From Phycisphaeraceae bacterium (lineage in GTDB: Bacteria; Planctomycetota; Phycisphaerae; Phycisphaerales; SM1A02), in NCBI GenBank assembly GCA_019636755.1, contig JAHBWZ010000001.1, positions 124,001 through 188,000 of the forward strand: 64,000 nt of DNA. The letters are read 5' to 3'. The translations under genes and the position numbers were made by a program. Below the pieces are notes generated by a model, which made no database searches, was not told the origin of the DNA, and saw only the letters and a list, made by a program, of their open reading frames with translations. This document shows positions 1 to 64,000 of the stretch, in pieces (within the stretch, counting starts at the first letter, position 1; the number at the start of each line of letters is the position of its first letter).

Positions 1-1305
1 CAGGGCCGTCGGCGCATCGGCGTCCCGCGCGGCGCCCGGGTCCGCGGCCCAGTCGAGCGCCTCGAGTCGGAGGCTCGCGCGACGGTTGGCAACCTCGGGC
101 GTCCGCAGGTCCGTCCACTCGCACGGCTCGAGCACCAGTGCGGAGCGCGGCGGGGCCTCGTCCGCCGGGGCGAGCCCCCGTCCCTGGCGCAGGCCGCCGA
201 GGACGGGACCGAGTCCCTCGGGCTCGGATCGGACCAGGCGGACGACGCGCGAGCGGTAGCGGCGGATCGCCTCGGCGCCGCGGTACTCGACGACGACCAC
301 GTCGGTGCCCGGCTCCGGCTCGAAGCGCCCGCGCCCGAATCCGGCGGCCTGCACCAGGAAGGTGGTCCCGTCGTCGCCTTCCCGCGTGAAGGTCACCGGG
401 CCGCCCGTCGCCAGGGCGCGGTCCAGCGCCTCGCCGCGCGCCATGTCCTGCAGTTCCTGCGCCAGGAGCCGGCGGATCTCGTCCACGGCCGGAAACGGAT
501 CCGGTCGCGCCCGAAGCGCCCGCAGTTCCGCCCCGGTCATCGAGCGCACATGCGTGTCCGCGGCGCGCGGGATGTGAAGCGCGGCCGCCTCCGGCCGCTC
601 CACCCAGGCGAGCATGCCGTCGCCGGGCTTGTATGCCACGGCATCGGTCAGCCGGAGGTTCAGCGTCGTCCCGTGCGCGTCGCGCTCGACATCCAGGACG
701 ACACGCTCCGCGGTGAGATCCGCCTCCACCCGCCCCGTCGCGTCGAGTCCCGCGACCGCGACGCGGAAGAGCACCAGCCTCGCCTCCGCACCGCTCCCGG
801 GCGGCGGGGCGGTTATGGCCATGTCATCGGCCCAGAGCAGCAGGTCACCGATCCGGACCGACTCTCCGGCCCCGATCGAGGTCTGGAAGAGCAGCAGGAT
901 GTCCTTCTGAAGCAGATCCTCCAGCCGCTCGAGAAAGCGCGGGATCACCTGCTGGGTCAGCCCGGCCATCGCGACCAGCAGCAGGACCCCCAGCAGCAGG
1001 ACGGGACGCAGCAGCGTCCGATAGGCGATCCCGCACCCGGCCGCCGCGACCAGCTCGTTCTCGATCGCCATCCGGTGCATCGTCATGGTGGCGGAGAAGC
1101 CCGCCGCGAAGGGCAGCGCGAACTCGAGCATCGGCACCATCGCCATGCAGACATACCGGACCGTCTGCCCCACCGAGAAGAGGTCCTCCCGCGCCAGCGG
1201 CTTCAGCGCCGCGCCGAACGCGATCACCGTGACGAGGATCACCGTCGTCACGGCGCCCGTCCGAAGGAGGTCGAGGAGGATGGCCCGGGTCAGCAGCCGC
1301 GGCAT
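1..1305 (-). CDS. LptF/LptG-family permease (partial, C-terminus beyond left edge)
   Basis: The frame stays open to base 1, so only the first 435 codons are present. The N-terminus has a hydrophobic helix (LLRTGAVTTVILVTVIAFGAAL), then further membrane segments around residues 55-80 and 105-125, followed by a long soluble region rich in beta-strand patterns. This is the YjgP/YjgQ (LptF/LptG) layout: N-terminal helices, a periplasmic beta-jellyroll, then C-terminal helices, which would lie outside the window. Family members are the membrane subunits that extract lipopolysaccharide for transport to the outer membrane. I place the start at the second of two in-frame ATGs (1314 and 1305) because a CATAAT box overlaps the first and sits 7 bases before the second. 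A second lpt permease is often adjacent; none is visible here. LptF and LptG cannot be told apart from this fragment. Confidence 0.8.
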   Translation of the reverse strand, partial: MPRLLTRAILLDLLRTGAVTTVILVTVIAFGAALKPLAREDLFSVGQTVRYVCMAMVPMLEFALPFAAGFSATMTMHRMAIENELVAAAGCGIAYRTLLRPVLLLGVLLLVAMAGLTQQVIPRFLERLEDLLQKDILLLFQTSIGAGESVRIGDLLLWADDMAITAPPPGSGAEARLVLFRVAVAGLDATGRVEADLTAERVVLDVERDAHGTTLNLRLTDAVAYKPGDGMLAWVERPEAAALHIPRAADTHVRSMTGAELRALRARPDPFPAVDEIRRLLAQELQDMARGEALDRALATGGPVTFTREGDDGTTFLVQAAGFGRGRFEPEPGTDVVVVEYRGAEAIRRYRSRVVRLVRSEPEGLGPVLGGLRQGRGLAPADEAPPRSALVLEPCEWTDLRTPEVANRRASLRLEALDWAADPGAARDADAPTAL

Positions 1306-1312
1306 CGGGCGC

Positions 1313-1318
1313 ATTATG
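1313..1318 (-). promoter_or_regulatory. Putative -10 box (CATAAT) for the LptF/G-family gene
   Basis: CATAAT on the minus strand ends 7 bases before the ATG at 1305. The spacing matches the other -10-like boxes in this window that lie directly in front of a start codon. No convincing -35 hexamer was seen. Confidence 0.45.
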
Positions 1319-1496
1319 GGCCAGCGGCACCGCCGCTGCCCGGAGTCCTCGCCGCCGTTCCCGGCGCGATCCCGGACGTTCACGGGGGAGGATCGGGTGA
1401 CCGCGCCGATCTGCGCCGGCGCGTCCGGGCGCGTCCGGGTCGATCGGGGCCGCGGATCGATGATCCCGGGCGGCGGCAATTCGATCGTTCACCGCC

Positions 1497-1949
1497 ATGC
1501 GTTGGCGGACGACCATCCATCATTCCCGGCGAGGGTTCACGCTCCTCGAAGCGCTCATGGCGAGCGCGATCCTCCTCGTCGCGGTCCTGGCCGTGACCGG
1601 CGCGGTCACGAGCGGACAGCAGCATGCGCTGGAGGCGCAGGAGCGCATCAACGGGGCCGTCGTCGCCGACGAACTTCTCGGACAGATCGTCTGCGGGGCC
1701 TACAGCGCGCTGCCGACGTGGCACGGCCACGTCCAGGAGGCAGGAACGCTGCGGGGCAGCAACGGTCACCTGCTCCCGCCGTCGCTGCAGAGGCTCTCGC
1801 GCGAATCGGCGGTCCACGACGAGACCATCTCCGTCGGTCCGCTCCAGGTGCGCATCCGCGGTCGGCGCGTCATCGCCATCGCCCGGGATGACGCCACGGG
1901 GCGCGTCCTGGCCCGCGTCGAGCGCTTCGTCCCGGAGCCGGCGCCATGA
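1497..1949 (+). CDS. Type II secretion / type IV pilus pseudopilin (GspI/PilV-like)
   Basis: This 150-residue protein begins with a short basic leader followed by the prepilin peptidase site G13|F14 and TLLEA, which puts the conserved glutamate at mature position 5. A single hydrophobic helix follows (LMASAILLVAVLAVTGAV). After PilD-type cleavage and methylation such proteins join the pseudopilus or pilus as minor subunits. Length and first position in a four-gene set resemble GspI or PilV. The next gene overlaps by four bases (ATGA). No secretin, ATPase or assembly platform gene lies nearby, so the machine it serves cannot be named. Confidence 0.8.
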   Translation: MRWRTTIHHSRRGFTLLEALMASAILLVAVLAVTGAVTSGQQHALEAQERINGAVVADELLGQIVCGAYSALPTWHGHVQEAGTLRGSNGHLLPPSLQRLSRESAVHDETISVGPLQVRIRGRRVIAIARDDATGRVLARVERFVPEPAP

Positions 1950-2563
1950 GAGACCGACGGCACCATCGCGGGCTGACGCTCATCGAGCTCATGATGGCCC
2001 TGTCGATCACCGCGCTCGTCGCCGGCGCCATCGCGGGCATGCTCTCGGCGGTGACCGCGGGCACCTCCACGCGACGGGACGTGCGGAGCCAGTCGCTGCT
2101 CGGCCACGCCATCTGGTCGCGTCTCTCCGCCTACGTGGAGACCGGCCGGGCGCTCGTCCATGCCGCCGATGACCGGTGCGTCGTCTGGCTGCACGACGAC
2201 ACGCCCGGCGGCACGATGCACGCCAGCGAACTGCGCTGGATCGAGCGCAGCGACGACGGCGTGCTGACGCTCTCCTTCGTTCGCTTCCCGGACGGCTGGT
2301 CCGAGGTCGACCGCGCCGTTCACGACCGGACGATCCCGCGCGGGGCGGACGTCTGGACGATCCTGGGACAGTACAGGACGCTCGGCTGGACGGCGTCGAT
2401 CCCGGTCGGCGAGGAAGTCGGTTCGCTCCAGTTCGAACTGGACGATCCGGATCCGTTCCGCGCGACCCATATCGTCGCGTACATCGAGATCGAGGGACGG
2501 CAGCGTCCACTGGTGACCGCCGCGCCGCTGACGATCTGGAATCACCGGGAGCCCACGGAATGA
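1946..2563 (+). CDS. Pseudopilin (GspJ/PilW-like)
   Basis: The 205-residue product has a basic leader, a processing site G9|L10 followed by TLIEL with Glu at mature position 5, and a hydrophobic stalk (MMALSITALVAGAIAGMLSAV). The globular remainder has no motif I recognise. Its size and its place between an I-like and a K-like gene fit GspJ or PilW. It starts inside the upstream stop (ATGA) and its own TGA overlaps the next ATG, so translation of the set is probably coupled. Confidence 0.78.
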   Translation: MRDRRHHRGLTLIELMMALSITALVAGAIAGMLSAVTAGTSTRRDVRSQSLLGHAIWSRLSAYVETGRALVHAADDRCVVWLHDDTPGGTMHASELRWIERSDDGVLTLSFVRFPDGWSEVDRAVHDRTIPRGADVWTILGQYRTLGWTASIPVGEEVGSLQFELDDPDPFRATHIVAYIEIEGRQRPLVTAAPLTIWNHREPTE

Positions 2564-4377
2564 CGACCGGTCCGAGAAGGGAGATTGCCGCCATGCGTCA
2601 CCCACGACGATCTGCGACACGGCGACGCCGGGGCGTCGCGATGGTGCTGATCCTGGTCAGCGTCGCCACCGCGACCATCGTCGCGACCGCCTACCTGGCC
2701 AGCCGGGACAACTCGGCCATGATCGGCGAGCGCGTCGCGACCACCAGTGCGTCCCGATGGGACGCGGAGTCCGGCCTGGCGCTGGCCACCGCGATTCTCC
2801 AGACGCAGGCGGACTGGCGGAACCTGCATGCCGGCGGCACGCTGCTCGACGGCTTCGACCTGGGCGGCAGCACGCTGCGCATCGACCTGCTGGACCTGGA
2901 GAGGAACGCACCGCCCGACGACGAGACCCGGTGGCTGCGCGTGACCTCCACCGTGTCGCTGCCGACCGGAACGGCACACACGGCCGTCGCCGTGGTCGAC
3001 GTGGAGCCGCTGCTGCCCACGGTGCAGGTCGACCTCGGTGACTTCGCGATCTTCGGGGCCTCCGGTGTCCGTGTGCGCGGAGACGGCATCGTCGCACCGT
3101 GGGCCGCGGGCGGCGCGCCGACCGGGCGCGGGCTGGCGCTCGGCACGCGTGCGACGGTCGCCGGCGCGGTGCAGGTGACCGACACCGCCGTCGTCACCGA
3201 CGCCCGGCTCGTGCATGCCGCCGCGACCGATGGCGTCCTCGCGCTGACGTCGACGGACTCCCCGGCCCTCCGTCTCCAGCGCATCAGCGACGCGCCCCCG
3301 CTGCCGGCGGTTCCCGCGCCGCCGATCGCGGCGCCCGACCCGATGTCGCCGGCTCCGCCGATCACGCTCTCTGCGATGACGCATGCGCTGGACGGCGACT
3401 TCCGGTCCGGACCGCTCACGCTCTTCGGCAAGGCCGTGCTCCAGGTCCGCGACGGCGCGACGCTGATCGTGGAGAGCGACCTGGTGATCTCCGACGCGGA
3501 GCTGGTCTTCCCGCGCGGCGGGCGACTGATCGTCTTCGGCACCATCACGCTCCTGCCCGGCGCGCGGCTCGTCGGCGGGACCGATCGCGACCTGGTCATC
3601 ATGGTCGGCGACCGCGTGCACGTGCACGGCGGGTACATCGGCGCCGCCTCCGTGGAGGCCGCCGACATTTCGACCGCCGGTGACCTGCCCTGGTCGGCGT
3701 CGTCGCGGCGCCTCATCACGTCGATCACCGGGTACGGGCCGGCCACCGCGAGCTGGCTCATCGAAGCCGCGGGAGTCGTCTCGGCGCAGATCCACGCGCC
3801 GACGCGGGACGTGCGCCTCGTGACCGGCGGAACCGTCTACGGCCGGATCGCGGCGCAGGACGTCGAGGTCGGCGCCGGCGGCTCACTCTTCTACGACCGC
3901 GCCCTGGATCGCGGCATCGGACCGGCCGCGGTGGGCGGCGCGGCGTATGCCTCCGCCTCCTCGCTGCGCCCGGCGGTCCGCGAACTCACGGAGTACTCCA
4001 TCGCCGCACTCGATCATCTTTCCAGCACCGAGTCGCTGGTCGTCCGTGCCCTGGGCGCCCGGAGCAACGCGGCGACCCTTGAGGTCCCGACGCTCAGTCC
4101 CTTCGACGTCTCGCCGTCGCCGCGCGTGCGCCGGGTGACGACGCATTCGACCGCCGCCGCGCCGACCATGGCGGACCTCGCGCTGCTTGCGTCGCTGCCG
4201 CGCGTGATCATCGCCGACGTCGCGCCGGCGCCGGACGACGGGGCGCCGTCTGAGCAGGACGGCTGTGACGGGACGTCGACCAGCAACGACGACGGCGGCC
4301 TCCTGCAGAAGACCATCAGGAACGCCGGCGACGTCACGAAGACGACCCTGAAGACCGTGCTCCTCGGAGGACCGTGA
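2560..4377 (+). CDS. GspK/PilX-like minor pseudopilin with a long beta-rich domain
   Basis: After an arginine-rich leader ending RRRRG, the mature N-terminus VAMVLILVSVATATIV is a hydrophobic helix without glutamate at position 5, as in GspK and PilX. The 605-residue protein is about twice the usual size of these tip proteins. Roughly residues 150-480 are glycine- and valine-rich with short alternating strands (for example ELVFPRGGRLIVFGTITLL), suggesting a beta-helix or polymer-like domain in place of the usual alpha-helical insert. The ATG at 2560 overlaps the previous stop and has GGGAG 8 bases upstream. An alternative ATG at 2593 has AAGGGAG 9 bases upstream. The last gene of the set overlaps its end. 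Confidence 0.68.
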   Translation: MTTGPRREIAAMRHPRRSATRRRRGVAMVLILVSVATATIVATAYLASRDNSAMIGERVATTSASRWDAESGLALATAILQTQADWRNLHAGGTLLDGFDLGGSTLRIDLLDLERNAPPDDETRWLRVTSTVSLPTGTAHTAVAVVDVEPLLPTVQVDLGDFAIFGASGVRVRGDGIVAPWAAGGAPTGRGLALGTRATVAGAVQVTDTAVVTDARLVHAAATDGVLALTSTDSPALRLQRISDAPPLPAVPAPPIAAPDPMSPAPPITLSAMTHALDGDFRSGPLTLFGKAVLQVRDGATLIVESDLVISDAELVFPRGGRLIVFGTITLLPGARLVGGTDRDLVIMVGDRVHVHGGYIGAASVEAADISTAGDLPWSASSRRLITSITGYGPATASWLIEAAGVVSAQIHAPTRDVRLVTGGTVYGRIAAQDVEVGAGGSLFYDRALDRGIGPAAVGGAAYASASSLRPAVRELTEYSIAALDHLSSTESLVVRALGARSNAATLEVPTLSPFDVSPSPRVRRVTTHSTAAAPTMADLALLASLPRVIIADVAPAPDDGAPSEQDGCDGTSTSNDDGGLLQKTIRNAGDVTKTTLKTVLLGGP

Positions 4378-4946
4378 TGCGTTGCATGGAGTTCCGCCGG
4401 AGTCGCCGTCGCGCGGCATTCACGCTCTTCGAGATGCTGGTGACCATCGGCATCATCGCGATCGTGGCCAGCGCGATCATCCCGATGCTCGGGGATGAGC
4501 GGCAGCTCCGGATCCAGGCGGCCGCCGGGCTCCTGGAATCGGACATCGAGTTCCTCCAGGTGCACGCGATGTCGCGCCCCGACGAGCCGCTCGTGCTGCG
4601 CATGGCGGCGGACTGGTCGGGCTGGTGGATCGCCGGTGCGGCCGACCGGGATACCCCGGTGCTGCGGCCGGACGGATCGCCGTATCTCGTGACGCTCGGC
4701 ATCGGGCGGGCCCGCAGCGCGGCTGGCGTGCAGCTCTTCGGTGCGGACCTGGAGGCCGGTCGGGACATCCGATTCAGTTCGCTCGGGGCCGTCGCCGATC
4801 CCGCGTCGCCGCCCATGGTGCTCCTGGACATCGGGAGCAGCGCGACCGTCCTGCACGTGGCGCCCTTCACCGGCCGCGTCACCGGAAGCGTCGCCGCCGA
4901 CGACATCGCGAAGCTCCGATCGATGCGGGACGGAACGAACGGCTGA
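4377..4946 (+). CDS. Pseudopilin (GspH/FimU-like)
   Basis: The product has 189 residues. The leader MRCMEFRRSRRRAA precedes FTLFEM, with Glu at mature position 5. The residue before the cut is alanine rather than the more common glycine. The hydrophobic helix (LVTIGIIAIVASAIIPML) is followed by a beta-rich globular part resembling GspH/FimT domains. GGAGG lies 6 bases before the ATG, favouring it over the in-frame GTG at 4374. It closes the four-gene pseudopilin operon; the next gene, fumC, converges on it with a 26-base gap. Confidence 0.76.
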   Translation: MRCMEFRRSRRRAAFTLFEMLVTIGIIAIVASAIIPMLGDERQLRIQAAAGLLESDIEFLQVHAMSRPDEPLVLRMAADWSGWWIAGAADRDTPVLRPDGSPYLVTLGIGRARSAAGVQLFGADLEAGRDIRFSSLGAVADPASPPMVLLDIGSSATVLHVAPFTGRVTGSVAADDIAKLRSMRDGTNG

Positions 4947-4972
4947 CCCGGTCGAGGGCGCGCGCGGTGCGG

Positions 4973-6424
4973 TCAGCCGCCGCCCGGTCCCGCGGCGCCC
5001 GGCTCCGTCATTCCGCGGGCATCGAGCAGCCGCTCCAGCCGATCCGCCGGCAGCAGGCCCTGCGCAAGCACTTCCTCGCGGACGGTGCGCCCGCTGCGGA
5101 ACGCCGCCTTCGCCACGGCCGCCGCGGCGTCGTACCCGATCGCCGGCGCGAGGCTGGTGCACATCATGAGGCTCTTCTCCACCATGCCCTCGGCGACGGC
5201 GCGGTTGACCTCCAGGTCCTCCAGGCATCGCTCGACGAACATCGTGCAGCCGTTCGCAAGCAGGTCGATGCTCTCCAGCAGCGCGTCCGCCATGACCGGC
5301 ATCGCGACGTTCAGTTCGAGGAGAGAGCCGATGCCGCCCAGTCCACCCAGCGTCACCACGGCGTCGTTCCCGATGACGCGGCACGCGATCTGCATGATCG
5401 ACTCGCAGATGACGGGATTGACCTTGCCCGGCATGATCGAGGAGCCCGGCTGCGTGGCCGGCAGGGAGAGTTCGAAGAGCCCGCAGCGTGGTCCCGATCC
5501 CAGCCAGCGCAGGTCGTTGGCGATCTTCGACAGGCTCACCGCGATCGTCCGGAGTTCTCCCGATGCCGCGACGACGCAGTCGCGCGTCGCCTGCGCCTCG
5601 AAGTGATTGTCCGCCTCCGCGAAGCGGATCCCGGTCGCCTTCGACAGTCGCTTCGCGACGTCGCCGCCGAAGCGCGGATGGGTATTGATGCCCGTCCCGA
5701 CCGCGGTCCCGCCGATCGGCAGGTTCCCGGCCAGGACCTCCATCGCCCGCGCCGCGCGTCCGACGGCCAGGCGCATCTGCGCTTCATACCCGGAGAACTC
5801 CTGCCCCAGGCGGATGGGCGTCGCGTCCATGAGATGGGTGCGGCCGATCTTGACGATCCGGTCCCACCGCTTCGCCTTGCGGCCGAGGGTTCTGGCGATC
5901 CGCTCCAGCGCGGGCACGAGCCGCGTCCGGATCCGGACGGCGCCGGCGACCTGCATCGCGGTGGGGAACGTGTCATTCGACGACTGCCCCATGTTGACGT
6001 GATCGTTGGGATGGACGGGATCACGGCTCCCGATCGGCTTTCCGGCGCGCCGGCAGGCGAGGTTCGACAGCACCTCGTTCACATTCATGTTCGTGCTGGT
6101 GCCTGAGCCGGTCTGGTAGACGTCGACCGGGAAGTGCTCCATCCAGGACGTGGTCGTCGCCGCATCGCCCAGACCCGCCAGCACCTCGTCACATGCGCCG
6201 CGGATGAACTCCAGACGTTCGACGTCGAGCAGGCGCAGACCGGCGTTCGCCTCCGCGCACGCCTTCTTGAGCAGCACGAACGCGGCGATGACGGGCGGCG
6301 ACACGGGTCGCCCGGAGACCGGGAAATTGAGCACCGCGCGCTGCGTCGTCGCGCCGTAGAGCACGTGTGCCGGCACCACCATCTCGCCCATCGAGTCCTT
6401 CTCGATCCTCGTCTTCTTCGCCAT
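4973..6424 (-). CDS. fumC: Fumarate hydratase, class II
   Basis: This 483-residue enzyme interconverts fumarate and L-malate in the citric acid cycle and acts in the cytosol as a homotetramer. Diagnostic segments are GSGTSTNMNVNEV, the active-site segment GRTHLMDATP with H197, and the superfamily signature GSSIMPGKVN at 327-336. The length is close to the usual 460-470. The ATG at 6424 is preceded by GAAGGAC. The longer frame upstream has no family similarity. A TACCAT box about 85 bases upstream could be its promoter. The gene appears to stand alone between the pseudopilin set and the hydrolase. Confidence 0.95.
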   Translation of the reverse strand: MAKKTRIEKDSMGEMVVPAHVLYGATTQRAVLNFPVSGRPVSPPVIAAFVLLKKACAEANAGLRLLDVERLEFIRGACDEVLAGLGDAATTTSWMEHFPVDVYQTGSGTSTNMNVNEVLSNLACRRAGKPIGSRDPVHPNDHVNMGQSSNDTFPTAMQVAGAVRIRTRLVPALERIARTLGRKAKRWDRIVKIGRTHLMDATPIRLGQEFSGYEAQMRLAVGRAARAMEVLAGNLPIGGTAVGTGINTHPRFGGDVAKRLSKATGIRFAEADNHFEAQATRDCVVAASGELRTIAVSLSKIANDLRWLGSGPRCGLFELSLPATQPGSSIMPGKVNPVICESIMQIACRVIGNDAVVTLGGLGGIGSLLELNVAMPVMADALLESIDLLANGCTMFVERCLEDLEVNRAVAEGMVEKSLMMCTSLAPAIGYDAAAAVAKAAFRSGRTVREEVLAQGLLPADRLERLLDARGMTEPGAAGPGGG

Positions 6425-6508
6425 CGCGTGTCCTTCGGTCCGGTCGCCCGGCATGCATCGTGGTCCGTCATGACCCCAGCGTCCGGCGTGCCGGAGCGGA
6501 AACGGCGC

Positions 6509-6514
6509 ATGGTA
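6509..6514 (-). promoter_or_regulatory. Possible -10 box (TACCAT) upstream of fumC
   Basis: TACCAT on the minus strand lies about 85 bases before the fumC start. It resembles the TAC-type boxes elsewhere in the window, but no -35 element is evident. Confidence 0.25.
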
Positions 6515-6543
6515 CGGCGCCCTCCCGGCCGGCGCGCCCGCGG

Positions 6544-7485
6544 TCACGCCGTGCCGGTCGCCGTCGGCGAACGTGCCGGCGGCCGGTCGGCGACAGGTGG
6601 TTCCCCGCCGAGCCGCTCGATCCATGCATCGATTTCGCGGGCGGCGTCGGCCGGCTCAGGTTCACGCGGGTCGAAATGGTCGGCGCCCGTCACCGTGCAT
6701 ACCCGCGCCCGCGGTCCGAGGGCGGCGCCGATCGACCGGACCTCGTCGACCGTGACGATCGGATCGTGCGCGCCGGCCAGCACGAGTGCGGGACACGCCA
6801 CCGGTCCCGTCGCGCGTCGCGTCGCGGCCGGCCACCGGCGCACCAGTCTGAGCGCCCCCGACGCCAGCCACGCGAACGGCTGCGCGGGCCAGCCCTCACG
6901 GCGGAGCCGGCGGGTCACCGCCTGCTCGAGCCGGTCGAACGGCGCCAGCGCGATGACGCCCCGGACATCCGGGCTGCCGGGGCCCGATGCCGCGCGAAGC
7001 GCGACGACCGCGCCCATCGACCACCCGACCAGGATCGCCGGTTCGCCGAGCACCTCCAGCAGCCGTCGCACATCGTCCGGCTCCTGCACCGACAGCGTCG
7101 TCCGTCCGCCCCGCGCTTCCCCGTGCCCGCGAAGATCCGGCAGGATCAGCCGCCGTGCCCGCGCACGCCACGGCTCGAGTCCGGCGAGCACGTCGAGGCG
7201 CGACGCCGCCCAGCCGTGGAGGAGCACCGCGCAGCGCAGCGGCGCCGCGGGATCGCCGCGCACGTCGAAGACCGGCAGGCGCGCACCGCCCGGCAGGTCC
7301 ACCCACCACTCGGTGCCGTCCAGGCCCGCCTCCGCGGGCGTCGACGGCAGCCCGCGCACCATCGCCCATGCGAGACGCCTGGGCGGCGGCGCGAGCAGCG
7401 ACCGGATCAGCACGGCCGTCAGGACCACGGCGAGCAGCAGCAGCGCCGCGCCAAAGAGGATCGCGAGGCCGATCAGCCGGTCCAT
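6544..7485 (-). CDS. Membrane-anchored alpha/beta hydrolase
   Basis: The 313-residue protein has an N-terminal hydrophobic helix (residues 5-27) that probably anchors it in the membrane, then an alpha/beta-hydrolase fold. The oxyanion HG motif is at 90-91, the nucleophile elbow GWSMG places Ser156, and Asp241 (AGAHDPIV) and His270 (TGADHFDP) complete a plausible triad. The substrate cannot be predicted; esterase or thioesterase activity is possible. It diverges from the phenylacetate cluster across a 101-base gap that carries a TACACT box for each direction. The ATG at 7485 is only 6 bases from its box. Confidence 0.8.
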   Translation of the reverse strand: MDRLIGLAILFGAALLLLAVVLTAVLIRSLLAPPPRRLAWAMVRGLPSTPAEAGLDGTEWWVDLPGGARLPVFDVRGDPAAPLRCAVLLHGWAASRLDVLAGLEPWRARARRLILPDLRGHGEARGGRTTLSVQEPDDVRRLLEVLGEPAILVGWSMGAVVALRAASGPGSPDVRGVIALAPFDRLEQAVTRRLRREGWPAQPFAWLASGALRLVRRWPAATRRATGPVACPALVLAGAHDPIVTVDEVRSIGAALGPRARVCTVTGADHFDPREPEPADAAREIDAWIERLGGEPPVADRPPARSPTATGTA

Positions 7486-7491
7486 GGGCGC

Positions 7492-7497
7492 AGTGTA
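7492..7497 (-). promoter_or_regulatory. Putative -10 box (TACACT) for the alpha/beta hydrolase
   Basis: TACACT on the minus strand ends 6 bases before the ATG at 7485, which would give an mRNA with essentially no leader. It is one half of a divergent pair with the box at 7570. Confidence 0.55.
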
Positions 7498-7569
7498 CGG
7501 CGCCACCCCCGGACGCTCCGCGCGGGCGGCGCGCCGGCGCGCCCGGTCGCGGCACCTGCGCCACCGCGG

Positions 7570-7575
7570 TACACT
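7570..7575 (+). promoter_or_regulatory. Putative -10 box (TACACT) for the thioesterase-paa cluster
   Basis: TACACT ends 11 bases before the ATG at 7587. The same hexamer precedes paaJ (11289) and the divergent hydrolase (7492), so it is unlikely to be chance in 70% G+C DNA. Confidence 0.55.
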
Positions 7576-7586
7576 CTCCGCCGCCG

Positions 7587-8066
7587 ATGAAGCCCACGCT
7601 CCAGGTCGGTCGTGAAGCCACGGTCGAGATCGTGGTGGACGAGTCCATGTGCCCCGCGTTCGACGGAATCATCGTGCACCGCGTCTACTCCACCTGGTCG
7701 CTTGCGCATCACATGGAACTCGCCGCACGGAAGGTCCTCGCGGAACACCTGGAGCCGCACGAAGAGGGCATCGGCGCCCATCTCTCCATTGACCACGTCG
7801 CGCCGACGCCCGTCGGCGGGCGCGTGCGCGTCTGCGCGCGGGCGGTGGACGTCGGCCCCTCCACCCTGGTCTGCGATCTCACCGCGCATCATGTGCCTTG
7901 CGGAACCGGCGGACCGGTCCGCGCTCCGCGTCTCGTGGCGCGCGGGCGGCAGGTCCAGCGGATCCTTCCGAAGAGCCGCCTGGCGCAGCTCATCGAGCGC
8001 GCCGCGCTGTCGATGGACGACGGCACCGGCGGCAATGACCGCCCCGCCGCCACCCGAACCGCCTGA
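7587..8066 (+). CDS. FlK-type hotdog acyl-CoA thioesterase
   Basis: The 159-residue protein matches the fluoroacetyl-CoA thioesterase-like branch of hotdog enzymes. By eye, Thr36, Glu44 and His70 have the same spacing as the catalytic Thr42, Glu50 and His76 of FlK, and the segment GAHLSIDHVAPTPVGG is characteristic. Such enzymes hydrolyse small acyl-CoA thioesters. As the first gene of the phenylacetyl-CoA cluster, ending 10 bases before paaF, it could release CoA from dead-end intermediates, the job usually given to PaaI. That role is an inference. The sequence is not PaaI-like. The frame extends upstream, but the -10 box and alignment support the ATG at 7587. Confidence 0.75.
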   Translation: MKPTLQVGREATVEIVVDESMCPAFDGIIVHRVYSTWSLAHHMELAARKVLAEHLEPHEEGIGAHLSIDHVAPTPVGGRVRVCARAVDVGPSTLVCDLTAHHVPCGTGGPVRAPRLVARGRQVQRILPKSRLAQLIERAALSMDDGTGGNDRPAATRTA

Positions 8067-8076
8067 CGGACGCCCG

Positions 8077-8856
8077 ATGTCAACCGAAGATCCGCTCATC
8101 CTCACCGAGGTCGTCGACGCCGTCGGCGTGATCCGCCTGAACCGGCCGAAGAAACTCAACGCGCTCAGTCCCGCGCTGATCGATCTGGTCGCCGCGCAGA
8201 TGGAGCGGTGGGATGCGGATCCCGCCGTCCGCGTGATCGTCCTGACCGGCAATGACCGCGCCTTCGCCGCCGGCGCCGACATCGACGACATGACCGAGCG
8301 GTCGGCGGTCGAGATGTACGAGCGTGACCAGTTCACCGACTGGGACCGCATCCGTCGCGTCCGGGTCCCGATCATCGCGGCGGTGAGCGGCTTCGCGCTC
8401 GGCGGCGGCTGCGAACTCATGATGCTCTGCGACATCGTGGTCGCGGGAGACACCGCGCAGTTCGGGCAGCCGGAGATCAACCTCGGCGTCATTCCCGGCG
8501 CGGGCGGCACGCAGCGTCTGACGCGCGCCGTCGGCAAGGCCCTCGCGATGGACATGATCCTGACCGGGCGGATGCTCTCGGCGCCGGACGCGCTGGCGGC
8601 GGGACTCGTGTCCCGCGTCGTTCCGCCGGAACATGTGCTCCCGGAGGCGATGAAGATCGCGCAGCAGCTCGCGGCCAGGGGCTCGATCGCCGCCCGCTTC
8701 GCCAAGGAGTGCGTGCTCAAGGCGTTCGAGACGACGCTGGAGGAAGGGGTCATGCACGAGCGGAGGCTCTTCTACATGCTCTTCGCCACCCTGGATCAGA
8801 AGGAAGGCATGCGAGCCTTCGCCGACAGGCGACCGGCGCGCTTCGAACATCGCTGA
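8077..8856 (+). CDS. paaF: Enoyl-CoA hydratase, probably 2,3-dehydroadipyl-CoA hydratase
   Basis: This 259-residue crotonase-fold enzyme has the CoA-binding segment AFAAGADIDDM, the oxyanion-hole region FALGGGCELMMLCD and the second catalytic segment FGQPEINLGVIPGAGGTQRL, with the two glutamates expected of hydratases. In the phenylacetate pathway PaaF hydrates 2,3-dehydroadipyl-CoA to 3-hydroxyadipyl-CoA. The assignment to PaaF rather than a general fatty-acid enoyl-CoA hydratase rests on its position before paaG and paaH. The ATG at 8077 is ten bases after the thioesterase stop. Read alone it would be called a short-chain enoyl-CoA hydratase. Confidence 0.85.
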   Translation: MSTEDPLILTEVVDAVGVIRLNRPKKLNALSPALIDLVAAQMERWDADPAVRVIVLTGNDRAFAAGADIDDMTERSAVEMYERDQFTDWDRIRRVRVPIIAAVSGFALGGGCELMMLCDIVVAGDTAQFGQPEINLGVIPGAGGTQRLTRAVGKALAMDMILTGRMLSAPDALAAGLVSRVVPPEHVLPEAMKIAQQLAARGSIAARFAKECVLKAFETTLEEGVMHERRLFYMLFATLDQKEGMRAFADRRPARFEHR

Positions 8857-8918
8857 TCACGCGGACGCACCCCCGTATCCGGATCCAGGCCCACCCCGGC
8901 TCCCATTCCGACGACACC

Positions 8919-9701
8919 ATGCTGCTCATCACCGACACCGGTCCCGTCCGCACGATCACCCTGAACCGTCCGGACGTGTTCAACGCCTTCTCCGAGGCCC
9001 TCACGACCGCGCTCGATACGGCGCTGAAGGACGCGGAGAAGGATGCGGCGGTCCGCGCGGTCATCCTGACCGGCGCGGGACGGGCCTTCTCCTCCGGGCA
9101 GGACCTGGGCGAACTCCGCGAGCGCTATCAGCCGGGGTTCGTGCCGACGCTGAGCGACGACCTGCACCGGCGCTACAACCCGATCATCCAGCGCATCTGC
9201 GGATCCGCCAGGCCGTACATCGCGGCGGTGAACGGCGTGGCGGCGGGCGCGGGCGCCTCGCTCGCGCTCGCCTGCGATGTCCGCATCGGCAGCACCGCCG
9301 CCGCATTCATGCAGGTCTTCATCAACGTCGGTCTGGTCCCCGACTCCGGCTCGACCTGGTTCCTGCCCCGCATGGTCGGACCGGGCCGCGCGCTGGAACT
9401 CTGCCTGACCGGCCGCAAGGTGGACGCGGAGGAGTCGCACGCCATCGGACTGCTCTCGAAGGTCGTCGCCCCGGACCGGCTCGACGCGGAAGCACAGGCG
9501 CTCGCGCTGGCCATCGCCGAGAAGCCGCCGCGCGCCGTCGCGCTCACCAAGCGACTCCTGCGGCGGTCGCTCGGCCATGATCTCGGCGCCCAGCTCACGG
9601 CGGAGGCGTTCGACCAGGAGACGCTGGGCCGGACGGCCGACCACTTCGAAGGCGTCCGTTCCTTCATCGAGAAGCGTCCGCCCGTCTTCACGGGGCGATG
9701 A
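8919..9701 (+). CDS. paaG: 2-(1,2-epoxy-1,2-dihydrophenyl)acetyl-CoA isomerase
   Basis: A second crotonase-fold enzyme of 260 residues, typical of PaaG: RAFSSGQDLGELRERY near residue 50, GVAAGAGASLALACD, and FINVGLVPDSGSTWFLPR. In the last segment aspartate stands where hydratases carry glutamate. PaaG isomerises the ring-epoxide CoA ester to the seven-membered oxepin-CoA and later acts as a delta3-delta2 isomerase. A 62-base gap separates it from paaF. No strong ribosome binding site precedes the ATG. The following paaH begins 24 bases downstream. Confidence 0.85.
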   Translation: MLLITDTGPVRTITLNRPDVFNAFSEALTTALDTALKDAEKDAAVRAVILTGAGRAFSSGQDLGELRERYQPGFVPTLSDDLHRRYNPIIQRICGSARPYIAAVNGVAAGAGASLALACDVRIGSTAAAFMQVFINVGLVPDSGSTWFLPRMVGPGRALELCLTGRKVDAEESHAIGLLSKVVAPDRLDAEAQALALAIAEKPPRAVALTKRLLRRSLGHDLGAQLTAEAFDQETLGRTADHFEGVRSFIEKRPPVFTGR

Positions 9702-9725
9702 TTCGGACGGCGGGGAGAGACACGC

Positions 9726-11189
9726 ATGGCACAGCAGCTTTCGGTCCTGGGTGCGGGAACGATGGGCGCGGGGATCGCGCAGGTGGCGGCACAGGCGGGA
9801 TGGTCGGTCGTGCTGGCCGATCGCGACGAGACCACCGCGCGGGCCGGGCGCGATCGGATCGAGGCGGCGCTCGAACGCCTCCTGGAGAAGGGACGGCTCC
9901 GCGCGGCGGAGGCGGAGGCGGTGCGTGCCCGCATCAGCGTCGCCGCGGCGCCCGCCGACCACGCGGGCAGCGATCTCCTGCTGGAGGCGGCGCCGGAAGA
10001 CATGGCGACCAAGATCGCCATCCTGCGCGCGGTCGTTCCGATACTGCCGGCACACGCGATCATCGCGACGAACACGTCCTCGCTCCCGGTCGGCGAGATC
10101 GGTCGCGCCATCGGCGAGCCGGCGAGGACGGTCGGCATGCACTTCTTCAACCCGGCGCCGATCATGCGCCTGGTGGAGGTGATCGCCGGCCCGGAGACCG
10201 CGCCGGAGGTCGTCGAACGCACCGCGCAGATCGCGACGGCCTGGGGCAAGATCGTCGCCCGTGCGACCGACACGCCGGGCTTCATCGTGAACCAGGTGGC
10301 GCGCCCCTGGTACCTGGAGGCGTTCCGGGTGCTGGAGGACGGCCTCCTGGGCGCCTCGGAGATCGATCGCGTCATGCGCGACGCCTGCGGGTTCCGGATG
10401 GGGCCCCTGGAACTCACCGACCTCATCGGGCAGGATGTGAATGCCGCGACCACGCGCAGCGTCTGGGAGCGGCTCGGCCGCCCGGACCTGCTCGCCCCGG
10501 CGCCGCTGCAGGAGGCGCTGGTCTGCGCCGGCGACCTGGGCCGCAAGACGGGTCGCGGCGTCTATGACACGGGACAGGATCCTCCCGCGGAGACCATCAC
10601 CGTCACGCCGCGCCCGGTCGTCCTCGCGCCGGAGGACGCGGCGATCATCGATCGCTTCGCCGTCCGCGCCGCGCGGGATGTCGCCGCGGCCCGCGACCTG
10701 ACCCTCGCCGCGCGGGTCACGATCGCGCGGGTCCTGGGCGCCCTGTTCCTGCAGGCCATGCGGACACAGGCGGCCGGCGTCGCCACCGCCGACGACATCG
10801 ATCGCGCCATGATCCACGGCGTCAACCATCCGCGCGGGCCGTTCGAGTGGATCGCGGCGGTCGGCACGGCATGCGTGCATGACACGCTGCAGACCCTGGC
10901 GCGGGCGGTCGGTCCGCGATTCGCGGCGCAGGTCGCCCCGGCCGGTCCCGCGGCGCCGGACCCGGAGCTGCTCAGGAAGGCGCTCCGCGCGTTCCGAACG
11001 CGTCTCAAGCTCAAGCGCCTCGACGACGAGTCGCGGCTCAACAGCCGCAATCCGCTCAGCGGCGGCACCCGCTCCGCGGTCGTGGCGATCATGGCGCCGC
11101 GCGAGTTTCCGCCGGCGGTCTGGGAAGCGCTGGCGCGCGAGGGAAAGCTGCGGTCGCACGGCGGCGGTTTCTACGAACTCCTGCCGTGA
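9726..11189 (+). CDS. paaH: 3-hydroxyacyl-CoA dehydrogenase, probably 3-hydroxyadipyl-CoA dehydrogenase
   Basis: The 487-residue protein starts with a Rossmann NAD site (VLGAGTMGAGIAQVAAQAG), has the family segment TNTSSLPVGEI, the catalytic region GMHFFNPAP and RATDTPGFIVNQV, and then two copies of the C-terminal dimerisation domain (near 190-285 and 385-480). Length and double C-terminal domain match PaaH (475 residues in E. coli) more than short fatty-acid dehydrogenases. It oxidises 3-hydroxyadipyl-CoA to 3-oxoadipyl-CoA with NAD. GGGGAGAG lies before the ATG. It sits between paaG and paaJ. Confidence 0.88.
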   Translation: MAQQLSVLGAGTMGAGIAQVAAQAGWSVVLADRDETTARAGRDRIEAALERLLEKGRLRAAEAEAVRARISVAAAPADHAGSDLLLEAAPEDMATKIAILRAVVPILPAHAIIATNTSSLPVGEIGRAIGEPARTVGMHFFNPAPIMRLVEVIAGPETAPEVVERTAQIATAWGKIVARATDTPGFIVNQVARPWYLEAFRVLEDGLLGASEIDRVMRDACGFRMGPLELTDLIGQDVNAATTRSVWERLGRPDLLAPAPLQEALVCAGDLGRKTGRGVYDTGQDPPAETITVTPRPVVLAPEDAAIIDRFAVRAARDVAAARDLTLAARVTIARVLGALFLQAMRTQAAGVATADDIDRAMIHGVNHPRGPFEWIAAVGTACVHDTLQTLARAVGPRFAAQVAPAGPAAPDPELLRKALRAFRTRLKLKRLDDESRLNSRNPLSGGTRSAVVAIMAPREFPPAVWEALAREGKLRSHGGGFYELLP

Positions 11190-11288
11190 CATCGGCGGTC
11201 CGGCGCGGTCGAGCGCGCGCCCGCCCCGGACCGCGCCGAGGGTGCGGGTGCGCCGCGCCGGCGCCGGCAGTCCCCGAGCGGATGCCGC

Positions 11289-11294
11289 TACACT
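11289..11294 (+). promoter_or_regulatory. Putative -10 box (TACACT) for paaJ
   Basis: TACACT ends 7 bases before the TTG chosen as the paaJ start. It lies in the 112-base gap after paaH, so paaJABCD may have its own transcript. Confidence 0.5.
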
Positions 11295-11301
11295 GCCCGC
11301 C

Positions 11302-12507
11302 TTGGCCCGTCGCTGCGCCATCGTCGCCGCCGTCCGGACGCCCGTCGGGCGGTACGGCGGCGCCCTTGCATCCGTCCGCCCCGATGATCTCGCCGCCCTC
11401 GTGACGGCGGAGGTCGTCCGCCGCAGCGGCCTCGACCCGGCGCTGATCGACGATGTGTATTTCGGCGCGGCCAACCAGTCGGGCGAGGACAACCGGGACG
11501 TCGCCCGGATGGCGGTCCTGCTCGCCGGGCTGCCGACGTCCGTTCCCGGGTGCACGGTCAACCGGCTCTGCGCGTCGGGCCTGGAGGCGATCTGCGTCGC
11601 CGCGCGCCTGATCGAGGCAGGGCACGGCGACGTCATGATCGCCGGCGGCGTGGAGTCCATGAGCCGCGCTCCCTTCGTCATGGCGAAGGCGACCGAAGCG
11701 TGGAGCCGCCAGGCCGCGATCCACGACACGACGATCGGGTGGCGGTTCACGAACCCCAGGCTGGCCGCCCTGCACCACCCCTACTCGATGGGGGAGACCG
11801 CGGAGAACGTCGCGCGGCGCTTCGCGGTCGCGCGGGAGGACCAGGATCGGTTCGCGCTCTGGTCGCAGCAGAAGTGGGCCGCCGCACAGGCACTGGGCCT
11901 CTTCGACGACGAGATCGTTCCGGTCGAGGTTCCCGGACCGCGCGGCGCCGTGCAGCAGGTCACGACCGATGAGCACCCGCGTCCGGACACGACACTGGAG
12001 CGACTCGCCGCCCTGCGACCTGCGTTCGCGAAGGATGACGCGGCCACCGTGACCGCGGGCAACGCGTCCGGGGTCAACGACGGCGCCGCGGCCCTGCTGC
12101 TGGTGGAGGAATCCCGCCTGGAGGCGCTCGGGCTCGCGCCGCTGGCGTTCGTCGGCGCCTCTGCGTCGGCGGGCGTCGATCCCGCGTACATGGGCCTCGG
12201 ACCGGTCCCGGCGACCCGCGCGGCGCTCGCGCGGGCCGGGACTTCGCTCGATGCGATCGATATCATCGAGATGAACGAAGCGTTCGCGGCCCAGTGCCTC
12301 GCGTGCATCCGGGAACTCGGTTGCGATCCCGCCCGGATCAATCCGAAGGGCGGCGCCATCGCCGTCGGGCACCCGCTGGGGTGCTCCGGCGCACGGATGA
12401 CCGCGACGCTCGTGCACGAGATGCGGCGCACTGGCGCGCGGCGCGGACTCGTCACCCTCTGCGTCGGCGTCGGACAGGGCCTTGCGGCCGTGATCGAAGG
12501 AGCATGA
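11302..12507 (+). CDS. paaJ: 3-oxoadipyl-CoA thiolase (TTG start)
   Basis: This 401-residue thiolase equals E. coli PaaJ in length. It carries the acyl-accepting cysteine C90 (NRLCASGLEAI), GHPLGCSGAR and the C-terminal CVGVGQG motif. PaaJ cleaves 3-oxoadipyl-CoA to succinyl-CoA and acetyl-CoA, the last step of the pathway. The only start that gives a normal N-terminus (ARRCAIVAAVRTPVGRYGG) is TTG. The upstream in-frame ATG lies deep inside paaH, and the extra sequence is arginine-rich nonsense. The TTG is 7 bases downstream of a TACACT box. The stop is one base before paaA. A beta-ketoadipyl or general acetyl-CoA thiolase role is the alternative. Confidence 0.87.
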   Translation: MARRCAIVAAVRTPVGRYGGALASVRPDDLAALVTAEVVRRSGLDPALIDDVYFGAANQSGEDNRDVARMAVLLAGLPTSVPGCTVNRLCASGLEAICVAARLIEAGHGDVMIAGGVESMSRAPFVMAKATEAWSRQAAIHDTTIGWRFTNPRLAALHHPYSMGETAENVARRFAVAREDQDRFALWSQQKWAAAQALGLFDDEIVPVEVPGPRGAVQQVTTDEHPRPDTTLERLAALRPAFAKDDAATVTAGNASGVNDGAAALLLVEESRLEALGLAPLAFVGASASAGVDPAYMGLGPVPATRAALARAGTSLDAIDIIEMNEAFAAQCLACIRELGCDPARINPKGGAIAVGHPLGCSGARMTATLVHEMRRTGARRGLVTLCVGVGQGLAAVIEGA

Positions 12508-12508
12508 G

Positions 12509-13534
12509 ATGAGCGGAAGTGCGAATGAAGGCGTCGTCGTCGACCCGATGATCCGCGAGGAGGATCCGCAGCGCCTCGCCGAGTTCGAGGCGAAGATGGC
12601 CCGCGGCGATCTCATCGAGGCGGATGACTGGATGCCGAAGGCCTACCGCGACGCGATGCTCCGGATGGCCGAGCACCACGCCAACAGCGAGATCGTCGGC
12701 GCGCTGCCGGAGGGCGAGTGGATCACGCGGGCACCGTCGCTGCGGCGGAAGCTGGCGCTGACCGCCAAGGTGCAGGACGAGGTCGGCCACGGCCAGATGC
12801 TCTACCGCGTCTCGCAGGACCTGGGCAAATCGCGCGACGACATGCTCCGGGACCTGATCACCGGAAAGACGAAGTACCACAACTGCTTCAACTACCCGGT
12901 GCCGACGTGGGCGGACATCGCGATGATCCAGTGGCTCATCGACGGCGCGGCGATCATGAACCAGAAGACGCTGGCCGACGGCGCCTACGGCCCGTACGTC
13001 CGCACCATGAAGCGCATCAACATGGAGGAGGCGTTCCACTTCCGGTCGGGCGAGGACATGGTCCTGACGCTCATGAGCGGCACGCCGCTCCAGCGCGGGA
13101 TGTGCCAGGAGGCATTCGACCGCTGGTGGGGCCCCGCCCTCATGTTCTTCGGACCGCCGGACAAGCCGGGCGCCGAGCACCTGCCGCCGATGCGCTGGCG
13201 CATGAAGACGGTGAAGAACGACGAACTGCGTCGCCGCTTCGTGAACCGGTTCGCGCCGGCGGCCATCGATCTCGGGCTCCGCATCCACGTCGTGGAGAAG
13301 GACGGGCACGGGTCCGTCATCGCGAAGCGCCCGGATGAGCGCGCGGTCCGCGACGCGGCCACCGGCGACTGGGGATACACCGAGCCCGACTGGAACGAGT
13401 TCTTCCGCGTCATCCGCGGCCACGGCCCGTGCAACGCGGAGCGGCTGGCGCTGCGTCGCTTCTCCTACGAGCAGGGGCACTGGGTCCAGCAGGCGGTGCT
13501 CGGCCGCCGCGCGGGCCTCCCACCGGCGGCCTGA
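12509..13534 (+). CDS. paaA: Phenylacetyl-CoA 1,2-epoxidase catalytic subunit A
   Basis: The 341-residue protein is the di-iron catalytic subunit of the multicomponent epoxidase that adds one oxygen atom to the ring of phenylacetyl-CoA. Ferritin-like helices carry the metal-binding segments AKVQDEVGHGQML and INMEEAFHFRSGED. The segments KTKYHNCFNYPVPTWAD and WWGPALMFFGPPD are typical of PaaA. AAGGAG lies 6 bases before the ATG, which directly follows the paaJ stop. The order A-B-C-D matches other bacteria. The subunit needs PaaC for stability and a reductase (PaaE) for electrons; the latter is not in this window. Confidence 0.96.
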   Translation: MSGSANEGVVVDPMIREEDPQRLAEFEAKMARGDLIEADDWMPKAYRDAMLRMAEHHANSEIVGALPEGEWITRAPSLRRKLALTAKVQDEVGHGQMLYRVSQDLGKSRDDMLRDLITGKTKYHNCFNYPVPTWADIAMIQWLIDGAAIMNQKTLADGAYGPYVRTMKRINMEEAFHFRSGEDMVLTLMSGTPLQRGMCQEAFDRWWGPALMFFGPPDKPGAEHLPPMRWRMKTVKNDELRRRFVNRFAPAAIDLGLRIHVVEKDGHGSVIAKRPDERAVRDAATGDWGYTEPDWNEFFRVIRGHGPCNAERLALRRFSYEQGHWVQQAVLGRRAGLPPAA

Positions 13535-13539
13535 CCACC

Positions 13540-14151
13540 ATGACGATGTCCCGCATCCGCGACCACTTCCCAAGGACGGATCCCGCCGCGCCGCTCGCCT
13601 CGGCGCCGATGGGCGACCTCGATCCGTACGTGGTGTTCACGCAGCTCCGGGCGAACGGTCCGTTCCTCTACGCCGGATGGCTGGAGGCGCCGGACGCCGA
13701 GATGGCGCTGCTGCTCGCCCGGGATCACTACGGCCGCGATCAGGTGTGTACTGCCGTCCGCGTGATCCATCGTGCCGATCTCGAGAGCAGCGACGGGCTG
13801 TACACGCTCGCGATGCCGCCGCCGGACGGGACCGAGTGGCTGGTGGCAACGCAGAAGCGTCCGGGCGACATCTTCATCGAGATGGGCCGGGTCCGTGCCG
13901 CCGGCCCCGCGGCCGCGATGGACGCCGCGCGGGCATCCGTGCCCGGCGCCGCGACGGCGCACGTGATCTGGGTCATACCCGCCGACCGCGCGGTCACGAC
14001 CGCCCCCGATGACCTGATCTGGCGCACCACGGACCAGACGTACCGTCTCGCACGCGGGTACCGCCGCGACGTCCGCGAGAAATGGACGCGCTTCCGCGAC
14101 GAGAGCGCGCTCGCCGAGTACGAGCGGGACGATCTCACGGAGGAGTTCTGA
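13540..14151 (+). CDS. paaB: Double-length PaaB subunit of phenylacetyl-CoA epoxidase
   Basis: PaaB is normally a protein of about 95 residues that bridges PaaAC heterodimers. This one has 203 residues and appears to hold two PaaB-like units: residues 29-80 (VVFTQLRANGPFLYAGWLEA, then DAEMALLLARDHYG and VRVIHRAD) and 99-150 (WLVATQKRPGDIFIEMGRVR, then AAAMDAARA and VIWVIPAD). Both show the pattern strand, hydrophobic patch, strand, helix with A-x-x-A-A-R-type spacing, strand. A charged tail of about 50 residues follows. The gene starts 5 bases after paaA and ends 2 bases before paaC. The duplication is read by eye and needs a structural check; placement in the operon leaves little doubt about PaaB identity. 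Confidence 0.82.
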   Translation: MTMSRIRDHFPRTDPAAPLASAPMGDLDPYVVFTQLRANGPFLYAGWLEAPDAEMALLLARDHYGRDQVCTAVRVIHRADLESSDGLYTLAMPPPDGTEWLVATQKRPGDIFIEMGRVRAAGPAAAMDAARASVPGAATAHVIWVIPADRAVTTAPDDLIWRTTDQTYRLARGYRRDVREKWTRFRDESALAEYERDDLTEEF

Positions 14152-14153
14152 AC

Positions 14154-14972
14154 GTGCAGACGATTCCCGCCGATCTCCGCGACGACTTCGTCCGCCTGCT
14201 CCTGTCCGTTGCGGATGACAAGCTCCTGCTCGGCCACCGCAACAGCGACTGGACGGGCCTCGCGCCCATCCTGGAGGAGGACATCGCGTTCTCCGCCCTC
14301 GCGCAGGACGAGATCGCCCACGCGCAGGCGCTGTACGGACTCGCGGCGTCCGTCTCCCACCCGGACGCCCGCGCGGGTGCGGATGCGTCCGGCGACGCGC
14401 CCGCCGCGGATGCCCTGGCCTTCGGCCGGCCCGCCGCGGCCTATCTCTGCGCCGCGTTCGTCGAGGCCGACGACGGGTTCGACTGGGCCGTCGCCCTCGT
14501 GCGCCGCTTCCTCTGCGACGCCTTCGACGCGGCACGCCTGCAGCGCCTGTCCGGTTCCGGGTTCGCGCCGCTCGCGCACCTCGCCGCGCGGCTGCTCCGC
14601 GAGGAGCGTTCGCACCTGGAGCACGCCTCCGGCTGGCTGGTCCGACTCGGCCGGGGAACGACCGAGTCCGCCGCGCGGATGCAGGCGGCGCTCGACCGCC
14701 TGGCCCCGGCCGCGATGACGCTCTTCGAACCGTTCGACGGCGAGGACCGCGTGGCGTCCGCCGGGCTGTATCCCGGCGATCGCGCGACGATGTTCCGGAC
14801 GTGGCGTGCCGCCGTGGAGCCGGTGCTTGCACGGGCCGGCCTCACCGCGGCGTTCACCCTGGATCCGGATCCGCCGCGCGGCGGTCGACGCGGTGTGCAC
14901 AGCCCGGCCTTCAGCGCGCAGCTCGACGAGATGTGCGAGGTCTTCCGCCTCGCCCCCGAGGCGGCCTGGTGA
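14154..14972 (+). CDS. paaC: Phenylacetyl-CoA epoxidase subunit C
   Basis: The 272-residue product is the structural ferritin-like partner of PaaA. Typical segments are LLSVADDKLLLGHRNSDW, LEEDIAFSALAQDEIAHAQ and the later LLREERSHLEHASGWLVRLG. The start is GTG at 14154, with GGAGGAG 8 bases upstream inside the end of paaB; the longer frame upstream lacks similarity. PaaC keeps the fold but usually not full di-iron function; here acidic and His residues of the first two helices are still visible. The stop at 14972 is followed closely by paaD. Confidence 0.92.
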   Translation: MQTIPADLRDDFVRLLLSVADDKLLLGHRNSDWTGLAPILEEDIAFSALAQDEIAHAQALYGLAASVSHPDARAGADASGDAPAADALAFGRPAAAYLCAAFVEADDGFDWAVALVRRFLCDAFDAARLQRLSGSGFAPLAHLAARLLREERSHLEHASGWLVRLGRGTTESAARMQAALDRLAPAAMTLFEPFDGEDRVASAGLYPGDRATMFRTWRAAVEPVLARAGLTAAFTLDPDPPRGGRRGVHSPAFSAQLDEMCEVFRLAPEAAW

Positions 14973-14994
14973 TCCCATGGAGGGCGGTGCGCCG

Positions 14995-15498
14995 ATGGTC
15001 CTGCGCGACGACGTGATGCGGACACTCCGGACGATCGACGATCCGGAGATGCCGCTGAGCATCGTCGATCTCGGCATCGTCGAAGAGGTCTCGATCGCGG
15101 ACGCGCCGCAGGGTGCGGCGGTGGACATCGTGATCCTGCCGACCTTCGTCGGCTGTCCCGCCCTCGACATGATCCGCGGGCTCATCGTCGAGCGCGTCGG
15201 CGCGATGCCGGGCGTCGGCCGGGTCACGGTGGCGTTCCGCCATGATCCGCCGTGGTCCGTGGACCGCATCACCGAAGCCGGGCGCGCCTCGCTCGCCGCG
15301 CACGGCGTCACCGTGCCGGCGCACGGCGGCGCCACCCGCGAGGCGGACACGATCCCGCTCGGTACGAGCGTGCTGCACTGCCCGTGGTGCGGGTCGGACC
15401 GCACGCGACTCGACTCCCCCTTCGGCCCGACGCGCTGCCGGATGATCTTCTACTGCACGGCGTGCCGGAATACCTTCGAACACATGAAGGCGGTGTAG
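14995..15498 (+). CDS. paaD: PaaD, iron-sulfur maturation protein of the phenylacetyl-CoA epoxidase
   Basis: This protein of about 167 residues has an N-terminal MIP18/DUF59 domain ([30 protein letters not shown]) with its conserved cysteine, and a C-terminal four-cysteine zinc or iron ribbon (HCPWCGS then [10 protein letters not shown]). PaaD is thought to help load iron-sulfur clusters for the epoxidase system. I prefer the ATG at 14995, with GGAGGG 10 bases upstream; the in-frame ATG at 14977 is possible and would add six residues. No paaE follows, although PaaE is the expected client. The next gene encodes superoxide dismutase. Confidence 0.9.
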
Positions 15499-15541
15499 CG
15501 CACCACCGCGCGCACCGTCGCGTGACCAGGAGACCCTGTCC

Positions 15542-16354
15542 ATGCTGCCCGTTCCCACCGGTATCCGCGCGCTCTCCCGCCGCGACTTCCTCCTCCGAAG
15601 GCTCATGCCCGTCGCCGGCATCGCCGCCACCCTGCCCGCCCTGCGCACCACCGCGAGTGCCGCGGGCCCGGGTGCGGCGGCCGCGGGCCAGGGCGCGGCC
15701 ACGCGGCCCGCGTCGCCCGAGGACGGTCCGTTCCGCCTGGAGCCGCTTCCGTATCCCGAGGATGCGCTCGCGCCGGTCATCGACGCCGAGACGATGTCCA
15801 TCCACCACGGGCGGCACCATGCCGGCTACGTGCGCGCCCTGAACCAGGCGGTCGCGGGACTGACGGTCCCGGCGTCGGTCGAGGCCCTGATCGCCGACCT
15901 CGCGATCGTGCCGGCGGCCGTCCGCACCGCGGTCCGCAACAACGGCGGCGGCCATGCCAACCACGCGTTCTTCTGGTCGATCATGACGCGGCCCGATCGC
16001 TCTCCGCCGCCCTCCGGCGCGCTGCTCGACGCGATCAATGCGTCGTGCGGCTCGCTCGAACAGATGAAGCGGAACTTCACCAGCGCCGCGCTCACGCGGT
16101 TCGGATCCGGGTGGGCGTGGCTCATCGTCCGGCCCGACGGCGGCCTGACGTGCACGTCCACCCCGAACCAGGACTCGCCGCTCATGGGCGATACGTTCGT
16201 CGATGCCCCGGGCACGCCGATCCTCGGTCTCGATGTCTGGGAGCACGCGTACTACCTCAACTACCGCAACCGCCGCGCGGACTACGTGGAGGCGTTCTTC
16301 CGGGTGGTCGACTGGAACGAGGTCGCCCGCCGCTACCGGGATGCGCGCCGATGA
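15542..16354 (+). CDS. Tat-exported Fe/Mn superoxide dismutase
   Basis: The 270-residue protein has a twin-arginine signal (SRRDFLLRR at 12-20, hydrophobic core, likely cleavage near ASA-AG at 41), an alanine-rich linker, and a complete iron/manganese SOD from about residue 65. Metal-site segments are [41 protein letters not shown] and DYVEAFF. Export folded through Tat would place it in the periplasm, where it removes superoxide. CAGGAG precedes the ATG. Fe versus Mn preference cannot be read with confidence. It lies just after the oxygen-using paa genes, which may or may not be meaningful. Confidence 0.92.
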
Positions 16355-16381
16355 GCACCCCGGCCGGGCGGATATGCGGGC

Positions 16382-17209
16382 ATGGCTGACGGGATCCTGG
16401 CCGCCGGAGCATCCATGCCCGCACCGGTGGTCGTGCGCGCCGGTGCGTTCACGATCGCCTGCATCACCCGCGCCGCGCCGGACGCGGACGATGGCGCGAA
16501 CGAGGACGCCATGCTGATCCTGCCGGTGGACGCCGACCGGCTGGTGCTCGCCGTCTCCGACGGCGTCGGCGGCCGTTCCGGCGGCGCCGTCGCGTCGCGC
16601 ATCGCGGTGGAGGGCGTCGCCGCCGCGGTCCGGGCGGCCTCGCCCGGCGTCGACCTGCTCGCGCCGATTCTCAGCGGACTGGAGGAGGCGAACGACCGGA
16701 TCCTGGCCCTGGCGGTCGGCGCGGGCGCCACCATGACCATCGCCGAGATCAACGGCGAATGGATCCGGCTGCTGAACGTCGGCGACAGCGGCGCGCTGCT
16801 CTTCGGCCAGCGCGGCCGGGTCCGCCTGCGGACCGTGCATCATTCCCCGACGGGCTACGCCGTCGAATCCGGCCTGCTCGGCGAGGCCCAGGCGCTCGTG
16901 CATCGCGACCGGCACATCCTCTCGAACATGCTCGGCTCGCGCGACATGCACGTCGAGGTCGGCTCCGCGATGCGCATGGGGCGCCGCGACACCCTGCTTC
17001 TGGCATCGGACGGACTCTTCGACAACCTGCTGACGAAGACGATCATCGACACGGCCCGCTGCGGCGCGCCGGCACGGGCGGCGGCGCGGCTGATCGAACT
17101 CGCGGGCCGGCGGATGGGGGACACCGGCGACGGCGCCGACGCCCCGGGCAAGCCGGACGACCTCACGTTCATCCTTCTGCGCCTCGCACCGCGGGAGCGG
17201 GCCGGATGA
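16382..17209 (+). CDS. PP2C-family serine/threonine phosphatase
   Basis: The 275-residue protein has the PPM/PP2C metal motifs in order: NEDAML near residue 40, VSDGVGGRSGG, VGDSGALL, LASDGLFDN and KPDDLTFIL near the end. It would remove phosphate from serine or threonine using two metal ions. Its end overlaps the start of the following kinase gene by four bases (ATGA), so kinase and phosphatase are likely made together and may act on the same target. No membrane segment is seen. Substrates are unknown. Confidence 0.88.
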   Translation: MADGILAAGASMPAPVVVRAGAFTIACITRAAPDADDGANEDAMLILPVDADRLVLAVSDGVGGRSGGAVASRIAVEGVAAAVRAASPGVDLLAPILSGLEEANDRILALAVGAGATMTIAEINGEWIRLLNVGDSGALLFGQRGRVRLRTVHHSPTGYAVESGLLGEAQALVHRDRHILSNMLGSRDMHVEVGSAMRMGRRDTLLLASDGLFDNLLTKTIIDTARCGAPARAAARLIELAGRRMGDTGDGADAPGKPDDLTFILLRLAPRERAG

Positions 17210-17979
17210 AGGCGGACCCGGATCGCATCGTCTCGTTCGACCTTTCCCCGGGCCGCGCCATCGGCGAAGGCTACATCGTGGAGTCCAAGCTCGGGCAGGG
17301 CTGGGAGGGCGAGGTCTACAAGGTGATCGAGCGGCGGACCGGCGCGCGGCGCGCGGCGAAGATCTTCTTCCCGCGCCGAAATCCCGACGAACGGGCGCTC
17401 ACCTTCTACGCGCAGAAACTCGAACGGCTGGCCTCCTGCCGCATCGTGATCCAGTACCACCACTCCGAGGTCCTGCGCTTCCGGAGCCACCGCATCCCCT
17501 GCATGATCTCCGAGTTCGTCGAAGGCGAGGTCCTGCGCGATTTCATCGGCCGGCAGCCGGAGGCCCGGCTCCAGCCGTTCGAGGCGATGCACCTGCTGCA
17601 TGCACTCGCGGCGGGCCTGGAGGAGATCCATGCCAAGCACGACTATCACGGCGACCTGCATGACCGCAACGTGCTCGTCTCGCGGCGCGGCGTGCACTTC
17701 GACGTCCGCGTGATCGATTTCTTCCACTGGGGCCGGTGCACGCGCTCGCACCTGCGGGAGGACGTGGCGGACCTGGTGCGACTGCTCTACGACGCCGTCG
17801 GCGGGCGGGCGGCCTACGCCGGCCAGCCACCGGAGATCCGCGCGATCTGCCGCGGCCTCCGCCGCGATCTCATCGATCGCGCCTTTCCCACCGCGCGCGC
17901 GCTGCGCGAGCACCTGGACTCCTTCACCTGGACGGAGCCGCGCCGCCGGCGATCCCGCGCCCGCCCTCGACGCCGGTGA
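17206..17979 (+). CDS. Small protein kinase-like protein with DFF in place of DFG
   Basis: The 257-residue protein has a glycine-rich loop (KLGQGWEGEVYKV, 28-40), a candidate ATP lysine K52 (RAAKIFF), and a catalytic loop HGDLHDRN with D150 and N155. The metal-binding motif is D171-F-F rather than DFG. The lobe after it is short, and there is no activation-segment APE motif or extracellular domain of the usual bacterial Hanks kinases, so it resembles atypical or phosphotransferase-like kinases. It overlaps the PP2C phosphatase gene. The C-terminus is arginine-rich. Activity is plausible because the key residues remain. Confidence 0.72.
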   Translation: MKADPDRIVSFDLSPGRAIGEGYIVESKLGQGWEGEVYKVIERRTGARRAAKIFFPRRNPDERALTFYAQKLERLASCRIVIQYHHSEVLRFRSHRIPCMISEFVEGEVLRDFIGRQPEARLQPFEAMHLLHALAAGLEEIHAKHDYHGDLHDRNVLVSRRGVHFDVRVIDFFHWGRCTRSHLREDVADLVRLLYDAVGGRAAYAGQPPEIRAICRGLRRDLIDRAFPTARALREHLDSFTWTEPRRRRSRARPRRR

Positions 17980-18052
17980 CGTTCCCCGGCACGCGTCCGC
18001 GCGGTCCCGCTGCGCCGGGGCACGCGGACTGGCCACCTCGCGCGCCGGCCCG

Positions 18053-18058
18053 TACCAT
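18053..18058 (+). promoter_or_regulatory. Possible -10 box (TACCAT) upstream of the pyruvate dehydrogenase operon
   Basis: TACCAT followed by GGCCGC lies in the 223-base gap before E1 alpha. The same TAC-xATGGCCGC context precedes speA (TACAAT) and typA (TACGAT). It would give a leader of about 140 bases. Nothing else is recognised in this gap. Confidence 0.35.
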
Positions 18059-18202
18059 GGCCGCCCGGGCGGGACCCCGGGTCCGGGACGGCACCATCCC
18101 GGAGCCGACACGGTGCGGCGCCCGGGCAGCGGAGCCCGCGGACGCCCGCCGGGGGTGCCCCGGTCCGGCGCGGATCGGGTCGACACGCGGAGGCATGCAC
18201 GA

Positions 18203-19471
18203 GTGAAGCACGGTGGAACCGTTCGATCGAGCGCGGCGCGGCCCGGAGAGCGGGCGGCGGTCGACGGCGCCGGACGCACCCAGGCCGGGGCGAACGGGCA
18301 GGGCCCGCCGGCCGTGAAGGAGGCGGCCGCGCCGGTTCCGTTCGGGCGCCGGTCGATCGACCTCGTCGCGCGGGACCGTCCGGCGGCCGCCCGTGCCGCG
18401 ACGCTCACCGGGATCTCCATCCTCAACGAATCCGGCATCGCCCACGACGCGCTGGTGCCGGACCTTCCGCCCGCGGAGTTCCTGCGCATCCACCGCGCGA
18501 TGGTCCTGACGCGCGCGTTCGACGGGCGCATGCTGAACATGCAGCGCCAGGGCCAGATGGGAACGTTCGCGCCGGGATACGGGCAGGAAGCGACGCAGAT
18601 CGGACAGGTCTGGCCGCTGCGGGCGGAGGACTGGTTCAGTCCCTCCTATCGATCGTTCGGCGCGCAGATCGTCCGCGGCTGGACGATGGACCACCTCATG
18701 CTCCTCTGGGCGGGCTTCCACGAGGGATTCGCCCCGCCGCCGGGCGTCAACGACCTTCCATTCTCCATCGTCATCGGATCGCACCTGCCCCTGGCGACGG
18801 GCGTCGCCATGGGCCTGACGATCCAGGGCCGGCGCGATGCCGTACTCGTCAACTTCGGTGACGGCGCTTCGTCGGAAGGTGCGGTCCATGAAGCGATGAA
18901 CTTCGCCGCGGTCTTCACCGCGCCGGTCGTCTTCGTGCTGGAGAACAACGGATACGCGATCTCGACCACCCTCGAGCACCAGACCGGACAGGACATCCTC
19001 GCCGCCCGCGGCCCGGCCTGCGGCATGCCGGGCGTGCGCGTGGACGGCAACGACGTCTTCGCGGTGATGACCGCCTGCCGCGAAGCGCTGGAGCGGGCGC
19101 GGTCCGGCGGCGGCCCGACGCTGGTCGAGGCGGTCACCTACCGCATGGGCGTCCACACCACCGCGGACGATCCGAAGGTCTATCGCGACGATGCGGAAGT
19201 CGAGGCATGGCGCGCCCGGTGTCCCATCGCCCGCTTCGAGAAGTGGCTGGTCGGACGCGGCCTGATCGACGAGGCGGGCGTGCAGGCGGTGACGGAGGCG
19301 TGCGAACTCGAGGTCCTGGAGGCGCGCGACCGCTTCCGCGGACGCGCCGTCGCGCATCCGGAGGAACTCTTCGATTTCGTCTACGAGTCCCTGCCCGAGG
19401 AACTCCGCGAGCAGCGCGAGGAATACCTCGCGCGCCTCAGGGCGAAGGGCGTGATCGATCCCGCGACCTGA
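18203..19471 (+). CDS. pdhA: Pyruvate dehydrogenase E1 component, alpha subunit
   Basis: This 422-residue thiamine-diphosphate enzyme subunit decarboxylates pyruvate with the beta subunit. The first 70 residues are low-complexity. The domain then shows RAFDGRMLNMQRQGQMGTFA, GSHLPLATGVAMG and the thiamine-diphosphate motif GDG...NN (FGDGASSEGAVHEAMNFA then LENNGYAIST). The aromatic and small residues around the active site look like Bacillus-type PdhA rather than branched-chain enzymes. The GTG at 18203 has GGAGG 9 bases upstream, better than the in-frame GTG at 18113. The E1 beta gene begins 43 bases downstream. Confidence 0.9.
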   Translation: MKHGGTVRSSAARPGERAAVDGAGRTQAGANGQGPPAVKEAAAPVPFGRRSIDLVARDRPAAARAATLTGISILNESGIAHDALVPDLPPAEFLRIHRAMVLTRAFDGRMLNMQRQGQMGTFAPGYGQEATQIGQVWPLRAEDWFSPSYRSFGAQIVRGWTMDHLMLLWAGFHEGFAPPPGVNDLPFSIVIGSHLPLATGVAMGLTIQGRRDAVLVNFGDGASSEGAVHEAMNFAAVFTAPVVFVLENNGYAISTTLEHQTGQDILAARGPACGMPGVRVDGNDVFAVMTACREALERARSGGGPTLVEAVTYRMGVHTTADDPKVYRDDAEVEAWRARCPIARFEKWLVGRGLIDEAGVQAVTEACELEVLEARDRFRGRAVAHPEELFDFVYESLPEELREQREEYLARLRAKGVIDPAT

Positions 19472-19513
19472 TGCGGCCGGCCGCCGCGGACCGGCCCCTT
19501 CCCGAAGCGCACC

Positions 19514-20530
19514 ATGGCCGAATCGACGATGCATCAACTCACGATGGTCGAAGCCCTCAACCTCGCCCTCTGCGAGGCGCTGGAGCATGATCCGACCGTC
19601 TGCCTGCTGGGCCAGGACATCGGAGTGAACGGCGGCGTGTTCCGGGTGACGAAGGGACTGCAGGAGCGGTTCGGGCGCGGCCGCGTCATGGACACGCCGC
19701 TGGCCGAATGCGGCATCGTCGGCGCCGCGGTCGGCATGGCGATCTCCGGGCTGCGCCCGGTGGCGGAGATCCAGTTCTCCGGCTTCACCATGCAGGCGTT
19801 CGACCAGATCGAGCAGAACATGGCGCGCTTCCGGAACCGGACGCGACACCGCTACCCGATCCGCATGGTGCTCCGGACGCCGTATGGCGGCGGCATCCGC
19901 GCGGTCGAGCACCACAGCGAGTCGCGCGAAGCGTACTGGGCGCATACGCCGGGCCTGAAGGTGGTGATCCCCTCCAGCCCGCGCAACGCCCGCGCGCTGC
20001 TCGCGGCGGCGATCGCGGACCCGGACCCCGTCATCTTCTACGAGCCCAAGCTCATCTACCGCGCCTTCCGCGAGGACGTCCCGGACGCCCCGGAGACGCT
20101 GCCGATCGGACGGGCACGCATCGTGCTGGAGGGAACGGACGTCACCCTCATCGCCTACGGCGCCATGCTGCGCCGCGCCCGCGAGGCCGCGGACGATCTC
20201 CGCGATCTCGACGGCACCTCGGTCGAACTCATCGACCTGCTCTCGATCAGTCCGATGGACACGCAGACGATCGCGGAGTCCGTCCGTCGGACCGGCCGCT
20301 GCGTCGTCGTGCACGAGGGACCGCGCACCTGCGGTATCGCGGCGGAGGTGATCGCCCGCATCAATGAACACGCGTTCGAACACCTCCTGGCGCCGGTGCG
20401 TCGCGTGACCGGCTTCGATGTCCACTTTCCCTACTTCCAGACGGAAGAGCACTACCTGCCCGATCCCGACTCGATCGCGCGCGCGGTCCGGGAGACGATC
20501 GCGTGGGATCCGACGCACCGGCCCCGATGA
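19514..20530 (+). CDS. pdhB: Pyruvate dehydrogenase E1 component, beta subunit
   Basis: The 338-residue subunit completes the E1 active site. Typical segments are LGQDIGVNGGVFRVTKGL, MDTPLAECGIVGAAVGMA, RTPYGGGIRAVEHHSES and DLLSISPMDTQTI. Length and motifs match Pdh/Bkd beta subunits, with no truncation. It lies between E1 alpha and E2 on the same strand with short gaps, so the three are surely co-transcribed. There is no strong ribosome binding site. Confidence 0.93.
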   Translation: MAESTMHQLTMVEALNLALCEALEHDPTVCLLGQDIGVNGGVFRVTKGLQERFGRGRVMDTPLAECGIVGAAVGMAISGLRPVAEIQFSGFTMQAFDQIEQNMARFRNRTRHRYPIRMVLRTPYGGGIRAVEHHSESREAYWAHTPGLKVVIPSSPRNARALLAAAIADPDPVIFYEPKLIYRAFREDVPDAPETLPIGRARIVLEGTDVTLIAYGAMLRRAREAADDLRDLDGTSVELIDLLSISPMDTQTIAESVRRTGRCVVVHEGPRTCGIAAEVIARINEHAFEHLLAPVRRVTGFDVHFPYFQTEEHYLPDPDSIARAVRETIAWDPTHRPR

Positions 20531-20602
20531 GCGCCATGGACCGCACCACCAGGAAGACCGCGATGATCAGCGCGACACCGCGCCACCGGAAGGCGACACG
20601 TC

Positions 20603-21860
20603 ATGGATCGTGAGTTCCGGCTTCCCGATCTCGGCGAAGGCGTTCACGAGGGCCAGATTCTGCGCCTGCTCATCGCCGAGGGCGCCGCGGTGCACGAGGA
20701 TCAGCCGCTCATGGAGGTGGAGACCGACAAGTCCGCGGTCGAGATTCCGTCGCCCTGCACCGGCGCGATCGTCAAGTGGCACGTCCGCGAGGGGCAGGCG
20801 GTGCGCGTCGGTGACGTGATGGTCACGTTCTCCGGCGCCGGCAGCGGTCCCGCCGCGGCGCCGGCGCGTCAAGACGCGGGCGCGCCCGCGGCGGTCGCGG
20901 TCCGTGAGGCACCGCCGTCGGCACCGCGCCGGGTCGCGGCGTCGCCCGCCGTGCGCACCGCGGGCCCGGCAGCTCGGCGTCGACCTCGCCACCGTCGCCG
21001 GGAGCGGGCCCGGCGGGCGCATTCTGCTCAGCGACCTGGACGGCGCCGCCGCGGCCCCCGTCCGGCCATCCGCGCCGCCGCCCGGGCCGGCCGCCGGCCG
21101 CCCCGTCGAACGAGCCCCGTCCCCGGCGAGCCCACCACCGCGCCGCGGGGCTCCGGCCGCGCGGGAGCCGCTCTCGCTGCTCCGCAAACTGACCAGCCGC
21201 ATCATGGTCGAGTCGGTGCGGACCATTCCCCACGTGACCGACTGCGATGATGCGGACGTGACGGATCTCGACCGCCTGCGGCGCGGATTCAATGACGATC
21301 CGTCGCGCGATCCGGCGCACGACGCGCCGAAACTGGGCCTGCTGCCGTTCGTGGTCGCGGCGGTCGCGCGGGCGCTGCGCAGGCACCCGGTCTTCAACGC
21401 CGGCCTGGACGTCGAGCGGGAGGAGATCGTGTACCACGACCGCATCGGCATCGCCATCGGCGTGCAGACCGAGCGTGGCCTCGTGGCGCCCGTTCTCCGG
21501 GATCCCGACCGTCGCTCGATCCGCGAACTCGCCGTGGAGATCGACCGGATCACCGCAAAGTGCCGGGCCGGCCGCTTCGAAAGCGCCGACGCCGAAGGCG
21601 CCACGTACACGATCTCGAACGCCGGCGCGATGGGCGGAAGCCGATACTCCACGCCGATCATCACGCCACCGCAGGTCGCGGTCCTGGCCGTGGGGCGATC
21701 GCGCCTGATGCCGTGGGTGGTGGACGGCCGCGTGGAGCCGCGGCTCGTCATGCCGCTGAGTCACTCCATGGATCATCGCATCGTCGACGGCGCGCAGGAG
21801 ATCGCGTTCATGCGTGATGTCATCGGCGACCTGGAGCGGCCGGCGCGGCTGCTTCTCTGA
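20603..21860 (+). pseudogene. pdhC: Pyruvate dehydrogenase E2 (dihydrolipoamide acetyltransferase) with a one-base frameshift
   Basis: Two frames together make one normal E2 of about 418 residues. The first frame (from the ATG at 20603, with GGAAGG upstream) encodes a single lipoyl domain with the lipoyl-lysine K43 in ETDKSAVEIPS, and a linker. The second (ending 21860) encodes the rest of the peripheral-subunit-binding domain (LGVDLATVAGSGPGGRI) and the whole catalytic domain with LSHSMDHRIVDG. The break falls inside the binding domain. Removing one G from the GGG at 20962-20964 restores a continuous ASPAVRTAARQLGVDLA. Codon use and motifs downstream look intact, so a sequencing or assembly error, or a very recent mutation, is more likely than an old pseudogene. 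The enzyme transfers acetyl groups to CoA in the complex core. Confidence 0.88.
20962..20964 (+). other. Frameshift site in the E2 gene
   Basis: A GGG run where the conserved reading frame needs GG. The upstream frame loses similarity immediately after it and the +1 frame gains similarity at the same point. Confidence 0.8.
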
Positions 21861-21917
21861 GCACACGGGGCACCCCTCGGCCGCATCGCCCCCGGACACC
21901 TCGCCTCGCAGCCACGC

Positions 21918-23177
21918 ATGGTCGTCGGAACCTTTGCCTCGGAGATCGACCTTCTCATCGCCGGCAGCAGCGATGCCGCGCTGGCCGCGGCGCAGACGGC
22001 GGTCCGATCCGGGCTGTCGGTGGTCGTCGTGGATCCGGCGCCGGCGAACCCCGGCCTGGATCCGGGCGGGCTCCGCACGATCGCGGACTGCCTTCCCGCG
22101 TTCGTCGATCCGGCGTCGCGGCGCGTGAATCTCGACGCGGTCCGGCGGTTCGCCGCGCGCTGTGCCGAGCGGTGCGCCGCGGCACGCGCCGAAGAGGTCC
22201 TCGCCACCGGGGCGCTTCGCGCCGTCGGGCCGCTCCGCTTCGAGAGCGCCCGCGATGCCGCCGTCGACGGCGACACGAGCCTGCCGCGCCTCCGATTCCG
22301 TCGCGCGATCATCGCCCCGCCGCCGCCGCCGATCGATCCGGGCCGCCTGCTCGGTGACGGACCACTCGTGATCCGCGGCCTGTCGGCGCGGACCCTGGAG
22401 GCGGCGGCCCTGCGCGCCGCCCTGGACCTGCCGGTCCACCTCGACCTGGATCCGGCGCCGCTCACCGCGCTGATCGGTCCGGAGGCGCTGGCGGCGTGCC
22501 TGGCCCTCGGCGCGCCGTCCGGCGTCACGATCGGCGGCCTGCCGGACGATGCCCCCGTGCTCGCGGTGGTGGAGAGCGCCGACTTCCGCGGGATCGACCT
22601 CGGCGCCGCGGGCGTGGTCATCGGTGCGTCCGGCGCCCTGGACGTGACGCCGGAGTGGCGCACGCGCGAGCCGCGCATCCTCGCGCTGCCCCCGGCGGGA
22701 TGGTCCGGCGGGCCGGCATGGGCGCGTCCGCATCATGACGGCGGCGCCTTTGCGCAGCGCGCCGGTCGATGGGCGGCGCACCTCGTCGCGGGACGCGCCT
22801 CGCCACCGCCGGAGTCGGCGGTACCGGTCTTCATCTTCCGTCCGCCCGATCCCCTGCGCGGCGCCGCGGCGGCCGGCGCGCTGCCCGGATCCGATGCGGC
22901 CGCCGGCGGACCTCCCACCGTGACGGGCAGCGCCGGCAGCGGCGCGCTCTCGGCACGGGTGGTCGCCGACGCCGTGCATGGCACGATCGAGGGCGCGATC
23001 ATCACGGGCTGCCGCAGCGCCGACGCGCCGCTGCTCGCGCTCGCCATGCGGACGGTCATCGACATGGCCGGCACGGCCGGTGATCTTGCGGGCGTCCTGC
23101 TGCCCGCGATCGATCACCAGGGTGCCACCGCCCTCGCCGACGCCGCGGATGCCGCGGCGGGCCTGGCGGGCGGCTGA
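21918..23177 (+). CDS. Degenerate E3-like (dihydrolipoyl dehydrogenase-like) protein without redox motifs
   Basis: The 419-residue protein fills the E3 slot of the operon and can be laid along dihydrolipoyl dehydrogenase from end to end. The FAD strand-turn-helix is present (EIDLLIAGSSDAALAAAQTA) but GxGxxG has become GSSDAA. The disulfide motif GGTCLNxGC reads GGLRTIADC, with R53 for the first cysteine and C58 kept. ATGS reads APPP at 133-136. The NAD-binding GxGxxG reads RGLSAR. The AIGD motif reads ALPP. The C-terminal dimerisation domain is recognisable (VADAVHGTIEGAIITG), but HPTLSEA reads HQGATAL, so the glutamate is lost. The frame is uninterrupted, so this is not a simple pseudogene. 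A structural, non-catalytic role in the complex is an inference. The alignment is by eye. Confidence 0.7.
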   Translation: MVVGTFASEIDLLIAGSSDAALAAAQTAVRSGLSVVVVDPAPANPGLDPGGLRTIADCLPAFVDPASRRVNLDAVRRFAARCAERCAAARAEEVLATGALRAVGPLRFESARDAAVDGDTSLPRLRFRRAIIAPPPPPIDPGRLLGDGPLVIRGLSARTLEAAALRAALDLPVHLDLDPAPLTALIGPEALAACLALGAPSGVTIGGLPDDAPVLAVVESADFRGIDLGAAGVVIGASGALDVTPEWRTREPRILALPPAGWSGGPAWARPHHDGGAFAQRAGRWAAHLVAGRASPPPESAVPVFIFRPPDPLRGAAAAGALPGSDAAAGGPPTVTGSAGSGALSARVVADAVHGTIEGAIITGCRSADAPLLALAMRTVIDMAGTAGDLAGVLLPAIDHQGATALADAADAAAGLAGG

Positions 23178-23199
23178 CCCCGCGTTCCCGCGCGGGGTC
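23176..23199 (+). terminator. Hairpin between the convergent E3-like and hutF genes
   Basis: GACCCCGCG and CGCGGGGTC form a perfect 9-bp stem with a TTCCCG loop, beginning at the stop codon of the E3-like gene. There is no T-run, so its function as a terminator is uncertain. Confidence 0.45.
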
Positions 23200-23223
23200 C
23201 GGCCGCGCCGCCGCGTCGGTCAT

Positions 23224-24600
23224 TCATCGCCCGCCCGCCGTGATCTGCGGGCCGCGCTGCCAGACCGGTGTTCCGGCCACCCAGGTCTCGCGCACCACGC
23301 CGTCGCCGCCGCCGAGCACCAGCGCATCGGGCAGGGTGAGCGCCGTACTGCCCTCGAGCATCGGATGGTCGAGGTCGATGATCGCGAAGTCCGCGCGGGC
23401 GCCGGCGCGGATGGCGCCCGCGTCCAGCCCGAGCGACGCGGCACCGCCCTCCGTCGCGCAGCGCAGCAGCCGGGCGCCGACCCGTCCGGAGGAGTCTGTC
23501 ACGATGGCGCGCCGCTCGAGCCGCAGCCGCTGCGCAAGCTCCAGCCAGCGCATCTCCTCCAGCATCGAGAGGCGCGCGTTCGAGTCCGTGCCGATCGCGA
23601 TGGAGCCTCCGCCCGCGGCGCCGGCAGGCGCATGTTCCAGCATCCGCGGCACATCGGCGACGCCGTCGGCCAGGTTCGCCTCCGTCAGGGGGCAGAGGCA
23701 GACGATGCCGCCGGACTGCACGAACGTCGCGAGATCGGCGGCATCGGTGTGGGTGCAGTGCACCGCCGTCATGCCCTTCCCGCCCTGCATCTGCTCGATG
23801 ATGATCTGCATGGGCCGGCGGCCGTAATGCGCCAGGCTCGCCTCGATCTCCTGCCGCTGCTCCTCGACGTGCATGTGGAACGGCTGGCGCCGCGCCGTCG
23901 CTTCCTGCCCGAGGCGGACGATGTCACTGATCCCGACCGCGCGGATCGAGTGGGCGGCCATGGCCGGATGCTGCGTCCGCGGATCCAGCCTCGCTGCCAG
24001 TCGATCCTGCTGATCGAGGAACTGCGCGATCGATTCGCTGCGGAAGCGGCGCTGGGCTCCCCCCAGCGGCGCACCGATGCCGCCGGTCATGTAGCACACC
24101 GCGATGAGGACGATCCGGATGCCCTCCGCCGCCGCCGCCCTGAGCACGCCATCGTCGAGCGAGAAATCCGTGTCCGGACCGGCGTGGCGGAGATAGTGGA
24201 ACTCCCCCACCGTGGTGATCCCGGACGCAAGCATCTCGCGGAAGGCGCTGCGCGTCCATCGCTCCAGCGTTGCCGCGTCCAGGGTCTCGACCAGGCCGTA
24301 CATCGCGTCACGCCACGCCCAGAAACTCCCCTGCTGGCCGGCCGTCTCTCCGCGGCCGCGCAGGGCGCGCTGGAACGCGTGGCTGTGCGCGTTGATGAAG
24401 CCCGGAAGGAGGGCGGCGCGGTGCAGGCGCCGGTCCACCGGCGCGTTCCCGCCCGTGGCGACGCCGGTGATCGTGCCGTCGGCGCTCACGGAGACGCGCA
24501 CGCCCGGACGCATCGCGCCGTCGAACCACGTCAGGTCCGCCTCCAGCGTCATCGCGGCCGCCCCGGTCGCCTCCGGGCCGCGCGCACCCGCGTCGCTCAT
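23224..24600 (-). CDS. hutF: Formimidoylglutamate deiminase-like amidohydrolase
   Basis: This 458-residue amidohydrolase has the metal-binding H72-x-H74 (GFINAHSHAFQRAL), HMHVEEQ, AVHCTHTD and IGTDSNARLS, and the RGRGETAGQQGSFWAWRDAMY region typical of HutF. HutF converts N-formimino-L-glutamate to N-formyl-L-glutamate and ammonia in one route of histidine breakdown. No other hut gene lies in the window. The ATG at 24600 overlaps the stop of the M20 gene by four bases. An alternative start at 24552 would drop a low-complexity N-terminus. A related guanine or S-adenosylhomocysteine-type deaminase is less likely. Confidence 0.85.
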   Translation of the reverse strand: MSDAGARGPEATGAAAMTLEADLTWFDGAMRPGVRVSVSADGTITGVATGGNAPVDRRLHRAALLPGFINAHSHAFQRALRGRGETAGQQGSFWAWRDAMYGLVETLDAATLERWTRSAFREMLASGITTVGEFHYLRHAGPDTDFSLDDGVLRAAAAEGIRIVLIAVCYMTGGIGAPLGGAQRRFRSESIAQFLDQQDRLAARLDPRTQHPAMAAHSIRAVGISDIVRLGQEATARRQPFHMHVEEQRQEIEASLAHYGRRPMQIIIEQMQGGKGMTAVHCTHTDAADLATFVQSGGIVCLCPLTEANLADGVADVPRMLEHAPAGAAGGGSIAIGTDSNARLSMLEEMRWLELAQRLRLERRAIVTDSSGRVGARLLRCATEGGAASLGLDAGAIRAGARADFAIIDLDHPMLEGSTALTLPDALVLGGGDGVVRETWVAGTPVWQRGPQITAGGR

Positions 24601-25760
24601 GACCCGCCCTCGCAGATTCGGTCGACGATCCTCCGGAGCACGCGGCCGCCCTCGCACCACTCCGCCACGTCGATCGATTCATCCGGCGCATGGGCGACGG
24701 AGATCGACCCCGGACCGAGCAGCACGCAGGCCATGCCCAGGTCACGCGAGAGAACGCCGCCGTCGGACGCGTACGGCGCGGCGCCGGCTTCCCCGGTCCC
24801 GAGGATGGCCGAGAGTTCCTGCAGGAATGGATCATCCTCGCGCGTGAGCATCCATGGATTCTCCCCCAGATCCTCCATCGCGGCGCCGTCGATTCCGAGG
24901 CTGCACGCGGCGAGTCGCGCCCGCAGTCCGTCGGCGTCGACGCCGGGGAGCGGTCGAGCACCGACATCGATGACGCATCGATCGGGAATCATGTTGATCG
25001 CCGTCCCGCCCGTGACGCGCGCGATGTTGAGCGCGACGAACGGCACCTGCGGAAAGTGCTCCGCGGAGGCGGGCCGCTCGGCTTCGAGCGTCCGGCGGAG
25101 CGCGGCAAGCGACGAGAGCAGCGGGATCGCGGCCTCGATGGCGTTCCGGCCCAGGTGCGGCGAACCGCTGTGCCCGCTGCGGCCCGGGACCGTGTAGCGC
25201 ACCTTGACATGGCCGGTGTGCATCCGGATCGGGCGGAGCGACGTCGGTTCGCCGACCAGGCAGCGCCTCGGCAGCGGGCGGCCCTTCGGCCAGGTCTCCG
25301 CGAACCGCCGCACGCCGAGCGAACCGATCTCCTCGTCGGTCGACAGCAGCAGGAGAAGCGGCCGCGGGGGCGGGTGGTCGGCACGGTGGAGCAGCACGTC
25401 GATCGCGAGCGCCACGAAGCCCTTCATGTCCGCCGTGCCGCGCCCGATGAAGCGGCCGTCCCGCTCGATCATCCGGAACGGGTCGGTCGTCCAGCCGGGC
25501 TGATCGCGGGCCGGTACCACGTCCAGGTGCCCGCTGAGCAGCAGGCCCTCCCGCGATCCGTCCGGTGGCGGCCCGAGCGATGCCAGCAGGTTCCAGCAAC
25601 CGTCGGCGCCCGCGCCGCCGGCCGGAAGACGCTCCACGCGGATCGCGGGATGGCGGAGCATTCCCTCCACCGCGTCGACGATCGGACCGTTCGGCTGCGC
25701 ACTGAGCGACTCGAACGAGACGAGCCGTTCGAGCATGTCGCGGGCGCGGTCTCGTGACAT
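24597..25760 (-). CDS. M20-family deacylase, ArgE-like (acetylornithine deacetylase family)
   Basis: The 387-residue protein has the M20 metal and catalytic segments SGHLDVVP (H78, D80), GRGTADMKGF (D111) and STDEEIG (E143, E144), and a dimerisation domain around 180-290 with GRSGHSGSPHLGRNAIEA. The GTADMKGF form is that of ArgE. It begins the transcription unit that continues into hutF with a 4-base overlap, so it may remove the formyl group from N-formylglutamate in place of HutG instead of, or as well as, deacetylating N-acetylornithine. That is inference from coupling only. A TACACT box lies about 73 bases upstream of the ATG at 25760. Confidence 0.8.
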   Translation of the reverse strand: MSRDRARDMLERLVSFESLSAQPNGPIVDAVEGMLRHPAIRVERLPAGGAGADGCWNLLASLGPPPDGSREGLLLSGHLDVVPARDQPGWTTDPFRMIERDGRFIGRGTADMKGFVALAIDVLLHRADHPPPRPLLLLLSTDEEIGSLGVRRFAETWPKGRPLPRRCLVGEPTSLRPIRMHTGHVKVRYTVPGRSGHSGSPHLGRNAIEAAIPLLSSLAALRRTLEAERPASAEHFPQVPFVALNIARVTGGTAINMIPDRCVIDVGARPLPGVDADGLRARLAACSLGIDGAAMEDLGENPWMLTREDDPFLQELSAILGTGEAGAAPYASDGGVLSRDLGMACVLLGPGSISVAHAPDESIDVAEWCEGGRVLRRIVDRICEGGS

Positions 25761-25833
25761 CGAAGGAGAGACTCGGATGGGACGCGCTGACACGGGCCGG
25801 CCCCGCCGGGTCCGCCCCGGCGGAGGCCCGGCG

Positions 25834-25839
25834 AGTGTA
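25834..25839 (-). promoter_or_regulatory. Putative -10 box (TACACT) for the M20-hutF pair
   Basis: The same hexamer as at 7492, 7570 and 11289, on the minus strand, 73 bases before the M20 start. It lies in the divergent gap shared with the S9 peptidase. Confidence 0.4.
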
Positions 25840-25876
25840 CCGCCGGACCCGCACCCACGAGTCCCCCGCTTTGACC

Positions 25877-25882
25877 GACAAT
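25877..25882 (+). promoter_or_regulatory. Putative -10 box (GACAAT) for the S9 peptidase
   Basis: GACAAT ends 6 bases before the ATG at 25889, the same spacing as the other start-proximal boxes. Confidence 0.35.
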
Positions 25883-25888
25883 CCCGGC

Positions 25889-27955
25889 ATGCCGAACCCA
25901 CGATCGTCCCGGCGCCGCGTCGTCACGCCCGCCGACCTCCGGCGTCTTGTCTTCCTCGGGTCGCCGCGCATCGACCCGGGCGGCACGACCATCGTCTTCA
26001 CGCACAAGACCGCGGACGGCCCGGGCACCTGGTGTTCCCGGCTGTACAGGGTCCGCGCCGACGGCGGCGGCGCCCCGGTCCCGATCACCGCCGGACCGCG
26101 CGACACGCAGCCGGCGTGGGCGCCGGACGGCCGACGACTCGCCTTCGTCCGCGCGGAGACACGGGAGCGCCCGCAGATCCACGTCCTCGACCTCGACACC
26201 GGCGGCGAGTCGCGCGCGCTGACGGATCTTCCGGAGGGCGCCATCGCGCAGCTCCGCTGGTCACCCGACGGCACCCGCATCGCCTTCGCATTCCGCCCGA
26301 CGCGACCGGAGCGCACCGCGGAGGCGGCGGCGCAGCGGACGCGCGACCGCGCCAGCGATCCGCCGCTGATCACGGAGCACGAGTGGTATCGCCTCGACGG
26401 GGACGGCGTCTTCGGCGATGCGCGCTTCGCGATCCACTGCGTCGACACGGAGAGCGGCGCCTGCCGCCTGCTCTTCGACGGCGACACGCTGGGCGAGGCG
26501 ACGTTCGACTGGTTCCCGGACGGTCGCGCCCTCGCGGTCACCGCGAACCGCGACGCCCGCGCGATGATCCGCCCGTGGAAGACCGAACTCCTGCGCGTCC
26601 AGGTGCCGCGCGGACGCGTGACGCGGATCGCCGGCGCGCCGGCCGGCGCGAAGAGCATGGTGCGCGTCTCCGGCGACGGCCGGTTCATCGCGTGGGCCGG
26701 CCGAGACGACCGCGAGGGGCTGTACACCGTGGAGAACGTCGGCCTCTGGGTGCTCGATCTCCGGTCAGGCACCGCCCGGTGCATCACGGCGGGCACCGAC
26801 GACTGCCTGAACAGCGTGGCGCTCTCCGATGCCGTCGATGCGGTCTTCGCGCCGTTCATCGCGTTCGCCCGCGACGCGGGCCGGATCTTCCTTCGACTCG
26901 GTCGGGGAGGCACCACGCACCTCGCGGAGATGGACACGCGCGCCCCGGCCGCGGCGCGCCGTGCCGCGGCCGGGGCCCCGCGCGTGCTGACCAGCGGCGA
27001 CGTGGATCTCGATCCCGGCTCGGTGTCCGCGGACGGTCTTCGGGCGGCGTTCGTCCTCTCCCGCCCGGACCACCCGCCGGAAATCGCCGTGGGTATCCGG
27101 TCCCGCGCCGGCGCCGCGATGACCGTGCGCACCGTCACCGACTTCCACGGGCCGCTCTGCCGCGCGGTGCGGTTCGCGAAGATCCGTTCGATGACGGTGC
27201 GCGCCGACGACGGACACCCGACCCAGGTCTGGGCCATGTTTCCGCCGAAGGCGAAGCGCAGCGCGAAGCATCCCGCCGTCATCCAGGTGCACGGCGGACC
27301 GCATGCGCGGTACGGCGTCGGATTCTTCCATGAGTTCCAGGTCCTCGCCGCCGCCGGCTGCGCGGTGTTCTTCTCCAACCCGCGCGGGAGCAAGGGATAC
27401 GGCCGGGACCACACCGCCGCGATCCGGGGCGCGTGGGGCGATCGCGACTGGGCGGACATCCGGGCGGTCGCCGACATGGTGCAGTCCCACCCGCGCGTCC
27501 GGAAGTCCCGCATCGGCATCATGGGCGGGTCGTACGGCGGCTACATGACCAACTGGGCGATCGCCCATGACGACCGGTTCCGCGCGGCGATCACCGACCG
27601 CTGCGTCTCGAACCTCGTCTCGATGGGCGGGAACAGCGACTACATCGACGAGCCGGACCGGTACTTCCCCGGGAATTTCTGGGATCGCCCGGAGGCGCGC
27701 TGGGCGCAGAGCCCGATTGCGCACTTCGGCCGGGTGAAGACCCCGCTGCTCATCATCCACAGCGAGGGCGACCTGCGCTGCAACATCGAGCAGGCCGAGC
27801 AGGTCTTTTCCTGCCTTCGGCTGCGGCGCGTGCCCTGCCGCTTCATCCGGTATCCGCGCTCGACGAGCCACGGCATGAGCCGGACCGGACCACCGGACCT
27901 GCGCGAGCACCGGCTGGACGAGATCCTCGCCTGGTGGCGGCGGTGGCTCGCATGA
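25889..27955 (+). CDS. S9 family prolyl oligopeptidase (acylaminoacyl-peptidase/DPP-like)
   Basis: The 688-residue serine peptidase has an N-terminal beta-propeller (repeated segments such as WAPDGRRLAFV, WSPDGTRIAFA and WFPDGRALAVT) and a C-terminal alpha/beta-hydrolase domain. S548 lies in GGSYGGY, D628 in HSEGDLRC and H661 in STSHGMS, a complete triad. No signal peptide is evident with the ATG at 25889, so it is probably cytoplasmic and trims oligopeptides or acylated peptides. The frame is open further upstream, but the alignment and the box at 25877 support this start. It ends with a 4-base overlap with btpA. Confidence 0.9.
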   Translation: MPNPRSSRRRVVTPADLRRLVFLGSPRIDPGGTTIVFTHKTADGPGTWCSRLYRVRADGGGAPVPITAGPRDTQPAWAPDGRRLAFVRAETRERPQIHVLDLDTGGESRALTDLPEGAIAQLRWSPDGTRIAFAFRPTRPERTAEAAAQRTRDRASDPPLITEHEWYRLDGDGVFGDARFAIHCVDTESGACRLLFDGDTLGEATFDWFPDGRALAVTANRDARAMIRPWKTELLRVQVPRGRVTRIAGAPAGAKSMVRVSGDGRFIAWAGRDDREGLYTVENVGLWVLDLRSGTARCITAGTDDCLNSVALSDAVDAVFAPFIAFARDAGRIFLRLGRGGTTHLAEMDTRAPAAARRAAAGAPRVLTSGDVDLDPGSVSADGLRAAFVLSRPDHPPEIAVGIRSRAGAAMTVRTVTDFHGPLCRAVRFAKIRSMTVRADDGHPTQVWAMFPPKAKRSAKHPAVIQVHGGPHARYGVGFFHEFQVLAAAGCAVFFSNPRGSKGYGRDHTAAIRGAWGDRDWADIRAVADMVQSHPRVRKSRIGIMGGSYGGYMTNWAIAHDDRFRAAITDRCVSNLVSMGGNSDYIDEPDRYFPGNFWDRPEARWAQSPIAHFGRVKTPLLIIHSEGDLRCNIEQAEQVFSCLRLRRVPCRFIRYPRSTSHGMSRTGPPDLREHRLDEILAWWRRWLA

Positions 27956-28761
27956 ACCCGATGCTCGATCGTCTGCGCCGCGGCCGCGTGCTGATCGGCA
28001 TGGTGCATCTCGGCGCCCTGCCGGGGACGCCGCGCGCCGAGTTCCATCCGGAGACCATCGCCGAGCACGCCGCGCGTGAGGCGCTCCTGCTGGCGGATGC
28101 GGGCTTCGACGCCGTCCTCATCGAGAACATGCACGACCGGCCCTACCTGCGCCGCCGCGTCGGCCCGGAGGTGATCGCGGCGTTCGCCCGCGCGGCCTTC
28201 GAGGTCCGGCAGGCGATCGCGCTTCCGATCGGCGTGCAGGTTCTGGCAGGAGACAACCACGCCGCGCTTGCCATCGCCCATGCCGCCGGCGCCTGCTTCA
28301 TCCGCGCGGAGGGATTCGCCTACGCCTCCGTCGCGGACGAAGGCCTGCTGGCCAGGGCGGACGCCGGACCGCTCCTGCGCTTCCGGAGAGCCATCGGCGC
28401 CACCGAGGTCGCCATCTTCGCCGACGTCCGCAAGAAGCACGCCGCCCATGCGATCACGCAGGACCTGGATCTCGCGGAAGAGGCGCGGGGACATCTCTTC
28501 TGCGGCGCCGACGGACTGGTCGTCACGGGACCCGCCACCGCGGTGCCGGCGGCCTGCGGGGACATCCGACGCGTCGCGGAGGCCGCCGGTGATGCGCCGG
28601 TGCTGGTGGGATCGGGCGTGACCCCGGACAGCTTCCGGCGGGTCGTCCCGCCGGCGTGCGGCGCGATCGTCGGCTCCGCGCTCAAGGTGGATGGCGGCTG
28701 GATGAACGCGATGGATCCGGCCCGCGTGCGGGCGTTCGTCACCGCGCGGGATCGGACGTGA
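27952..28761 (+). CDS. btpA: BtpA/SgcQ-family TIM-barrel protein
   Basis: The 269-residue protein has the family N-terminus GMVHLGALPGTP, the segment DAVLIENMHDRPY, GVQVLAGDN, RAEGFAYASVADEG and the C-terminal phosphate-binding-like VGSGVTPDSF. BtpA was named for a role in photosystem I stability in cyanobacteria, and SgcQ relatives are predicted TIM-barrel enzymes of sugar metabolism; in non-photosynthetic bacteria the role is unknown. Its ATG overlaps the stop of the S9 peptidase. Its last 23 bases overlap the end of the convergent DUF1080 gene. Confidence 0.87.
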   Translation: MNPMLDRLRRGRVLIGMVHLGALPGTPRAEFHPETIAEHAAREALLLADAGFDAVLIENMHDRPYLRRRVGPEVIAAFARAAFEVRQAIALPIGVQVLAGDNHAALAIAHAAGACFIRAEGFAYASVADEGLLARADAGPLLRFRRAIGATEVAIFADVRKKHAAHAITQDLDLAEEARGHLFCGADGLVVTGPATAVPAACGDIRRVAEAAGDAPVLVGSGVTPDSFRRVVPPACGAIVGSALKVDGGWMNAMDPARVRAFVTARDRT

Positions 28762-30223
28762 CGCGCTCCGTCGGCGGTGCGGCGAGCGCGTGCAGCATCC
28801 CGGCCCATGCAGGGCCGAGGCGCCCCGCGGCGCCTTCGCCCTGGTGACCGGGAAGGAGATCCACGACGATCACGCGCGGCGGCTCGTGGAGCATCGCGAT
28901 GGCGGCACGCAGGCGATCGTCGTCCGCGGCCGGCGGGTGAACGATGACCCGGCACGCGGGCGCGGCGATGGTGATCTCGACGACCAGTTCTGCGACACCA
29001 CGGACGATCTCATCGATGGTCCGACCGCTGGCCCGGTCCATCGCACCGGCATCGACCACCGCCGTCGCCGGCAGAATCAGCGGGCCCTCCGGCGCCGACA
29101 GCCGCGCGAGGAGTTGCGGAATCGTCGCATCGGGCGTGCCGAGCCAGCACACGTCCTCGCCCAGGGACGCGGCGCCCGGCGTTCCGGGGCCGATCGCCTC
29201 GGTCATGCGCGTCCCGCCGAGCAGCAGGAACCGGGGCGTGACCGGCGGTCCCGCCGGAAGGCCCGGGCCGCCCGCGCCGCCCCGCGCCTCCGCCCGCAGC
29301 CACGCGGGAAGGTCGGCCGGCATGCGGATGAAGATGCTCCGGAACCGGACCGCCGGGCCATGGTCCTGCAGCGCGATCCGCCCCGGTCCCGGGGCGGCGA
29401 AGCCCTCGGCGCTGCGGAACTTGCTGGCGGCAACGGCCCCGCGGAACGCCGGGGCCTCCAGGTCGACGCTGAGCAGCCGGCGCCCGTTGAGCCAGTGCTC
29501 AGCGCGCCCGGTCGCGTCGAGCACGATGCGCCCGCGGTCGAACGCGTGCAGCGGCGCGCGCCACTTGTCCGCCGGTGGCGGAATGATGTCATAGAGCGCG
29601 CCCGCCGCCGCCGGGCCATCGGGCGGGAATCCGTGGCCGACATCATCGAGCACCTGGAACTCGGGCCCCCGCATCCAGGCCGGCGCGCCCGGGGGTCCGG
29701 TGAGATCGTCGACGCGGTAGAAGACGCCGCTGTTGCCGCCCGGACCGACCGCCGCATGGAACCGCAGATCGAAGGCCGGCCAGTGCGCCCGGCTGACCAG
29801 GTCCGAGCGCTGCGCGGCGCCCGCGGGTGCGGGTGTGAGGACACCGTCGGCGACCTGCCAGCCTGACGACGCCAGCGTGGTCCCGCCCCAGGCGCGCCAG
29901 TGGTCGCCGGCGTCGTCGCCCGAGAGCAGGGTCCAGCCCGCCAGGCGCTGCGCGCGAAGAGCGGCCTTCGGAGCCGGGCCGTCACCTGCGCCGGCCGGCG
30001 GCACCGGGTCTGCCGCGACCTCCTGCCCGGCGACGTCGGCGGTCCGGGTCGCACGGTCGCCGGTCGCGGCGCCGTCCGGCGGCCATGGATGCGGCGTCGC
30101 GGCAGCGCCGGCCGCGCCCAGAAGCACCGCCGTCGGCAGCCCGCGCCGCAGCGCGGCGACCGTGCCCACCCGTCCAGGCCGTCGGTCCGGCCCGGTCACG
30201 GATCGGATTCCGTGAGGGCGCAT
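28739..30223 (-). CDS. Secreted DUF1080 (3-keto-disaccharide hydrolase-like) protein with a degenerate SGNH-like C-terminus
   Basis: The 494-residue protein starts with a basic, hydrophobic export segment (LPTAVLLGAAGAAATPHP), a proline/alanine linker, then a DUF1080 jelly-roll at about 95-290: GWTLLSGDDAGDHWRAWGG, LVSRAHWPAFDLRF, GNSGVFYRVDD and LQDHGPAVRFRSIFIR. Planctomycetes carry many DUF1080 proteins acting on sugars outside the cytoplasm. The C-terminal 180 residues resemble an SGNH hydrolase in outline (FLLLGGTRMTEAI, DVCWLGTPDATIPQLLARL, VVDAGAMD), but the GDS serine and GxND motifs are not intact. The start at 30223 gives the cleanest signal peptide. The gene end overlaps btpA tail-to-tail. 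Confidence 0.72.
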   Translation of the reverse strand: MRPHGIRSVTGPDRRPGRVGTVAALRRGLPTAVLLGAAGAAATPHPWPPDGAATGDRATRTADVAGQEVAADPVPPAGAGDGPAPKAALRAQRLAGWTLLSGDDAGDHWRAWGGTTLASSGWQVADGVLTPAPAGAAQRSDLVSRAHWPAFDLRFHAAVGPGGNSGVFYRVDDLTGPPGAPAWMRGPEFQVLDDVGHGFPPDGPAAAGALYDIIPPPADKWRAPLHAFDRGRIVLDATGRAEHWLNGRRLLSVDLEAPAFRGAVAASKFRSAEGFAAPGPGRIALQDHGPAVRFRSIFIRMPADLPAWLRAEARGGAGGPGLPAGPPVTPRFLLLGGTRMTEAIGPGTPGAASLGEDVCWLGTPDATIPQLLARLSAPEGPLILPATAVVDAGAMDRASGRTIDEIVRGVAELVVEITIAAPACRVIVHPPAADDDRLRAAIAMLHEPPRVIVVDLLPGHQGEGAAGRLGPAWAGMLHALAAPPTERVTSDPAR

Positions 30224-30421
30224 CGTGTCCGATCCATCGCGAAGTCTGACAGAATCCGTCGGGATTTTTGTTGCGGGATGGATCATTTCGGCTTCCACTT
30301 CGTCGAATCCGCCGAAGAGAATACCCAGCCGCGGGCGGGGCCCGTCCGACGGCCTTTCCGGCCGGCACGACACGGGCCGACCCCGGCACGATGACCACTG
30401 TTCGACACGAGGAAGCGTGTG
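30224..30421. other. Divergent intergenic region
   Basis: A 198-base gap between the DUF1080 gene (-) and the large secreted protein (+). The stretch 30235-30330 is the most A/T-rich in the neighbourhood and has GATCCATC near 30231 mirrored by GATGGATC near 30279. Promoters for both genes are expected here, but no hexamer pair is convincing. Confidence 0.35.
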
Positions 30422-33166
30422 ATGGAGGCTTCAATGACGATGTCCGCTGAGCCCGGGGCGCGCGCCGCCCGGGAGACCCGCCGCGAAGTCGAGCCGGGAC
30501 GCCACCGGCGCGGGTACCGCCTTGTCCGCGTGGCGATCCTGTTCACGACGTCGGCCGCGGCCCTGCTCGCGAGCGCGGCCCACGGGCAGGCGGTCCCGCC
30601 GGGCGTGGTCCGCGGTCCGGACGACGGCGCGGTCATGGTGGGCGAGTCCCTCGCCCCCGGGACCATCGATCCGGGCATCATCGAAGACATGGCGGCGGTC
30701 ATCGAGCGCGAGCGGACCTCTCCGCCGCAGCCGCCGGGCCGCATCCCGGCGCCGTACACGCGCCGCGGCGTGTGGTCGGTCCCGGGCATCAAGGCGCTCG
30801 GCCAGGCGCGGTCCGGCATCTTCTATCTCGCCAACCAGTTCGGCGACACGCAGATGGCGATCGGGTTCCCGGGCGGGGCCCGCGTGCACGAGGTCTACAT
30901 CCTCGGACAGGGCGGTGTCGGTTCCTGGGCAGCGGCGGTGCGCGTCGTCGGCTTCCAGGCGGGCGAGGCCGTGGTGGCGACCGACTGGTTCGTACGGATC
31001 GACTCCACGCCGATCCGCCTGCCCATCAACTTCCCGGACGTCGACCGGATCATGTTCGAAGTCCGCGCCAACGGCGAACTCGGCGGCTGGTTCGGGATCG
31101 ACGACCTCGCCTTCACCCCCGCGCGCGGCCGGCGGACGATCCTCGACTTCGAAGATCTGACCTACGGCGCCGCCATCAGCGGCACCGAGTACGGCGGACT
31201 GATCTGGGAGTTCGGCTCCGGCAACCTGGCGCGCGAAGATGCGCTGCCGCCACCGTCCGTGCCGCCGGGCATGGAGGATGAGGACGGCGCCGGCGGCGAG
31301 GAGGGCGACGATGGTCCGGCGATGCTGGGCGGCCCGCAGCTTCCGGACATGACGCTCGACTTCGTCTCGGTGAAGCGCGGCGACGCCGGGCAGAACTCGT
31401 TCCCGCCGGATACCTGCGGCGCCATCGGGCCGACGCACTACTGCACCATCGTCAACCGGAACTTCGCGATCTACAACCGCTCGACCGGCGCCCAGATCTC
31501 CAACGTGTCGCTCGGCACGTTCCAGCCGGGAACCTCGGGCGATCCGCGCGTCCTGTACGACCATCACGCCGGACGCTGGGCCGTCGTGTCGACCAACTTC
31601 GACACGCGCATCTACGTCGCCTACTCACTGACGAACAATCCCACCGGCGCCTGGTACAAGACCAACTTCATCGCGTCGCAGGGCTCCGATGCCGGAAAGT
31701 GGGTGGACTACCCGACGCTCGGGCTGGACGCCAACGGCATCTACACCGCGGCGTACATGGTCGGCGGGAACAACCGGATGTCTCTGTTCGCCATCAACAA
31801 GGCAGGCCTTCTCAGCGGATCTCCCACGCTGGGCGACGTCCAGGCCTTCCGTGAACTCTCCTGGGAAGGCGCGATCCAGCCGGCCATGACCTGGGGCGAG
31901 CCGCCGTACGAGTACCTGATCTCGCGTGCCTCATCGACCCAGCTCCGCGTCCGGCGCCTGACCTGGAGCGGGACCACCGCCTCGCTGACCACGCAGGGAT
32001 TCGTCTCCGTCCCGTCGCACAGTGCACCACCCGACGCCCCCGCGCTGGGCAGTTCGACGAACATCGACACCGGCGACTGGCGGCTCATGAGCGTCGCCTA
32101 TCGCGACGGGTTCCTGTGGACCGCGCACGCGATCAACGTCTCCGGACGGGCCGCGGCCCGCTGGTACCGGATCAACGCGTCGAACCTTTCCAGAACGTAC
32201 GGCACGATCAGCGATCCGTCACTCCACTACTACTACCCGTCGATCGCCGTCAACGCCGCGGGCGATGCCGTCATCGGGTTCTCCGGCTCGAACGCCAGCC
32301 AGTACGTCGGCGCGTACTTCTCCGGCCGGCGGAATGCCGATGCCCCCGGCACCATGGCCCCCCCGTTCCAGTACCGGACCGGCCAGGGCGCCATGAACAT
32401 GGTGGACGGCTTCGGTCGCAACCGCTGGGGAGACTACTCGCTGACCACGCTCGATCCCGTCGACGAGTCGGCGCTCTGGACCATCCAGGCGTACGGACGG
32501 ACGGGCAACAACTGGGGGACGTGGGTGGCGAAGCTGGAGTACGACGAAACCGAGCCTCCGGTGATTCCGCCGAACGACGCCTGCGCCGACGCGATCGTCA
32601 TCACGGACGGCGTCTACCCGTTCAGCACGGTCAACGCAACGACCGACGGACCCGATGAACCGAATGCGTGCAGTTTCAGCGGGTACACGCAGATCGGCGG
32701 GGACATCTGGTATCGCTACACGGCCGGATGCACCGGCACCGCGGTCCTCGAGACCTGCCAGAGCCAGTTCAACACGAAACTCGCGGTGTACGTCTGGACC
32801 GGGCAGTGCCCGCAGCTTCCCAACCAGAACGTGATCGCGTGCAACGATGACACCTGCGGGCAGCAGAGCAACCGCGCCCTGGTGACGTTCCAGGCCTTCG
32901 AAGGCCTTACCTATCTCGTCCGCCTGGGCGGATACCAGGGTGCGACCGGCGAGGGAACGCTCTCGATCACGTGCATCCCCGATCCCGTGCCGGATCCGTG
33001 CACGGGCGACATCGACGGCAACGGCGAGGTCGATTTCGCGGACGTCCTCGCCCTGCTCTCGGCGTGGGGTCCGTGCCTCGGCTGTGACGAGGACCTGGAC
33101 GACAACGGCGAGGTCGACTTCAGCGACCTCCTTCTCCTCCTGTCCGCGTGGGGGCCGTGCCCCTGA
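30422..33166 (+). CDS. Large secreted protein with paired dockerin-like calcium loops
   Basis: This 915-residue protein has an N-terminal export helix (VAILFTTSAAALLASAAHGQA, about 37-58). Residues 110-270 look like a jelly-roll (GSWAAAVRVVGFQAGEAVV). A central domain at about 300-700 contains GDAGQNSFPPDTCGAIGPTH and DPRVLYDHHAGRWAVVST. A cysteine-bearing domain at 715-850 starts PPNDACADAIVITDG, and the C-terminus has two 12-residue calcium-loop repeats (DIDGNGEVDFADV and DLDDNGEVDFSDL), each followed by LLSAWGPC. This tail is common in Phycisphaerae extracellular proteins. Function is unknown. GAGGAAG precedes the ATG at 30422; ATGs at 30434 and 30440 follow a GGAGG and are alternatives. 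Confidence 0.8.
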   Translation: MEASMTMSAEPGARAARETRREVEPGRHRRGYRLVRVAILFTTSAAALLASAAHGQAVPPGVVRGPDDGAVMVGESLAPGTIDPGIIEDMAAVIERERTSPPQPPGRIPAPYTRRGVWSVPGIKALGQARSGIFYLANQFGDTQMAIGFPGGARVHEVYILGQGGVGSWAAAVRVVGFQAGEAVVATDWFVRIDSTPIRLPINFPDVDRIMFEVRANGELGGWFGIDDLAFTPARGRRTILDFEDLTYGAAISGTEYGGLIWEFGSGNLAREDALPPPSVPPGMEDEDGAGGEEGDDGPAMLGGPQLPDMTLDFVSVKRGDAGQNSFPPDTCGAIGPTHYCTIVNRNFAIYNRSTGAQISNVSLGTFQPGTSGDPRVLYDHHAGRWAVVSTNFDTRIYVAYSLTNNPTGAWYKTNFIASQGSDAGKWVDYPTLGLDANGIYTAAYMVGGNNRMSLFAINKAGLLSGSPTLGDVQAFRELSWEGAIQPAMTWGEPPYEYLISRASSTQLRVRRLTWSGTTASLTTQGFVSVPSHSAPPDAPALGSSTNIDTGDWRLMSVAYRDGFLWTAHAINVSGRAAARWYRINASNLSRTYGTISDPSLHYYYPSIAVNAAGDAVIGFSGSNASQYVGAYFSGRRNADAPGTMAPPFQYRTGQGAMNMVDGFGRNRWGDYSLTTLDPVDESALWTIQAYGRTGNNWGTWVAKLEYDETEPPVIPPNDACADAIVITDGVYPFSTVNATTDGPDEPNACSFSGYTQIGGDIWYRYTAGCTGTAVLETCQSQFNTKLAVYVWTGQCPQLPNQNVIACNDDTCGQQSNRALVTFQAFEGLTYLVRLGGYQGATGEGTLSITCIPDPVPDPCTGDIDGNGEVDFADVLALLSAWGPCLGCDEDLDDNGEVDFSDLLLLLSAWGPCP

Positions 33167-33197
33167 CCGGGACTGACCCGGACAACGCATGCAGCGC

Positions 33198-33226
33198 GAC
33201 GACCGCGGCCCGGGGCCGCGGTCGTC
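33198..33226 (+). terminator. Strong hairpin after the secreted protein gene
   Basis: A perfect 13-bp stem (GACGACCGCGGCC with GGCCGCGGTCGTC, loop CGG) starts 32 bases after the stop codon. It is followed by CATTGTG rather than a T-run, so termination is likely but not certain. Confidence 0.6.
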
Positions 33227-33252
33227 CATTGTGTCGACGGCGCACGTCGCGA

Positions 33253-33258
33253 TATCCT
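33253..33258 (+). promoter_or_regulatory. Putative -10 box (TATCCT) for the ThuA-domain gene
   Basis: TATCCT ends 6 bases before the ATG at 33265, matching the other start-proximal boxes. Confidence 0.45.
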
Positions 33259-33264
33259 CCCCGC

Positions 33265-34977
33265 ATGCGATCGGCACGGCGACCGCGGCGGCGCACGGCG
33301 CTCCTCTCCATGCTCGCGGCGGTGATGGGCGGCGCGCTGCCGGTCGGCGCCGCGCCGCCGGACGTCCATGCATCCGACCGGATGGACCCACCGGCGACGA
33401 CGGCGCCGCGGCACATACTGGTCTACTCCCGGACCGCCGGGTACCGCCACGACTCCATCCCCGACGGAATCCGCGCCCTGCGGTCGCTCGGGAGCGCCCA
33501 CGGATTCGAGGTCGACGCGACCGAGGATCCGTCGTGGTTCACCGACGACGTGCTGGCGCGATACGCGGTGATCGTCTTCCTCAGCACGACGGGCACCGTG
33601 CTGGACGAGGCGGGACGCCGTGCGATGGAGGCGCGCATCGACTCCGGCGGCGGCTTCGTCGGCATCCACGCGGCCGCCGATACCGAGTACGACTGGCCGT
33701 GGTTCCGCGACGTGATCGGCGCCCACTTCTCCTGTCATCCCGCGATCCAGCCCGCGGTGATCGATGTCGTCGACGGCGCCCATCCCTCGACACGGGACCT
33801 TCCCCGGCGCTGGCACCGCACCGACGAGTGGTACAACTACGGCCGCTCGCCGCGCGGGATCGCCCACGTGCTGCTGATGCTTGACGAGTCGAGCTACGCG
33901 GGCGGCACGATGCAGCAGGACCATCCGATCGCCTGGTGCCGCCGCGTCGGCCACGGTCGCGCGTGGTACACGGGCGGCGGCCACACGAGCGAGTCGTTCC
34001 GGGAGCCGGCCTTCCTGCGCCACCTCCTGGGCGGCATCGCGTGGGCGGCCGGGTGGGCCGACGATGACGGACTGCACACCGCCGCCGGTGCATACACCGC
34101 CGAGCGGCTGCGCGCGCTGCCGGACGACGTGGTCGCACTTGCCGCGCTCCCGGACGGCAGCATCATCATCGCGGCGGCGACGGGGCGCCTCTGGTGGACT
34201 GATGCGTCCGCCGCGGACATGCAGGCGATCGACGGCCTGGACCGGGATGATCCGGATGATCCGGAGCATGACGGCCCGATCACCGCGCTCGAGATCCTCG
34301 GGGCGCCGCCGGACGGATCGCGCCGCATGATCCACATCATCCGCGGCGTCGCGGCGCCCGACACGCCGGCCATCGTCACGACGGTGACGCTGGAGCGCGG
34401 TCCCCGGGGCCTCCGGGCGGGACCGCGGTCGCCCCGCGCGACACGTCCGGCGACCGCGACGGCGACGCCCGGATCGGCGCCGCGGACATCGTGGGTGCGG
34501 CTCGGCAACGACGGCCCGTATCCGCGCCTCTGCCGCGTCCGGTGCCCGCAGGACGCCCAGGCCGCCGTGCCGCGACCGCTGCTCCCGATGCAGGACGGGA
34601 CCGGCCGCGCGTCGTCGCCGCTGCTCGCGGCGCTGCCGGGGGGCGGCCTCGCGCTTCTGCACGGCGCGGAGAGGCCGGGTGCTCCGGAGGCCGGCACCGC
34701 GCGTGACCGCGCCCCGGGCGCCGGCGTCCGGTCGTCCGACGTCATCGTGCAGCCGATCGCATGGGACGTGGTCCGCGACGCGGTCGTGGCCGCAGCGCGG
34801 GCGCCGGACGGCGCGTTCCTCCTGGTCACCCGGGATGGCGACGGCCGGCACGGACTGGTCCGGATCAACCGTCGCCCGATCGATGCGGCACCCACCGCGC
34901 CGCCGCAGCCGCCGCAGCCGTGGCCCGCCGCGCGACGTGGCCTGGTCCTGGACGTCGTCGAGCGCGCGGACCGCTGA
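33265..34977 (+). CDS. Secreted ThuA-domain protein
   Basis: The 570-residue protein has a signal peptide (LLSMLAAVMGGALPVGAA) and then a ThuA-like class I amidotransferase fold at about 48-265: HILVYSRTAGYRHDSI, FLSTTGTVLD, GGGFVGIHAAADTEYDW, RTDEWYNYG, and HPIAWCRRVGHGRAWYTGGGH. ThuA proteins are linked to trehalose and other sugar use, often next to DUF1080 proteins and dehydrogenases in planctomycetes. The remaining 300 residues include WVRLGNDGPYPRL and may form a poorly conserved propeller-like domain. The next gene, a sugar-type ABC ATPase, starts 12 bases downstream, suggesting a shared carbohydrate role. Confidence 0.83.
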   Translation: MRSARRPRRRTALLSMLAAVMGGALPVGAAPPDVHASDRMDPPATTAPRHILVYSRTAGYRHDSIPDGIRALRSLGSAHGFEVDATEDPSWFTDDVLARYAVIVFLSTTGTVLDEAGRRAMEARIDSGGGFVGIHAAADTEYDWPWFRDVIGAHFSCHPAIQPAVIDVVDGAHPSTRDLPRRWHRTDEWYNYGRSPRGIAHVLLMLDESSYAGGTMQQDHPIAWCRRVGHGRAWYTGGGHTSESFREPAFLRHLLGGIAWAAGWADDDGLHTAAGAYTAERLRALPDDVVALAALPDGSIIIAAATGRLWWTDASAADMQAIDGLDRDDPDDPEHDGPITALEILGAPPDGSRRMIHIIRGVAAPDTPAIVTTVTLERGPRGLRAGPRSPRATRPATATATPGSAPRTSWVRLGNDGPYPRLCRVRCPQDAQAAVPRPLLPMQDGTGRASSPLLAALPGGGLALLHGAERPGAPEAGTARDRAPGAGVRSSDVIVQPIAWDVVRDAVVAAARAPDGAFLLVTRDGDGRHGLVRINRRPIDAAPTAPPQPPQPWPAARRGLVLDVVERADR

Positions 34978-34989
34978 GCAGGACCGCGC

Positions 34990-36090
34990 ATGGAGCCGCT
35001 CATCGTCCGGAGTCTCACGAAGCGGCGCCCCGGCGGCCTGGTCTGTCCGCAGGATGTCTCGTTCGAGGTCATGCCCGGCTCGCTGCTGGCGCTCATCGGT
35101 CCCTCGGGGTCCGGGAAGACGACCACGCTGCGCCTGATCGCCGGCCTGGAGCGTCCGACGGCAGGCTCCATCCGGTTCGGCGCGACCCCGATCGATCGCC
35201 TGGACCCTTCGGCACGCGACATCGCGCTCGTTCCGCAGGATGCGCCGCTGTATCCCCATCTCGATGTCCGCCGCAATCTCGCCTTCCCGCTCGAGGCGCG
35301 CGGCGTCCGACGCGCGGATGCCCTGCGGCGCGCGGACGACGCCGCGGAGCGCCTCGGACTGGCCGCGCTTCGCCACCGTCTCCCGGCCACGCTCTCCGGC
35401 GGAGAGAGGCAGCGCGTGGCGCTGGGCCGGGCGCTCGTGCGCCGCCCGCGGCTGCTGCTGCTGGACGAGCCCTTCGCGCATCTCGACCCGGCGCCGCGCC
35501 TCTCGATGCGCGCCGAACTCCGGCGGCTGCATGCCGACATCGGCTGCCCGGCGATCCTTGTCACGCACGACCATGACGAGGCGACGGCGCTCGCGGCCGC
35601 GCTCGCGGTCATGCGCGACGGCATGCTGCGGCAGACGGGACCGGTCGACGAGGTCCTCCACCGGCCCGCCGAACCCTTCGTCGCCTCGTTCGTCGGCGTT
35701 CCGCCGTTCAACATCATCCGCGGACAGGTCGTGGAGCCGTCCGCGGCCGGTCTCGCGCTCAGCGGCGCCGCCGGCTCCATTCATCTCCCGCTGGCGGATC
35801 GGCACCGCGGCCGCCTCGGGCACACGCTCACCGTCGCCATCCACCCCGACGACATCGTGCCCGCATCAGGCGATCCCGCCGCCTCCGTCGCCCGGATCTC
35901 CGCGGACGTCGCGTACATCGAGCGGCAGTCGCGCTCCGAACGACCGGTCCTCCGGCTCGCCGACGGGTCCCTGCTGCTCGCGGCGCCCGGACGCGCATCC
36001 GGGCGCGTGACCATGACGTTCTCCCCGGCACGCGCCCGCCTCTTCGTCGAGCCACCGGACGTCCGGTCGCTCGGCGCGGCGGATGCATGA
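34990..36090 (+). CDS. UgpC/MalK-type ABC transporter ATP-binding protein
   Basis: The 366-residue ATPase has Walker A GPSGSGKTTT, the signature LSGGERQRVALGRAL, Walker B LLLLDEPFAHLD, the switch histidine in LVTHDHDEA, and a C-terminal TOBE-like domain (about 250-360). This layout is that of UgpC/MalK ATPases, which power import of sugars and glycerol-3-phosphate. No permease or binding-protein gene is adjacent, so the ATPase probably serves a transporter encoded elsewhere. It follows the ThuA gene by 12 bases. Confidence 0.88.
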   Translation: MEPLIVRSLTKRRPGGLVCPQDVSFEVMPGSLLALIGPSGSGKTTTLRLIAGLERPTAGSIRFGATPIDRLDPSARDIALVPQDAPLYPHLDVRRNLAFPLEARGVRRADALRRADDAAERLGLAALRHRLPATLSGGERQRVALGRALVRRPRLLLLDEPFAHLDPAPRLSMRAELRRLHADIGCPAILVTHDHDEATALAAALAVMRDGMLRQTGPVDEVLHRPAEPFVASFVGVPPFNIIRGQVVEPSAAGLALSGAAGSIHLPLADRHRGRLGHTLTVAIHPDDIVPASGDPAASVARISADVAYIERQSRSERPVLRLADGSLLLAAPGRASGRVTMTFSPARARLFVEPPDVRSLGAADA

Positions 36091-36129
36091 CGCGTCGCGC
36101 ATCCGGGAGGACGGCGGCGTGCTTCCGGC

Positions 36130-36135
36130 TACAAT
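36130..36135 (+). promoter_or_regulatory. Putative -10 box (TACAAT) for the polyamine operon
   Basis: TACAAT ends 9 bases before the speA ATG at 36145. It is the closest match to the TATAAT consensus among the start-proximal boxes. Confidence 0.55.
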
Positions 36136-36144
36136 GGCCGCTTC

Positions 36145-38103
36145 ATGGCGACCCTCAGCACCCGAGATCCCCGAGCGGCCCTTGAACAGAAGTGGACGCT
36201 CGACGACGCAGCATCGCTCTACCAGGTGCCCTTCTGGGGCGCCGGCTACTTCACGCTCAACGGCGCGGGCCACGTGTGCGTGCGGCCGGGTGCCCGGGCT
36301 GGACACGAGATCGACCTCCACGAGGTGATCGAGGGCCTGCGGGAACGCGGCATCACCACGCCGGTCATCATCCGGTTCTCCGACATCCTGACCCACCGGC
36401 TCCGGGCGATCGCCGACGCGTTCTCCACCGCGATCGCGGAGAACGAGTACCGCAACCGCTACGTCGCGGTCTACCCGATCAAGGTCAACCAGCAGCGCCC
36501 CGTCGTCGAGGAGGTCTTTGCCTCGGGTCGCGATCTCGACTTCGGACTCGAGGTCGGCTCGAAGCCGGAACTCCTGGCGGTCATGGCACTCTCGGCCGGC
36601 GAGACCCGCCGGCTCATCGTCTGCAACGGCTTCAAGGACGATGCGTACATCGAAGCGGTCATCCTCGCCGCCAAGCTCGGACGCAACATCATCCCGGTCG
36701 TGGAGAACTTCGGCGAACTCAGGCTCATCCTGAAGTACGCCCGGCAGTATGACGTGCGTCCGAACATCGGCGTGCGCGTGAAGCTCTCCAGCCAGGGCGC
36801 GGGCCGATGGCGCGATTCTGCCGGCGCCAAGTCGAAGTTCGGACTCTTCGTGAATGAGGTCCTGGACGTTCTGCGCACGCTCAAGGAGGCGGGCATGGCG
36901 GACTGCCTCAAGCTCGTCCACTGTCACCCCGGGAGCCAGATCCAGGACATCCGGTACCTCAAGGACGCCATCGGCGAACTCGCGCACGTCTACTGCGAAC
37001 TGCACGAGATGGGCGCGGGCGTGGAGGCGATCGACGTCGGCGGCGGCCTGGGCGTGGATTACGACGGCAGCCGGACGAACTTCCCGTCGTCCATGAACTA
37101 CACGCTGCAGGAGTATGCGAGCGAGGTCGTCTACCGCATCGGGTCCGTGTGCAACGAGCGCGAGGTTCCGCACCCGCTCATCGTGAGCGAGTCCGGCCGC
37201 GCCATCGCCGCCTACCAGAGCGTGCTCGTGTTCAACGTGCTGGGCTCGACCGGACTCAACCGGTTCCGCCCCGTCCGCCGCGAGGACGTGGAGCGGGAGG
37301 ACCAGGAGACGCCTCAGCCGCTGCGTGACCTTCTCACCGCGTACGAGAGCGTTTCCGAACGCCGTCTCATCGAGTGTTTCCACGACGCCGTCCAGGCGCG
37401 TGAACAGGCGTTCAGCCTCTTCAACCTCGGTTACCTCAACCTCGAGCTGCGCGGCCTCGCCGAGCAGCTCTTCTGGGCCACCTGCGCCCGGATCCGCGAC
37501 ATCGCACGCGGGATGCAGCCGCCACCGGAGGAACTGGAGGACCTGGAACTCATCCTGAGCGAGACGTACTTCTGCAACTTCTCGGTCTTCCAGTCCATGC
37601 CCGACTCGTGGGCGATCGGCCACCTGTTTCCGATCATGCCGATCCACCGGCTGCTGGAACGCCCGACGGTCAAGGCCACGCTGGCCGACATCACCTGCGA
37701 CTCGGACGGGAAGATCGACCGCTTCGTGGACCAGCGGGACGTCCGCAAGACGATCGACCTTCACGAACTCCAGCCGGAGGACGAGTACTACCTCGGTGCC
37801 TTCCTCGTGGGTGCCTACCAGGAGACGCTCGGCGACCTCCACAATCTCTTCGGAGACACCCACGTCGTTCACCTGCGGCTGCACGACAAGGGCGGCTGGT
37901 GGATCGAGGAGATGGTGAAGGGCGACACGGCCCGCGAGGTGCTTTCATACGTCCAGTACGACGTCGAGAAGCTCTCGCAGCAGCTGGCCCGCGATGCGGA
38001 GACGGCCGTGCGCGACGGTCGCATGACGGTCGCGGAGAGCCGCGCCCTGCTGCGGTTCTACGAGGCGGAGCTCAACGGCTACACCTATCTGAACCCGGAC
38101 TGA
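36145..38103 (+). CDS. speA: Biosynthetic arginine decarboxylase
   Basis: This 652-residue PLP enzyme converts L-arginine to agmatine and carbon dioxide. The PLP-binding lysine is K113 (AVYPIKVNQQRPVVEE). Other family segments are GLEVGSKPELLAVMA, LVHCHPGSQIQDIRYLKD, EAIDVGGGLGVDYDGS and ISESGRA-like VSESGRAIAAY. The length matches SpeA (about 630-660), not ornithine or carboxynorspermidine decarboxylases. It opens an operon with speB 7 bases downstream and a deoxyhypusine-synthase-like gene after that, giving a route arginine to agmatine to putrescine and onward. Confidence 0.96.
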   Translation: MATLSTRDPRAALEQKWTLDDAASLYQVPFWGAGYFTLNGAGHVCVRPGARAGHEIDLHEVIEGLRERGITTPVIIRFSDILTHRLRAIADAFSTAIAENEYRNRYVAVYPIKVNQQRPVVEEVFASGRDLDFGLEVGSKPELLAVMALSAGETRRLIVCNGFKDDAYIEAVILAAKLGRNIIPVVENFGELRLILKYARQYDVRPNIGVRVKLSSQGAGRWRDSAGAKSKFGLFVNEVLDVLRTLKEAGMADCLKLVHCHPGSQIQDIRYLKDAIGELAHVYCELHEMGAGVEAIDVGGGLGVDYDGSRTNFPSSMNYTLQEYASEVVYRIGSVCNEREVPHPLIVSESGRAIAAYQSVLVFNVLGSTGLNRFRPVRREDVEREDQETPQPLRDLLTAYESVSERRLIECFHDAVQAREQAFSLFNLGYLNLELRGLAEQLFWATCARIRDIARGMQPPPEELEDLELILSETYFCNFSVFQSMPDSWAIGHLFPIMPIHRLLERPTVKATLADITCDSDGKIDRFVDQRDVRKTIDLHELQPEDEYYLGAFLVGAYQETLGDLHNLFGDTHVVHLRLHDKGGWWIEEMVKGDTAREVLSYVQYDVEKLSQQLARDAETAVRDGRMTVAESRALLRFYEAELNGYTYLNPD

Positions 38104-38110
38104 GCACGTC

Positions 38111-39001
38111 ATGCCCGCCGCGATCTCGACCGCCGTCTTCCTCGATCTCCCGCCGCACCAGTGCGATCCCCGCACGGCGGCGGCGATCGTCGTGCCGGTC
38201 CCGTACGACGGGACCAGCAGCTGGATGAAGGGCGCCGACCGCGGCCCGGCGGCGATCATCGACGCGTCGGCGACCGTGGAGTTCCTCGACCTGCCGACCG
38301 GCCGCACGGCCTGCGACGCGGGCATCGCGACGCTTCCGGCGCTCGACGTGGCCGGCCTCGCGCCCGAGGAAATGACGCGGATCGTGCACCGCGCCGTGGA
38401 CGGCGTGCTTGCCGAGGGTCGGCTCCCGATCGTGCTCGGCGGCGAACATTCGGTCACGATCGGCGCCGTGGACGCGGCACGCGACCACTTCCCCGCGCTC
38501 AGCGTGCTCCAGGTCGACGCGCACGCCGACACGCGCGAGTCCTATCTCGGCTCCACGCACAACCATGCCTGCGTCATGGCCCGGGCGCGGGAACGCTGCC
38601 CGATCGTGCAGGTCGGCATCCGCGCGGTCGATGCCTCGGAACTCGCGGGCCTGGCGCGGAACCGCGTCTTCTTCGCACACGAGATCGCCGCGTCTCCGGA
38701 TCGCGCCTGGATGGACCGGGTGGTCGACCTGCTGACCGATGACGTCTACCTCACGGTCGACCTGGACGGGTTCGATCCCTCGATCCTCCCGGCCACCGGG
38801 ACGCCGGAGCCCGGCGGGCTTTCGTGGTACGAGGTCAACGAACTCGTCCGGCGCGTGGCCGCCCGGCGGCGCATCGTCGGATTCGATGTCGTCGAACTTC
38901 TCCCGATGGAGGGGCATCACGCCAGCGCGTTCACCGCGGCGAAGCTCGTCTACCGGATTCTCAGCGAGATCCTCGCCGCCCGCGCCCGCGCCGGCGCCTG
39001 A
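38111..39001 (+). CDS. speB: Agmatinase
   Basis: The 296-residue ureohydrolase has the dinuclear manganese ligands in three motifs: GGEHS (H113), DAHADTR (D136, H138, D140) and DLDGFDP (D217, D219). It would hydrolyse agmatine from SpeA to putrescine and urea. Arginase and guanidinobutyrase share the fold; placement directly after speA makes agmatinase the best call. The gap to the next gene is 28 bases. Confidence 0.92.
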   Translation: MPAAISTAVFLDLPPHQCDPRTAAAIVVPVPYDGTSSWMKGADRGPAAIIDASATVEFLDLPTGRTACDAGIATLPALDVAGLAPEEMTRIVHRAVDGVLAEGRLPIVLGGEHSVTIGAVDAARDHFPALSVLQVDAHADTRESYLGSTHNHACVMARARERCPIVQVGIRAVDASELAGLARNRVFFAHEIAASPDRAWMDRVVDLLTDDVYLTVDLDGFDPSILPATGTPEPGGLSWYEVNELVRRVAARRRIVGFDVVELLPMEGHHASAFTAAKLVYRILSEILAARARAGA

Positions 39002-39029
39002 ACCGTCCACGCACGCCCGAGGCTTCACC

Positions 39030-40097
39030 ATGACTGAACACGGCCCCGTCCGCGCGTTCATGCGCCACCACTACCGGCACTTCAATGCCGCGGCCCTCGT
39101 CGATGCCGCGGAGGCGTACGAAGCGCACGTCTCGAGCGGTGGCCACATGCTCGTGACGCTCGCCGGTGCGATGAGTACGGCGGAACTGGGCCTTTCGCTC
39201 GCCGAGATGATCCGCCGCGACAAGGTGCACGCGATCTGCTGCACCGGCGCGAACCTGGAGGAGGACATCTTCAACCTGGTGGCGCATGACCATTACTGCC
39301 GGATCCCGAACTGGCGGAACCTGACGCCGGAGGCGGAGAAGGACCTGGAGCGGCGCGGGCTCAACCGCGTCACCGACACCTGCATTCCCGAGGGCGAGGC
39401 GTTCCGCGCCATCGAGGACCGGATTCTCGCGATCTGGCAGGAGGCCGACCGGGCGGGCGAGCGCCTCTTTCCGCACGAGTTCATGTATCGCCTGCTGGAG
39501 CGCGGCCTGACCGAGGACCAGTACCAGATCGAGCCGCGGAACTCGTGGCTCATGGCGGCGTACGAACGCAACCTGCCGATCTTCGTGCCCGGCTGGGAGG
39601 ACTCGACGCTGGGAAACATCTTCGTCTCCCACGTCCTCCAGGGCGACATCTCGGGCTGCCACGTCATGCGCGGCGGCCTGGAGTACATGCACGCGCTCGC
39701 CAACTGGTACGTCCGGACGACGATGGGCGCCGACGTGGCGGAACTGCCGGAGGTGGAGGGCGAGGACGATCACGCGGAGACGGTCCACATGCGGGCCATC
39801 CCCGCGGAACGTGCCCTGCGGACGATCGGCTTCTTCCAGATCGGCGGCGGGATCGCCGGCGACTTCCCGATCTGCGTCGTCCCGATGATCCACCAGGACC
39901 TCCGGCGCGCCTGTCCCTACTGGGGCTACTTCTGCCAGATCAGTGACTCCACGACCAGTTACGGTTCCTACTCCGGCGCGATTCCCACCGAGAAGATCAC
40001 CTGGGGCAAACTGGACGTGCACACACCGATGTTCGTGATCGAGTCCGACGCGACGATCGTGGCGCCGCTGGTCTTTGCCTGGGTGCTGCGCTGGTAG
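39030..40097 (+). CDS. Deoxyhypusine synthase-like protein (probable homospermidine/spermidine-forming enzyme)
   Basis: The 355-residue protein is a full-length deoxyhypusine synthase relative. NAD-binding segments (TLAGAMSTAELG, CCTGANLEEDIFN, ICCTGA) are present, and the catalytic lysine is K327 in TWGK, equivalent to the active-site lysine of the human enzyme (SWGK). Bacteria lack the eIF5A substrate, and bacterial relatives have been shown to make polyamines, for example homospermidine from two putrescines. As third gene after speA and speB it most likely uses their putrescine. Whether the product is homospermidine, spermidine or another polyamine cannot be told from sequence alone. The gene ends before a GC-rich hairpin. 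Confidence 0.85.
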   Translation: MTEHGPVRAFMRHHYRHFNAAALVDAAEAYEAHVSSGGHMLVTLAGAMSTAELGLSLAEMIRRDKVHAICCTGANLEEDIFNLVAHDHYCRIPNWRNLTPEAEKDLERRGLNRVTDTCIPEGEAFRAIEDRILAIWQEADRAGERLFPHEFMYRLLERGLTEDQYQIEPRNSWLMAAYERNLPIFVPGWEDSTLGNIFVSHVLQGDISGCHVMRGGLEYMHALANWYVRTTMGADVAELPEVEGEDDHAETVHMRAIPAERALRTIGFFQIGGGIAGDFPICVVPMIHQDLRRACPYWGYFCQISDSTTSYGSYSGAIPTEKITWGKLDVHTPMFVIESDATIVAPLVFAWVLRW

Positions 40098-40107
40098 ACA
40101 CGGCATG

Positions 40108-40136
40108 CCGCGGCGCCGGCGCACGCGCCGCCGCGG
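40108..40136. terminator. GC-rich hairpin between convergent polyamine and ebo operons
   Basis: CCGCGG pairs with CCGCGG, continuing into CGGCG with CGCCG around a CACG loop, with a small bulge. It lies between two convergent units and could stop both. There is no T-run. Confidence 0.4.
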
Positions 40137-40174
40137 CGGCGCCGGATGGATCCCCGCGCACGCGTCCGACCGGC

Positions 40175-41053
40175 TCACGACCCCGGGATCCGCCGATGCA
40201 GCAGCCGCATCGCGCCGAAGCAGGCGATCGCCGCCGCCCCCTCCGCCCACGCGCCGAAGCGCAGGAGCATCCATGCGTCGCCCAGCGAGAACACGGCGAT
40301 CATGGTCATGACGTGGATCGGCCGGGCATGGTGCACCGCGCGGAGGCGCGCCGCGGTGACGTGCAGCACGAGCGTCATGGCCAGCGCACACGCGATCGCC
40401 GCCGGGCCGGGGGCGGGGCCGGGCAGGGCGCCCCCGGCGAGCAGCCAGAGCGGCAGGAGCGCCGCCCGCCGTGCCCCGCGCCCGCCCGCGGCGGCATGCT
40501 CGCGCTGCGCCAGTCCCGTCACCTGCCACGTATACCCGCCGACCAGCAGGGCCCAGCCCAGGAGCGCCGGCGAAGCCGCCGTGCCGCCCGTCGCCGCCCC
40601 GGCCAGCAGCACGAGCATCGCGCGACACCCGCCCATCACGATCCGCGCCGCGCCGGACCGGCGCGGCATGAGGTCATAGAGCACGACCGCGCCGCCGAGT
40701 CCCAGCGCCCATGGCCAGGCGCCCGGACCGGCGAGCGCGGCCGCGAGACTCCCGAGGACGATCGCCGCGATCGCGACGGCGCGCGCCCGCACCGGATCGA
40801 GCGCGCCCGCGACCAGCGGTCGATCCGACAGCCCGTCGGCTCGGTCCGCGTCCACGTCCACCACGTCGTTCAGCATCATCCCGCCGGTGTAGATCAGCGT
40901 GGCGCCGACCAGGACGGACAGGATCGCGCCCGGCGGCGCCCATGCCGCGCCCGGCGCCGACCCGAGGACGGCGCCGGCCAGGACGTTCGTCCAGACCGAC
41001 GGAACGTTGCTCGCGCGGGCGAGGCGGATCCATGCCCGGACGGCCGCGGTCAC
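40175..41053 (-). CDS. eboC: EboC, UbiA-family prenyltransferase
   Basis: The 292-residue integral membrane protein has about eight hydrophobic helices and the aspartate-rich motif N62-D63-VV-D66-V-D68-A-D70 typical of UbiA prenyltransferases. It follows eboE with a GTGA overlap (GTG start at 41053, GGAG 10 bases upstream). With EboD and EboE it matches the ebo cluster, in which EboC is the UbiA-type member. The prenyl acceptor is unknown. Chlorophyll or menaquinone prenyltransferase is the alternative reading, but the neighbours argue for EboC. Confidence 0.85.
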   Translation of the reverse strand: MTAAVRAWIRLARASNVPSVWTNVLAGAVLGSAPGAAWAPPGAILSVLVGATLIYTGGMMLNDVVDVDADRADGLSDRPLVAGALDPVRARAVAIAAIVLGSLAAALAGPGAWPWALGLGGAVVLYDLMPRRSGAARIVMGGCRAMLVLLAGAATGGTAASPALLGWALLVGGYTWQVTGLAQREHAAAGGRGARRAALLPLWLLAGGALPGPAPGPAAIACALAMTLVLHVTAARLRAVHHARPIHVMTMIAVFSLGDAWMLLRFGAWAEGAAAIACFGAMRLLHRRIPGS

Positions 41054-42309
41054 GGCGCGGTCACTCCGGTCGCGCCGTCCCCCGCCGCGAGCGCGGAAGC
41101 CCAGTCCAGTTCGCGGCGGACGAGGGCCGCGAGCGCGGCGGGATCGGGCGGCGACTTCGCCTCCCCCGCCGTCCCCCGCATCTCCGGCAGCACGGACCAC
41201 GCATACGTCTCGATCTCCAGGAGCGGCGGGTCCGGCAGCACTCGCGCGGCGCCGAGCGCTTCCGCGATCGTCGCCCGCGTCGTCGGCAGCCCCGCGGCGA
41301 CCTCGAGATGGATCGGGACGTGAAAGTGCACGCGGACCGATTCCTCGAGGCCGCCGGCATCCGGCAGGGCCGCCACCGCAGGCTCGCGCGACAGCGCTGC
41401 GAGCGCCGCCGGCAGGTCATCATGAAAGGTCACGGTGCCATCAGCGCGCCGCCACGACGCCTGGTGCAGCCAGCGCGGCTCGGCGAGGGCGGACAGCGCC
41501 TCGATCGCCGCGGCCCGCGCGGCGGGATCGCCGGCCGGCAGGCGCGCCTCCGGTGCACTGGAGATCTGGATCCGACCGACGCGGATCCCGGCCCGCGCAT
41601 AGGCCGACAGGCACGCGGCCTGTGCATCGAACATCACCGCGGCGTGACAGACGTCATGGCAGACCCCCACGTGCCGCCGGATCCGCGCCTCGTCCTCCGA
41701 TGACTGGCCGCGCAGCAGGAACGCCTCGAAGAACCGCACGACATCGGCCGGGCGGTCGAGGACGCATCCGGGCTCGGGTTCCAGGTCCAGGTGCAGGAAG
41801 CGACCATGTCCCGCCTCCAGTTCCGCGAGGAACGGGACGAGCGACCGGATGGCCGCGCCCGCGCGCTCCAGGCCCGCCTGTCCGTACCCGGCGCGCCACG
41901 CGATGGGGAGCGTCGAGATCGATCCCCGACCGCCGTCCGGCACGAGCGCGGCCGCGATCCGGACGAGGTCCCGCGTGAACGCCGCCCGCGGCGGAAGCGA
42001 CCAGTCCGGCGCGTAGACACGATGCTTCACGACGGGCGCGTGAAACGCGTCGAACGGGAAGCCGTTGAGCAGTCGCACGCGGACGTGCCGTTCCGCCAGC
42101 CAGTCGGCCAGCGTGCGGGCACGGTCCGGGTCCGCGACGGTCCGCGCGGCGCGCCACGGGAGCCAGAGACCGAGCGGCATCGCGCCGTCGTCCGCCAGCC
42201 ACCGCGCCGACCCGGGACACGCGCGCAGCGCCGCGGCGAAGGACTCGGCACCGGGCAGGATCCCGCGCAGGTCGTCGCCATCCAGCACGTTCGTGCAGTA
42301 GGCGATCAC
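41050..42309 (-). CDS. eboE: EboE, TIM-barrel metabolite traffic protein
   Basis: The 419-residue protein has a xylose-isomerase-like TIM-barrel pattern and the EboE-type opening IAYCTNVLDGDDLRGILPG. Later segments such as FLHLDLEPEPGCVLDR, HVGVCHDVCHAAVMFD, GRIQISSAPEARLP, and VHFHVPIHLE carry conserved His, Glu and Asp that could bind metal. The GTG at 42309 overlaps the eboD stop (GTGA), as does the junction with eboC. The family is known from the cyanobacterial ebo cluster connected with scytonemin precursor export, and from related clusters in many bacteria. The chemical reaction is not established. Confidence 0.85.
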   Translation of the reverse strand: MIAYCTNVLDGDDLRGILPGAESFAAALRACPGSARWLADDGAMPLGLWLPWRAARTVADPDRARTLADWLAERHVRVRLLNGFPFDAFHAPVVKHRVYAPDWSLPPRAAFTRDLVRIAAALVPDGGRGSISTLPIAWRAGYGQAGLERAGAAIRSLVPFLAELEAGHGRFLHLDLEPEPGCVLDRPADVVRFFEAFLLRGQSSEDEARIRRHVGVCHDVCHAAVMFDAQAACLSAYARAGIRVGRIQISSAPEARLPAGDPAARAAAIEALSALAEPRWLHQASWRRADGTVTFHDDLPAALAALSREPAVAALPDAGGLEESVRVHFHVPIHLEVAAGLPTTRATIAEALGAARVLPDPPLLEIETYAWSVLPEMRGTAGEAKSPPDPAALAALVRRELDWASALAAGDGATGVTAP

Positions 42310-43526
42310 CGCCGCGTGCCCGTGGCGTGGCGGGCACACGCGGCGGCGGCGGCGCGGAGCAGGCCCGGATCGAGCGCATGGATGTCGACCGGGCAGCCGA
42401 TGGCGGTGAGCATCGTGAGCGTGAGTTCGCCGCCCAGGTGCTCACGGAACTCCTCCACGCCCTCGATGAGCCCGTCCGCGTCATCGAGGACCGCATGCCA
42501 TGCCGGAAGCCCGAGCGCCGTCAGCGTGGCGATGACTCGATCGGCGACGTCCGCGGCGAGCATGCCGGCACAGACGGCATACATGCAGTCGAGCGCCAGG
42601 CCGATCGCCACCGCCTCTCCGTGCCTGACGGCGTGCCGTGTCAGCATCTCGATGCGATGCGCCGACCAGTGACCGAAGTCGAGCGGGCGTGCGGACCGCC
42701 GCTCGAACGGGTCGCCGCCGGTGATGATGTGCGCCAGGTGGAGCCGGGCGGACCGGTCGATGACGGGGACCGCGGCGGTCATGTCGCGGGCGCGGATGGC
42801 CGGCGCCGCCGACTCGATCTGCTCGAAGTACGACGCGTCCTTGAGCAGCGCGACCTTGACCGCCTCGCTGAACCCTGCCCGCCAGTCGGCATCGGGCAGC
42901 GTGTGCAGGAGCGTCGGATCGTTGACGACCGCCCACGGCGGATCGAAGACGCCCAGCAGGTTCTTCTTCCCGCGCCAGTTCACGCCGTTCTTCACACCGA
43001 CGCCGGCGTCGTCCTGCGCGAGCGTGGTGGACGGCACGCGGATCAGCCGCACGCCGCGATGGACGAGCGACGCGGCCATGCCGGCCGCGTCGAGCACGGC
43101 ACCGCCGCCCACCGCCAGCACGAACGACTGCCGGCAGATGTGACCGGCGTCGATCGCACCCGCGATGTTCAGGACCGTGCCGAGCCCGTCCTTCGCCGCC
43201 TCACCGCCGGGCACGACCAACGGGGCTGCGACCAGCCGCATCTCCGCCTCGTGCGCGGCCGCGTACCGCTCGATCCGTCCGGCGAGGTCGGGCTGTGCCG
43301 CCGCCAGGCCGCCGTCGATGATCGCCAGCACGCGCGACGGCCCGCGCGCCGCGCTGTCCGATCCCTCCGAGCAGAGCGCCGCGATCGTGCCTTCACGCGG
43401 ATCGAAGCACCGCTCGACCGTCCGCAGGCGGTGGAGGAAGCGCACGACGAGGCCGGCATCCACCCGCTCGGGCGCGGGACCGCCGCCGGTCTTTGCCTGT
43501 GCGTCATCACAGCTGTGTCCCGTCAT
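42306..43526 (-). CDS. eboD: EboD, 3-dehydroquinate synthase-like sugar phosphate cyclase
   Basis: The 406-residue protein has the NAD-binding AVGGGAVLDAAGMAASLVHRG, the cyclase core STTLAQDDAGVGVKNGVNW, the metal ligands in FSEAVKVALLKD, LDFGHWSAHRIE and RHGEAVAIGL. It is longer than AroB and contains the KNGVNWRGKKNLLGVF segment found in EboD-type cyclases. It would cyclise a phosphorylated sugar, identity unknown. It is the first of three ebo genes and starts 27 bases after the RND pump stop, so it probably shares a transcript with typA and the pump. EboA and EboB are not nearby. Confidence 0.87.
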   Translation of the reverse strand: MTGHSCDDAQAKTGGGPAPERVDAGLVVRFLHRLRTVERCFDPREGTIAALCSEGSDSAARGPSRVLAIIDGGLAAAQPDLAGRIERYAAAHEAEMRLVAAPLVVPGGEAAKDGLGTVLNIAGAIDAGHICRQSFVLAVGGGAVLDAAGMAASLVHRGVRLIRVPSTTLAQDDAGVGVKNGVNWRGKKNLLGVFDPPWAVVNDPTLLHTLPDADWRAGFSEAVKVALLKDASYFEQIESAAPAIRARDMTAAVPVIDRSARLHLAHIITGGDPFERRSARPLDFGHWSAHRIEMLTRHAVRHGEAVAIGLALDCMYAVCAGMLAADVADRVIATLTALGLPAWHAVLDDADGLIEGVEEFREHLGGELTLTMLTAIGCPVDIHALDPGLLRAAAAACARHATGTRR

Positions 43527-43553
43527 CGCGTGGCCGGCCCGTCCTCTCCTGCG

Positions 43554-46500
43554 TCAGGATACATCCGGTGCCGGCACCGGCGCCTCCCCGGTTCCGCCCG
43601 CGGCGGCCGTACCCACGGGTGCGCCGAACAGGTCGAACGACACGCTCAGCAGCAGCGGGATGAGAACGAGCGTGAAGACGGTGGAGACGACGAGTCCTCC
43701 GACGACCACACTGCCGAGACCGCGGTACAGCTCCGATCCGGCGCCCGGCATCAGGACGAGCGGCAGCATGCCGCCGACGCTCGTCAGTGTTCCCATGAAG
43801 ATCGGACGGACCCGCGTGCGGACCGCGGCGGCGATCGCCTCGTCCGGCGACAGGCGGGCCGCCCGTCCATCGAGTTCCGCGGTTCCCCGCATGAAGTTGA
43901 TCGTCTGGTGCACGAGGATGATCGCGTTGTTCACGACGACCCCGAGCAGCAGGACGAACCCCAGCATCGTCAGCACGTCGAGCGTCTGCACCGGCAGGTA
44001 CCGGTCGGTCAGGCTCCACATGAAGACCGCGAAGAGGGCGAGGAATCCACCCAGCGTCGCCAGCGGCACGCTGAACAGGATGACCAGCGGCTGGATGAAG
44101 CTCTGGAAGAGCATGCACATGAGCAGGTAGACCACCAGGAGCGCCAGCACGAGCGTGCTCCCGAGGAGTCCGGCGAAGGTCCCGTCACCGACCAGTGCCT
44201 GCAGGATCTCGCGCAGTTTGCCCGCCGTTCCCTCGATGGACGTGTCCACCGCCGGCGGCATCACGCCGCTCGTCCGCTCCGCGGCGATCAGCGATTCGAT
44301 CTCCGCGACCACCGACTCGATCGGGACACCCGGGGGCGGCGTGATCTCGAGCGTCACCGAGCGCTGGCGGTTGATGCGCGCGATCTCCGCCGGCGCACTC
44401 GTGCGCACGACGCGGGCCAGTGAGCCGAGCGGAACCGCGCCGCCTCCGGGCAGGGCCACCGGCAGTCCGTGGAGTTCCGGAAGCTGGTCGCTGATCCCGC
44501 GGGCGGCCGAAACGACCTTCAGATCGATCGTCTCGCTTCCCAGGAGATACTCGTCGATGATCGCACCGTCACCGAAGACCCGCACGGCGAACCCGATGTC
44601 CGCGACGCTCAGACCGGCTTCGCTCAGCCGCACGAGGTCGGGCCGGATCTGCACCTCGGGCACGTTGATCTGGAAGTTCCCCGGGTTCGGCTGCACCGCG
44701 CCGTAGCCGAATCGCCGGCCGATCTGTCCGTACAGCGAGGAGGCGGCGCGGATCACCTCGTCCAGGTCCGTCCCGACGATGCCGACCTTGATGGCGGCGC
44801 CGGAGGCGCCGCCCAGCCGGAAGAGCGGGACCTGGAAGCCGAATCCGAAGACGCCCGGGAGCACCTCGGCGCGCGTGGCATGGCTGAACAGCGGCGCGAG
44901 GTCCACCGCGCGGGCCGGGTCGTCCGAGATCGCGCCGTGGAACAGCAGGGCACCGGCCCGCACGATGAAGTAGTTCTCGATCGAGGGCGGCCGGATCGGC
45001 GGACCGGGCTGTCGCGTCATCCAGTCCATCGTCGGGACCTCGGGCAGTGCCGCAGCGGCGGCGTCGTACTGCGGGCTGCCCTTCAGCCGCCCCGCTTCCC
45101 AGTACGGGCGGACCGTTGCTTCCACGCGATCCGCGAGCGACTCGAACTGCGCGAGGTTGTACCCCGGCGGCGGGAGAATGATCCCGAAGACCAGGTTGCG
45201 GTTGCCCCGCGGCAGGTAGTCCGCCGGCGGGCGCAGCGCGAGCGTCCCGGCGATCGCGGCCGCGGTCAGCACGACGATGATCGCGACGCGCAGCACGCGA
45301 CCGCGCATGAGTCGCAGCAGGAGATCGGCGTAGCGCGACGCGGGCCGGAGATCGGCAAGGCGCCATCGACGCCTCCGTGCGCCGGCCGCCCCCGCGCGCG
45401 CCGGGACCGCCGCCGGTCGCGGAGCGCGCGGACGGAGCAGGCGCGCGGCGATGCACGGGATCACTGTGACGGAGACGACGAGGCTCAGTCCCACGGCGAT
45501 GCAGATGGCGATGGCGATGTCGCGGAAGAGCTGCCCCGCCTCCGCCTGAATCAGCAGGATCGGCACGAACACGACGATCGTCGTCAGCGTCGAGGCGAGG
45601 ATGGCACCCCAGACCTCGCGCGCCCCCGCCAGGGCGGCCGCCATGGGGCGCTTGCCCATCTCAAGGTGCCTGAAGATGTTCTCGAGAACGACGATCGCGT
45701 TGTCCACGACCAGGCCGACCGCGAACGCCATCCCCGCCAGCGAGATCACGTTGATGCTCCGGCCGAGCGCGACCATGCCGACCACCGCGCCGATGATCGA
45801 GATCGGGATGGCGACCACGATGATGACGACGGAACGGATCGATCGGAGGAACAGCAGCAGCACGATCGTCGCCAGCGTCCCGCCGATCCAGATGTTCGAC
45901 CGGACCAGCCGGATCGCGTCCTCGATATAGATCGTCTGGTCGTACACCTGCCGCAGCGCGAGCCGTCCGTTGATTCCCGCGCGCTTCGCCTCGGTCTCCA
46001 GCAGGCCGCCCGGCGCGTTGAGGGCGTCGATCCGGGCACGCAGCCGGCCCATCACCTCCATGACGTTCGCGCCCGGTTCACGATCGGCATTGATCGCGAT
46101 GACCGGCTCGCCGCGGGACCGGACGAACCCGGTCGGATCCTTGTAGGTCAGCACGACCTCCGCGACGTCCCGGATCCGGACGGGCCCGCCCGCCGATCGG
46201 ACGATCACCGTGTCGGCCACCTCGTCCGGCGTCCGATACTGCCCGATCGTGCGCAGGCGCACATCGCGCTTTCCGTCGGCAACTTCACCGCCGGACACGT
46301 CGGTGTTGGTGCTGCGCAGGGCGTCCGCGAGCCGGCTCGGCGTGATCCCGCGCTCCGCCAGGCGCTGGGGATCGACGCGGATCTGCAGTTCCCGTTCACG
46401 GCCGCCCAGGACGTTCACCTCGGAGATCCCGGGGACGTTCTCCAGGAGCGGCTCGATCCGGTTGATCGCGAAGTCCCGCAGCACACGGATGTCGAAGGCC

Positions 46501-46943
46501 GGGTCGTCGGTTCCCAGCACGACCCACGCGATGTAGTCCCGGTTCTCCGGATCGCTCGCGTCGACGACGGGCTGCTTCACGTTGACCGGATACTGCGGAA
46601 CCTCGTTCAGGCGCTGGATCACCTCGCGCAGCGCCGCGTCCTTCTCCGTACCGGGCTCGAACTCCAGCCGGATCTCCCCCTGCCCCTGGCGCGAGGAACT
46701 GGTCATCAGCCGGAGGTTCGAGAGCCGCAGCAGCCGCTCCTCCTGCCGATCGATGACGTTCTGCTCGATCTCGGCCGGACTCGCGCCCTCCCAGTCGGTC
46801 CGGACCGTGAGGACGGTGGTCTCGACCGTCGGGGCGAGCTGGATCGGAAGCCGGGAGAGCGTGACGATCCCCGCGACGAGAAGCAGCACCGTGAGTGAGA
46901 TCACGGTGACGGGCTGGCGGATGGCGAGACCGATCGGGTTCAT
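43554..46943 (-). CDS. RND-family efflux transporter permease (HAE1/AcrB-like)
   Basis: The 1129-residue inner-membrane pump shows the RND layout: one N-terminal helix (VTVISLTVLLLVAGIVTL), a large periplasmic loop, a helix bundle containing VGLVVDNAIVVLENI, a second periplasmic loop, and a second bundle with LLGVVVNNAIILVHQ. The proton-relay pair reads DN rather than the DD of AcrB, and NN stands where AcrB has the TM10 lysine. This is the DN/NN variant seen in several Gram-negative groups. The adaptor gene lies 13 bases upstream. No outer-membrane channel gene is present. Substrates are unknown; the ebo genes behind it hint at export of a small metabolite. Confidence 0.92.
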   Translation of the reverse strand: MNPIGLAIRQPVTVISLTVLLLVAGIVTLSRLPIQLAPTVETTVLTVRTDWEGASPAEIEQNVIDRQEERLLRLSNLRLMTSSSRQGQGEIRLEFEPGTEKDAALREVIQRLNEVPQYPVNVKQPVVDASDPENRDYIAWVVLGTDDPAFDIRVLRDFAINRIEPLLENVPGISEVNVLGGRERELQIRVDPQRLAERGITPSRLADALRSTNTDVSGGEVADGKRDVRLRTIGQYRTPDEVADTVIVRSAGGPVRIRDVAEVVLTYKDPTGFVRSRGEPVIAINADREPGANVMEVMGRLRARIDALNAPGGLLETEAKRAGINGRLALRQVYDQTIYIEDAIRLVRSNIWIGGTLATIVLLLFLRSIRSVVIIVVAIPISIIGAVVGMVALGRSINVISLAGMAFAVGLVVDNAIVVLENIFRHLEMGKRPMAAALAGAREVWGAILASTLTTIVVFVPILLIQAEAGQLFRDIAIAICIAVGLSLVVSVTVIPCIAARLLRPRAPRPAAVPARAGAAGARRRRWRLADLRPASRYADLLLRLMRGRVLRVAIIVVLTAAAIAGTLALRPPADYLPRGNRNLVFGIILPPPGYNLAQFESLADRVEATVRPYWEAGRLKGSPQYDAAAAALPEVPTMDWMTRQPGPPIRPPSIENYFIVRAGALLFHGAISDDPARAVDLAPLFSHATRAEVLPGVFGFGFQVPLFRLGGASGAAIKVGIVGTDLDEVIRAASSLYGQIGRRFGYGAVQPNPGNFQINVPEVQIRPDLVRLSEAGLSVADIGFAVRVFGDGAIIDEYLLGSETIDLKVVSAARGISDQLPELHGLPVALPGGGAVPLGSLARVVRTSAPAEIARINRQRSVTLEITPPPGVPIESVVAEIESLIAAERTSGVMPPAVDTSIEGTAGKLREILQALVGDGTFAGLLGSTLVLALLVVYLLMCMLFQSFIQPLVILFSVPLATLGGFLALFAVFMWSLTDRYLPVQTLDVLTMLGFVLLLGVVVNNAIILVHQTINFMRGTAELDGRAARLSPDEAIAAAVRTRVRPIFMGTLTSVGGMLPLVLMPGAGSELYRGLGSVVVGGLVVSTVFTLVLIPLLLSVSFDLFGAPVGTAAAGGTGEAPVPAPDVS

Positions 46944-46956
46944 GCGCTGCGCGTGT

Positions 46957-48093
46957 TCAGGATCCGGTGGTCACCGACGGGCTCACGAGCCGGACCGGCG
47001 ACATCGGGAAGAGTCGTTCGTTGCCCTCCACCACCACCTGGTCGCCCGCTCGGAGTTCCGGGGACTCCACCACGATGCCCCCGGCGACCGGGAAGAGCAG
47101 CCGCACGGGGACCGGTGCGGCGACCGGGGCGCCGTCGCCGATCGTCCGGACCGCGAAGACGAAGAATCCCGTGGCGCTCTCCATGAGCGCATCCGCCGGG
47201 ATCACCGTGGACTCCTGGCGCCGCCCGAGCGGAATCCATCCGACCGCGCTCATGCCCTGCGCAAGGCGGTGGGCGGGATCGTCGATCCGGACATGCAGCC
47301 GGAACGTGCGTGCCACCGGGTCGACCTGCGGAATCCGGCGTGCCGGCACGTCGATGAATGACTGTCCGGTCGAGGCGATCTCGATGGTGACGCCGATCGC
47401 GCCGTCGGAGGCCGACGCACCGCCGGGAAGATCGGCGAGCACCTGCTGCGGCACGTCGAGCACGACATCCCATGCATCATCGGACATGAGTTCCACGACC
47501 GCGGCGCCGGCGGCGATCCATCCCCCGACCTCCGCCATCCGCCGGATGATGACGCCGCTGCCCGGTGCCACGATCGTCATGTCGGCGCATCGCTTCTCCA
47601 GCAGCACCATCGACTGGCGCGCCACGTCGGTCAGCCGCTCCGCCTCCAGGACCCGCGCCCGTGCGATCGCCGCCTCCAGCGCCTTGTCCGCGATCTCGCG
47701 CGGGTTCACCGCATCGCGGTCCCCCAGCCGCTCCAGCCGCTCGAGGTCGGCCTCGACCCGGGCCGCCTCCGCGCGCCGCACGGCGATGACCGCCTCGGCG
47801 ACGGCGATCTCGGCCGCCAGCCGGACCCGCTCGATCTCGAGCCTGCTTCCATCGAGTCGCGCCAGGATGTCCCCGCGCGCCACGCGGTCCCCCGGCTCCA
47901 CCGCGATGCCGGCCACCCGACCCGCCTCCTCGGAGGCAACCTGCACGTGCGTGACCGCGCGGAGTTCACCGGTGGTGCGCTGCCGGGCCACGATCGTCCG
48001 CGCTTCGGCCGTCGCCACGCGGACCGGCGCGGCCGGCGGCCCCTGCGCGGCCGCCGGCCGCGCCGCGGTCAGTGCGATCATGAGCAGCGCCAT
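46957..48093 (-). CDS. RND efflux periplasmic adaptor (membrane fusion protein)
   Basis: The 378-residue adaptor has a signal peptide (ALLMIALTAARPAAAQ), a lipoyl-like half motif (EEAGRVAGIAVEPGDRVARG), an alpha-hairpin of about 90 residues (REIADKALEAAIARARVLEA), the second lipoyl half (IVAPGSGVIIRRMAEVGGWI) and beta-barrel domains. It links the pump to an outer-membrane channel. The ATG at 48093 gives a clean signal peptide; the longer frame overlaps typA. It lies between typA and the pump in the same direction. Confidence 0.88.
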   Translation of the reverse strand: MALLMIALTAARPAAAQGPPAAPVRVATAEARTIVARQRTTGELRAVTHVQVASEEAGRVAGIAVEPGDRVARGDILARLDGSRLEIERVRLAAEIAVAEAVIAVRRAEAARVEADLERLERLGDRDAVNPREIADKALEAAIARARVLEAERLTDVARQSMVLLEKRCADMTIVAPGSGVIIRRMAEVGGWIAAGAAVVELMSDDAWDVVLDVPQQVLADLPGGASASDGAIGVTIEIASTGQSFIDVPARRIPQVDPVARTFRLHVRIDDPAHRLAQGMSAVGWIPLGRRQESTVIPADALMESATGFFVFAVRTIGDGAPVAAPVPVRLLFPVAGGIVVESPELRAGDQVVVEGNERLFPMSPVRLVSPSVTTGS

Positions 48094-48133
48094 GCCGACG
48101 CCGGCGATCGGCGTCGGCTGGACCCGGCCTGCG

Positions 48134-49993
48134 TCAGCGCGCCATCTGCTCCTGCCGGGATTTCTCGGCGCGTTCCACGCGCTTGCGTTCCGAGGGATCG
48201 AGCAGACGCTTTCGGAGCCGCACGGACTGCGGCGTGATCTCGACGAGTTCATCGGCTTCCACGTACTCCAGGGCGGCCTCCAGCGTGAGGCGGCGCGGGG
48301 CCTTCAGGGTGACGGTCGCTTCCTTGTTCGACTCCCGGAAATTGGTGAGCTGCTTCATGCGCACGGCATTGACCGGAAGGTCGTTCTCCCGGTTGTGCTC
48401 ACCGATCACCTGCCCCACGTACACCTGGTCGTTCGGCGCGACGAACAGCACGCCGCGATCGGCCAGTCCATGAATCGCGTACGCCGTCGTCCGGCCGCCC
48501 TCCATCGCGACAAGCACGCCGGTGCCGCGCTTCCGATCGACCGTCCGCGTCGGCGCGTACTCCAGGAAGGCGTGGTGCATGATCGCCTCGCCGCCGGTGG
48601 CCGTCATCATGCGCGACCGGAGGCCGATCAGCGACCGGGCGGCGATCCGGCAGGCCAGGTGCATGCGGTCGCCGCGCGGTTCGACGCCGGTCACCTCGCC
48701 GCCGCGCGAGCCCAGAAGCTCCATCACCGCGCCGAGCGCGCCCTCCGAGACGTCCACCGAGAGCATCTCGATCGGCTCGGACGGCACGCCGTCGATGACA
48801 CGTTCGATGACCTCGGGCCGGCCGACGCAGAGTTCGTATCCCTCGCGGCGCATCGTCTCCAGCAGGACGCCCAGGTGCAGCAGTCCTCGACCGGAGACGA
48901 GGAACTCGTCCATCGACTCGCCCGGCTGAACGCGCAGTGCGACGTTCGTCCGGAGTTCCCGCTCGAGCCGCTCGCGGAGCTGCCGGGTCGTCACGAAGCG
49001 CCCTTCGCGGCCCGCGAACGGCGAGTCGTTGATGCGGAAGATCATGTGCACGGTGGGCTCATCGACGGCGACGCGCGGCAGCGCCCCGGGCGCGTCCGGA
49101 TCCGCGATCGTGTCGCCGATCTCGATCTCGCCCAGGCCCTCGATGGCACAGAGATCCCCGGCCTCGATCCGCGGCGCTTCCACCCGGCCCAGTCCCTCGA
49201 ACCGCAGGAGGCGGATGGGACGCACCCGGTCGCACCGTCCGTCGGCCCGCATGATCGCCACCGGCGTTCCCGCGGTGAGCACGCCTGCCTCGACGCGGCC
49301 GATCGCGATGCGCCCGGTGTACTCCGAGTAGTCGAGCGTCGTGACGAGCATGCGCAGCGGTCGTGAGGGATCACCTGACGGCGCCGGAACCCGGTCGCGG
49401 ATCGCCTCGAACAGCGGTTCCATGCCGCGCGAACGGTCGTCCTCCGATCGACCCGCCCACCCGTCGCGCCCGGAGGCATAAATGACGGGGAAGTCCAGGG
49501 CGTGGTCGTCCGCGCCGAGCGCCACCAGCAGGTCGAAGACCTCGTTGATGACGCCCTGCGGTCGCGCTTCCGGCCGGTCGCACTTGTTCACGACGATGAT
49601 CGGCCGAAGGCCGAGTTCCAGCGCCTTCGCCAGCACGAAACGCGTCTGCGGCATCGGACCCTCGAAGGCGTCCACCAGCAGCAGCGCGCCGTCGGCCATC
49701 CGCAGGACGCGCTCCACCTCGCCGCCGAAGTCGGCGTGGCCCGGGGTGTCGATCAGGTTGATCCGGAAGGTGACCCCGGCCGGGCCGCCCGCCGGCGACC
49801 ATGCCACAGCGCAGTTCTTGGAGAGGATCGTGATGCCGCGCTCCCGCTCCAGTGGATTGGAATCGAGCACGCAGGCCCCCGCCTTCGTGTCGTGGATCGC
49901 TCCGGCGTGGGTGAGGAGCGAATCGACCAGGGTCGTCTTGCCATGATCGACGTGGGCGATGATGGCGACGTTACGGAGGGCGCGTCCATGCAT
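48134..49993 (-). CDS. typA: TypA/BipA translational GTPase
   Basis: The 619-residue GTPase has G1 [15 protein letters not shown]2 RERGITI, G3 [14 protein letters not shown] and G4 NKCDRPEA, then the EF-G-like domains and the TypA C-terminal region ([32 protein letters not shown]). It binds ribosomes and helps growth and 50S assembly under stress such as cold. The start at 49993 gives the standard N-terminus ([14 protein letters not shown]). A TACGAT box lies about 56 bases upstream. The next genes downstream, an RND adaptor and pump, follow with a 40-base gap, an unusual pairing. Confidence 0.96.
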
Positions 49994-50389
49994 GGGAGGG
50001 GGCCGGGGCAGAGGTCGGAGCGTGCGGACCACCGCCGCAGAAGCGGCCATCGTAGCCGGGCGGAGGCGTCGGCAGGACCCGCAGGGCGGGGCGCCGCCAC
50101 GGGACGGCCGGCATGGCCAGGTTGCCACCCTTCCCTGTCTTGACGCCCGCGCGAGTTCCGGTCACAGTACGGGTGCGTCGCGCGGGGGCCTGCCTTCTCC
50201 GCGCACGGCCGGGAGGACACGGGCAGGCCCCGGCGCCGCGGCCGTTCATGATCCGGTCCCGACCGCGGGACCGCCTGCACGAGTGCCCGGGAGAATTCCC
50301 CGGGTCGCGTTCCGGGGACGGGCCTCCGGGAAGAGAGAGCTTCCACACCACGGGACGCATCGCCATGCGGCCTGCTCAGGAGATCTCTC
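49994..50389. other. Divergent intergenic region between typA and the PEP-CTERM-like gene
   Basis: 396 bases without a gene. It contains the typA-side TACGAT box, and on the plus strand a TTGACG at 50140 with CACAGT 17 bases later (50163-50168), a weak promoter candidate that would leave a leader of about 215 bases. AGGAGAT at 50378-50384 is the ribosome binding site of the downstream gene. No tRNA or known riboswitch was recognised. Confidence 0.4.
50049..50054 (-). promoter_or_regulatory. Putative -10 box (TACGAT) for typA
   Basis: TACGAT followed by GGCCGCTTC on the minus strand; the speA box has the same downstream context. It is 55 bases before the typA start. Confidence 0.4.
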
Positions 50390-51025
50390 ATGTCTGACAC
50401 GTCCCGTTCTGCCGAACCGGCCCCGGCGCACCGGATCACGCGCGGCGGCGCGGTCGTGGTGGGCCTTGCCGGCATGGTCATCGCGGCGTCGGCGGCCGCG
50501 GGCCCCTTCACGGTCTCGAGCTGGACCTCACGGACCGACGGTTCGTACGTGGAGGACTACGCGATCCAGTACACCTGGGGCACGACGGACTGGATCGACG
50601 CACTCGATGACGGCGTGCCCGCCTTCTATCACATCGTGGTGTCGAGCGGTCCGGGCGCGGTGATCGACGGGATCCCCTATGCGTACTGCGTCACGATCGA
50701 CTACGCGTCGTATGACATCGGTTTCTTCGTGAACTTCTCCGGCCCGGGGCTGCACACCCTGTCGCTTGCGGATATCGACACGGGGAACGGACCCGCCGGC
50801 ATCTCCGCCGCGATCGTGCGGGATGCCAACGGCGACTCGATCGGCCAGACGCAGATCCTGAACGGGACCTCGCTCGCCTTCGACACGACCGCACAGGCCA
50901 TCCTGAACGGCGGAGAACTGGTCCGGATCTACTTCAACCCGGTGCCCGGACCCGGCGCGCTGATCGTCCTGCTCGGAGGCGCTCCCTGGTGCCTCGGTCG
51001 GCGGCGGCGCCGGACACCCGGCTGA
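50390..51025 (+). CDS. Exported PEP-CTERM-like protein
   Basis: The 211-residue protein has an export helix (GGAVVVGLAGMVIAASAAAG, ending about residue 38) and a C-terminal sorting signal: VPGPG, a hydrophobic stretch ALIVLLGGAPWCLG, and RRRRR. This is the tripartite PEP-CTERM pattern with the VPGPG variant. The middle part is beta-rich with no known enzyme motif. Such proteins are processed by an exosortase and often belong to an extracellular matrix. No exosortase gene is in the window. AGGAGAT precedes the ATG, and an intrinsic terminator follows. Confidence 0.72.
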   Translation: MSDTSRSAEPAPAHRITRGGAVVVGLAGMVIAASAAAGPFTVSSWTSRTDGSYVEDYAIQYTWGTTDWIDALDDGVPAFYHIVVSSGPGAVIDGIPYAYCVTIDYASYDIGFFVNFSGPGLHTLSLADIDTGNGPAGISAAIVRDANGDSIGQTQILNGTSLAFDTTAQAILNGGELVRIYFNPVPGPGALIVLLGGAPWCLGRRRRRTPG

Positions 51026-51117
51026 ACACCGGTCGACCGGTCCGGGCCGCCGGACCGCGACGATCGATCCATCGCTCACGCGGGGACCATGATTCGTTCC
51101 GGCCCCGTACTTCCGGG

Positions 51118-51150
51118 CAGATCCCCGCCAACCGCGGGGATCTGTCTCTT
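51118..51150 (+). terminator. Intrinsic terminator after the PEP-CTERM-like gene
   Basis: A perfect 11-bp stem (CAGATCCCCGC with GCGGGGATCTG, loop CAACC) followed by TCTCTTTC. It begins 93 bases after the stop codon and is the clearest plus-strand terminator in the window. Confidence 0.8.
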
Positions 51151-51202
51151 TCTGCGGGGGCATCCGGCCGTCCCTGGCACGCTGCGGGCCGCACGGGCGA
51201 GC

Positions 51203-51235
51203 GCTCGATCATGGCTCGATCATGGCTCGATCATG
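51203..51235 (+). repeat. Three tandem copies of an 11-bp unit
   Basis: GCTCGATCATG is repeated three times without a change (51203-51213, 51214-51224, 51225-51235). The 11-bp period is close to one DNA helical turn, so copies present the same face. The rest of the 316-base gap between the PEP-CTERM-like gene and fabI (51026-51341) holds the terminator at 51118 and nothing else recognised. Confidence 0.9.
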
Positions 51236-51341
51236 GAGACATGCCTGGGCGCACCGCGCTGCACGGCGCGCTCGCGCGGCGCGTGCGCGGCACCGCGATG
51301 CCGGCGACCGGCGCTGCCGCACGCCACCGGCCCGGACGACT

Positions 51342-52121
51342 TCAGAGCCCCACGATGCTGTAGCCGCAGTCGACGTAGAGCACCTGGCCGGTGATGCCGG
51401 CGCTGCGATCGCTCAGGAGGAACGCCGCCGCATCGCCGACGTCCTGTCCGCTGACGTTCCGCCGGAGCGGCGCCCGCGCCTCCACCCAGCCGAGGATCTG
51501 CGAGAACCCGCCGACCGCCATGGCCGACATGGTCCGCAGCGGACCGCCGGAGATCGTGTTGACGCGGATGTGCTTCGGCCCGAGTTCGAGCGCCAGGTAG
51601 CGCGTCGCCGCCTCGAGGGCGGCCTTCGCCACCCCCATGACGTTGTACCCGGGCACCGCCTTCTCCGCGCCGTAATAACTCATGGCCACCATCGAGCCGC
51701 CGTCGGTCATGAGGGCCGCGGCGCGGTGCGCCATCGCCATGTAGGTGTACGCGCTGATGTCGAGCGCCTGGGTGAAGACCTCGCGCGGCGTCGCGGTGAA
51801 GGTCCCCTCCTTCAGCCAGGCGCGATCGGCGAAGGCGATCGAGTGCACGAGAAAGTCGAGGCGTCCGAACTCGGATCCGATCTCGCCGAAGACGCGATCG
51901 AGGTCCTCGTCGGACCCGGCGTCGAGCGGCCGGAGCCATGCCTGCGACAGCCCCAGTTCGCCCAGGGCGCGACGGCACCGGGCCTCCATCTTCTCGCCCG
52001 GGAGATGCGTGAAGAGGCACTCGGCGCCGTCGCGGGCGAGCGACGCAGCGATGTGATAGGCGTAGCTGTGTTCGTTGGCGATGCCGACGACGAGGCCGCG
52101 GCGCCCGTTCAGGAGTCCCAT
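51342..52121 (-). CDS. fabI: Enoyl-[acyl-carrier-protein] reductase (NADH)
   Basis: The 259-residue enzyme reduces the enoyl-ACP double bond in the last step of the fatty-acid elongation cycle. FabI features are the cofactor segment VVGIANEHSYAYHIA, LVHSIAFADR, the active site Y149, Y159 and K166 in SYYGAEKAVPGYNVMGVAK, and VNTISGGPLRTMSA. The ATG at 52121 has GGAGAG 8 bases upstream and a TAGAGT box about 29 bases upstream. It stands alone between the PEP-CTERM-like gene and the beta-helix gene. Confidence 0.95.
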   Translation of the reverse strand: MGLLNGRRGLVVGIANEHSYAYHIAASLARDGAECLFTHLPGEKMEARCRRALGELGLSQAWLRPLDAGSDEDLDRVFGEIGSEFGRLDFLVHSIAFADRAWLKEGTFTATPREVFTQALDISAYTYMAMAHRAAALMTDGGSMVAMSYYGAEKAVPGYNVMGVAKAALEAATRYLALELGPKHIRVNTISGGPLRTMSAMAVGGFSQILGWVEARAPLRRNVSGQDVGDAAAFLLSDRSAGITGQVLYVDCGYSIVGL

Positions 52122-52149
52122 GATGCGTCTCTCCGGGTGAAAGCCCCCC

Positions 52150-52155
52150 ACTCTA
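52150..52155 (-). promoter_or_regulatory. Putative -10 box (TAGAGT) for fabI
   Basis: TAGAGT on the minus strand lies 28 bases before the ATG at 52121, leaving room for a short leader with its GGAGAG ribosome binding site. Confidence 0.4.
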
Positions 52156-52276
52156 CCGGAGAATGCGGTTGCCCCGCGGCGGACCGCGGCGCATCATGGC
52201 CGGTGCCCGGCGCGACGGACGACGCCGGCGCCGGGGCCGGGACGCCCTGCACCGTCCGTTGGAGGAAGCCCGCACG

Positions 52277-54679
52277 ATGCCATCCGCCGCCCCCGTCCGC
52301 TCACCCGCGCTCCGGGCGGCGCTGGCGCTGGTTCTTCCCGCCGCACTTTCCGGACCGGCCGCGTGGGCAACGACGCGATTCGTCGACGGCAACGCCCCGC
52401 CCGGCGGCGACGGCCGCGCCTGGTCGACCGCCTTCGCGACCCTGCAGGACGCGCTGCTCGAGGCGAGCATCGGCGGCGTGCAGGAGATCCGCGTGGCCGG
52501 CGGCATCTACCGGCCCGACCGCGGCGGTGCCGCCGTCACCGGCGATCGCAGGTCGCACTTCCGGCTCATCGACGGGGTCGCGATCCGAGGCGGTTTCGGA
52601 GGTGTGTCGAGCCCCGATCCCGACGCGCGCGACCTGTCCCGCTGGCCCAGCGTGCTCTGCGGCGACCTCGCCGGCAACGACGACGGGGAGGACCCGGCAC
52701 GTCGCGCGGAGAACGCGTTCCAGGTCGTGGTGGCGACGGACATCGCGTCCTCCGGGACACTCGACGGCTTCATCATCCGGCGGGGACACGCCGACGGCCC
52801 CGGCTTCGGCGCCGTTCCCGAGAGCATGGACCAGGGTGCAGGCATCAACATCTATGACGCCAGCCCGGTCATCATCGACTGCATCCTGGAAGACCACTAC
52901 ACCGCCAACCACGGCGCGGTGAATGACCACGGACATGCCACGTTCATCCGCTGCACGTTCCGGAACAACGCCGCGGACCTGCTCGGCGCCGGCCTGTACA
53001 GCCATCACCACTCGGCAACACACGCCGTCGACTGCCTCTTCGAGAACAACAGCGCCGCCAGCCACGGCGCGGGCGGATACACGCGGAGCATGACCAGCGT
53101 CTACGAGCGCTGCGAGTTCCGCGGGAACACCGCCCGCCGGGGCGCCGGGTTCTACATGGCCCCCATGTCGGCGCACCTGATGATCGACTGTGTCTTCACG
53201 GACAACGTCGCCGAGGAAGGCGGCGCGATCTACAACGACGGCGGCATTCCCCGCATCGAGCGGTGCGTGTTCCAGGAGAATCATGCCCCGCGGGGCGAGG
53301 GCGGCGGTGCGATCTGGAACGAGGGCGGCGCGGGCGAGATCCTGGAGTGCACGTTCCTGGAGAACACCGGGACGCAGGGCGGCGGCATCTACAACCGGGA
53401 CAGCAATGTCCTGATCGACACCTGCACGTTCCTTCAGAACGCGGCGGGCACGGGCGGCGCCCTGTGGAGCCTGCGGGAGCGACCGACCGTCCGGAACTGC
53501 ACGTTCGTCGGAAACCAGTCGATGACGGGCGGGGCCATCTACAACGAGGAGAGTTCCGGCGTCATCGCGGACTGCTTCTTCGCCTGGAATGCCGCGATCG
53601 ACGGCGACGGCGGCGGCGGCATGGTCAACGCCTTCGACAGCGGTCCGACGATCCGCGACTGCGTCTTCATCGAGAACCTTGCCGCCAACGACCTCTTCGG
53701 CGGCGGCGGCGGCATGGCGAACTACATCTCCAGCGCCCAGGCGTACCGATGCGTCTTCATCCGCAACACCGCCACGCTCGGCGGCGGCGCGATCTACAAC
53801 GAACTGGACTTCGGCGGCCTCGATCCCTCGCTGATCAACTGCCGCTTCGAGGGAAACACGGCAAGCGACGGCGGCGCGATTCTCAACTTCCGGAGCAACC
53901 CGCTGATTGCCGGCTCGACGTTCGTCGGTAACCGTGCGGTCCTTCCCGGTCCCGGCGCGGCGGGCCGCGGCGGCGCGATCCTGAATCACTACATTAGCCG
54001 GCCGACGATCATCAACGTCACGATCACCGCGAACGAGGCCGGCAGCGCCGGCGGCGGCGTCCACTCGATCGAAGCGGCGCTGCCCGTCATCCGGAACTCG
54101 ATCCTCCAGGACAACCACGCAGGACCGGTCGCCTCGGACCTCTCCGGTGACGCTGACGTCGCGTGGTGCCTCGGCCCCGACCTGCCGGACGGTCCCGGCA
54201 TGGTGCACGGACGGGCGATATTCGTGGCCGCACCCGACCCGGGGCCCGACGGGACGTTCGGGTCGCGGGATGACGACCCCGGCGACCTGCGTCCCGCGGT
54301 CGGATCGCCCGGGATCGACGCCGGTGCGACCTGGCTGCTCCCGCCGGACCGGCTGGACATCGACGGCGACGAGGACCGGATCGAACTGCTCCCGCGGGAC
54401 CTCGGCGGCCATCCGCGCGTCGCGCGCGCCGGGCGCGGCGATCCGCGCGGACTGACCGAGATGCCCGCCGTCGACATGGGGGCGTACGAACACGCGGGCG
54501 TGTCGCCGGATTCGATCCGGGTCGGCGACATCACGGGTGATGGCGTCATCGACGGCGCCGATCTCGTCGCGCTCCTGTACCGGTTCGGGCGCTGCCCGCC
54601 CGGTCACTGCGCCGCGGACCTCGATCTCAGCGGCACCGTGGACCTTCTCGACCTGCTCCGGCTGCTCGCGGCCTGGTAG
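52277..54679 (+). CDS. Secreted Pmp-repeat beta-helix protein with dockerin-like C-terminus
   Basis: The 800-residue protein has a signal peptide (ALRAALALVLPAALSGPAAW), an N-terminal FVDGNAPPGGDG segment, then at least ten repeats pairing CxFxxN with GGAIYN-like motifs (for example FTDNVAEEGGAIYN, FLENTGTQGGGIYN, FVGNQSMTGGAIYN). These are the FxxN/GGAI repeats of chlamydial polymorphic membrane proteins, which build a right-handed beta-helix. The C-terminus has two calcium-loop repeats (DITGDGVIDGADL, DLDLSGTVDLLDL). It probably acts outside the cell in adhesion or polymer binding. GGAGGAAG lies 8 bases before the ATG. Its last 76 bases overlap the convergent AsmA-like gene. Confidence 0.83.
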   Translation: MPSAAPVRSPALRAALALVLPAALSGPAAWATTRFVDGNAPPGGDGRAWSTAFATLQDALLEASIGGVQEIRVAGGIYRPDRGGAAVTGDRRSHFRLIDGVAIRGGFGGVSSPDPDARDLSRWPSVLCGDLAGNDDGEDPARRAENAFQVVVATDIASSGTLDGFIIRRGHADGPGFGAVPESMDQGAGINIYDASPVIIDCILEDHYTANHGAVNDHGHATFIRCTFRNNAADLLGAGLYSHHHSATHAVDCLFENNSAASHGAGGYTRSMTSVYERCEFRGNTARRGAGFYMAPMSAHLMIDCVFTDNVAEEGGAIYNDGGIPRIERCVFQENHAPRGEGGGAIWNEGGAGEILECTFLENTGTQGGGIYNRDSNVLIDTCTFLQNAAGTGGALWSLRERPTVRNCTFVGNQSMTGGAIYNEESSGVIADCFFAWNAAIDGDGGGGMVNAFDSGPTIRDCVFIENLAANDLFGGGGGMANYISSAQAYRCVFIRNTATLGGGAIYNELDFGGLDPSLINCRFEGNTASDGGAILNFRSNPLIAGSTFVGNRAVLPGPGAAGRGGAILNHYISRPTIINVTITANEAGSAGGGVHSIEAALPVIRNSILQDNHAGPVASDLSGDADVAWCLGPDLPDGPGMVHGRAIFVAAPDPGPDGTFGSRDDDPGDLRPAVGSPGIDAGATWLLPPDRLDIDGDEDRIELLPRDLGGHPRVARAGRGDPRGLTEMPAVDMGAYEHAGVSPDSIRVGDITGDGVIDGADLVALLYRFGRCPPGHCAADLDLSGTVDLLDLLRLLAAW

Positions 54680-57600
54680 ATGGACGGCGCCAGCGGCGCG
54701 GGCCCCGGCGACGGCGCGGGTCCGTCCCCGCCCGGCCGCAGCGGCGGCGCCAGGACCCGCCCGGGCAGACGGCGCGACGCGCGCAGCGCAGGCGCCATCT
54801 GCACGAGCGGATCGTCCAGCGTACCGGTCACGCGGATGGCCGCCAGCCGGTCGCCGATGCCCCCGAGCAGGTCGCGCAGGCCGGCCACCGCGCCGCGTGC
54901 CCGGAAGTCGAGGTCGAGCGCGCCGCTCACCAGGTCCACCTCGCCCGCGCCGATGAACTGCTGGAACGCCGCGCCGCCCACCGTGCTCTCCAGCAGCGCC
55001 CGCTCGACGATCAGCCGGTCACCGGCGATGAACGCGTCGATCTCCGCGAAGTCGACGCTGGAGGTCGGAAGCGACACCTGCAGGATCTGGAACAGCTGCG
55101 CCCCGACGGGCAGCGTTGCGACCTCGCCGCCCGTCACGCGCACCAGCGTTCTGCCGGTGCGCGCCGCCGGACTGCCGGCGATGTCGCGGATCTCGATCGA
55201 CCCGTACAGCTGGCCGCTGCCGGCCGGCGGGGCGGCGCGGTCCGCGTTCCCGCCGCGCCATGGCCGGAGCCTGGCACCGCTCAGTCCGAGAGAGACCGTC
55301 CTGGTATCGCCGGGGGCGAGGCCGATCTGCGCGGTGCCGGCGACGCGCCCGCCGCCCATGCATCCGTCGATCCCCGTCACCTCCAGCGCCGTGCCGTCGG
55401 CGCTGAGCGCGAGATCGAACGTCATGTCCTCCAGCGTCTGTCCGAGCACGCCCGCGCGCGTGACCTGCGGCTGGATCCGCAGTCGCGGCGTCGAGCCGCG
55501 GCGGTGCGCGACGTCGAAGGGGAGCGACGCATGCACATCGTCGAACTGCACCCCCGCCCGGAAGCGGGCCCCGTCCAGGTGCATCGCCCCGCGCATGGAC
55601 CATGACCAGTCCGGATGTCCGCCCTCGTCCGTGCTCCGGACGAGCCTCAGGTGGCCCTGCTCCAGCCGGGACGCGCGCTGCTCGGAGAACTCGATGCCGG
55701 TCAGCGCCGCGCGCAGGGGCGCCGGCAGGAGCGCCAGCAGGCCGGGGCCGGTCAGGCGCCCCGCCGCCGACACATCGAGGTCGATGTCCACGACCGCGCC
55801 GAACCGCACCTCGCCGCTCACGTGCACACGACCTGCCTCCGTGCGCCCGCGGAGATCACGCACCCTGATCCGGCCCGGCGTCACGACCAGGCCGCCGGTC
55901 GCGTCACCTCGCTCCACCTCGAAGGCGATCGGAACATCCCCCACCGTCAGCGTCATCGCGCGCGGCTGGAGCGTGACCTGGTACTCCGTGGCACCACGGT
56001 GCCGAAGGTGGAACGCGCAATCCAGGACACCGCGCGGCCGCCATCGCAGCAGTTCGGCGCGCTCCTCGGGCGGCAGTGCCCACGCAAGCACCTCCTCGAA
56101 CAGCGGCGAGTCGGTGAGGGCGTCGGTCCACGCGCCCCTGAGTTCCGCGGCGCGCGCCGCCGGCTCGACGTGACCGTCCAGCTGCAGCCGCCCGCCGGAG
56201 ATGCCCGCCGCGCTCACGTCGAGCGCGAGTGCCTCCAGCGTCACCCCCTCGCGCCCGGCGCTCACGTGCCCTCCCGCGTGCGCGAGACGGACCAGCCCGG
56301 TCCGGGTCGTGATCTCGATCGTGCGCGGGACGATCGAGATCACGACGTCGATCGGCTCCGCGCCCCGGCGCGTCGCGAGGACATGGCCATCCAGGCGACC
56401 GGTCGGGTCAAGGCGCTGCCAGATCCCCTCGATCGCGGCGCGCCCATCGTCCGGAAGCATGGCCACCAGCGTGGACGACACCGCCACGCCATGGAGGTCC
56501 AGGTGCATCTCGAAGCCCCCGTCGCGCGGATCGAGGGTGCCGTGACCGCGGATCGTGCCTCCGAGGAAGGATCCCTCGAAAGACGCGATGCGCAGCGTCT
56601 CCCCGGCGATCTCCAGCCGGGCGTCGATCGCCTCGATCCGGCCGGTCGCGGCCCCCCCGGGAATCCCTTCGGCGCCGAGCAGGCGGCCGATCAGCGATCC
56701 GGCATCCGCGGTCGCGTCGCGGACCCGCACCTGCGCGACGACGTCGAGGTCGCCGCTGGCGCGGCGTGCGACGGTGGCGCTGTAGTCGAGAACACCCTCG
56801 AAGCCCAGTTCGTCGAGCAGGCGCGCGAGTGCTGAACGCGCCTCGCCCGGCCACGCGCCTTCCGGCAGGGGCGCCTCGCCGGGGCCGGGCGGGAGCGCCG
56901 CGAGGAGCAGGTCCGTCACGGGATCGTCCCGCACCTCGACCTCGATGCGCAGGGTCGCCGCATCATCGGAGTCCGGCGCGGGGAACTCGATGTGCCCGCG
57001 CAGCGATCCGGCGCCGCCCACGGCCGTGCGGATGGCAATGGACGGATCATCGCCGCCGGGGCCCAGAATGCGGATGCCCTCCTCGTTCCATGACAGGGCG
57101 CCGCCGAGCGCCGTGATCGGATACGGCGCGGTCGACCACGCGAGCCCGACGGCGCCGAAGGCCACACGTCCCTCGAGCCGCAGCGGGCGCGCCTCGCCGG
57201 CGGCGTGCCGGAGCGCCAGGTCGATGTCCACGGTGCCCCCCGTGCGGAACCCACCAGGACCGGCATCGTCCGCCCCGGCCGTCGGTACGCCGGGCAGGCC
57301 AGCCGCGGCCAGCCGGCGGACGGCGCCTTCGTCCAGGAGCATGTCGAAGATCCGTCGCTCGCGGGGCGCGAGCGCGGCGCGCAGCCGCGCATCGAGCGGA
57401 AGCGATCCGGCGGTGATCCGCAGGTCGACACTCCCGGCATGTCCGGCCGCGCCGATCGTGCCGCTGATGCGCACGGTCGAATCGCCGGAGCCGCGTCCCG
57501 AAAGCTCGTGGATCACGATGCGATCCTGATCGAACTCGATCGTGGCGCCGACATCATCGAGTTCGTAGGGGAACCCTTCGTAGGCACCCGCGGCGCGACG

Positions 57601-59013
57601 GATGAGCGCCGTTCCCGACGCGGTGACCGGCCCCGGTTCGCGCCGGCCGTCCGCCGTCGACGGCGGTGCGCGCTCGGCGCGCACGACCGCCGAGAGCGAC
57701 CACTCCCGGAGCCGGAACCGCCGGAGCGGCGGCACGAGCGCGGCAGGCACGACCACGGCGGGCGGTTCGCCGTCCGGTTCCGCGTGCACGACGAGATCGT
57801 CCGCGATGAACGTCACCTCGAACGGTACCGTCGCGAGGACGTCCTCCAGCCACTCGGCGCGCCGGCTCCAGTCAGGTGGCGGAATGTCGGTGAGCGCCAG
57901 GTCGACGATGTACGGAATCGCCGCAACACCGCCATCGGCATCGCGTGCGGAGAACGATCCCTTCAGTCGCTCCAGGCGCACCGAGGTCGGGGTGAGCACG
58001 AGTCGCCCGGACTCGACGCGCATCCGCGGCCGACCCTCGGCGCGCACGGCCTCACCGGCGCGATACCAGGTCCAGAAGCCGTCGGTCTCGATCGGCATCG
58101 TGATGCCGGCTTCCCGCAGATCGACCGAGATCTCGAATGCCTGCCCCTGGTGCGCCCGGAGTCGCGCCCCCTCCAGGCGTCCCTCGAGTTCGAGCTTGCG
58201 CCACCACGCGCGCACGAGCCGGGGACAGGCCGTTTCCAGCGCCTGGTCCAGGGCGATCCCGCGCAACGCCGCCTCGACCCGGCCGGAGGCGAGATCCCAG
58301 GTCCCGTCCAGGCTGAGCCCCGTGCGCCCGGCCGCGGCCATCGGCTCCGCGTCCACCAGCCGGAACGTCATCGCGGTGGCGTCGACCGAGGGGGCCTCCA
58401 GCGTCCCCGTCACGATGCGGCTCGCCCGGAGGTCGAAGGCGTCGTCCCGAAGGTCGCCGAACTCGATCGTCGCGCGGCGCAGGTCCACGCGCGGCGGCAG
58501 GCGGATGCCGTCGGTCTTCGCCGTGCTCCACAGGGGCCGCAGACGGCCGATGAGATAGGCGCCGTCCTCCGGCGCCTCGACGAGCCGGAGGACGACATCG
58601 TCAAAGACGATCAGGCTCGGCACGATGCGCCCGAAGCGGAGTTCACGCGGATCCACCGTGACTTCGGCGCGCTCGACCCGGATGACCTCGCCCGCCGCGC
58701 CCTCCACGCCCGGGATGCGGAGCGTCAGCCCGAGAAAGTCGAAGCGTCCGTCCCTCCGGAACACGGCGCGTTCGATCCGGACGTCACCGCCCATCATCCG
58801 CGACAGGATGGGCTCGGCGCGGGAGATGATGTACCACGACCGTGTCAGGACCCAGAGCGTCAGCAGCGGCACGAGCAGCGCGAGGACCGTCGCAAAGAGA
58901 ATCCGCCGTCGGAGGCGGCGGCGCCGCCGCTTCGACTTCGAATCCGGCGGAAGGACCGGGCCAGGCGCCGCGGGCGCGGGTGCGCGGCCGGCGTCCGCGA
59001 CGGGACCCGTCAT
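54604..59013 (-). CDS. AsmA-like protein (TamB/YhdP superfamily)
   Basis: The 1469-residue protein has an N-terminal arginine-rich cytoplasmic stretch and one membrane helix (ILFATVLALLVPLLTLWVL, about 38-57), then a very long beta-rich periplasmic region of repeating amphipathic strands, ending with an AsmA-type C-terminal domain (GGEVATLPVGAQLFQILQVS, LLESTVGGAAFQQF, LDLDFRARGAVAGLRDLLGG). Relatives form bridge-like lipid channels between inner and outer membranes. Its start overlaps the trpE stop by four bases (ATGA), so the two are translationally coupled. The C-terminal 75 bases overlap the beta-helix gene tail-to-tail; the final 25 residues are serine/arginine-rich and probably unstructured. 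Confidence 0.82.
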   Translation of the reverse strand: MTGPVADAGRAPAPAAPGPVLPPDSKSKRRRRRLRRRILFATVLALLVPLLTLWVLTRSWYIISRAEPILSRMMGGDVRIERAVFRRDGRFDFLGLTLRIPGVEGAAGEVIRVERAEVTVDPRELRFGRIVPSLIVFDDVVLRLVEAPEDGAYLIGRLRPLWSTAKTDGIRLPPRVDLRRATIEFGDLRDDAFDLRASRIVTGTLEAPSVDATAMTFRLVDAEPMAAAGRTGLSLDGTWDLASGRVEAALRGIALDQALETACPRLVRAWWRKLELEGRLEGARLRAHQGQAFEISVDLREAGITMPIETDGFWTWYRAGEAVRAEGRPRMRVESGRLVLTPTSVRLERLKGSFSARDADGGVAAIPYIVDLALTDIPPPDWSRRAEWLEDVLATVPFEVTFIADDLVVHAEPDGEPPAVVVPAALVPPLRRFRLREWSLSAVVRAERAPPSTADGRREPGPVTASGTALIRRAAGAYEGFPYELDDVGATIEFDQDRIVIHELSGRGSGDSTVRISGTIGAAGHAGSVDLRITAGSLPLDARLRAALAPRERRIFDMLLDEGAVRRLAAAGLPGVPTAGADDAGPGGFRTGGTVDIDLALRHAAGEARPLRLEGRVAFGAVGLAWSTAPYPITALGGALSWNEEGIRILGPGGDDPSIAIRTAVGGAGSLRGHIEFPAPDSDDAATLRIEVEVRDDPVTDLLLAALPPGPGEAPLPEGAWPGEARSALARLLDELGFEGVLDYSATVARRASGDLDVVAQVRVRDATADAGSLIGRLLGAEGIPGGAATGRIEAIDARLEIAGETLRIASFEGSFLGGTIRGHGTLDPRDGGFEMHLDLHGVAVSSTLVAMLPDDGRAAIEGIWQRLDPTGRLDGHVLATRRGAEPIDVVISIVPRTIEITTRTGLVRLAHAGGHVSAGREGVTLEALALDVSAAGISGGRLQLDGHVEPAARAAELRGAWTDALTDSPLFEEVLAWALPPEERAELLRWRPRGVLDCAFHLRHRGATEYQVTLQPRAMTLTVGDVPIAFEVERGDATGGLVVTPGRIRVRDLRGRTEAGRVHVSGEVRFGAVVDIDLDVSAAGRLTGPGLLALLPAPLRAALTGIEFSEQRASRLEQGHLRLVRSTDEGGHPDWSWSMRGAMHLDGARFRAGVQFDDVHASLPFDVAHRRGSTPRLRIQPQVTRAGVLGQTLEDMTFDLALSADGTALEVTGIDGCMGGGRVAGTAQIGLAPGDTRTVSLGLSGARLRPWRGGNADRAAPPAGSGQLYGSIEIRDIAGSPAARTGRTLVRVTGGEVATLPVGAQLFQILQVSLPTSSVDFAEIDAFIAGDRLIVERALLESTVGGAAFQQFIGAGEVDLVSGALDLDFRARGAVAGLRDLLGGIGDRLAAIRVTGTLDDPLVQMAPALRASRRLPGRVLAPPLRPGGDGPAPSPGPAPLAPSIYQAASSRSRSRRSTVPLRSRSAAQ

Positions 59014-60641
59014 GACGCGACCGGCTCCCGGGGCGCCGGGAACGCGGCCTCCGCGAGATCAATCGCACGTCCGAGCGCCGCGGCCTTGCTGACGGTCTCC
59101 TCGAATTCCCGTGCGGGAACGGACTCGGCCACGATGCCCGCACCCGCCTGGATGTCATAGCGCCAGGTGCCGTCCGTGCCGTCGGCCCGGTGCGAGCGCG
59201 GCGCCGGATCGCCCTCGACCGGCACGACGATGGTCCGCAGCGCAATGGCGATATCCATGTCTCCGCTGAACGCGACCTGCCCGACCCCGCCGGCATACGG
59301 GCCGCGGCGGACCGGTTCCAGTTCATCGATGATCTGGATCGCGCGAACCTTCGGCGCACCGCTGACGGTCCCGACCGGGAGCGTGTGGCGCAGCAGGTCC
59401 CACGCGTCGCACGCCGGCGCCAGCCGGCCGGTCACCGTGGACGAGAGATGCATCACGTGACTGTAGCGTTCGACCTCCATGACGCGCTCGACGCGGATCG
59501 AGCCCGGCTCGCACACCCGGCCCAGGTCATTGCGGCCGAGATCGACGAGCATGATGTGCTCCGCGCACTCCTTCTGATCCGCGCGCAGTTCGCGTTCCAG
59601 CGCTGCATCCTCCGCCGCATCGGCGCCGCGCGGCCGCGTCCCCGCGAGCGGACGGTTGATGACGAGCCTGCCCTCCGCCCGGCACAGGATCTCCGGGCTC
59701 GCGCCGATCAGGATCGTGCCCGGACCCTGGACGTAGTACATGTAGGGACTCGGGTTGACCACGCGCAGCGCCCGATAGACATCGAACGGGTCCGCGGACG
59801 ACTGTCGCGTGCAGCGCCGGCTGAGCACGACCTGGAAGATGTCGCCCGCGGTGATGTACGCGCGGGCCCGCTGCACGATCCCCTCGAATGCGTCCTGTCC
59901 GAGCGTCGACGCCTTCGGGACCACCGGCCGCCGGGCGGTGTCGAGCATGATGGAACCGGCCCGGAGCACCGGTCCGGGCGTCTCCAGGCGCTCGACGAGT
60001 TCATCGAGCTGCGCCGTGCCCGCGCGCCACGCCGCATCCGTGGACGGAAAGTCCGCCGGCCGGACCGTCACGCACGCGTGCAGGATCTTCGTCGCGTGAT
60101 CGAAGACCGCGACCTTGTCGTACAGTCCGAACGCGAGATCCGGCAGTCCGCGGTCATCGGTCGGCGCCTGCGCGAAGGGCAGTTTCTCAGGCTCGAGGTA
60201 CCGGACGGTGTCGAAGCCGGCCCATCCGACCCAGCCGCCGAGAAACCGCGGAAGCGAGGGGCCGGGATCGGCGACGACACCGGCCGGCGTCCAGGATGCG
60301 GCGAGCGTGCGCAGCGCGGCCAGCGGATCGTTGCCGGGGAGGCGCCGGATCGCGCCGGTCCGGTGATCACACAGATGCACCCGGGGTCCGTGCGCCGTCA
60401 GCAGCAGCGCGGGACGTGCGCCGAGATGCGAGTACCGACCCGTCTGGTCCCCGCCGACCACGGACTCGCAGAGGAAGGACGGCTGCGTCCGCGCATCGAC
60501 GGCCACCAGGCGCCGGTACGCCGCCACCGGCGTCACCTGGTCGCTCAGGAGTCGTCTGACGAGTGTGACCGCAGGCGTTCGAGAGGCGACGTCGGCGAAT
60601 GCGACGCGGTTGAGTCCGTGCACCTGGGTATCGTCGCGCAT
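59010..60641 (-). CDS. trpE: Anthranilate synthase component I
   Basis: The 543-residue chorismate-using enzyme has the N-terminal regulatory domain (CESVVGGDQTGRYSHLG, containing the ES element linked to tryptophan feedback) and the catalytic domain with GDIFQVVLSRR, NPSPYMYYV, ASPEIL, RPLAGTRPRG, DLGRNDLGRV, LPVGTVSGAPKVRA and the C-terminal IQAGAGIVAESVP. It makes anthranilate from chorismate with glutamine supplied through TrpG, which is not nearby. The start at 60641 gives a normal N-terminus. No tryptophan-rich leader peptide is visible upstream. Its end overlaps the AsmA-like gene. Confidence 0.93.
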   Translation of the reverse strand: MRDDTQVHGLNRVAFADVASRTPAVTLVRRLLSDQVTPVAAYRRLVAVDARTQPSFLCESVVGGDQTGRYSHLGARPALLLTAHGPRVHLCDHRTGAIRRLPGNDPLAALRTLAASWTPAGVVADPGPSLPRFLGGWVGWAGFDTVRYLEPEKLPFAQAPTDDRGLPDLAFGLYDKVAVFDHATKILHACVTVRPADFPSTDAAWRAGTAQLDELVERLETPGPVLRAGSIMLDTARRPVVPKASTLGQDAFEGIVQRARAYITAGDIFQVVLSRRCTRQSSADPFDVYRALRVVNPSPYMYYVQGPGTILIGASPEILCRAEGRLVINRPLAGTRPRGADAAEDAALERELRADQKECAEHIMLVDLGRNDLGRVCEPGSIRVERVMEVERYSHVMHLSSTVTGRLAPACDAWDLLRHTLPVGTVSGAPKVRAIQIIDELEPVRRGPYAGGVGQVAFSGDMDIAIALRTIVVPVEGDPAPRSHRADGTDGTWRYDIQAGAGIVAESVPAREFEETVSKAAALGRAIDLAEAAFPAPREPVAS

Positions 60642-60800
60642 GGGACCCGGGATCGGCAACCCCGCCGCGCGGCTGCACCGGGTTCCGGGACCGGTGCGTC
60701 CGATCATTGCTTCGGTGCGGGACAGATCGTCCTGCCGCGGGAACCCGCAGGCGGTGCCGGGGCAGCGATTCCGTCGACGGACGGCTTCTCGCCGGACGGA

Positions 60801-60806
60801 TAGACT
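60801..60806 (+). promoter_or_regulatory. Putative -10 box (TAGACT) for the LolD/MacB-type ATPase
   Basis: TAGACT ends 7 bases before the TTG at 60814, the same arrangement as TACACT and the TTG start of paaJ. Confidence 0.45.
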
Positions 60807-60813
60807 CCGCCCC

Positions 60814-61578
60814 TTGTCGCCGCCGACCTCCCATGCCCGTCCCGGCACCGACCCCGCGCCGCCTGCCGGCGGGGTGACGTCCGACCAGCCGCCCGTCGCC
60901 GATCTGCGCGGGATCTGCCGCACGTACTACAAGCCCGACGGGTCCGTCCTGGTGGAAGCGCTGCGCCCCATCGACCTGGTGGTGCCGCGCGGACAGTACC
61001 TGGCGATCATGGGCGCGTCGGGCTCGGGGAAGAGCACGCTGATGAACCTTCTGGGCTGCCTGGACCGGCCCACCGCCGGTCGCTACCTGCTCGCGGGCCG
61101 GGATGTCGCGTCGATGGACGACGACGAGGTCAGCCGGATCCGCGGCGAACAGATCGGGTTCGTCTTCCAGGCGTTCAACCTGATCAGCGAACTCACGATC
61201 GTCGAGAACGTCGAAGTCCCGCTGTTCTACCAGGGCGTTCCGCGCGGCGAGCGCCGCCGCCGCGCGATCGCCACCCTCGAGCACGTGGGGCTGGGTGATC
61301 GGCTCGGGCACAGGCCGAAGGAACTCTCCGGCGGGCAGCAGCAGCGGGTCGCCATCGCGCGGGCGCTCGTCACCGACCCGTCGATCATCATGGCCGACGA
61401 ACCCACGGGCAATCTCGACTCGGCGACCGGCAAGGCGATTCTCGCGCTGATCGAGGAACTGCACGCGCGCGGGATGACGATCATCATGGTCACGCATGAC
61501 ACCGCGATCGCATCGCAGTGCCAGCGGATCATCCGCCTGCGCGACGGCGTCATCGAATCCGACGACATCGTCCGATGA
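60814..61578 (+). CDS. LolD/MacB-type ABC transporter ATP-binding protein
   Basis: The protein of about 254 residues has Walker A GASGSGKST, Q-loop VFQAFNLI, the signature LSGGQQQRVAIARAL, Walker B IIMADEPTGNLD and MVTHDTAIA. This is the LolD/MacB/FtsE group, which works with FtsX-like permeases in lipoprotein release or export. No permease gene is beside it; trpE lies upstream (divergent) and ruvC downstream (convergent). I choose TTG at 60814 because of the -10 box; GTG at 60874 is the alternative and leaves the whole ATPase domain intact. Confidence 0.85.
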   Translation: MSPPTSHARPGTDPAPPAGGVTSDQPPVADLRGICRTYYKPDGSVLVEALRPIDLVVPRGQYLAIMGASGSGKSTLMNLLGCLDRPTAGRYLLAGRDVASMDDDEVSRIRGEQIGFVFQAFNLISELTIVENVEVPLFYQGVPRGERRRRAIATLEHVGLGDRLGHRPKELSGGQQQRVAIARALVTDPSIIMADEPTGNLDSATGKAILALIEELHARGMTIIMVTHDTAIASQCQRIIRLRDGVIESDDIVR

Positions 61579-61599
61579 CCGCACCGCCCGCCGGATCGA

Positions 61600-62112
61600 T
61601 CAGCGAACCAGCGCCGGTGTCCGATGGCGACCCGGCACAGCGGATCGCCGGCCCGCGCACAGCGCCACAGCGATCGCGTCGGCGACGTCTGACGGCTCCG
61701 GCATCGCCGCGAGACCGAGTTGCGCCTGCACCGCGGCCTGCATCTGCACCTTGACGGCGTTGCCACGCCCCGCCACGGCGCGCTTCACCTCGGCCGGCGC
61801 GAGTTCCGCGAGGTCGAGGCCCGCCCGCGCCGCCGCCAGCAGGATGACGCCTCGCGCGTGTCCCATCAGGATCGCGGTGCGTGCATGGCGGACGTGGCTG
61901 AAGAGCGACTCCACCGCGACAAGGTCCGGGCCGAGTTCCAGGACGATCGCGCCGAGTTCACGATCCAGTTCCAGCAGGCGCTGCGGCAGCGGACGCCCCC
62001 GCCGGAGCCGGATCACGCCGGCCTCGATCAGCCGGGGCGCGGCGGGTATCGTGAGGTCCACACATCCGTAGCCGGTCCGTTCGAGACCGGGATCGACTCC
62101 GAGGACGCGCAT
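61600..62112 (-). CDS. ruvC: Holliday junction endodeoxyribonuclease RuvC
   Basis: The 170-residue nuclease resolves Holliday junctions with RuvAB. Catalytic acids match E. coli RuvC in spacing: D7 (LGVDPG), E68 (AVESLFS), D142 and D145 (SDVADAIAVALC). Length is typical. It lies 25 bases after the YdjY-domain lipoprotein gene on the same strand, so the two may be co-transcribed. ruvA and ruvB are not nearby. GGAG precedes the ATG at 62112. Confidence 0.95.
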   Translation of the reverse strand: MRVLGVDPGLERTGYGCVDLTIPAAPRLIEAGVIRLRRGRPLPQRLLELDRELGAIVLELGPDLVAVESLFSHVRHARTAILMGHARGVILLAAARAGLDLAELAPAEVKRAVAGRGNAVKVQMQAAVQAQLGLAAMPEPSDVADAIAVALCAGRRSAVPGRHRTPALVR

Positions 62113-62137
62113 GCAGGCTCCATCGAGGGTTATCCGG

Positions 62138-63127
62138 TCACTCCGGACCCTCGGCTGTGGCTTCATCGACCGCGCCGCCCTCCGGGCGCCAGCGGCGCAG
62201 CACCAGTCGCAGCGGTGTGCCCGGAGGCGGCAGGGCGCTGCGGCGAACCATCCACTGTGGCGGCTGGACGTCCGCCTGGTCGGCATAGACCTCGCTGAAC
62301 CCGATGACTTCGTCGCCGAACGTCACCAGGCCGACGAGTGAGCCCGTGGCATCCGCGAGATACAGGGCATCGGGACTGCTTCCGGGCCGGACCACGCGGG
62401 ATCCACCGAAGATCCATGGCCGGCGCGGAAACGGCCGGCCGGCGTCCGCGTCGGTGATCCACGCGGACGCCGGCACATCATGTCGATGTCCCGCGTCGTC
62501 CAGCCATTGGAATCGAACGTCCAGCGGCGTCCCCTGCGGCGGATCGAAGACGAACCGCGGCGGAGCGCCGGCATCGTCCCGGCCAACCTCTTCCCACCGG
62601 CCCGGGCGCCCGGGTTCGAAGCCTGCCAGCAGCAGGACGGCATGGACCTGGCTCGGCACGACATCGGCGACGACCAGCGACTCGTGCTCACGCGTCCCGG
62701 GCGTACAGGCGATCTGCTCCAGCCAGTCTTCCGAGTGGCAGACGATCGCATCGACCTCGACCCAGCGCGCCACCGCCGGGCCCGCGTCCGGGGATCGTCG
62801 GGCGCGCGGGTCATCCGGCGCTCCGTCGGGCCCGCTGGTCCCGTCGGGCCCCCCGAGCCCTCCAAGGTAGACCCCGGGATAGATCATGCGGACGGCGCCA
62901 GCCGCCGCTGGCGGCCGCGCCGCACTCGCGCCAGGGTGCAGGGCCGGTCGGACATCGCGCGCGGGCGGCTCGACCGCGGGCCAGGGCGCCGGTGGCGGGC
63001 CCATCGCCCCATGCGGATCGGCCGGCGCGGCATGACCCCGGCACCCGGCTCCGGTCAGAAGCAGGATCGACGCCATCGCGGCGACGGCGCGGGCAGGATT
63101 TCGGCGGAATCGCGTCGAGGCGGGCAT
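62138..63127 (-). CDS. YdjY-domain lipoprotein
   Basis: The 329-residue protein has a lipoprotein signal (AVAAMASILLLTGAGC, with C29 as the lipidated residue), a proline/alanine-rich linker, and from about residue 90 a YdjY-like domain (VEVDAIVCHSEDWLEQIAC, EHESLVVADVVPSQVHAVLLLAG). Such proteins are frequent in planctomycetes and of unknown function. The start at 63127 yields a standard lipobox; the longer frame is not needed. A promoter-terminator unit lies 110-245 bases upstream on the same strand. ruvC follows. Confidence 0.75.
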   Translation of the reverse strand: MPASTRFRRNPARAVAAMASILLLTGAGCRGHAAPADPHGAMGPPPAPWPAVEPPARDVRPALHPGASAARPPAAAGAVRMIYPGVYLGGLGGPDGTSGPDGAPDDPRARRSPDAGPAVARWVEVDAIVCHSEDWLEQIACTPGTREHESLVVADVVPSQVHAVLLLAGFEPGRPGRWEEVGRDDAGAPPRFVFDPPQGTPLDVRFQWLDDAGHRHDVPASAWITDADAGRPFPRRPWIFGGSRVVRPGSSPDALYLADATGSLVGLVTFGDEVIGFSEVYADQADVQPPQWMVRRSALPPPGTPLRLVLRRWRPEGGAVDEATAEGPE

Positions 63128-63237
63128 GCCGGGGCCCACGATACCGGCGCGTACCGGTGCGCGTCGTGTCACCGGCGGATCCGAGGGCACCCGGCGCTGA
63201 CGCATCGCCGCCGCGGACCGCGCACGAAGACCGCGCA

Positions 63238-63277
63238 AGAAAAAGGCCCGGCAGAAACCGAAGTTTCATGCCGAGCC
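63238..63277 (-). terminator. Intrinsic terminator, minus strand
   Basis: On the minus strand a stem of GGCTCGGCA with TGCCGGGCC (one G-T pair) continues into GAAAC with GTTTC around a TTCG tetraloop and is followed by TTTTTCTT. It is the best terminator in the window and lies upstream of the lipoprotein gene. Confidence 0.85.
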
Positions 63278-63338
63278 CTTCCGGGGGTCAGATGGGAGAG
63301 TCGCTGGTGGCCGCGGTCAGACCGTGTCACCAAGAACT
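63238..63338 (-). ncRNA. Candidate small RNA or attenuated leader
   Basis: The roughly 100 bases between a consensus-like promoter and an intrinsic terminator on the minus strand contain no convincing gene. The first half can fold as TTGGTG with CACCAG enclosing CGGT with ACCG. The second half is the terminator stem. It could be a stand-alone small RNA, or a leader controlling the lipoprotein-ruvC genes downstream. No match to SRP, 6S or tmRNA signatures was found. Short frames inside it look like noise. Confidence 0.45.
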
Positions 63339-63344
63339 GTCCGA

Positions 63345-63372
63345 AGGATACCCGGAATCGCGCGGGAGTCAA
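63345..63372 (-). promoter_or_regulatory. Sigma-70-like promoter (TTGACT, 16 bp, TATCCT)
   Basis: TTGACT at 63372-63367 and TATCCT at 63350-63345 on the minus strand, spaced 16 bp. It is the only site in the window with a good -35 and -10 pair. The expected transcript start is near 63338. Confidence 0.65.
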
Positions 63373-63548
63373 GCCGGGTGATTCATTCCACCGGGCATCC
63401 ACCTCCGGACAGGCCCCGTCCGCCGCCCCCCCCTGCCAGCATCGCGCCACACCGCCGCGCCGTCGCCGCCGCGGCTATCGTCGCGCGATCGCGTTGCACC
63501 ACACCGTCCGGCCCGTCGCCGTCGCCCGGTGACGCGTCTCGAAGTCCC

Positions 63549-64000
63549 ATGACGCCGTCCCCCGTCCCAAGCCTGTGCCTGACCCGTCGCGTGCGGTTCT
63601 CGGTCGCGCTCGGTGCCGATCGAGCGCCATTCGACCCCGCCCAGCCACGATCGAACGCCTATGCGGGCTGGCCGTCGACCGACCTGCTGGCGCTCCCGGT
63701 CGACCTCGAAGTGGCGTGCACCGGCCGGGCGGATCCCGAGAGCGGATACCTGGTGAGCATCGCGGAGATCGACCAGGCCGTGCGTGAGGTCGCGATTCCG
63801 CTCTTCGCGGACGCGTCGCGCGCCGCCGTGCCACCGCACCCTGCGATCCTGCTGCAGACGCTGATGCCGGACACGCAGCGCGCCCTGGCCGGACGACTCG
63901 ACCGGGTCACCCTGCACGTGACGCCGCACTTCTCACTCACCCTCGAAGCCTCCGACATGACGCACGTCCTGCTCTGCCAGCACTTCGATTTTGCCGCGGC
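63549..64000 (+). CDS. 6-pyruvoyl-tetrahydropterin synthase (PTPS/QueD)-like protein, partial
   Basis: The frame runs off the right edge after 150 codons. The beginning (LCLTRRVRFSVALG) and the segment LPVDLEVACTGRADPESGYLVSIAEIDQAVRE follow the T-fold pattern of PTPS/QueD proteins, where DPxTGMVxD is typical. The zinc-binding histidines are not seen: FSAAH reads FSVAL and the HGHNY site is replaced by a STDLLAL segment. The N-terminal half here is therefore unlikely to make 6-carboxytetrahydropterin in the usual way; further domains may follow outside the window. Confidence 0.55.
   Translation, partial: MTPSPVPSLCLTRRVRFSVALGADRAPFDPAQPRSNAYAGWPSTDLLALPVDLEVACTGRADPESGYLVSIAEIDQAVREVAIPLFADASRAAVPPHPAILLQTLMPDTQRALAGRLDRVTLHVTPHFSLTLEASDMTHVLLCQHFDFAA

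Follow-up and report, generated by a model that had tools for sequence, protein, structure and literature searches.

The E3 position of a pyruvate dehydrogenase (PDH) operon, in the 64,000-nucleotide stretch of DNA analysed here (the window), is occupied by a gene whose product, P0001, resembles dihydrolipoyl dehydrogenase (E3) along its length and has lost its catalytic motifs. At slightly better than even confidence, we interpret P0001 as the operon's own E3 turned into a retained, non-catalytic pseudoenzyme of structural or regulatory function, with a canonical lipoamide dehydrogenase (Lpd) supplying the activity.

Operon context and lost catalytic motifs

The host genome comprises 4.1 Mb in 20 contigs and is 99% complete; its relatives belong to the Phycisphaerales (Planctomycetota). 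The PDH genes of the window lie on the forward strand in the order E1α, E1β, E2 and, after 57 bp, the E3-like gene. E1α, the alpha subunit of the PDH E1 component (18113..19471), matched Pfam E1_dh with 252 bits and TIGR03181 with 402.7 bits, its conserved portion beginning at ~18413. E1β (19514..20530, + strand) contains Transket_pyr and Transketolase_C and scored 290.5 bits with PRK09212. Together with the E2 matches given below, these assignments confirm the place of the E3-like gene behind E1α, E1β and E2. An amidohydrolase gene on the opposite strand comes after it. Just 5' of E1α we observed a Ser/Thr protein kinase gene (16759-17979), part of which matches MAD6, a defence kinase, with 60 bits; comparison of the flanks of relatives' operons revealed no notable co-conservation of this kinase or of the downstream genes with the operon.

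The E2 gene, previously taken as one intact frame, is split by one extra base within its peripheral subunit-binding domain. The lipoyl domain and the first half of the subunit-binding domain are encoded at 20603..20956 (+; Biotin_lipoyl, 68.6 bits; lipoyl-lysine motif ETDKSAVEIPS), and the second half together with the catalytic domain at 20964..21860 (+; 2-oxoacid_dh, 230.5 bits; E3_binding, 36.3 bits). Alignment with seven orthologous E2s located the shift at 20957..20963 (+), where ACCGCGG comprises 7 bases versus 6 in the orthologues, between ASPAVR and ARQLGVDL. The first reading frame continues out of register to 21250, and the catalytic part lies in a mechanical ORF at 20904-21860 with its DHRIVDG motif intact. 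This one-base shift may reflect either a true lesion or an error in sequencing.

The E3-like gene itself runs from an ATG at 21918 to a stop at 23177 (+ strand) and encodes 419 amino acids without an interrupting stop; coordinates, strand, length and open frame were all exact on re-check. Likewise, all six catalytic landmarks are altered relative to the canonical neighbours as the original prediction had claimed, including the FAD, redox-disulfide, NAD and His-Glu motifs. The FAD-binding GxGxxG, which reads GGGPGG in the canonical neighbours, has become GSSDAA (residues 16-21), and the CxxxxC redox disulfide is absent, with R53 replacing the first cysteine and C58 being kept. ATGS is changed to APPP, the NAD-binding GxGxxG to RGLSAR, the ribityl-binding GD motif from VGD to LPP (within ALPP), and the His-Glu pair HPTxSE to HQGATA. 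Because these motifs are lost, we would not expect P0001 to carry out NAD-linked lipoamide oxidation.

It is very improbable that base errors in the assembly made this aberrant sequence. The shift in E2 could be such an error, but base-calling errors cannot account for a 1.26-kb gene of coherent codon usage in which substitutions number in the hundreds and in-frame indels are many, and the first step of the change is already visible in sister genomes (see below).

Descent from E3 and predicted fold

None of TIGR01350, Pyr_redox_2 and Pyr_redox_dim matched P0001 up to E = 1 among the Pfam and NCBIfam models, and the sole Pfam trace was a sub-cut-off match to FAD_oxidored; the intact orthologue L044, unlike P0001, scored 422 bits in this test. 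A profile built from canonical E3 orthologues, however, matched the P0001 frame with 64 bits (E 2.5e-21) and found nothing significant in the five remaining frames of the gene. An hhalign comparison of P0001 with E3 gave a probability of 99.6% and an E-value of 1.8e-23 over residues 1-397. Used as a query, P0001 returned matches in 17 of 60 other genomes, mostly E3-length frames, nearly all of which lie directly 3' of an E2 sharing 45-63% identity with that of the window. Dozens of orthologues occupy the same operon slot in Phycisphaerales genomes, sharing the start motif MVVGxF (MVVGEF in the relatives, MVVGTF in P0001) and aligning end to end. As judged from the shared start, the full-length alignment, the score in one frame only and the hhalign result, the resemblance of P0001 to E3 is beyond chance and argues for descent from E3; the whole-length alignment first made by eye is thereby borne out. 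A reading as an alternative-frame or chance ORF was rejected, as the E3 match occurs in this frame only and codon scores favour this frame throughout.

An AlphaFold model of P0001 (pLDDT 76, pTM 0.74) resembled E3s in structure. Its top Foldseek matches were dihydrolipoamide dehydrogenases (TM ~0.66-0.72) and its best PDB matches were E3s, the model having been built with an alignment of E3s, which favours the E3 fold. A sequence search of solved structures with P0001 alone returned zero matches. An E3-like fold of P0001 is thus supported at the level of prediction. P0001 has its descent and its place in the operon in common with canonical E3 (TIGR01350; Pyr_redox_2 plus Pyr_redox_dim), as well as the predicted fold and the order of domains, but differs in every catalytic motif, in being missed by the Pfam and NCBIfam E3 models and in being ~50 residues shorter than its sister E3s.

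Lpd in trans and constraint on the window copy

A full-length canonical Lpd is encoded on contig C5 and scored 524.5 bits with TIGR01350 (cut-off 408.8), so that the search for a second, normal lpd had a clear outcome. Its counterparts in G019, G020, G034 and G018 are 65-75% identical, and E3-family matches outside the operon were present in all 10 genomes examined. Furthermore, a second PDH operon with the order E1α-E1β-E2 (L169:5685-9261; G000 contig C14) has no E3 gene nearby, and at least one complex therefore probably depends on a shared Lpd already.

The simplest mechanism suggested by these genes is that Lpd acts in trans and the dead E3 has a structural or regulatory part. E1 and E2 of the window operon would still oxidise pyruvate, and the trans-encoded Lpd would re-oxidise dihydrolipoamide. 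As a subunit that is structural or sets stoichiometry, the dead E3 might occupy or shape the E3-binding position on E2, or else might pair with active Lpd; its contact with either partner is putative.

The main rival to a retained pseudoenzyme is an unfinished, decaying relic. Here, the operon E3 would be redundant given a trans-encoded Lpd that serves all complexes and would drift under relaxed selection, its frame being open only since stops are rare in a GC-rich genome; the frameshift in E2 would belong to the same decay and, if real, would therefore strengthen this explanation. We consider it a serious possibility, short of an even chance. The canonical Lpd encoded in trans is in line with it, as is the abundance of long antisense ORFs in the window, which makes open frames cheap. 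Moreover, the dN/dS of the window copy against its two nearest relatives (G019 and G020) is 1.06 and 0.87, with dS near 1, compared to ~0.2-0.35 in canonical E3 comparisons; these values are rough, because they are simple pairwise Nei-Gojobori counts on GC-rich, partly saturated sequences. A search for congeneric genomes that would permit a comparison inside the genus found none. Contrary to the earlier statement, the composition of P0001 is not normal: the protein contains 22% Ala and 51% Gly, Ala, Arg and Pro, versus 37-38% for these four residues in sister E3s. Correspondingly, GC2 of the gene is 0.62 versus ~0.53 in most neighbour genes, and GC1 is raised as well. We regard the dN/dS of about 1 and the GC-driven composition drift as signs of weak constraint on the window copy. 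Both count against a retained pseudoenzyme, as do the broken E2 frame and the interface domain of P0001, which would bind E2 but is no better conserved than the rest of the protein.

On the other side, only 1-16% of neutral simulation runs, depending on the settings, left 419 codons free of stops. P0001 has experienced ~18 private gap events with no detectable change of frame, codon periodicity marks one frame over the full gene length, and the similarity to E3 persists up to residue 397. We sought compensated frameshifts within the gene and saw none, nor did we find pieces of the gene matching E3 in another frame; since the protein alignment can show in-frame gaps only, the absence of such other-frame matches is the stronger point. 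A free gene this diverged would be expected to gain stops and frame-breaking indels, and we therefore read P0001 as a protein that the cell probably still makes, the constraint on it being altered or weak. The earlier view that selection keeps the gene thus has indirect support from its frame and codon usage, but dN/dS lies close to 1, the value named as speaking against it.

Repeated loss of the redox disulfide in related operons

To place P0001 among its relatives, we used 57 operons in which the E3 position could be read and a tree calculated from E1α, E1β and E2. The E3-like gene adjoins E2 in the relatives, and redox-dead versions recur: one or both cysteines of CxxxxC are lost in 13 of the 57 operons. 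On the tree this corresponds to 6 changes (bootstrap range 6-6), of which at least five are forced by well supported branches. According to the tree, related operons thus lost the redox disulfide independently on at least five or six occasions.

The window operon groups with its two sister lineages in a single inactive clade (support 99/95). In both nearest relatives, G019 and G020, the first redox cysteine is replaced by Trp and the E3 is otherwise intact apart from the NAD loop, which is already changed to GGSSSA and GGSASG; between these two, dN/dS is 0.50 for E3 and 0.41 for E2. The genome of G014, a further close relative, is 72% complete and yielded no copy of this operon's E2 or E3, probably owing to missing data. 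Elsewhere, the cysteine segment is deleted throughout a six-member lineage (L060, L076, L080, L081, L082 and L086) and lost in L063, the first cysteine is changed to Ala in L051, and the second is lost in L089. In the PDH-operon E3 of Desulforhopalus singaporensis (L110:10295-11701), the first redox cysteine is replaced by Tyr and the HPTLSE motif is lost. Each of the 13 inactive copies has an open frame without interruption over the length that its contig covers, and the subunit-binding domain of E2 is intact in the other inactive lineages wherever it could be read.

Constraint is most evident in the lineage with the deleted cysteine segment. Its closest pair (L076/L080) shows a dN of 0.11 and a dS of 0.90 (dN/dS ~0.12), and L081/L082 a dN of 0.22 and a dS of 2.16. 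The L080 model reached a pLDDT of 91.6 and a pTM of 0.87, and its best structural matches were E3s with E. coli Lpd on top. By these substitution counts, the E3-like protein of this lineage is clearly constrained by purifying selection, which counts against the relic explanation. Because it is predicted to be well folded and is under purifying selection, we conclude that non-catalytic E3s are kept in this operon. The structural or regulatory role first proposed for P0001 is thus well supported as to selection in other lineages; for the window copy the support is indirect and comes from the retained frame and codon usage.

Degradation of the NAD motif with both cysteines kept was found in further lineages (e.g. 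L059, L067, L070 and L071). The E3s of these four and of L095 and L097 comprise 392-402 amino acids; their NAD domain is shortened and lacks GxGxxG, with both redox cysteines and HPT retained; judging from these features, they may use a different electron acceptor. Separately, we observed a thioredoxin-like insert (FWATWCGPC) of ~370 amino acids, with a signal-peptide-like N-terminus and TPR-like repeats, between E2 and the E3-like gene in L053, L060, L061, L062, L063, L072, L074, L076, L078, L082, L084, L085, L087 and L096; in L078 the thioredoxin domain is doubled (524 amino acids). L066 (WYBR01000033.1), labelled Vicinamibacteraceae (Acidobacteriota), falls inside the Phycisphaerales on the PDH tree beside L065 and is probably mislabelled.

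These variants also bear on whether the E3 fold of P0001 was recruited for an activity beyond NAD-linked lipoamide oxidation, e.g. one that involves another ligand or passes electrons on without NAD. Adaptive divergence would fit a high dN in a preserved frame, and relatives that lose the NAD motif but keep the disulfide, or carry an exported thioredoxin-like gene beside the E3-like gene, would agree with it. However, P0001 has lost the FAD motif as well, so that no redox cofactor site is evident, and the window operon lacks the thioredoxin-like gene. We thus consider a new activity improbable.

A dead E2 is a textbook component of animal and fungal PDH, known as E3BP. This eukaryotic protein (component X) is a catalytically inactive paralogue of E2 that recruits E3 (PMC10156792). 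Both E3BP and P0001 are inactive homologues of a PDH subunit, kept in the complex or beside its genes, but P0001 is a dead E3 itself, bacterial, and a putative member of the complex. More generally, there are well-known pseudoenzymes that serve as allosteric partners and exert their effect through an active homologue (PMC10211241). P0001 likewise loses its catalytic motifs and keeps its predicted fold, with a canonical homologue in the same genome; pyruvate dehydrogenase and flavins are unmentioned in that review, and the open-access library searched contained no description of a pseudo-E3 or of an inactive lipoamide dehydrogenase that we could find.

Taken together, we propose, tentatively and at somewhat less than even confidence, that PDH operons of the Phycisphaerales repeatedly made their own E3 a conserved non-catalytic subunit, with NAD binding degraded in further lineages. 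Such a pseudo-E3 would set E3 occupancy on E2 or pair with the shared Lpd, and the window protein would be its most divergent member. Annotation of lpd by operon position can accordingly be wrong. Repeated inactivation with the gene kept provides a natural series, from intact E3 through the exchange of cysteine for Trp and the deletion of the cysteine segment to the loss of everything, which lets one ask about the non-catalytic part that E3 plays in the complex.

Follow-up and report, generated by a model that had tools for sequence, protein, structure and literature searches.

A candidate small-RNA gene upstream of ydjY and its conserved family in Phycisphaerales

The locus and its neighboring genes

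The window, that is, the whole stretch of 64,000 nucleotides that was analyzed from a Phycisphaeraceae bacterium, carries near its end a compact arrangement of a promoter, a predicted structured RNA and a terminator on the minus strand. Two protein-coding genes follow on the same strand. The features are as follows.

63367 to 63372, minus strand: -35 element TTGACT, found by promoter scan
63345 to 63350, minus strand: -10 element TATCCT after a 16-nt spacer; it scores 9.8, where shuffles of such regions have a median of 5.4
63237 to 63337, minus strand: predicted small RNA of about 101 nt, with a putative start 7 nt past the -10 element
63300 to 63337, minus strand: 5' hairpin whose sequence is not shared from one genus to another; it is absent in many relatives, where the RNA would begin close to the box
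63283 to 63296, minus strand: predicted single-stranded box CCCATCTGA-CCCCC; the family consensus is UnAcYUUG-CCCCC
63243 to 63282, minus strand: intrinsic terminator hairpin GGAAGGGCUCGGCA..UGCCGGGCCUU with a UUCG loop and a covarying apical stem
63237 to 63244, minus strand: terminator U-run, read from the sequence, with the last T at about 63237
62141 to 63127, minus strand: gene for a YdjY-domain lipoprotein (NF040466, E 5.5e-35), given without its stop codon at 62138-62140
61603 to 62112, minus strand: ruvC (PF02075, E 2.7e-35), whose orientation varies among relatives

The promoter, TTGACT-16-TATCCT at 63372-63345, matches the consensus at 9 of 12 positions. The first-pass annotation had called it rare in the window, and this holds: the scan found one such promoter in 60000-64000 (0.1 in shuffles) and one further promoter of this kind in 1-60000, giving two in 64 kb. 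On the minus strand the -10 element is followed by about 50 bases with a hairpin, by CCCATCTGACCCCC, and then by GGAAGGGCTCGGCATGAAAC-TTCG-GTTTCTGCCGGGCC and the T-run. The terminator with a TTCG loop and T-run that had been noticed 3' of the promoter was recovered by both the terminator scan and the predicted fold. Its core at 63262-63247 is the only terminator-like site in 60000-64000, against 0.4 in shuffles, and the full hairpin extends beyond this core. The 110-base RNA from 63345 to 63236 has a predicted folding energy of -48.2 kcal/mol, with a z score of -4.1 relative to dinucleotide shuffles, and forms a UUCG-capped stem with the U-run and a separate 5' hairpin.

The predicted transcript of about 100 bases had been said to match no known RNA class. 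A scan with Rfam 15 agrees, with no match at gathering score across the window and, for 15 homologous loci, none even when E values as high as 1 were allowed. A coding reading of the hairpin was considered and rejected. The window has an ATG at a plausible distance after GGAAGG; of the 91 distinct cores of the GGGCTC type, however, just 21 have ATG at this triplet, and the full set of 124 distinct cores varies in length between 41 and 49 nt.

The identities of the two downstream genes, a YdjY lipoprotein and ruvC, are borne out by NF040466 and PF02075, respectively; no Pfam family matches the YdjY-domain protein. In the family of the window genome, the RNA usually has a divergent PTPS-family gene on one side and ydjY on the other. 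The PTPS-family gene is a conserved upstream neighbor in much of that family; in the window it occupies 63549-64000 and is cut by the window end, and PF01242 matches over the full gene.

Conservation, covariation and taxonomic range

A blast search with 63230-63380 found matches in 29 of 61 relatives, and the alignments span mainly the terminator and the box that precedes it. Conservation in relatives excludes a chance feature. Among the 30 copies in the alignment, CCCCCG, AAGGGCTCG and CGGGCCT never vary, and the apical stem shows two-sided changes in 6 of 14 pairs. The covariation score is 0.335 against 0.145 in shuffles, with 45 two-sided cells against 12.6. The first-pass annotation had proposed a covariance search and named missing compensatory changes as grounds for giving up a structured RNA; the search was run and such changes are present. 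The RNA therefore has what a small RNA of this type should have at its 3' end, an intrinsic terminator of its own with a conserved, covarying stem.

Of the 301 genomes searched in the order, 165 have a match to the covariance model R1. Counted by listed rows, 108 of these belong to the family of the window genome and 57 to other families of the order. Nearly every matched genome of the window's own family has a single copy, and the gene neighborhood is shared in 17 of 20 contexts. At least nine genomes of this family have no R1 match, and these include every one of the four listed for genus g35. In wider samples 36 of 298 genomes of the class and 16 of 392 of the phylum matched, every one from the same order; no listed match lies outside Phycisphaerales in either sample. 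Scanning named genomes for the motif pattern gave at least 120 stretches, and the titles, available for 80 among the matches listed, are mostly those of Phycisphaerales or other Planctomycetota. The ZRK34 chromosome (CP050848.1), from a strain of the Phycisphaerales group, is one that carries a match. Three pattern matches, one in Treponema (L214) and two in clostridial records (L231, L235), were judged from their sequence to be chance hits. The candidate RNA gene is a member of an order-wide family in Phycisphaerales (Planctomycetota) that is absent from Rfam.

Promoters and RNA size across the family

The collected sites number 168, many of them from close relatives and hence non-independent. 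The promoter test used 166 of them; the chance match in Clostridia (L231) was dropped here and is still counted among the 168. A sigma-70 promoter score of at least 8 within 120 bases upstream was found in a fraction of 0.699 of these sites; the corresponding fraction is 0.134 for shuffles and 0.072 for reverse complements. The Mann-Whitney p value for sites against shuffles is about 3e-51, which is too small because the sites share kinship. An own promoter, as expected of a trans-encoded small RNA, is thus predicted both in the window and at the majority of the sites.

The spacing between the -10 element and the box is concentrated at 15-16 nt. With this spacing the minimal RNA would start near position -9 and be about 55-60 nt long. 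Longer leaders occur in 57 of 135 predicted transcripts, and 52 of these 57 have a hairpin of their own; the copy in the window is of the long-leader type.

The exposed box and the terminator base

The sites for the analysis of box conservation were selected by an exact CCCCCG[AG]AA followed by a terminator test, so the invariance of this pattern among them is by construction. Positions -9 to -1 lie outside the selection pattern and show the G-poor consensus UnAcYUUG. Less biased evidence comes from the blast loci: all 29 (L001-L029) meet the motif regular expression, and L030, a partial match of 24 bases, fails it. Among the 29 model matches that were read (L061-L089), L088 carries four Cs in the box; L090 was left out since its printed text lies away from its match.

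Accessibility was predicted for 135 transcripts, namely those in which the promoter scores at least 7, a T-run can be detected and the leader is 3 nt or longer. Positions -9 to +4 are unpaired with a mean probability of 0.83-0.97, and GGAA is predicted to pair into the stem base opposite the U-run. In these predicted structures the box has the character of a conserved unpaired seed, as a trans-encoded, intrinsically terminated small RNA would. The box is also retained in paralogs in which the sequence of the terminator stem differs completely. Such a shared and, by folding models, exposed box points to an RNA that acts in trans.

Paralogs and multicopy genomes

The window genome itself has a second copy at C12:444302-444352, where the stem is wholly different and the box CCCCCGGAAG and the T-run are kept. 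Genomes of family f6 have up to 13 model matches each (E up to 0.05), with GGGCTCGG, GGGCGGCG, GCCCGGCG, GCGCCC and other stems after the box. In two-copy genomes one copy reads CCCCCGAAAG where the other has CCCCCGGAAG. One genus and similar records (L183, L213, L220, L259) have two RNA copies in opposite orientation; L109 (G018:C116) has a copy at 5000 on the plus strand and a second on the minus strand, and L059 has two copies in tandem. Genome G063 holds several near-identical copies at about 2.53-3.17 Mb of C1. They share the stem TGGCTCGG and resemble each other upstream as well, and their likeness suggests a recent duplication. Reading frames that look LacI-like and prepilin-like, as judged by eye, are among the neighbors of two of them.

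Linkage to ydjY and ruvC

The ydjY gene accompanies the RNA in most of the family of the window genome. Over all 168 sites it lies directly downstream on the same strand at 87, in two GTDB families; it is on the opposite strand at 6 and absent within 3 kb at 66, and the other 9 sites sit too close to the end of a contig or locus. The RNA is intact at L105, L108 and L109, where the adjacent ydjY is missing. At L105 and L108 it faces a convergent ruvC, and at L150 it is convergent with an AcrB-type gene. At the other extreme, the gap between the RNA and ydjY narrows to 11 nt: the start codons of L094, L102 and L170, chosen heuristically, lie 11-13 nt past the T-run. This leaves no space for a second promoter, and ydjY is there probably transcribed by read-through. 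Since ruvC points the opposite way in most relatives, a leader role for ruvC is unlikely to be general.

The first-pass annotation had left two readings side by side, an independent small RNA and a terminator-controlled leader for both downstream genes. Copies without ydjY, convergent copies and dispersed paralogs favor the independent RNA. The leader reading survives in part for ydjY, which is probably transcribed to some extent by read-through, and is unlikely as a general rule for ruvC.

Search for targets and protein partners

Pairing between the box and the ydjY leader showed no excess in 87 loci (mean z 0.03). GGGGG, the complement of the C-run, is not enriched at ribosome-binding positions, where it occurs in a fraction of 0.0096 of 314 low-GC genes compared with 0.0065 in shuffled sequence; masking of ribosome-binding sites by the box is therefore unsupported. 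In the window genome (L362-L381), GGGGG before predicted starts is rarer than in shuffled sequence (0.0103 of 195 genes against 0.0379), and AGGAG is enriched just upstream of predicted starts. A search with CCGGGGGCA in six congeneric genomes found no recurrent related locus besides the RNA gene and a single 39-base match between two hits. Occurrences of TTCCGGGGG in five genomes were set aside as candidate sites, as the contexts that were read gave no sign of a ribosome-binding site and many looked coding by eye.

Hfq was found in none of 41 genomes by a search that matched 5 of 14 control genomes, and an Hfq-dependent small RNA, which needs Hfq in its host, was rejected on this count. CsrA matched in 40 of the 41 genomes, in one or two copies and usually two. 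Three partner searches were negative, and the analysis therefore commits to a small RNA with few targets and a secondary role as a ydjY leader.

Relation to known RNAs

LhrC, RsaE, FsrA and IsrR are described as short RNAs of low-GC Gram-positive bacteria with an unpaired C-rich motif; LhrC is multicopy, and Hfq-independent action is reported for LhrC on lapB and for IsrR (PMC4132741, PMC9410917). The Phycisphaerales RNA resembles them in being short, in its predicted unpaired C-rich motif and in that it can be multicopy. It has no Rfam match and belongs to a different phylum. Motifs of the LhrC type block G-rich Shine-Dalgarno sites in AT-rich genomes, whereas GGGGG is unenriched at such sites in Phycisphaerales; membership in this class of C-rich, Shine-Dalgarno-blocking RNAs was rejected.

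SmelA075 and SmelA099 of Rhizobiales have repeated CCUCCUCCC anti-Shine-Dalgarno loops and keep the C-rich motif while their stems diverge (PMC3927594). The Phycisphaerales RNA likewise keeps a C-rich motif despite stem divergence. Their motif, however, sits in several hairpin loops, whereas the Phycisphaerales RNA has a single box, placed between its 5' end and its terminator. The CCCCC of this box also differs from the anti-Shine-Dalgarno sequence. Terminator-controlled mRNA leaders also place a promoter, a structured RNA and a terminator right before a codirectional gene, but many copies of the Phycisphaerales RNA have no codirectional ydjY.

For the PVC group as a whole, PMC9029176 gives eight Rfam small-RNA families. 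Literature searches on small RNAs, non-coding RNAs and RNA-seq in Planctomycetes and Phycisphaerae, with subscription journals and preprints mostly or wholly outside their scope, returned no title on such an RNA. The family is previously unlisted and has no Rfam match.

Interpretation

The segment from 63372 to 63237 on the minus strand is probably a stand-alone, sigma-70-driven small RNA that acts in trans through its C5 box and allows some read-through into ydjY. The computed support for this reading consists of the promoter signal, conservation, covariation, predicted accessibility, paralogy and independence from neighboring genes. The sigma-70-type promoter would produce an RNA of about 55-105 nt, laid out as an optional 5' hairpin, a predicted single-stranded UnAcYUUG-CCCCC box and an intrinsic terminator with a GGAAG base. 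The exposed C5 box would then pair with G-runs in a few mRNAs without the help of Hfq, and the copy that precedes ydjY may in addition permit some transcription to continue into that gene.

The same arrangement could instead be a cis-acting attenuator of ydjY, in which a regulated terminator sets how much transcription reaches the gene and the short RNA is simply the terminated product. The YdjY-domain gene directly 3' on the same strand at 87 of 168 sites, in two GTDB families, speaks for this, as do the three sites with a start codon 11-13 nt past the T-run. A cis-acting leader, however, should always lie upstream of and codirectional with its gene, and 87 of 168 falls short of that. The RNA persists without an adjacent ydjY (L105, L108, L109) or with ydjY convergent (six sites), and its paralogs are dispersed, some facing convergent genes. 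No conserved competing pairing was seen, and the 5' part is variable in length and sequence and often absent. Attenuation as the whole explanation is thus rather unlikely, though it deserves more weight than the remaining alternatives.

CsrA-sequestering RNAs carry several GGA motifs in loops. A related idea, that the conserved CCCCCGGAAG is bound by an RNA-binding protein, for instance CsrA, and that the RNA serves to titrate this protein, gains from the presence of CsrA in nearly all of the 41 genomes, usually in two copies, from the absence of Hfq and from the GGA within the box. But there is a single GGA at the box, located in the base of the terminator stem instead of a loop, one paralog type reads CCCCCGAAAG and has no GGA there, and CsrA leaves five invariant Cs unexplained; such a decoy is improbable. 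Several near-identical copies in one genome of 7.4 Mb (G063) might suggest a mere conserved terminator or a dispersed DNA repeat with no RNA function. This is very hard to reconcile with an own promoter upstream, with a box outside the hairpin that is conserved independently of the stem sequence, and with a family of the window genome that mostly has one copy per genome in a shared neighborhood (17 of 20 contexts), and we give it almost no credence.

Beyond the favored reading of a stand-alone small RNA, a broader one can be put forward tentatively. The family may represent a Phycisphaerales-specific form of global small-RNA regulation, in which around a dozen paralogs in some genomes carry a common C5-GGAA module on interchangeable stems. 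It is possible, if speculative, that a partner RNA or an RNA-binding protein reads this module in cells that are free of Hfq. Few small RNAs are listed for Planctomycetota (PMC9029176), and the family could be added to Rfam. Spread over a whole order, with a minimal length of about 55 nt, one conserved exposed module and no Hfq found, it offers an entry to post-transcriptional control in Planctomycetota.
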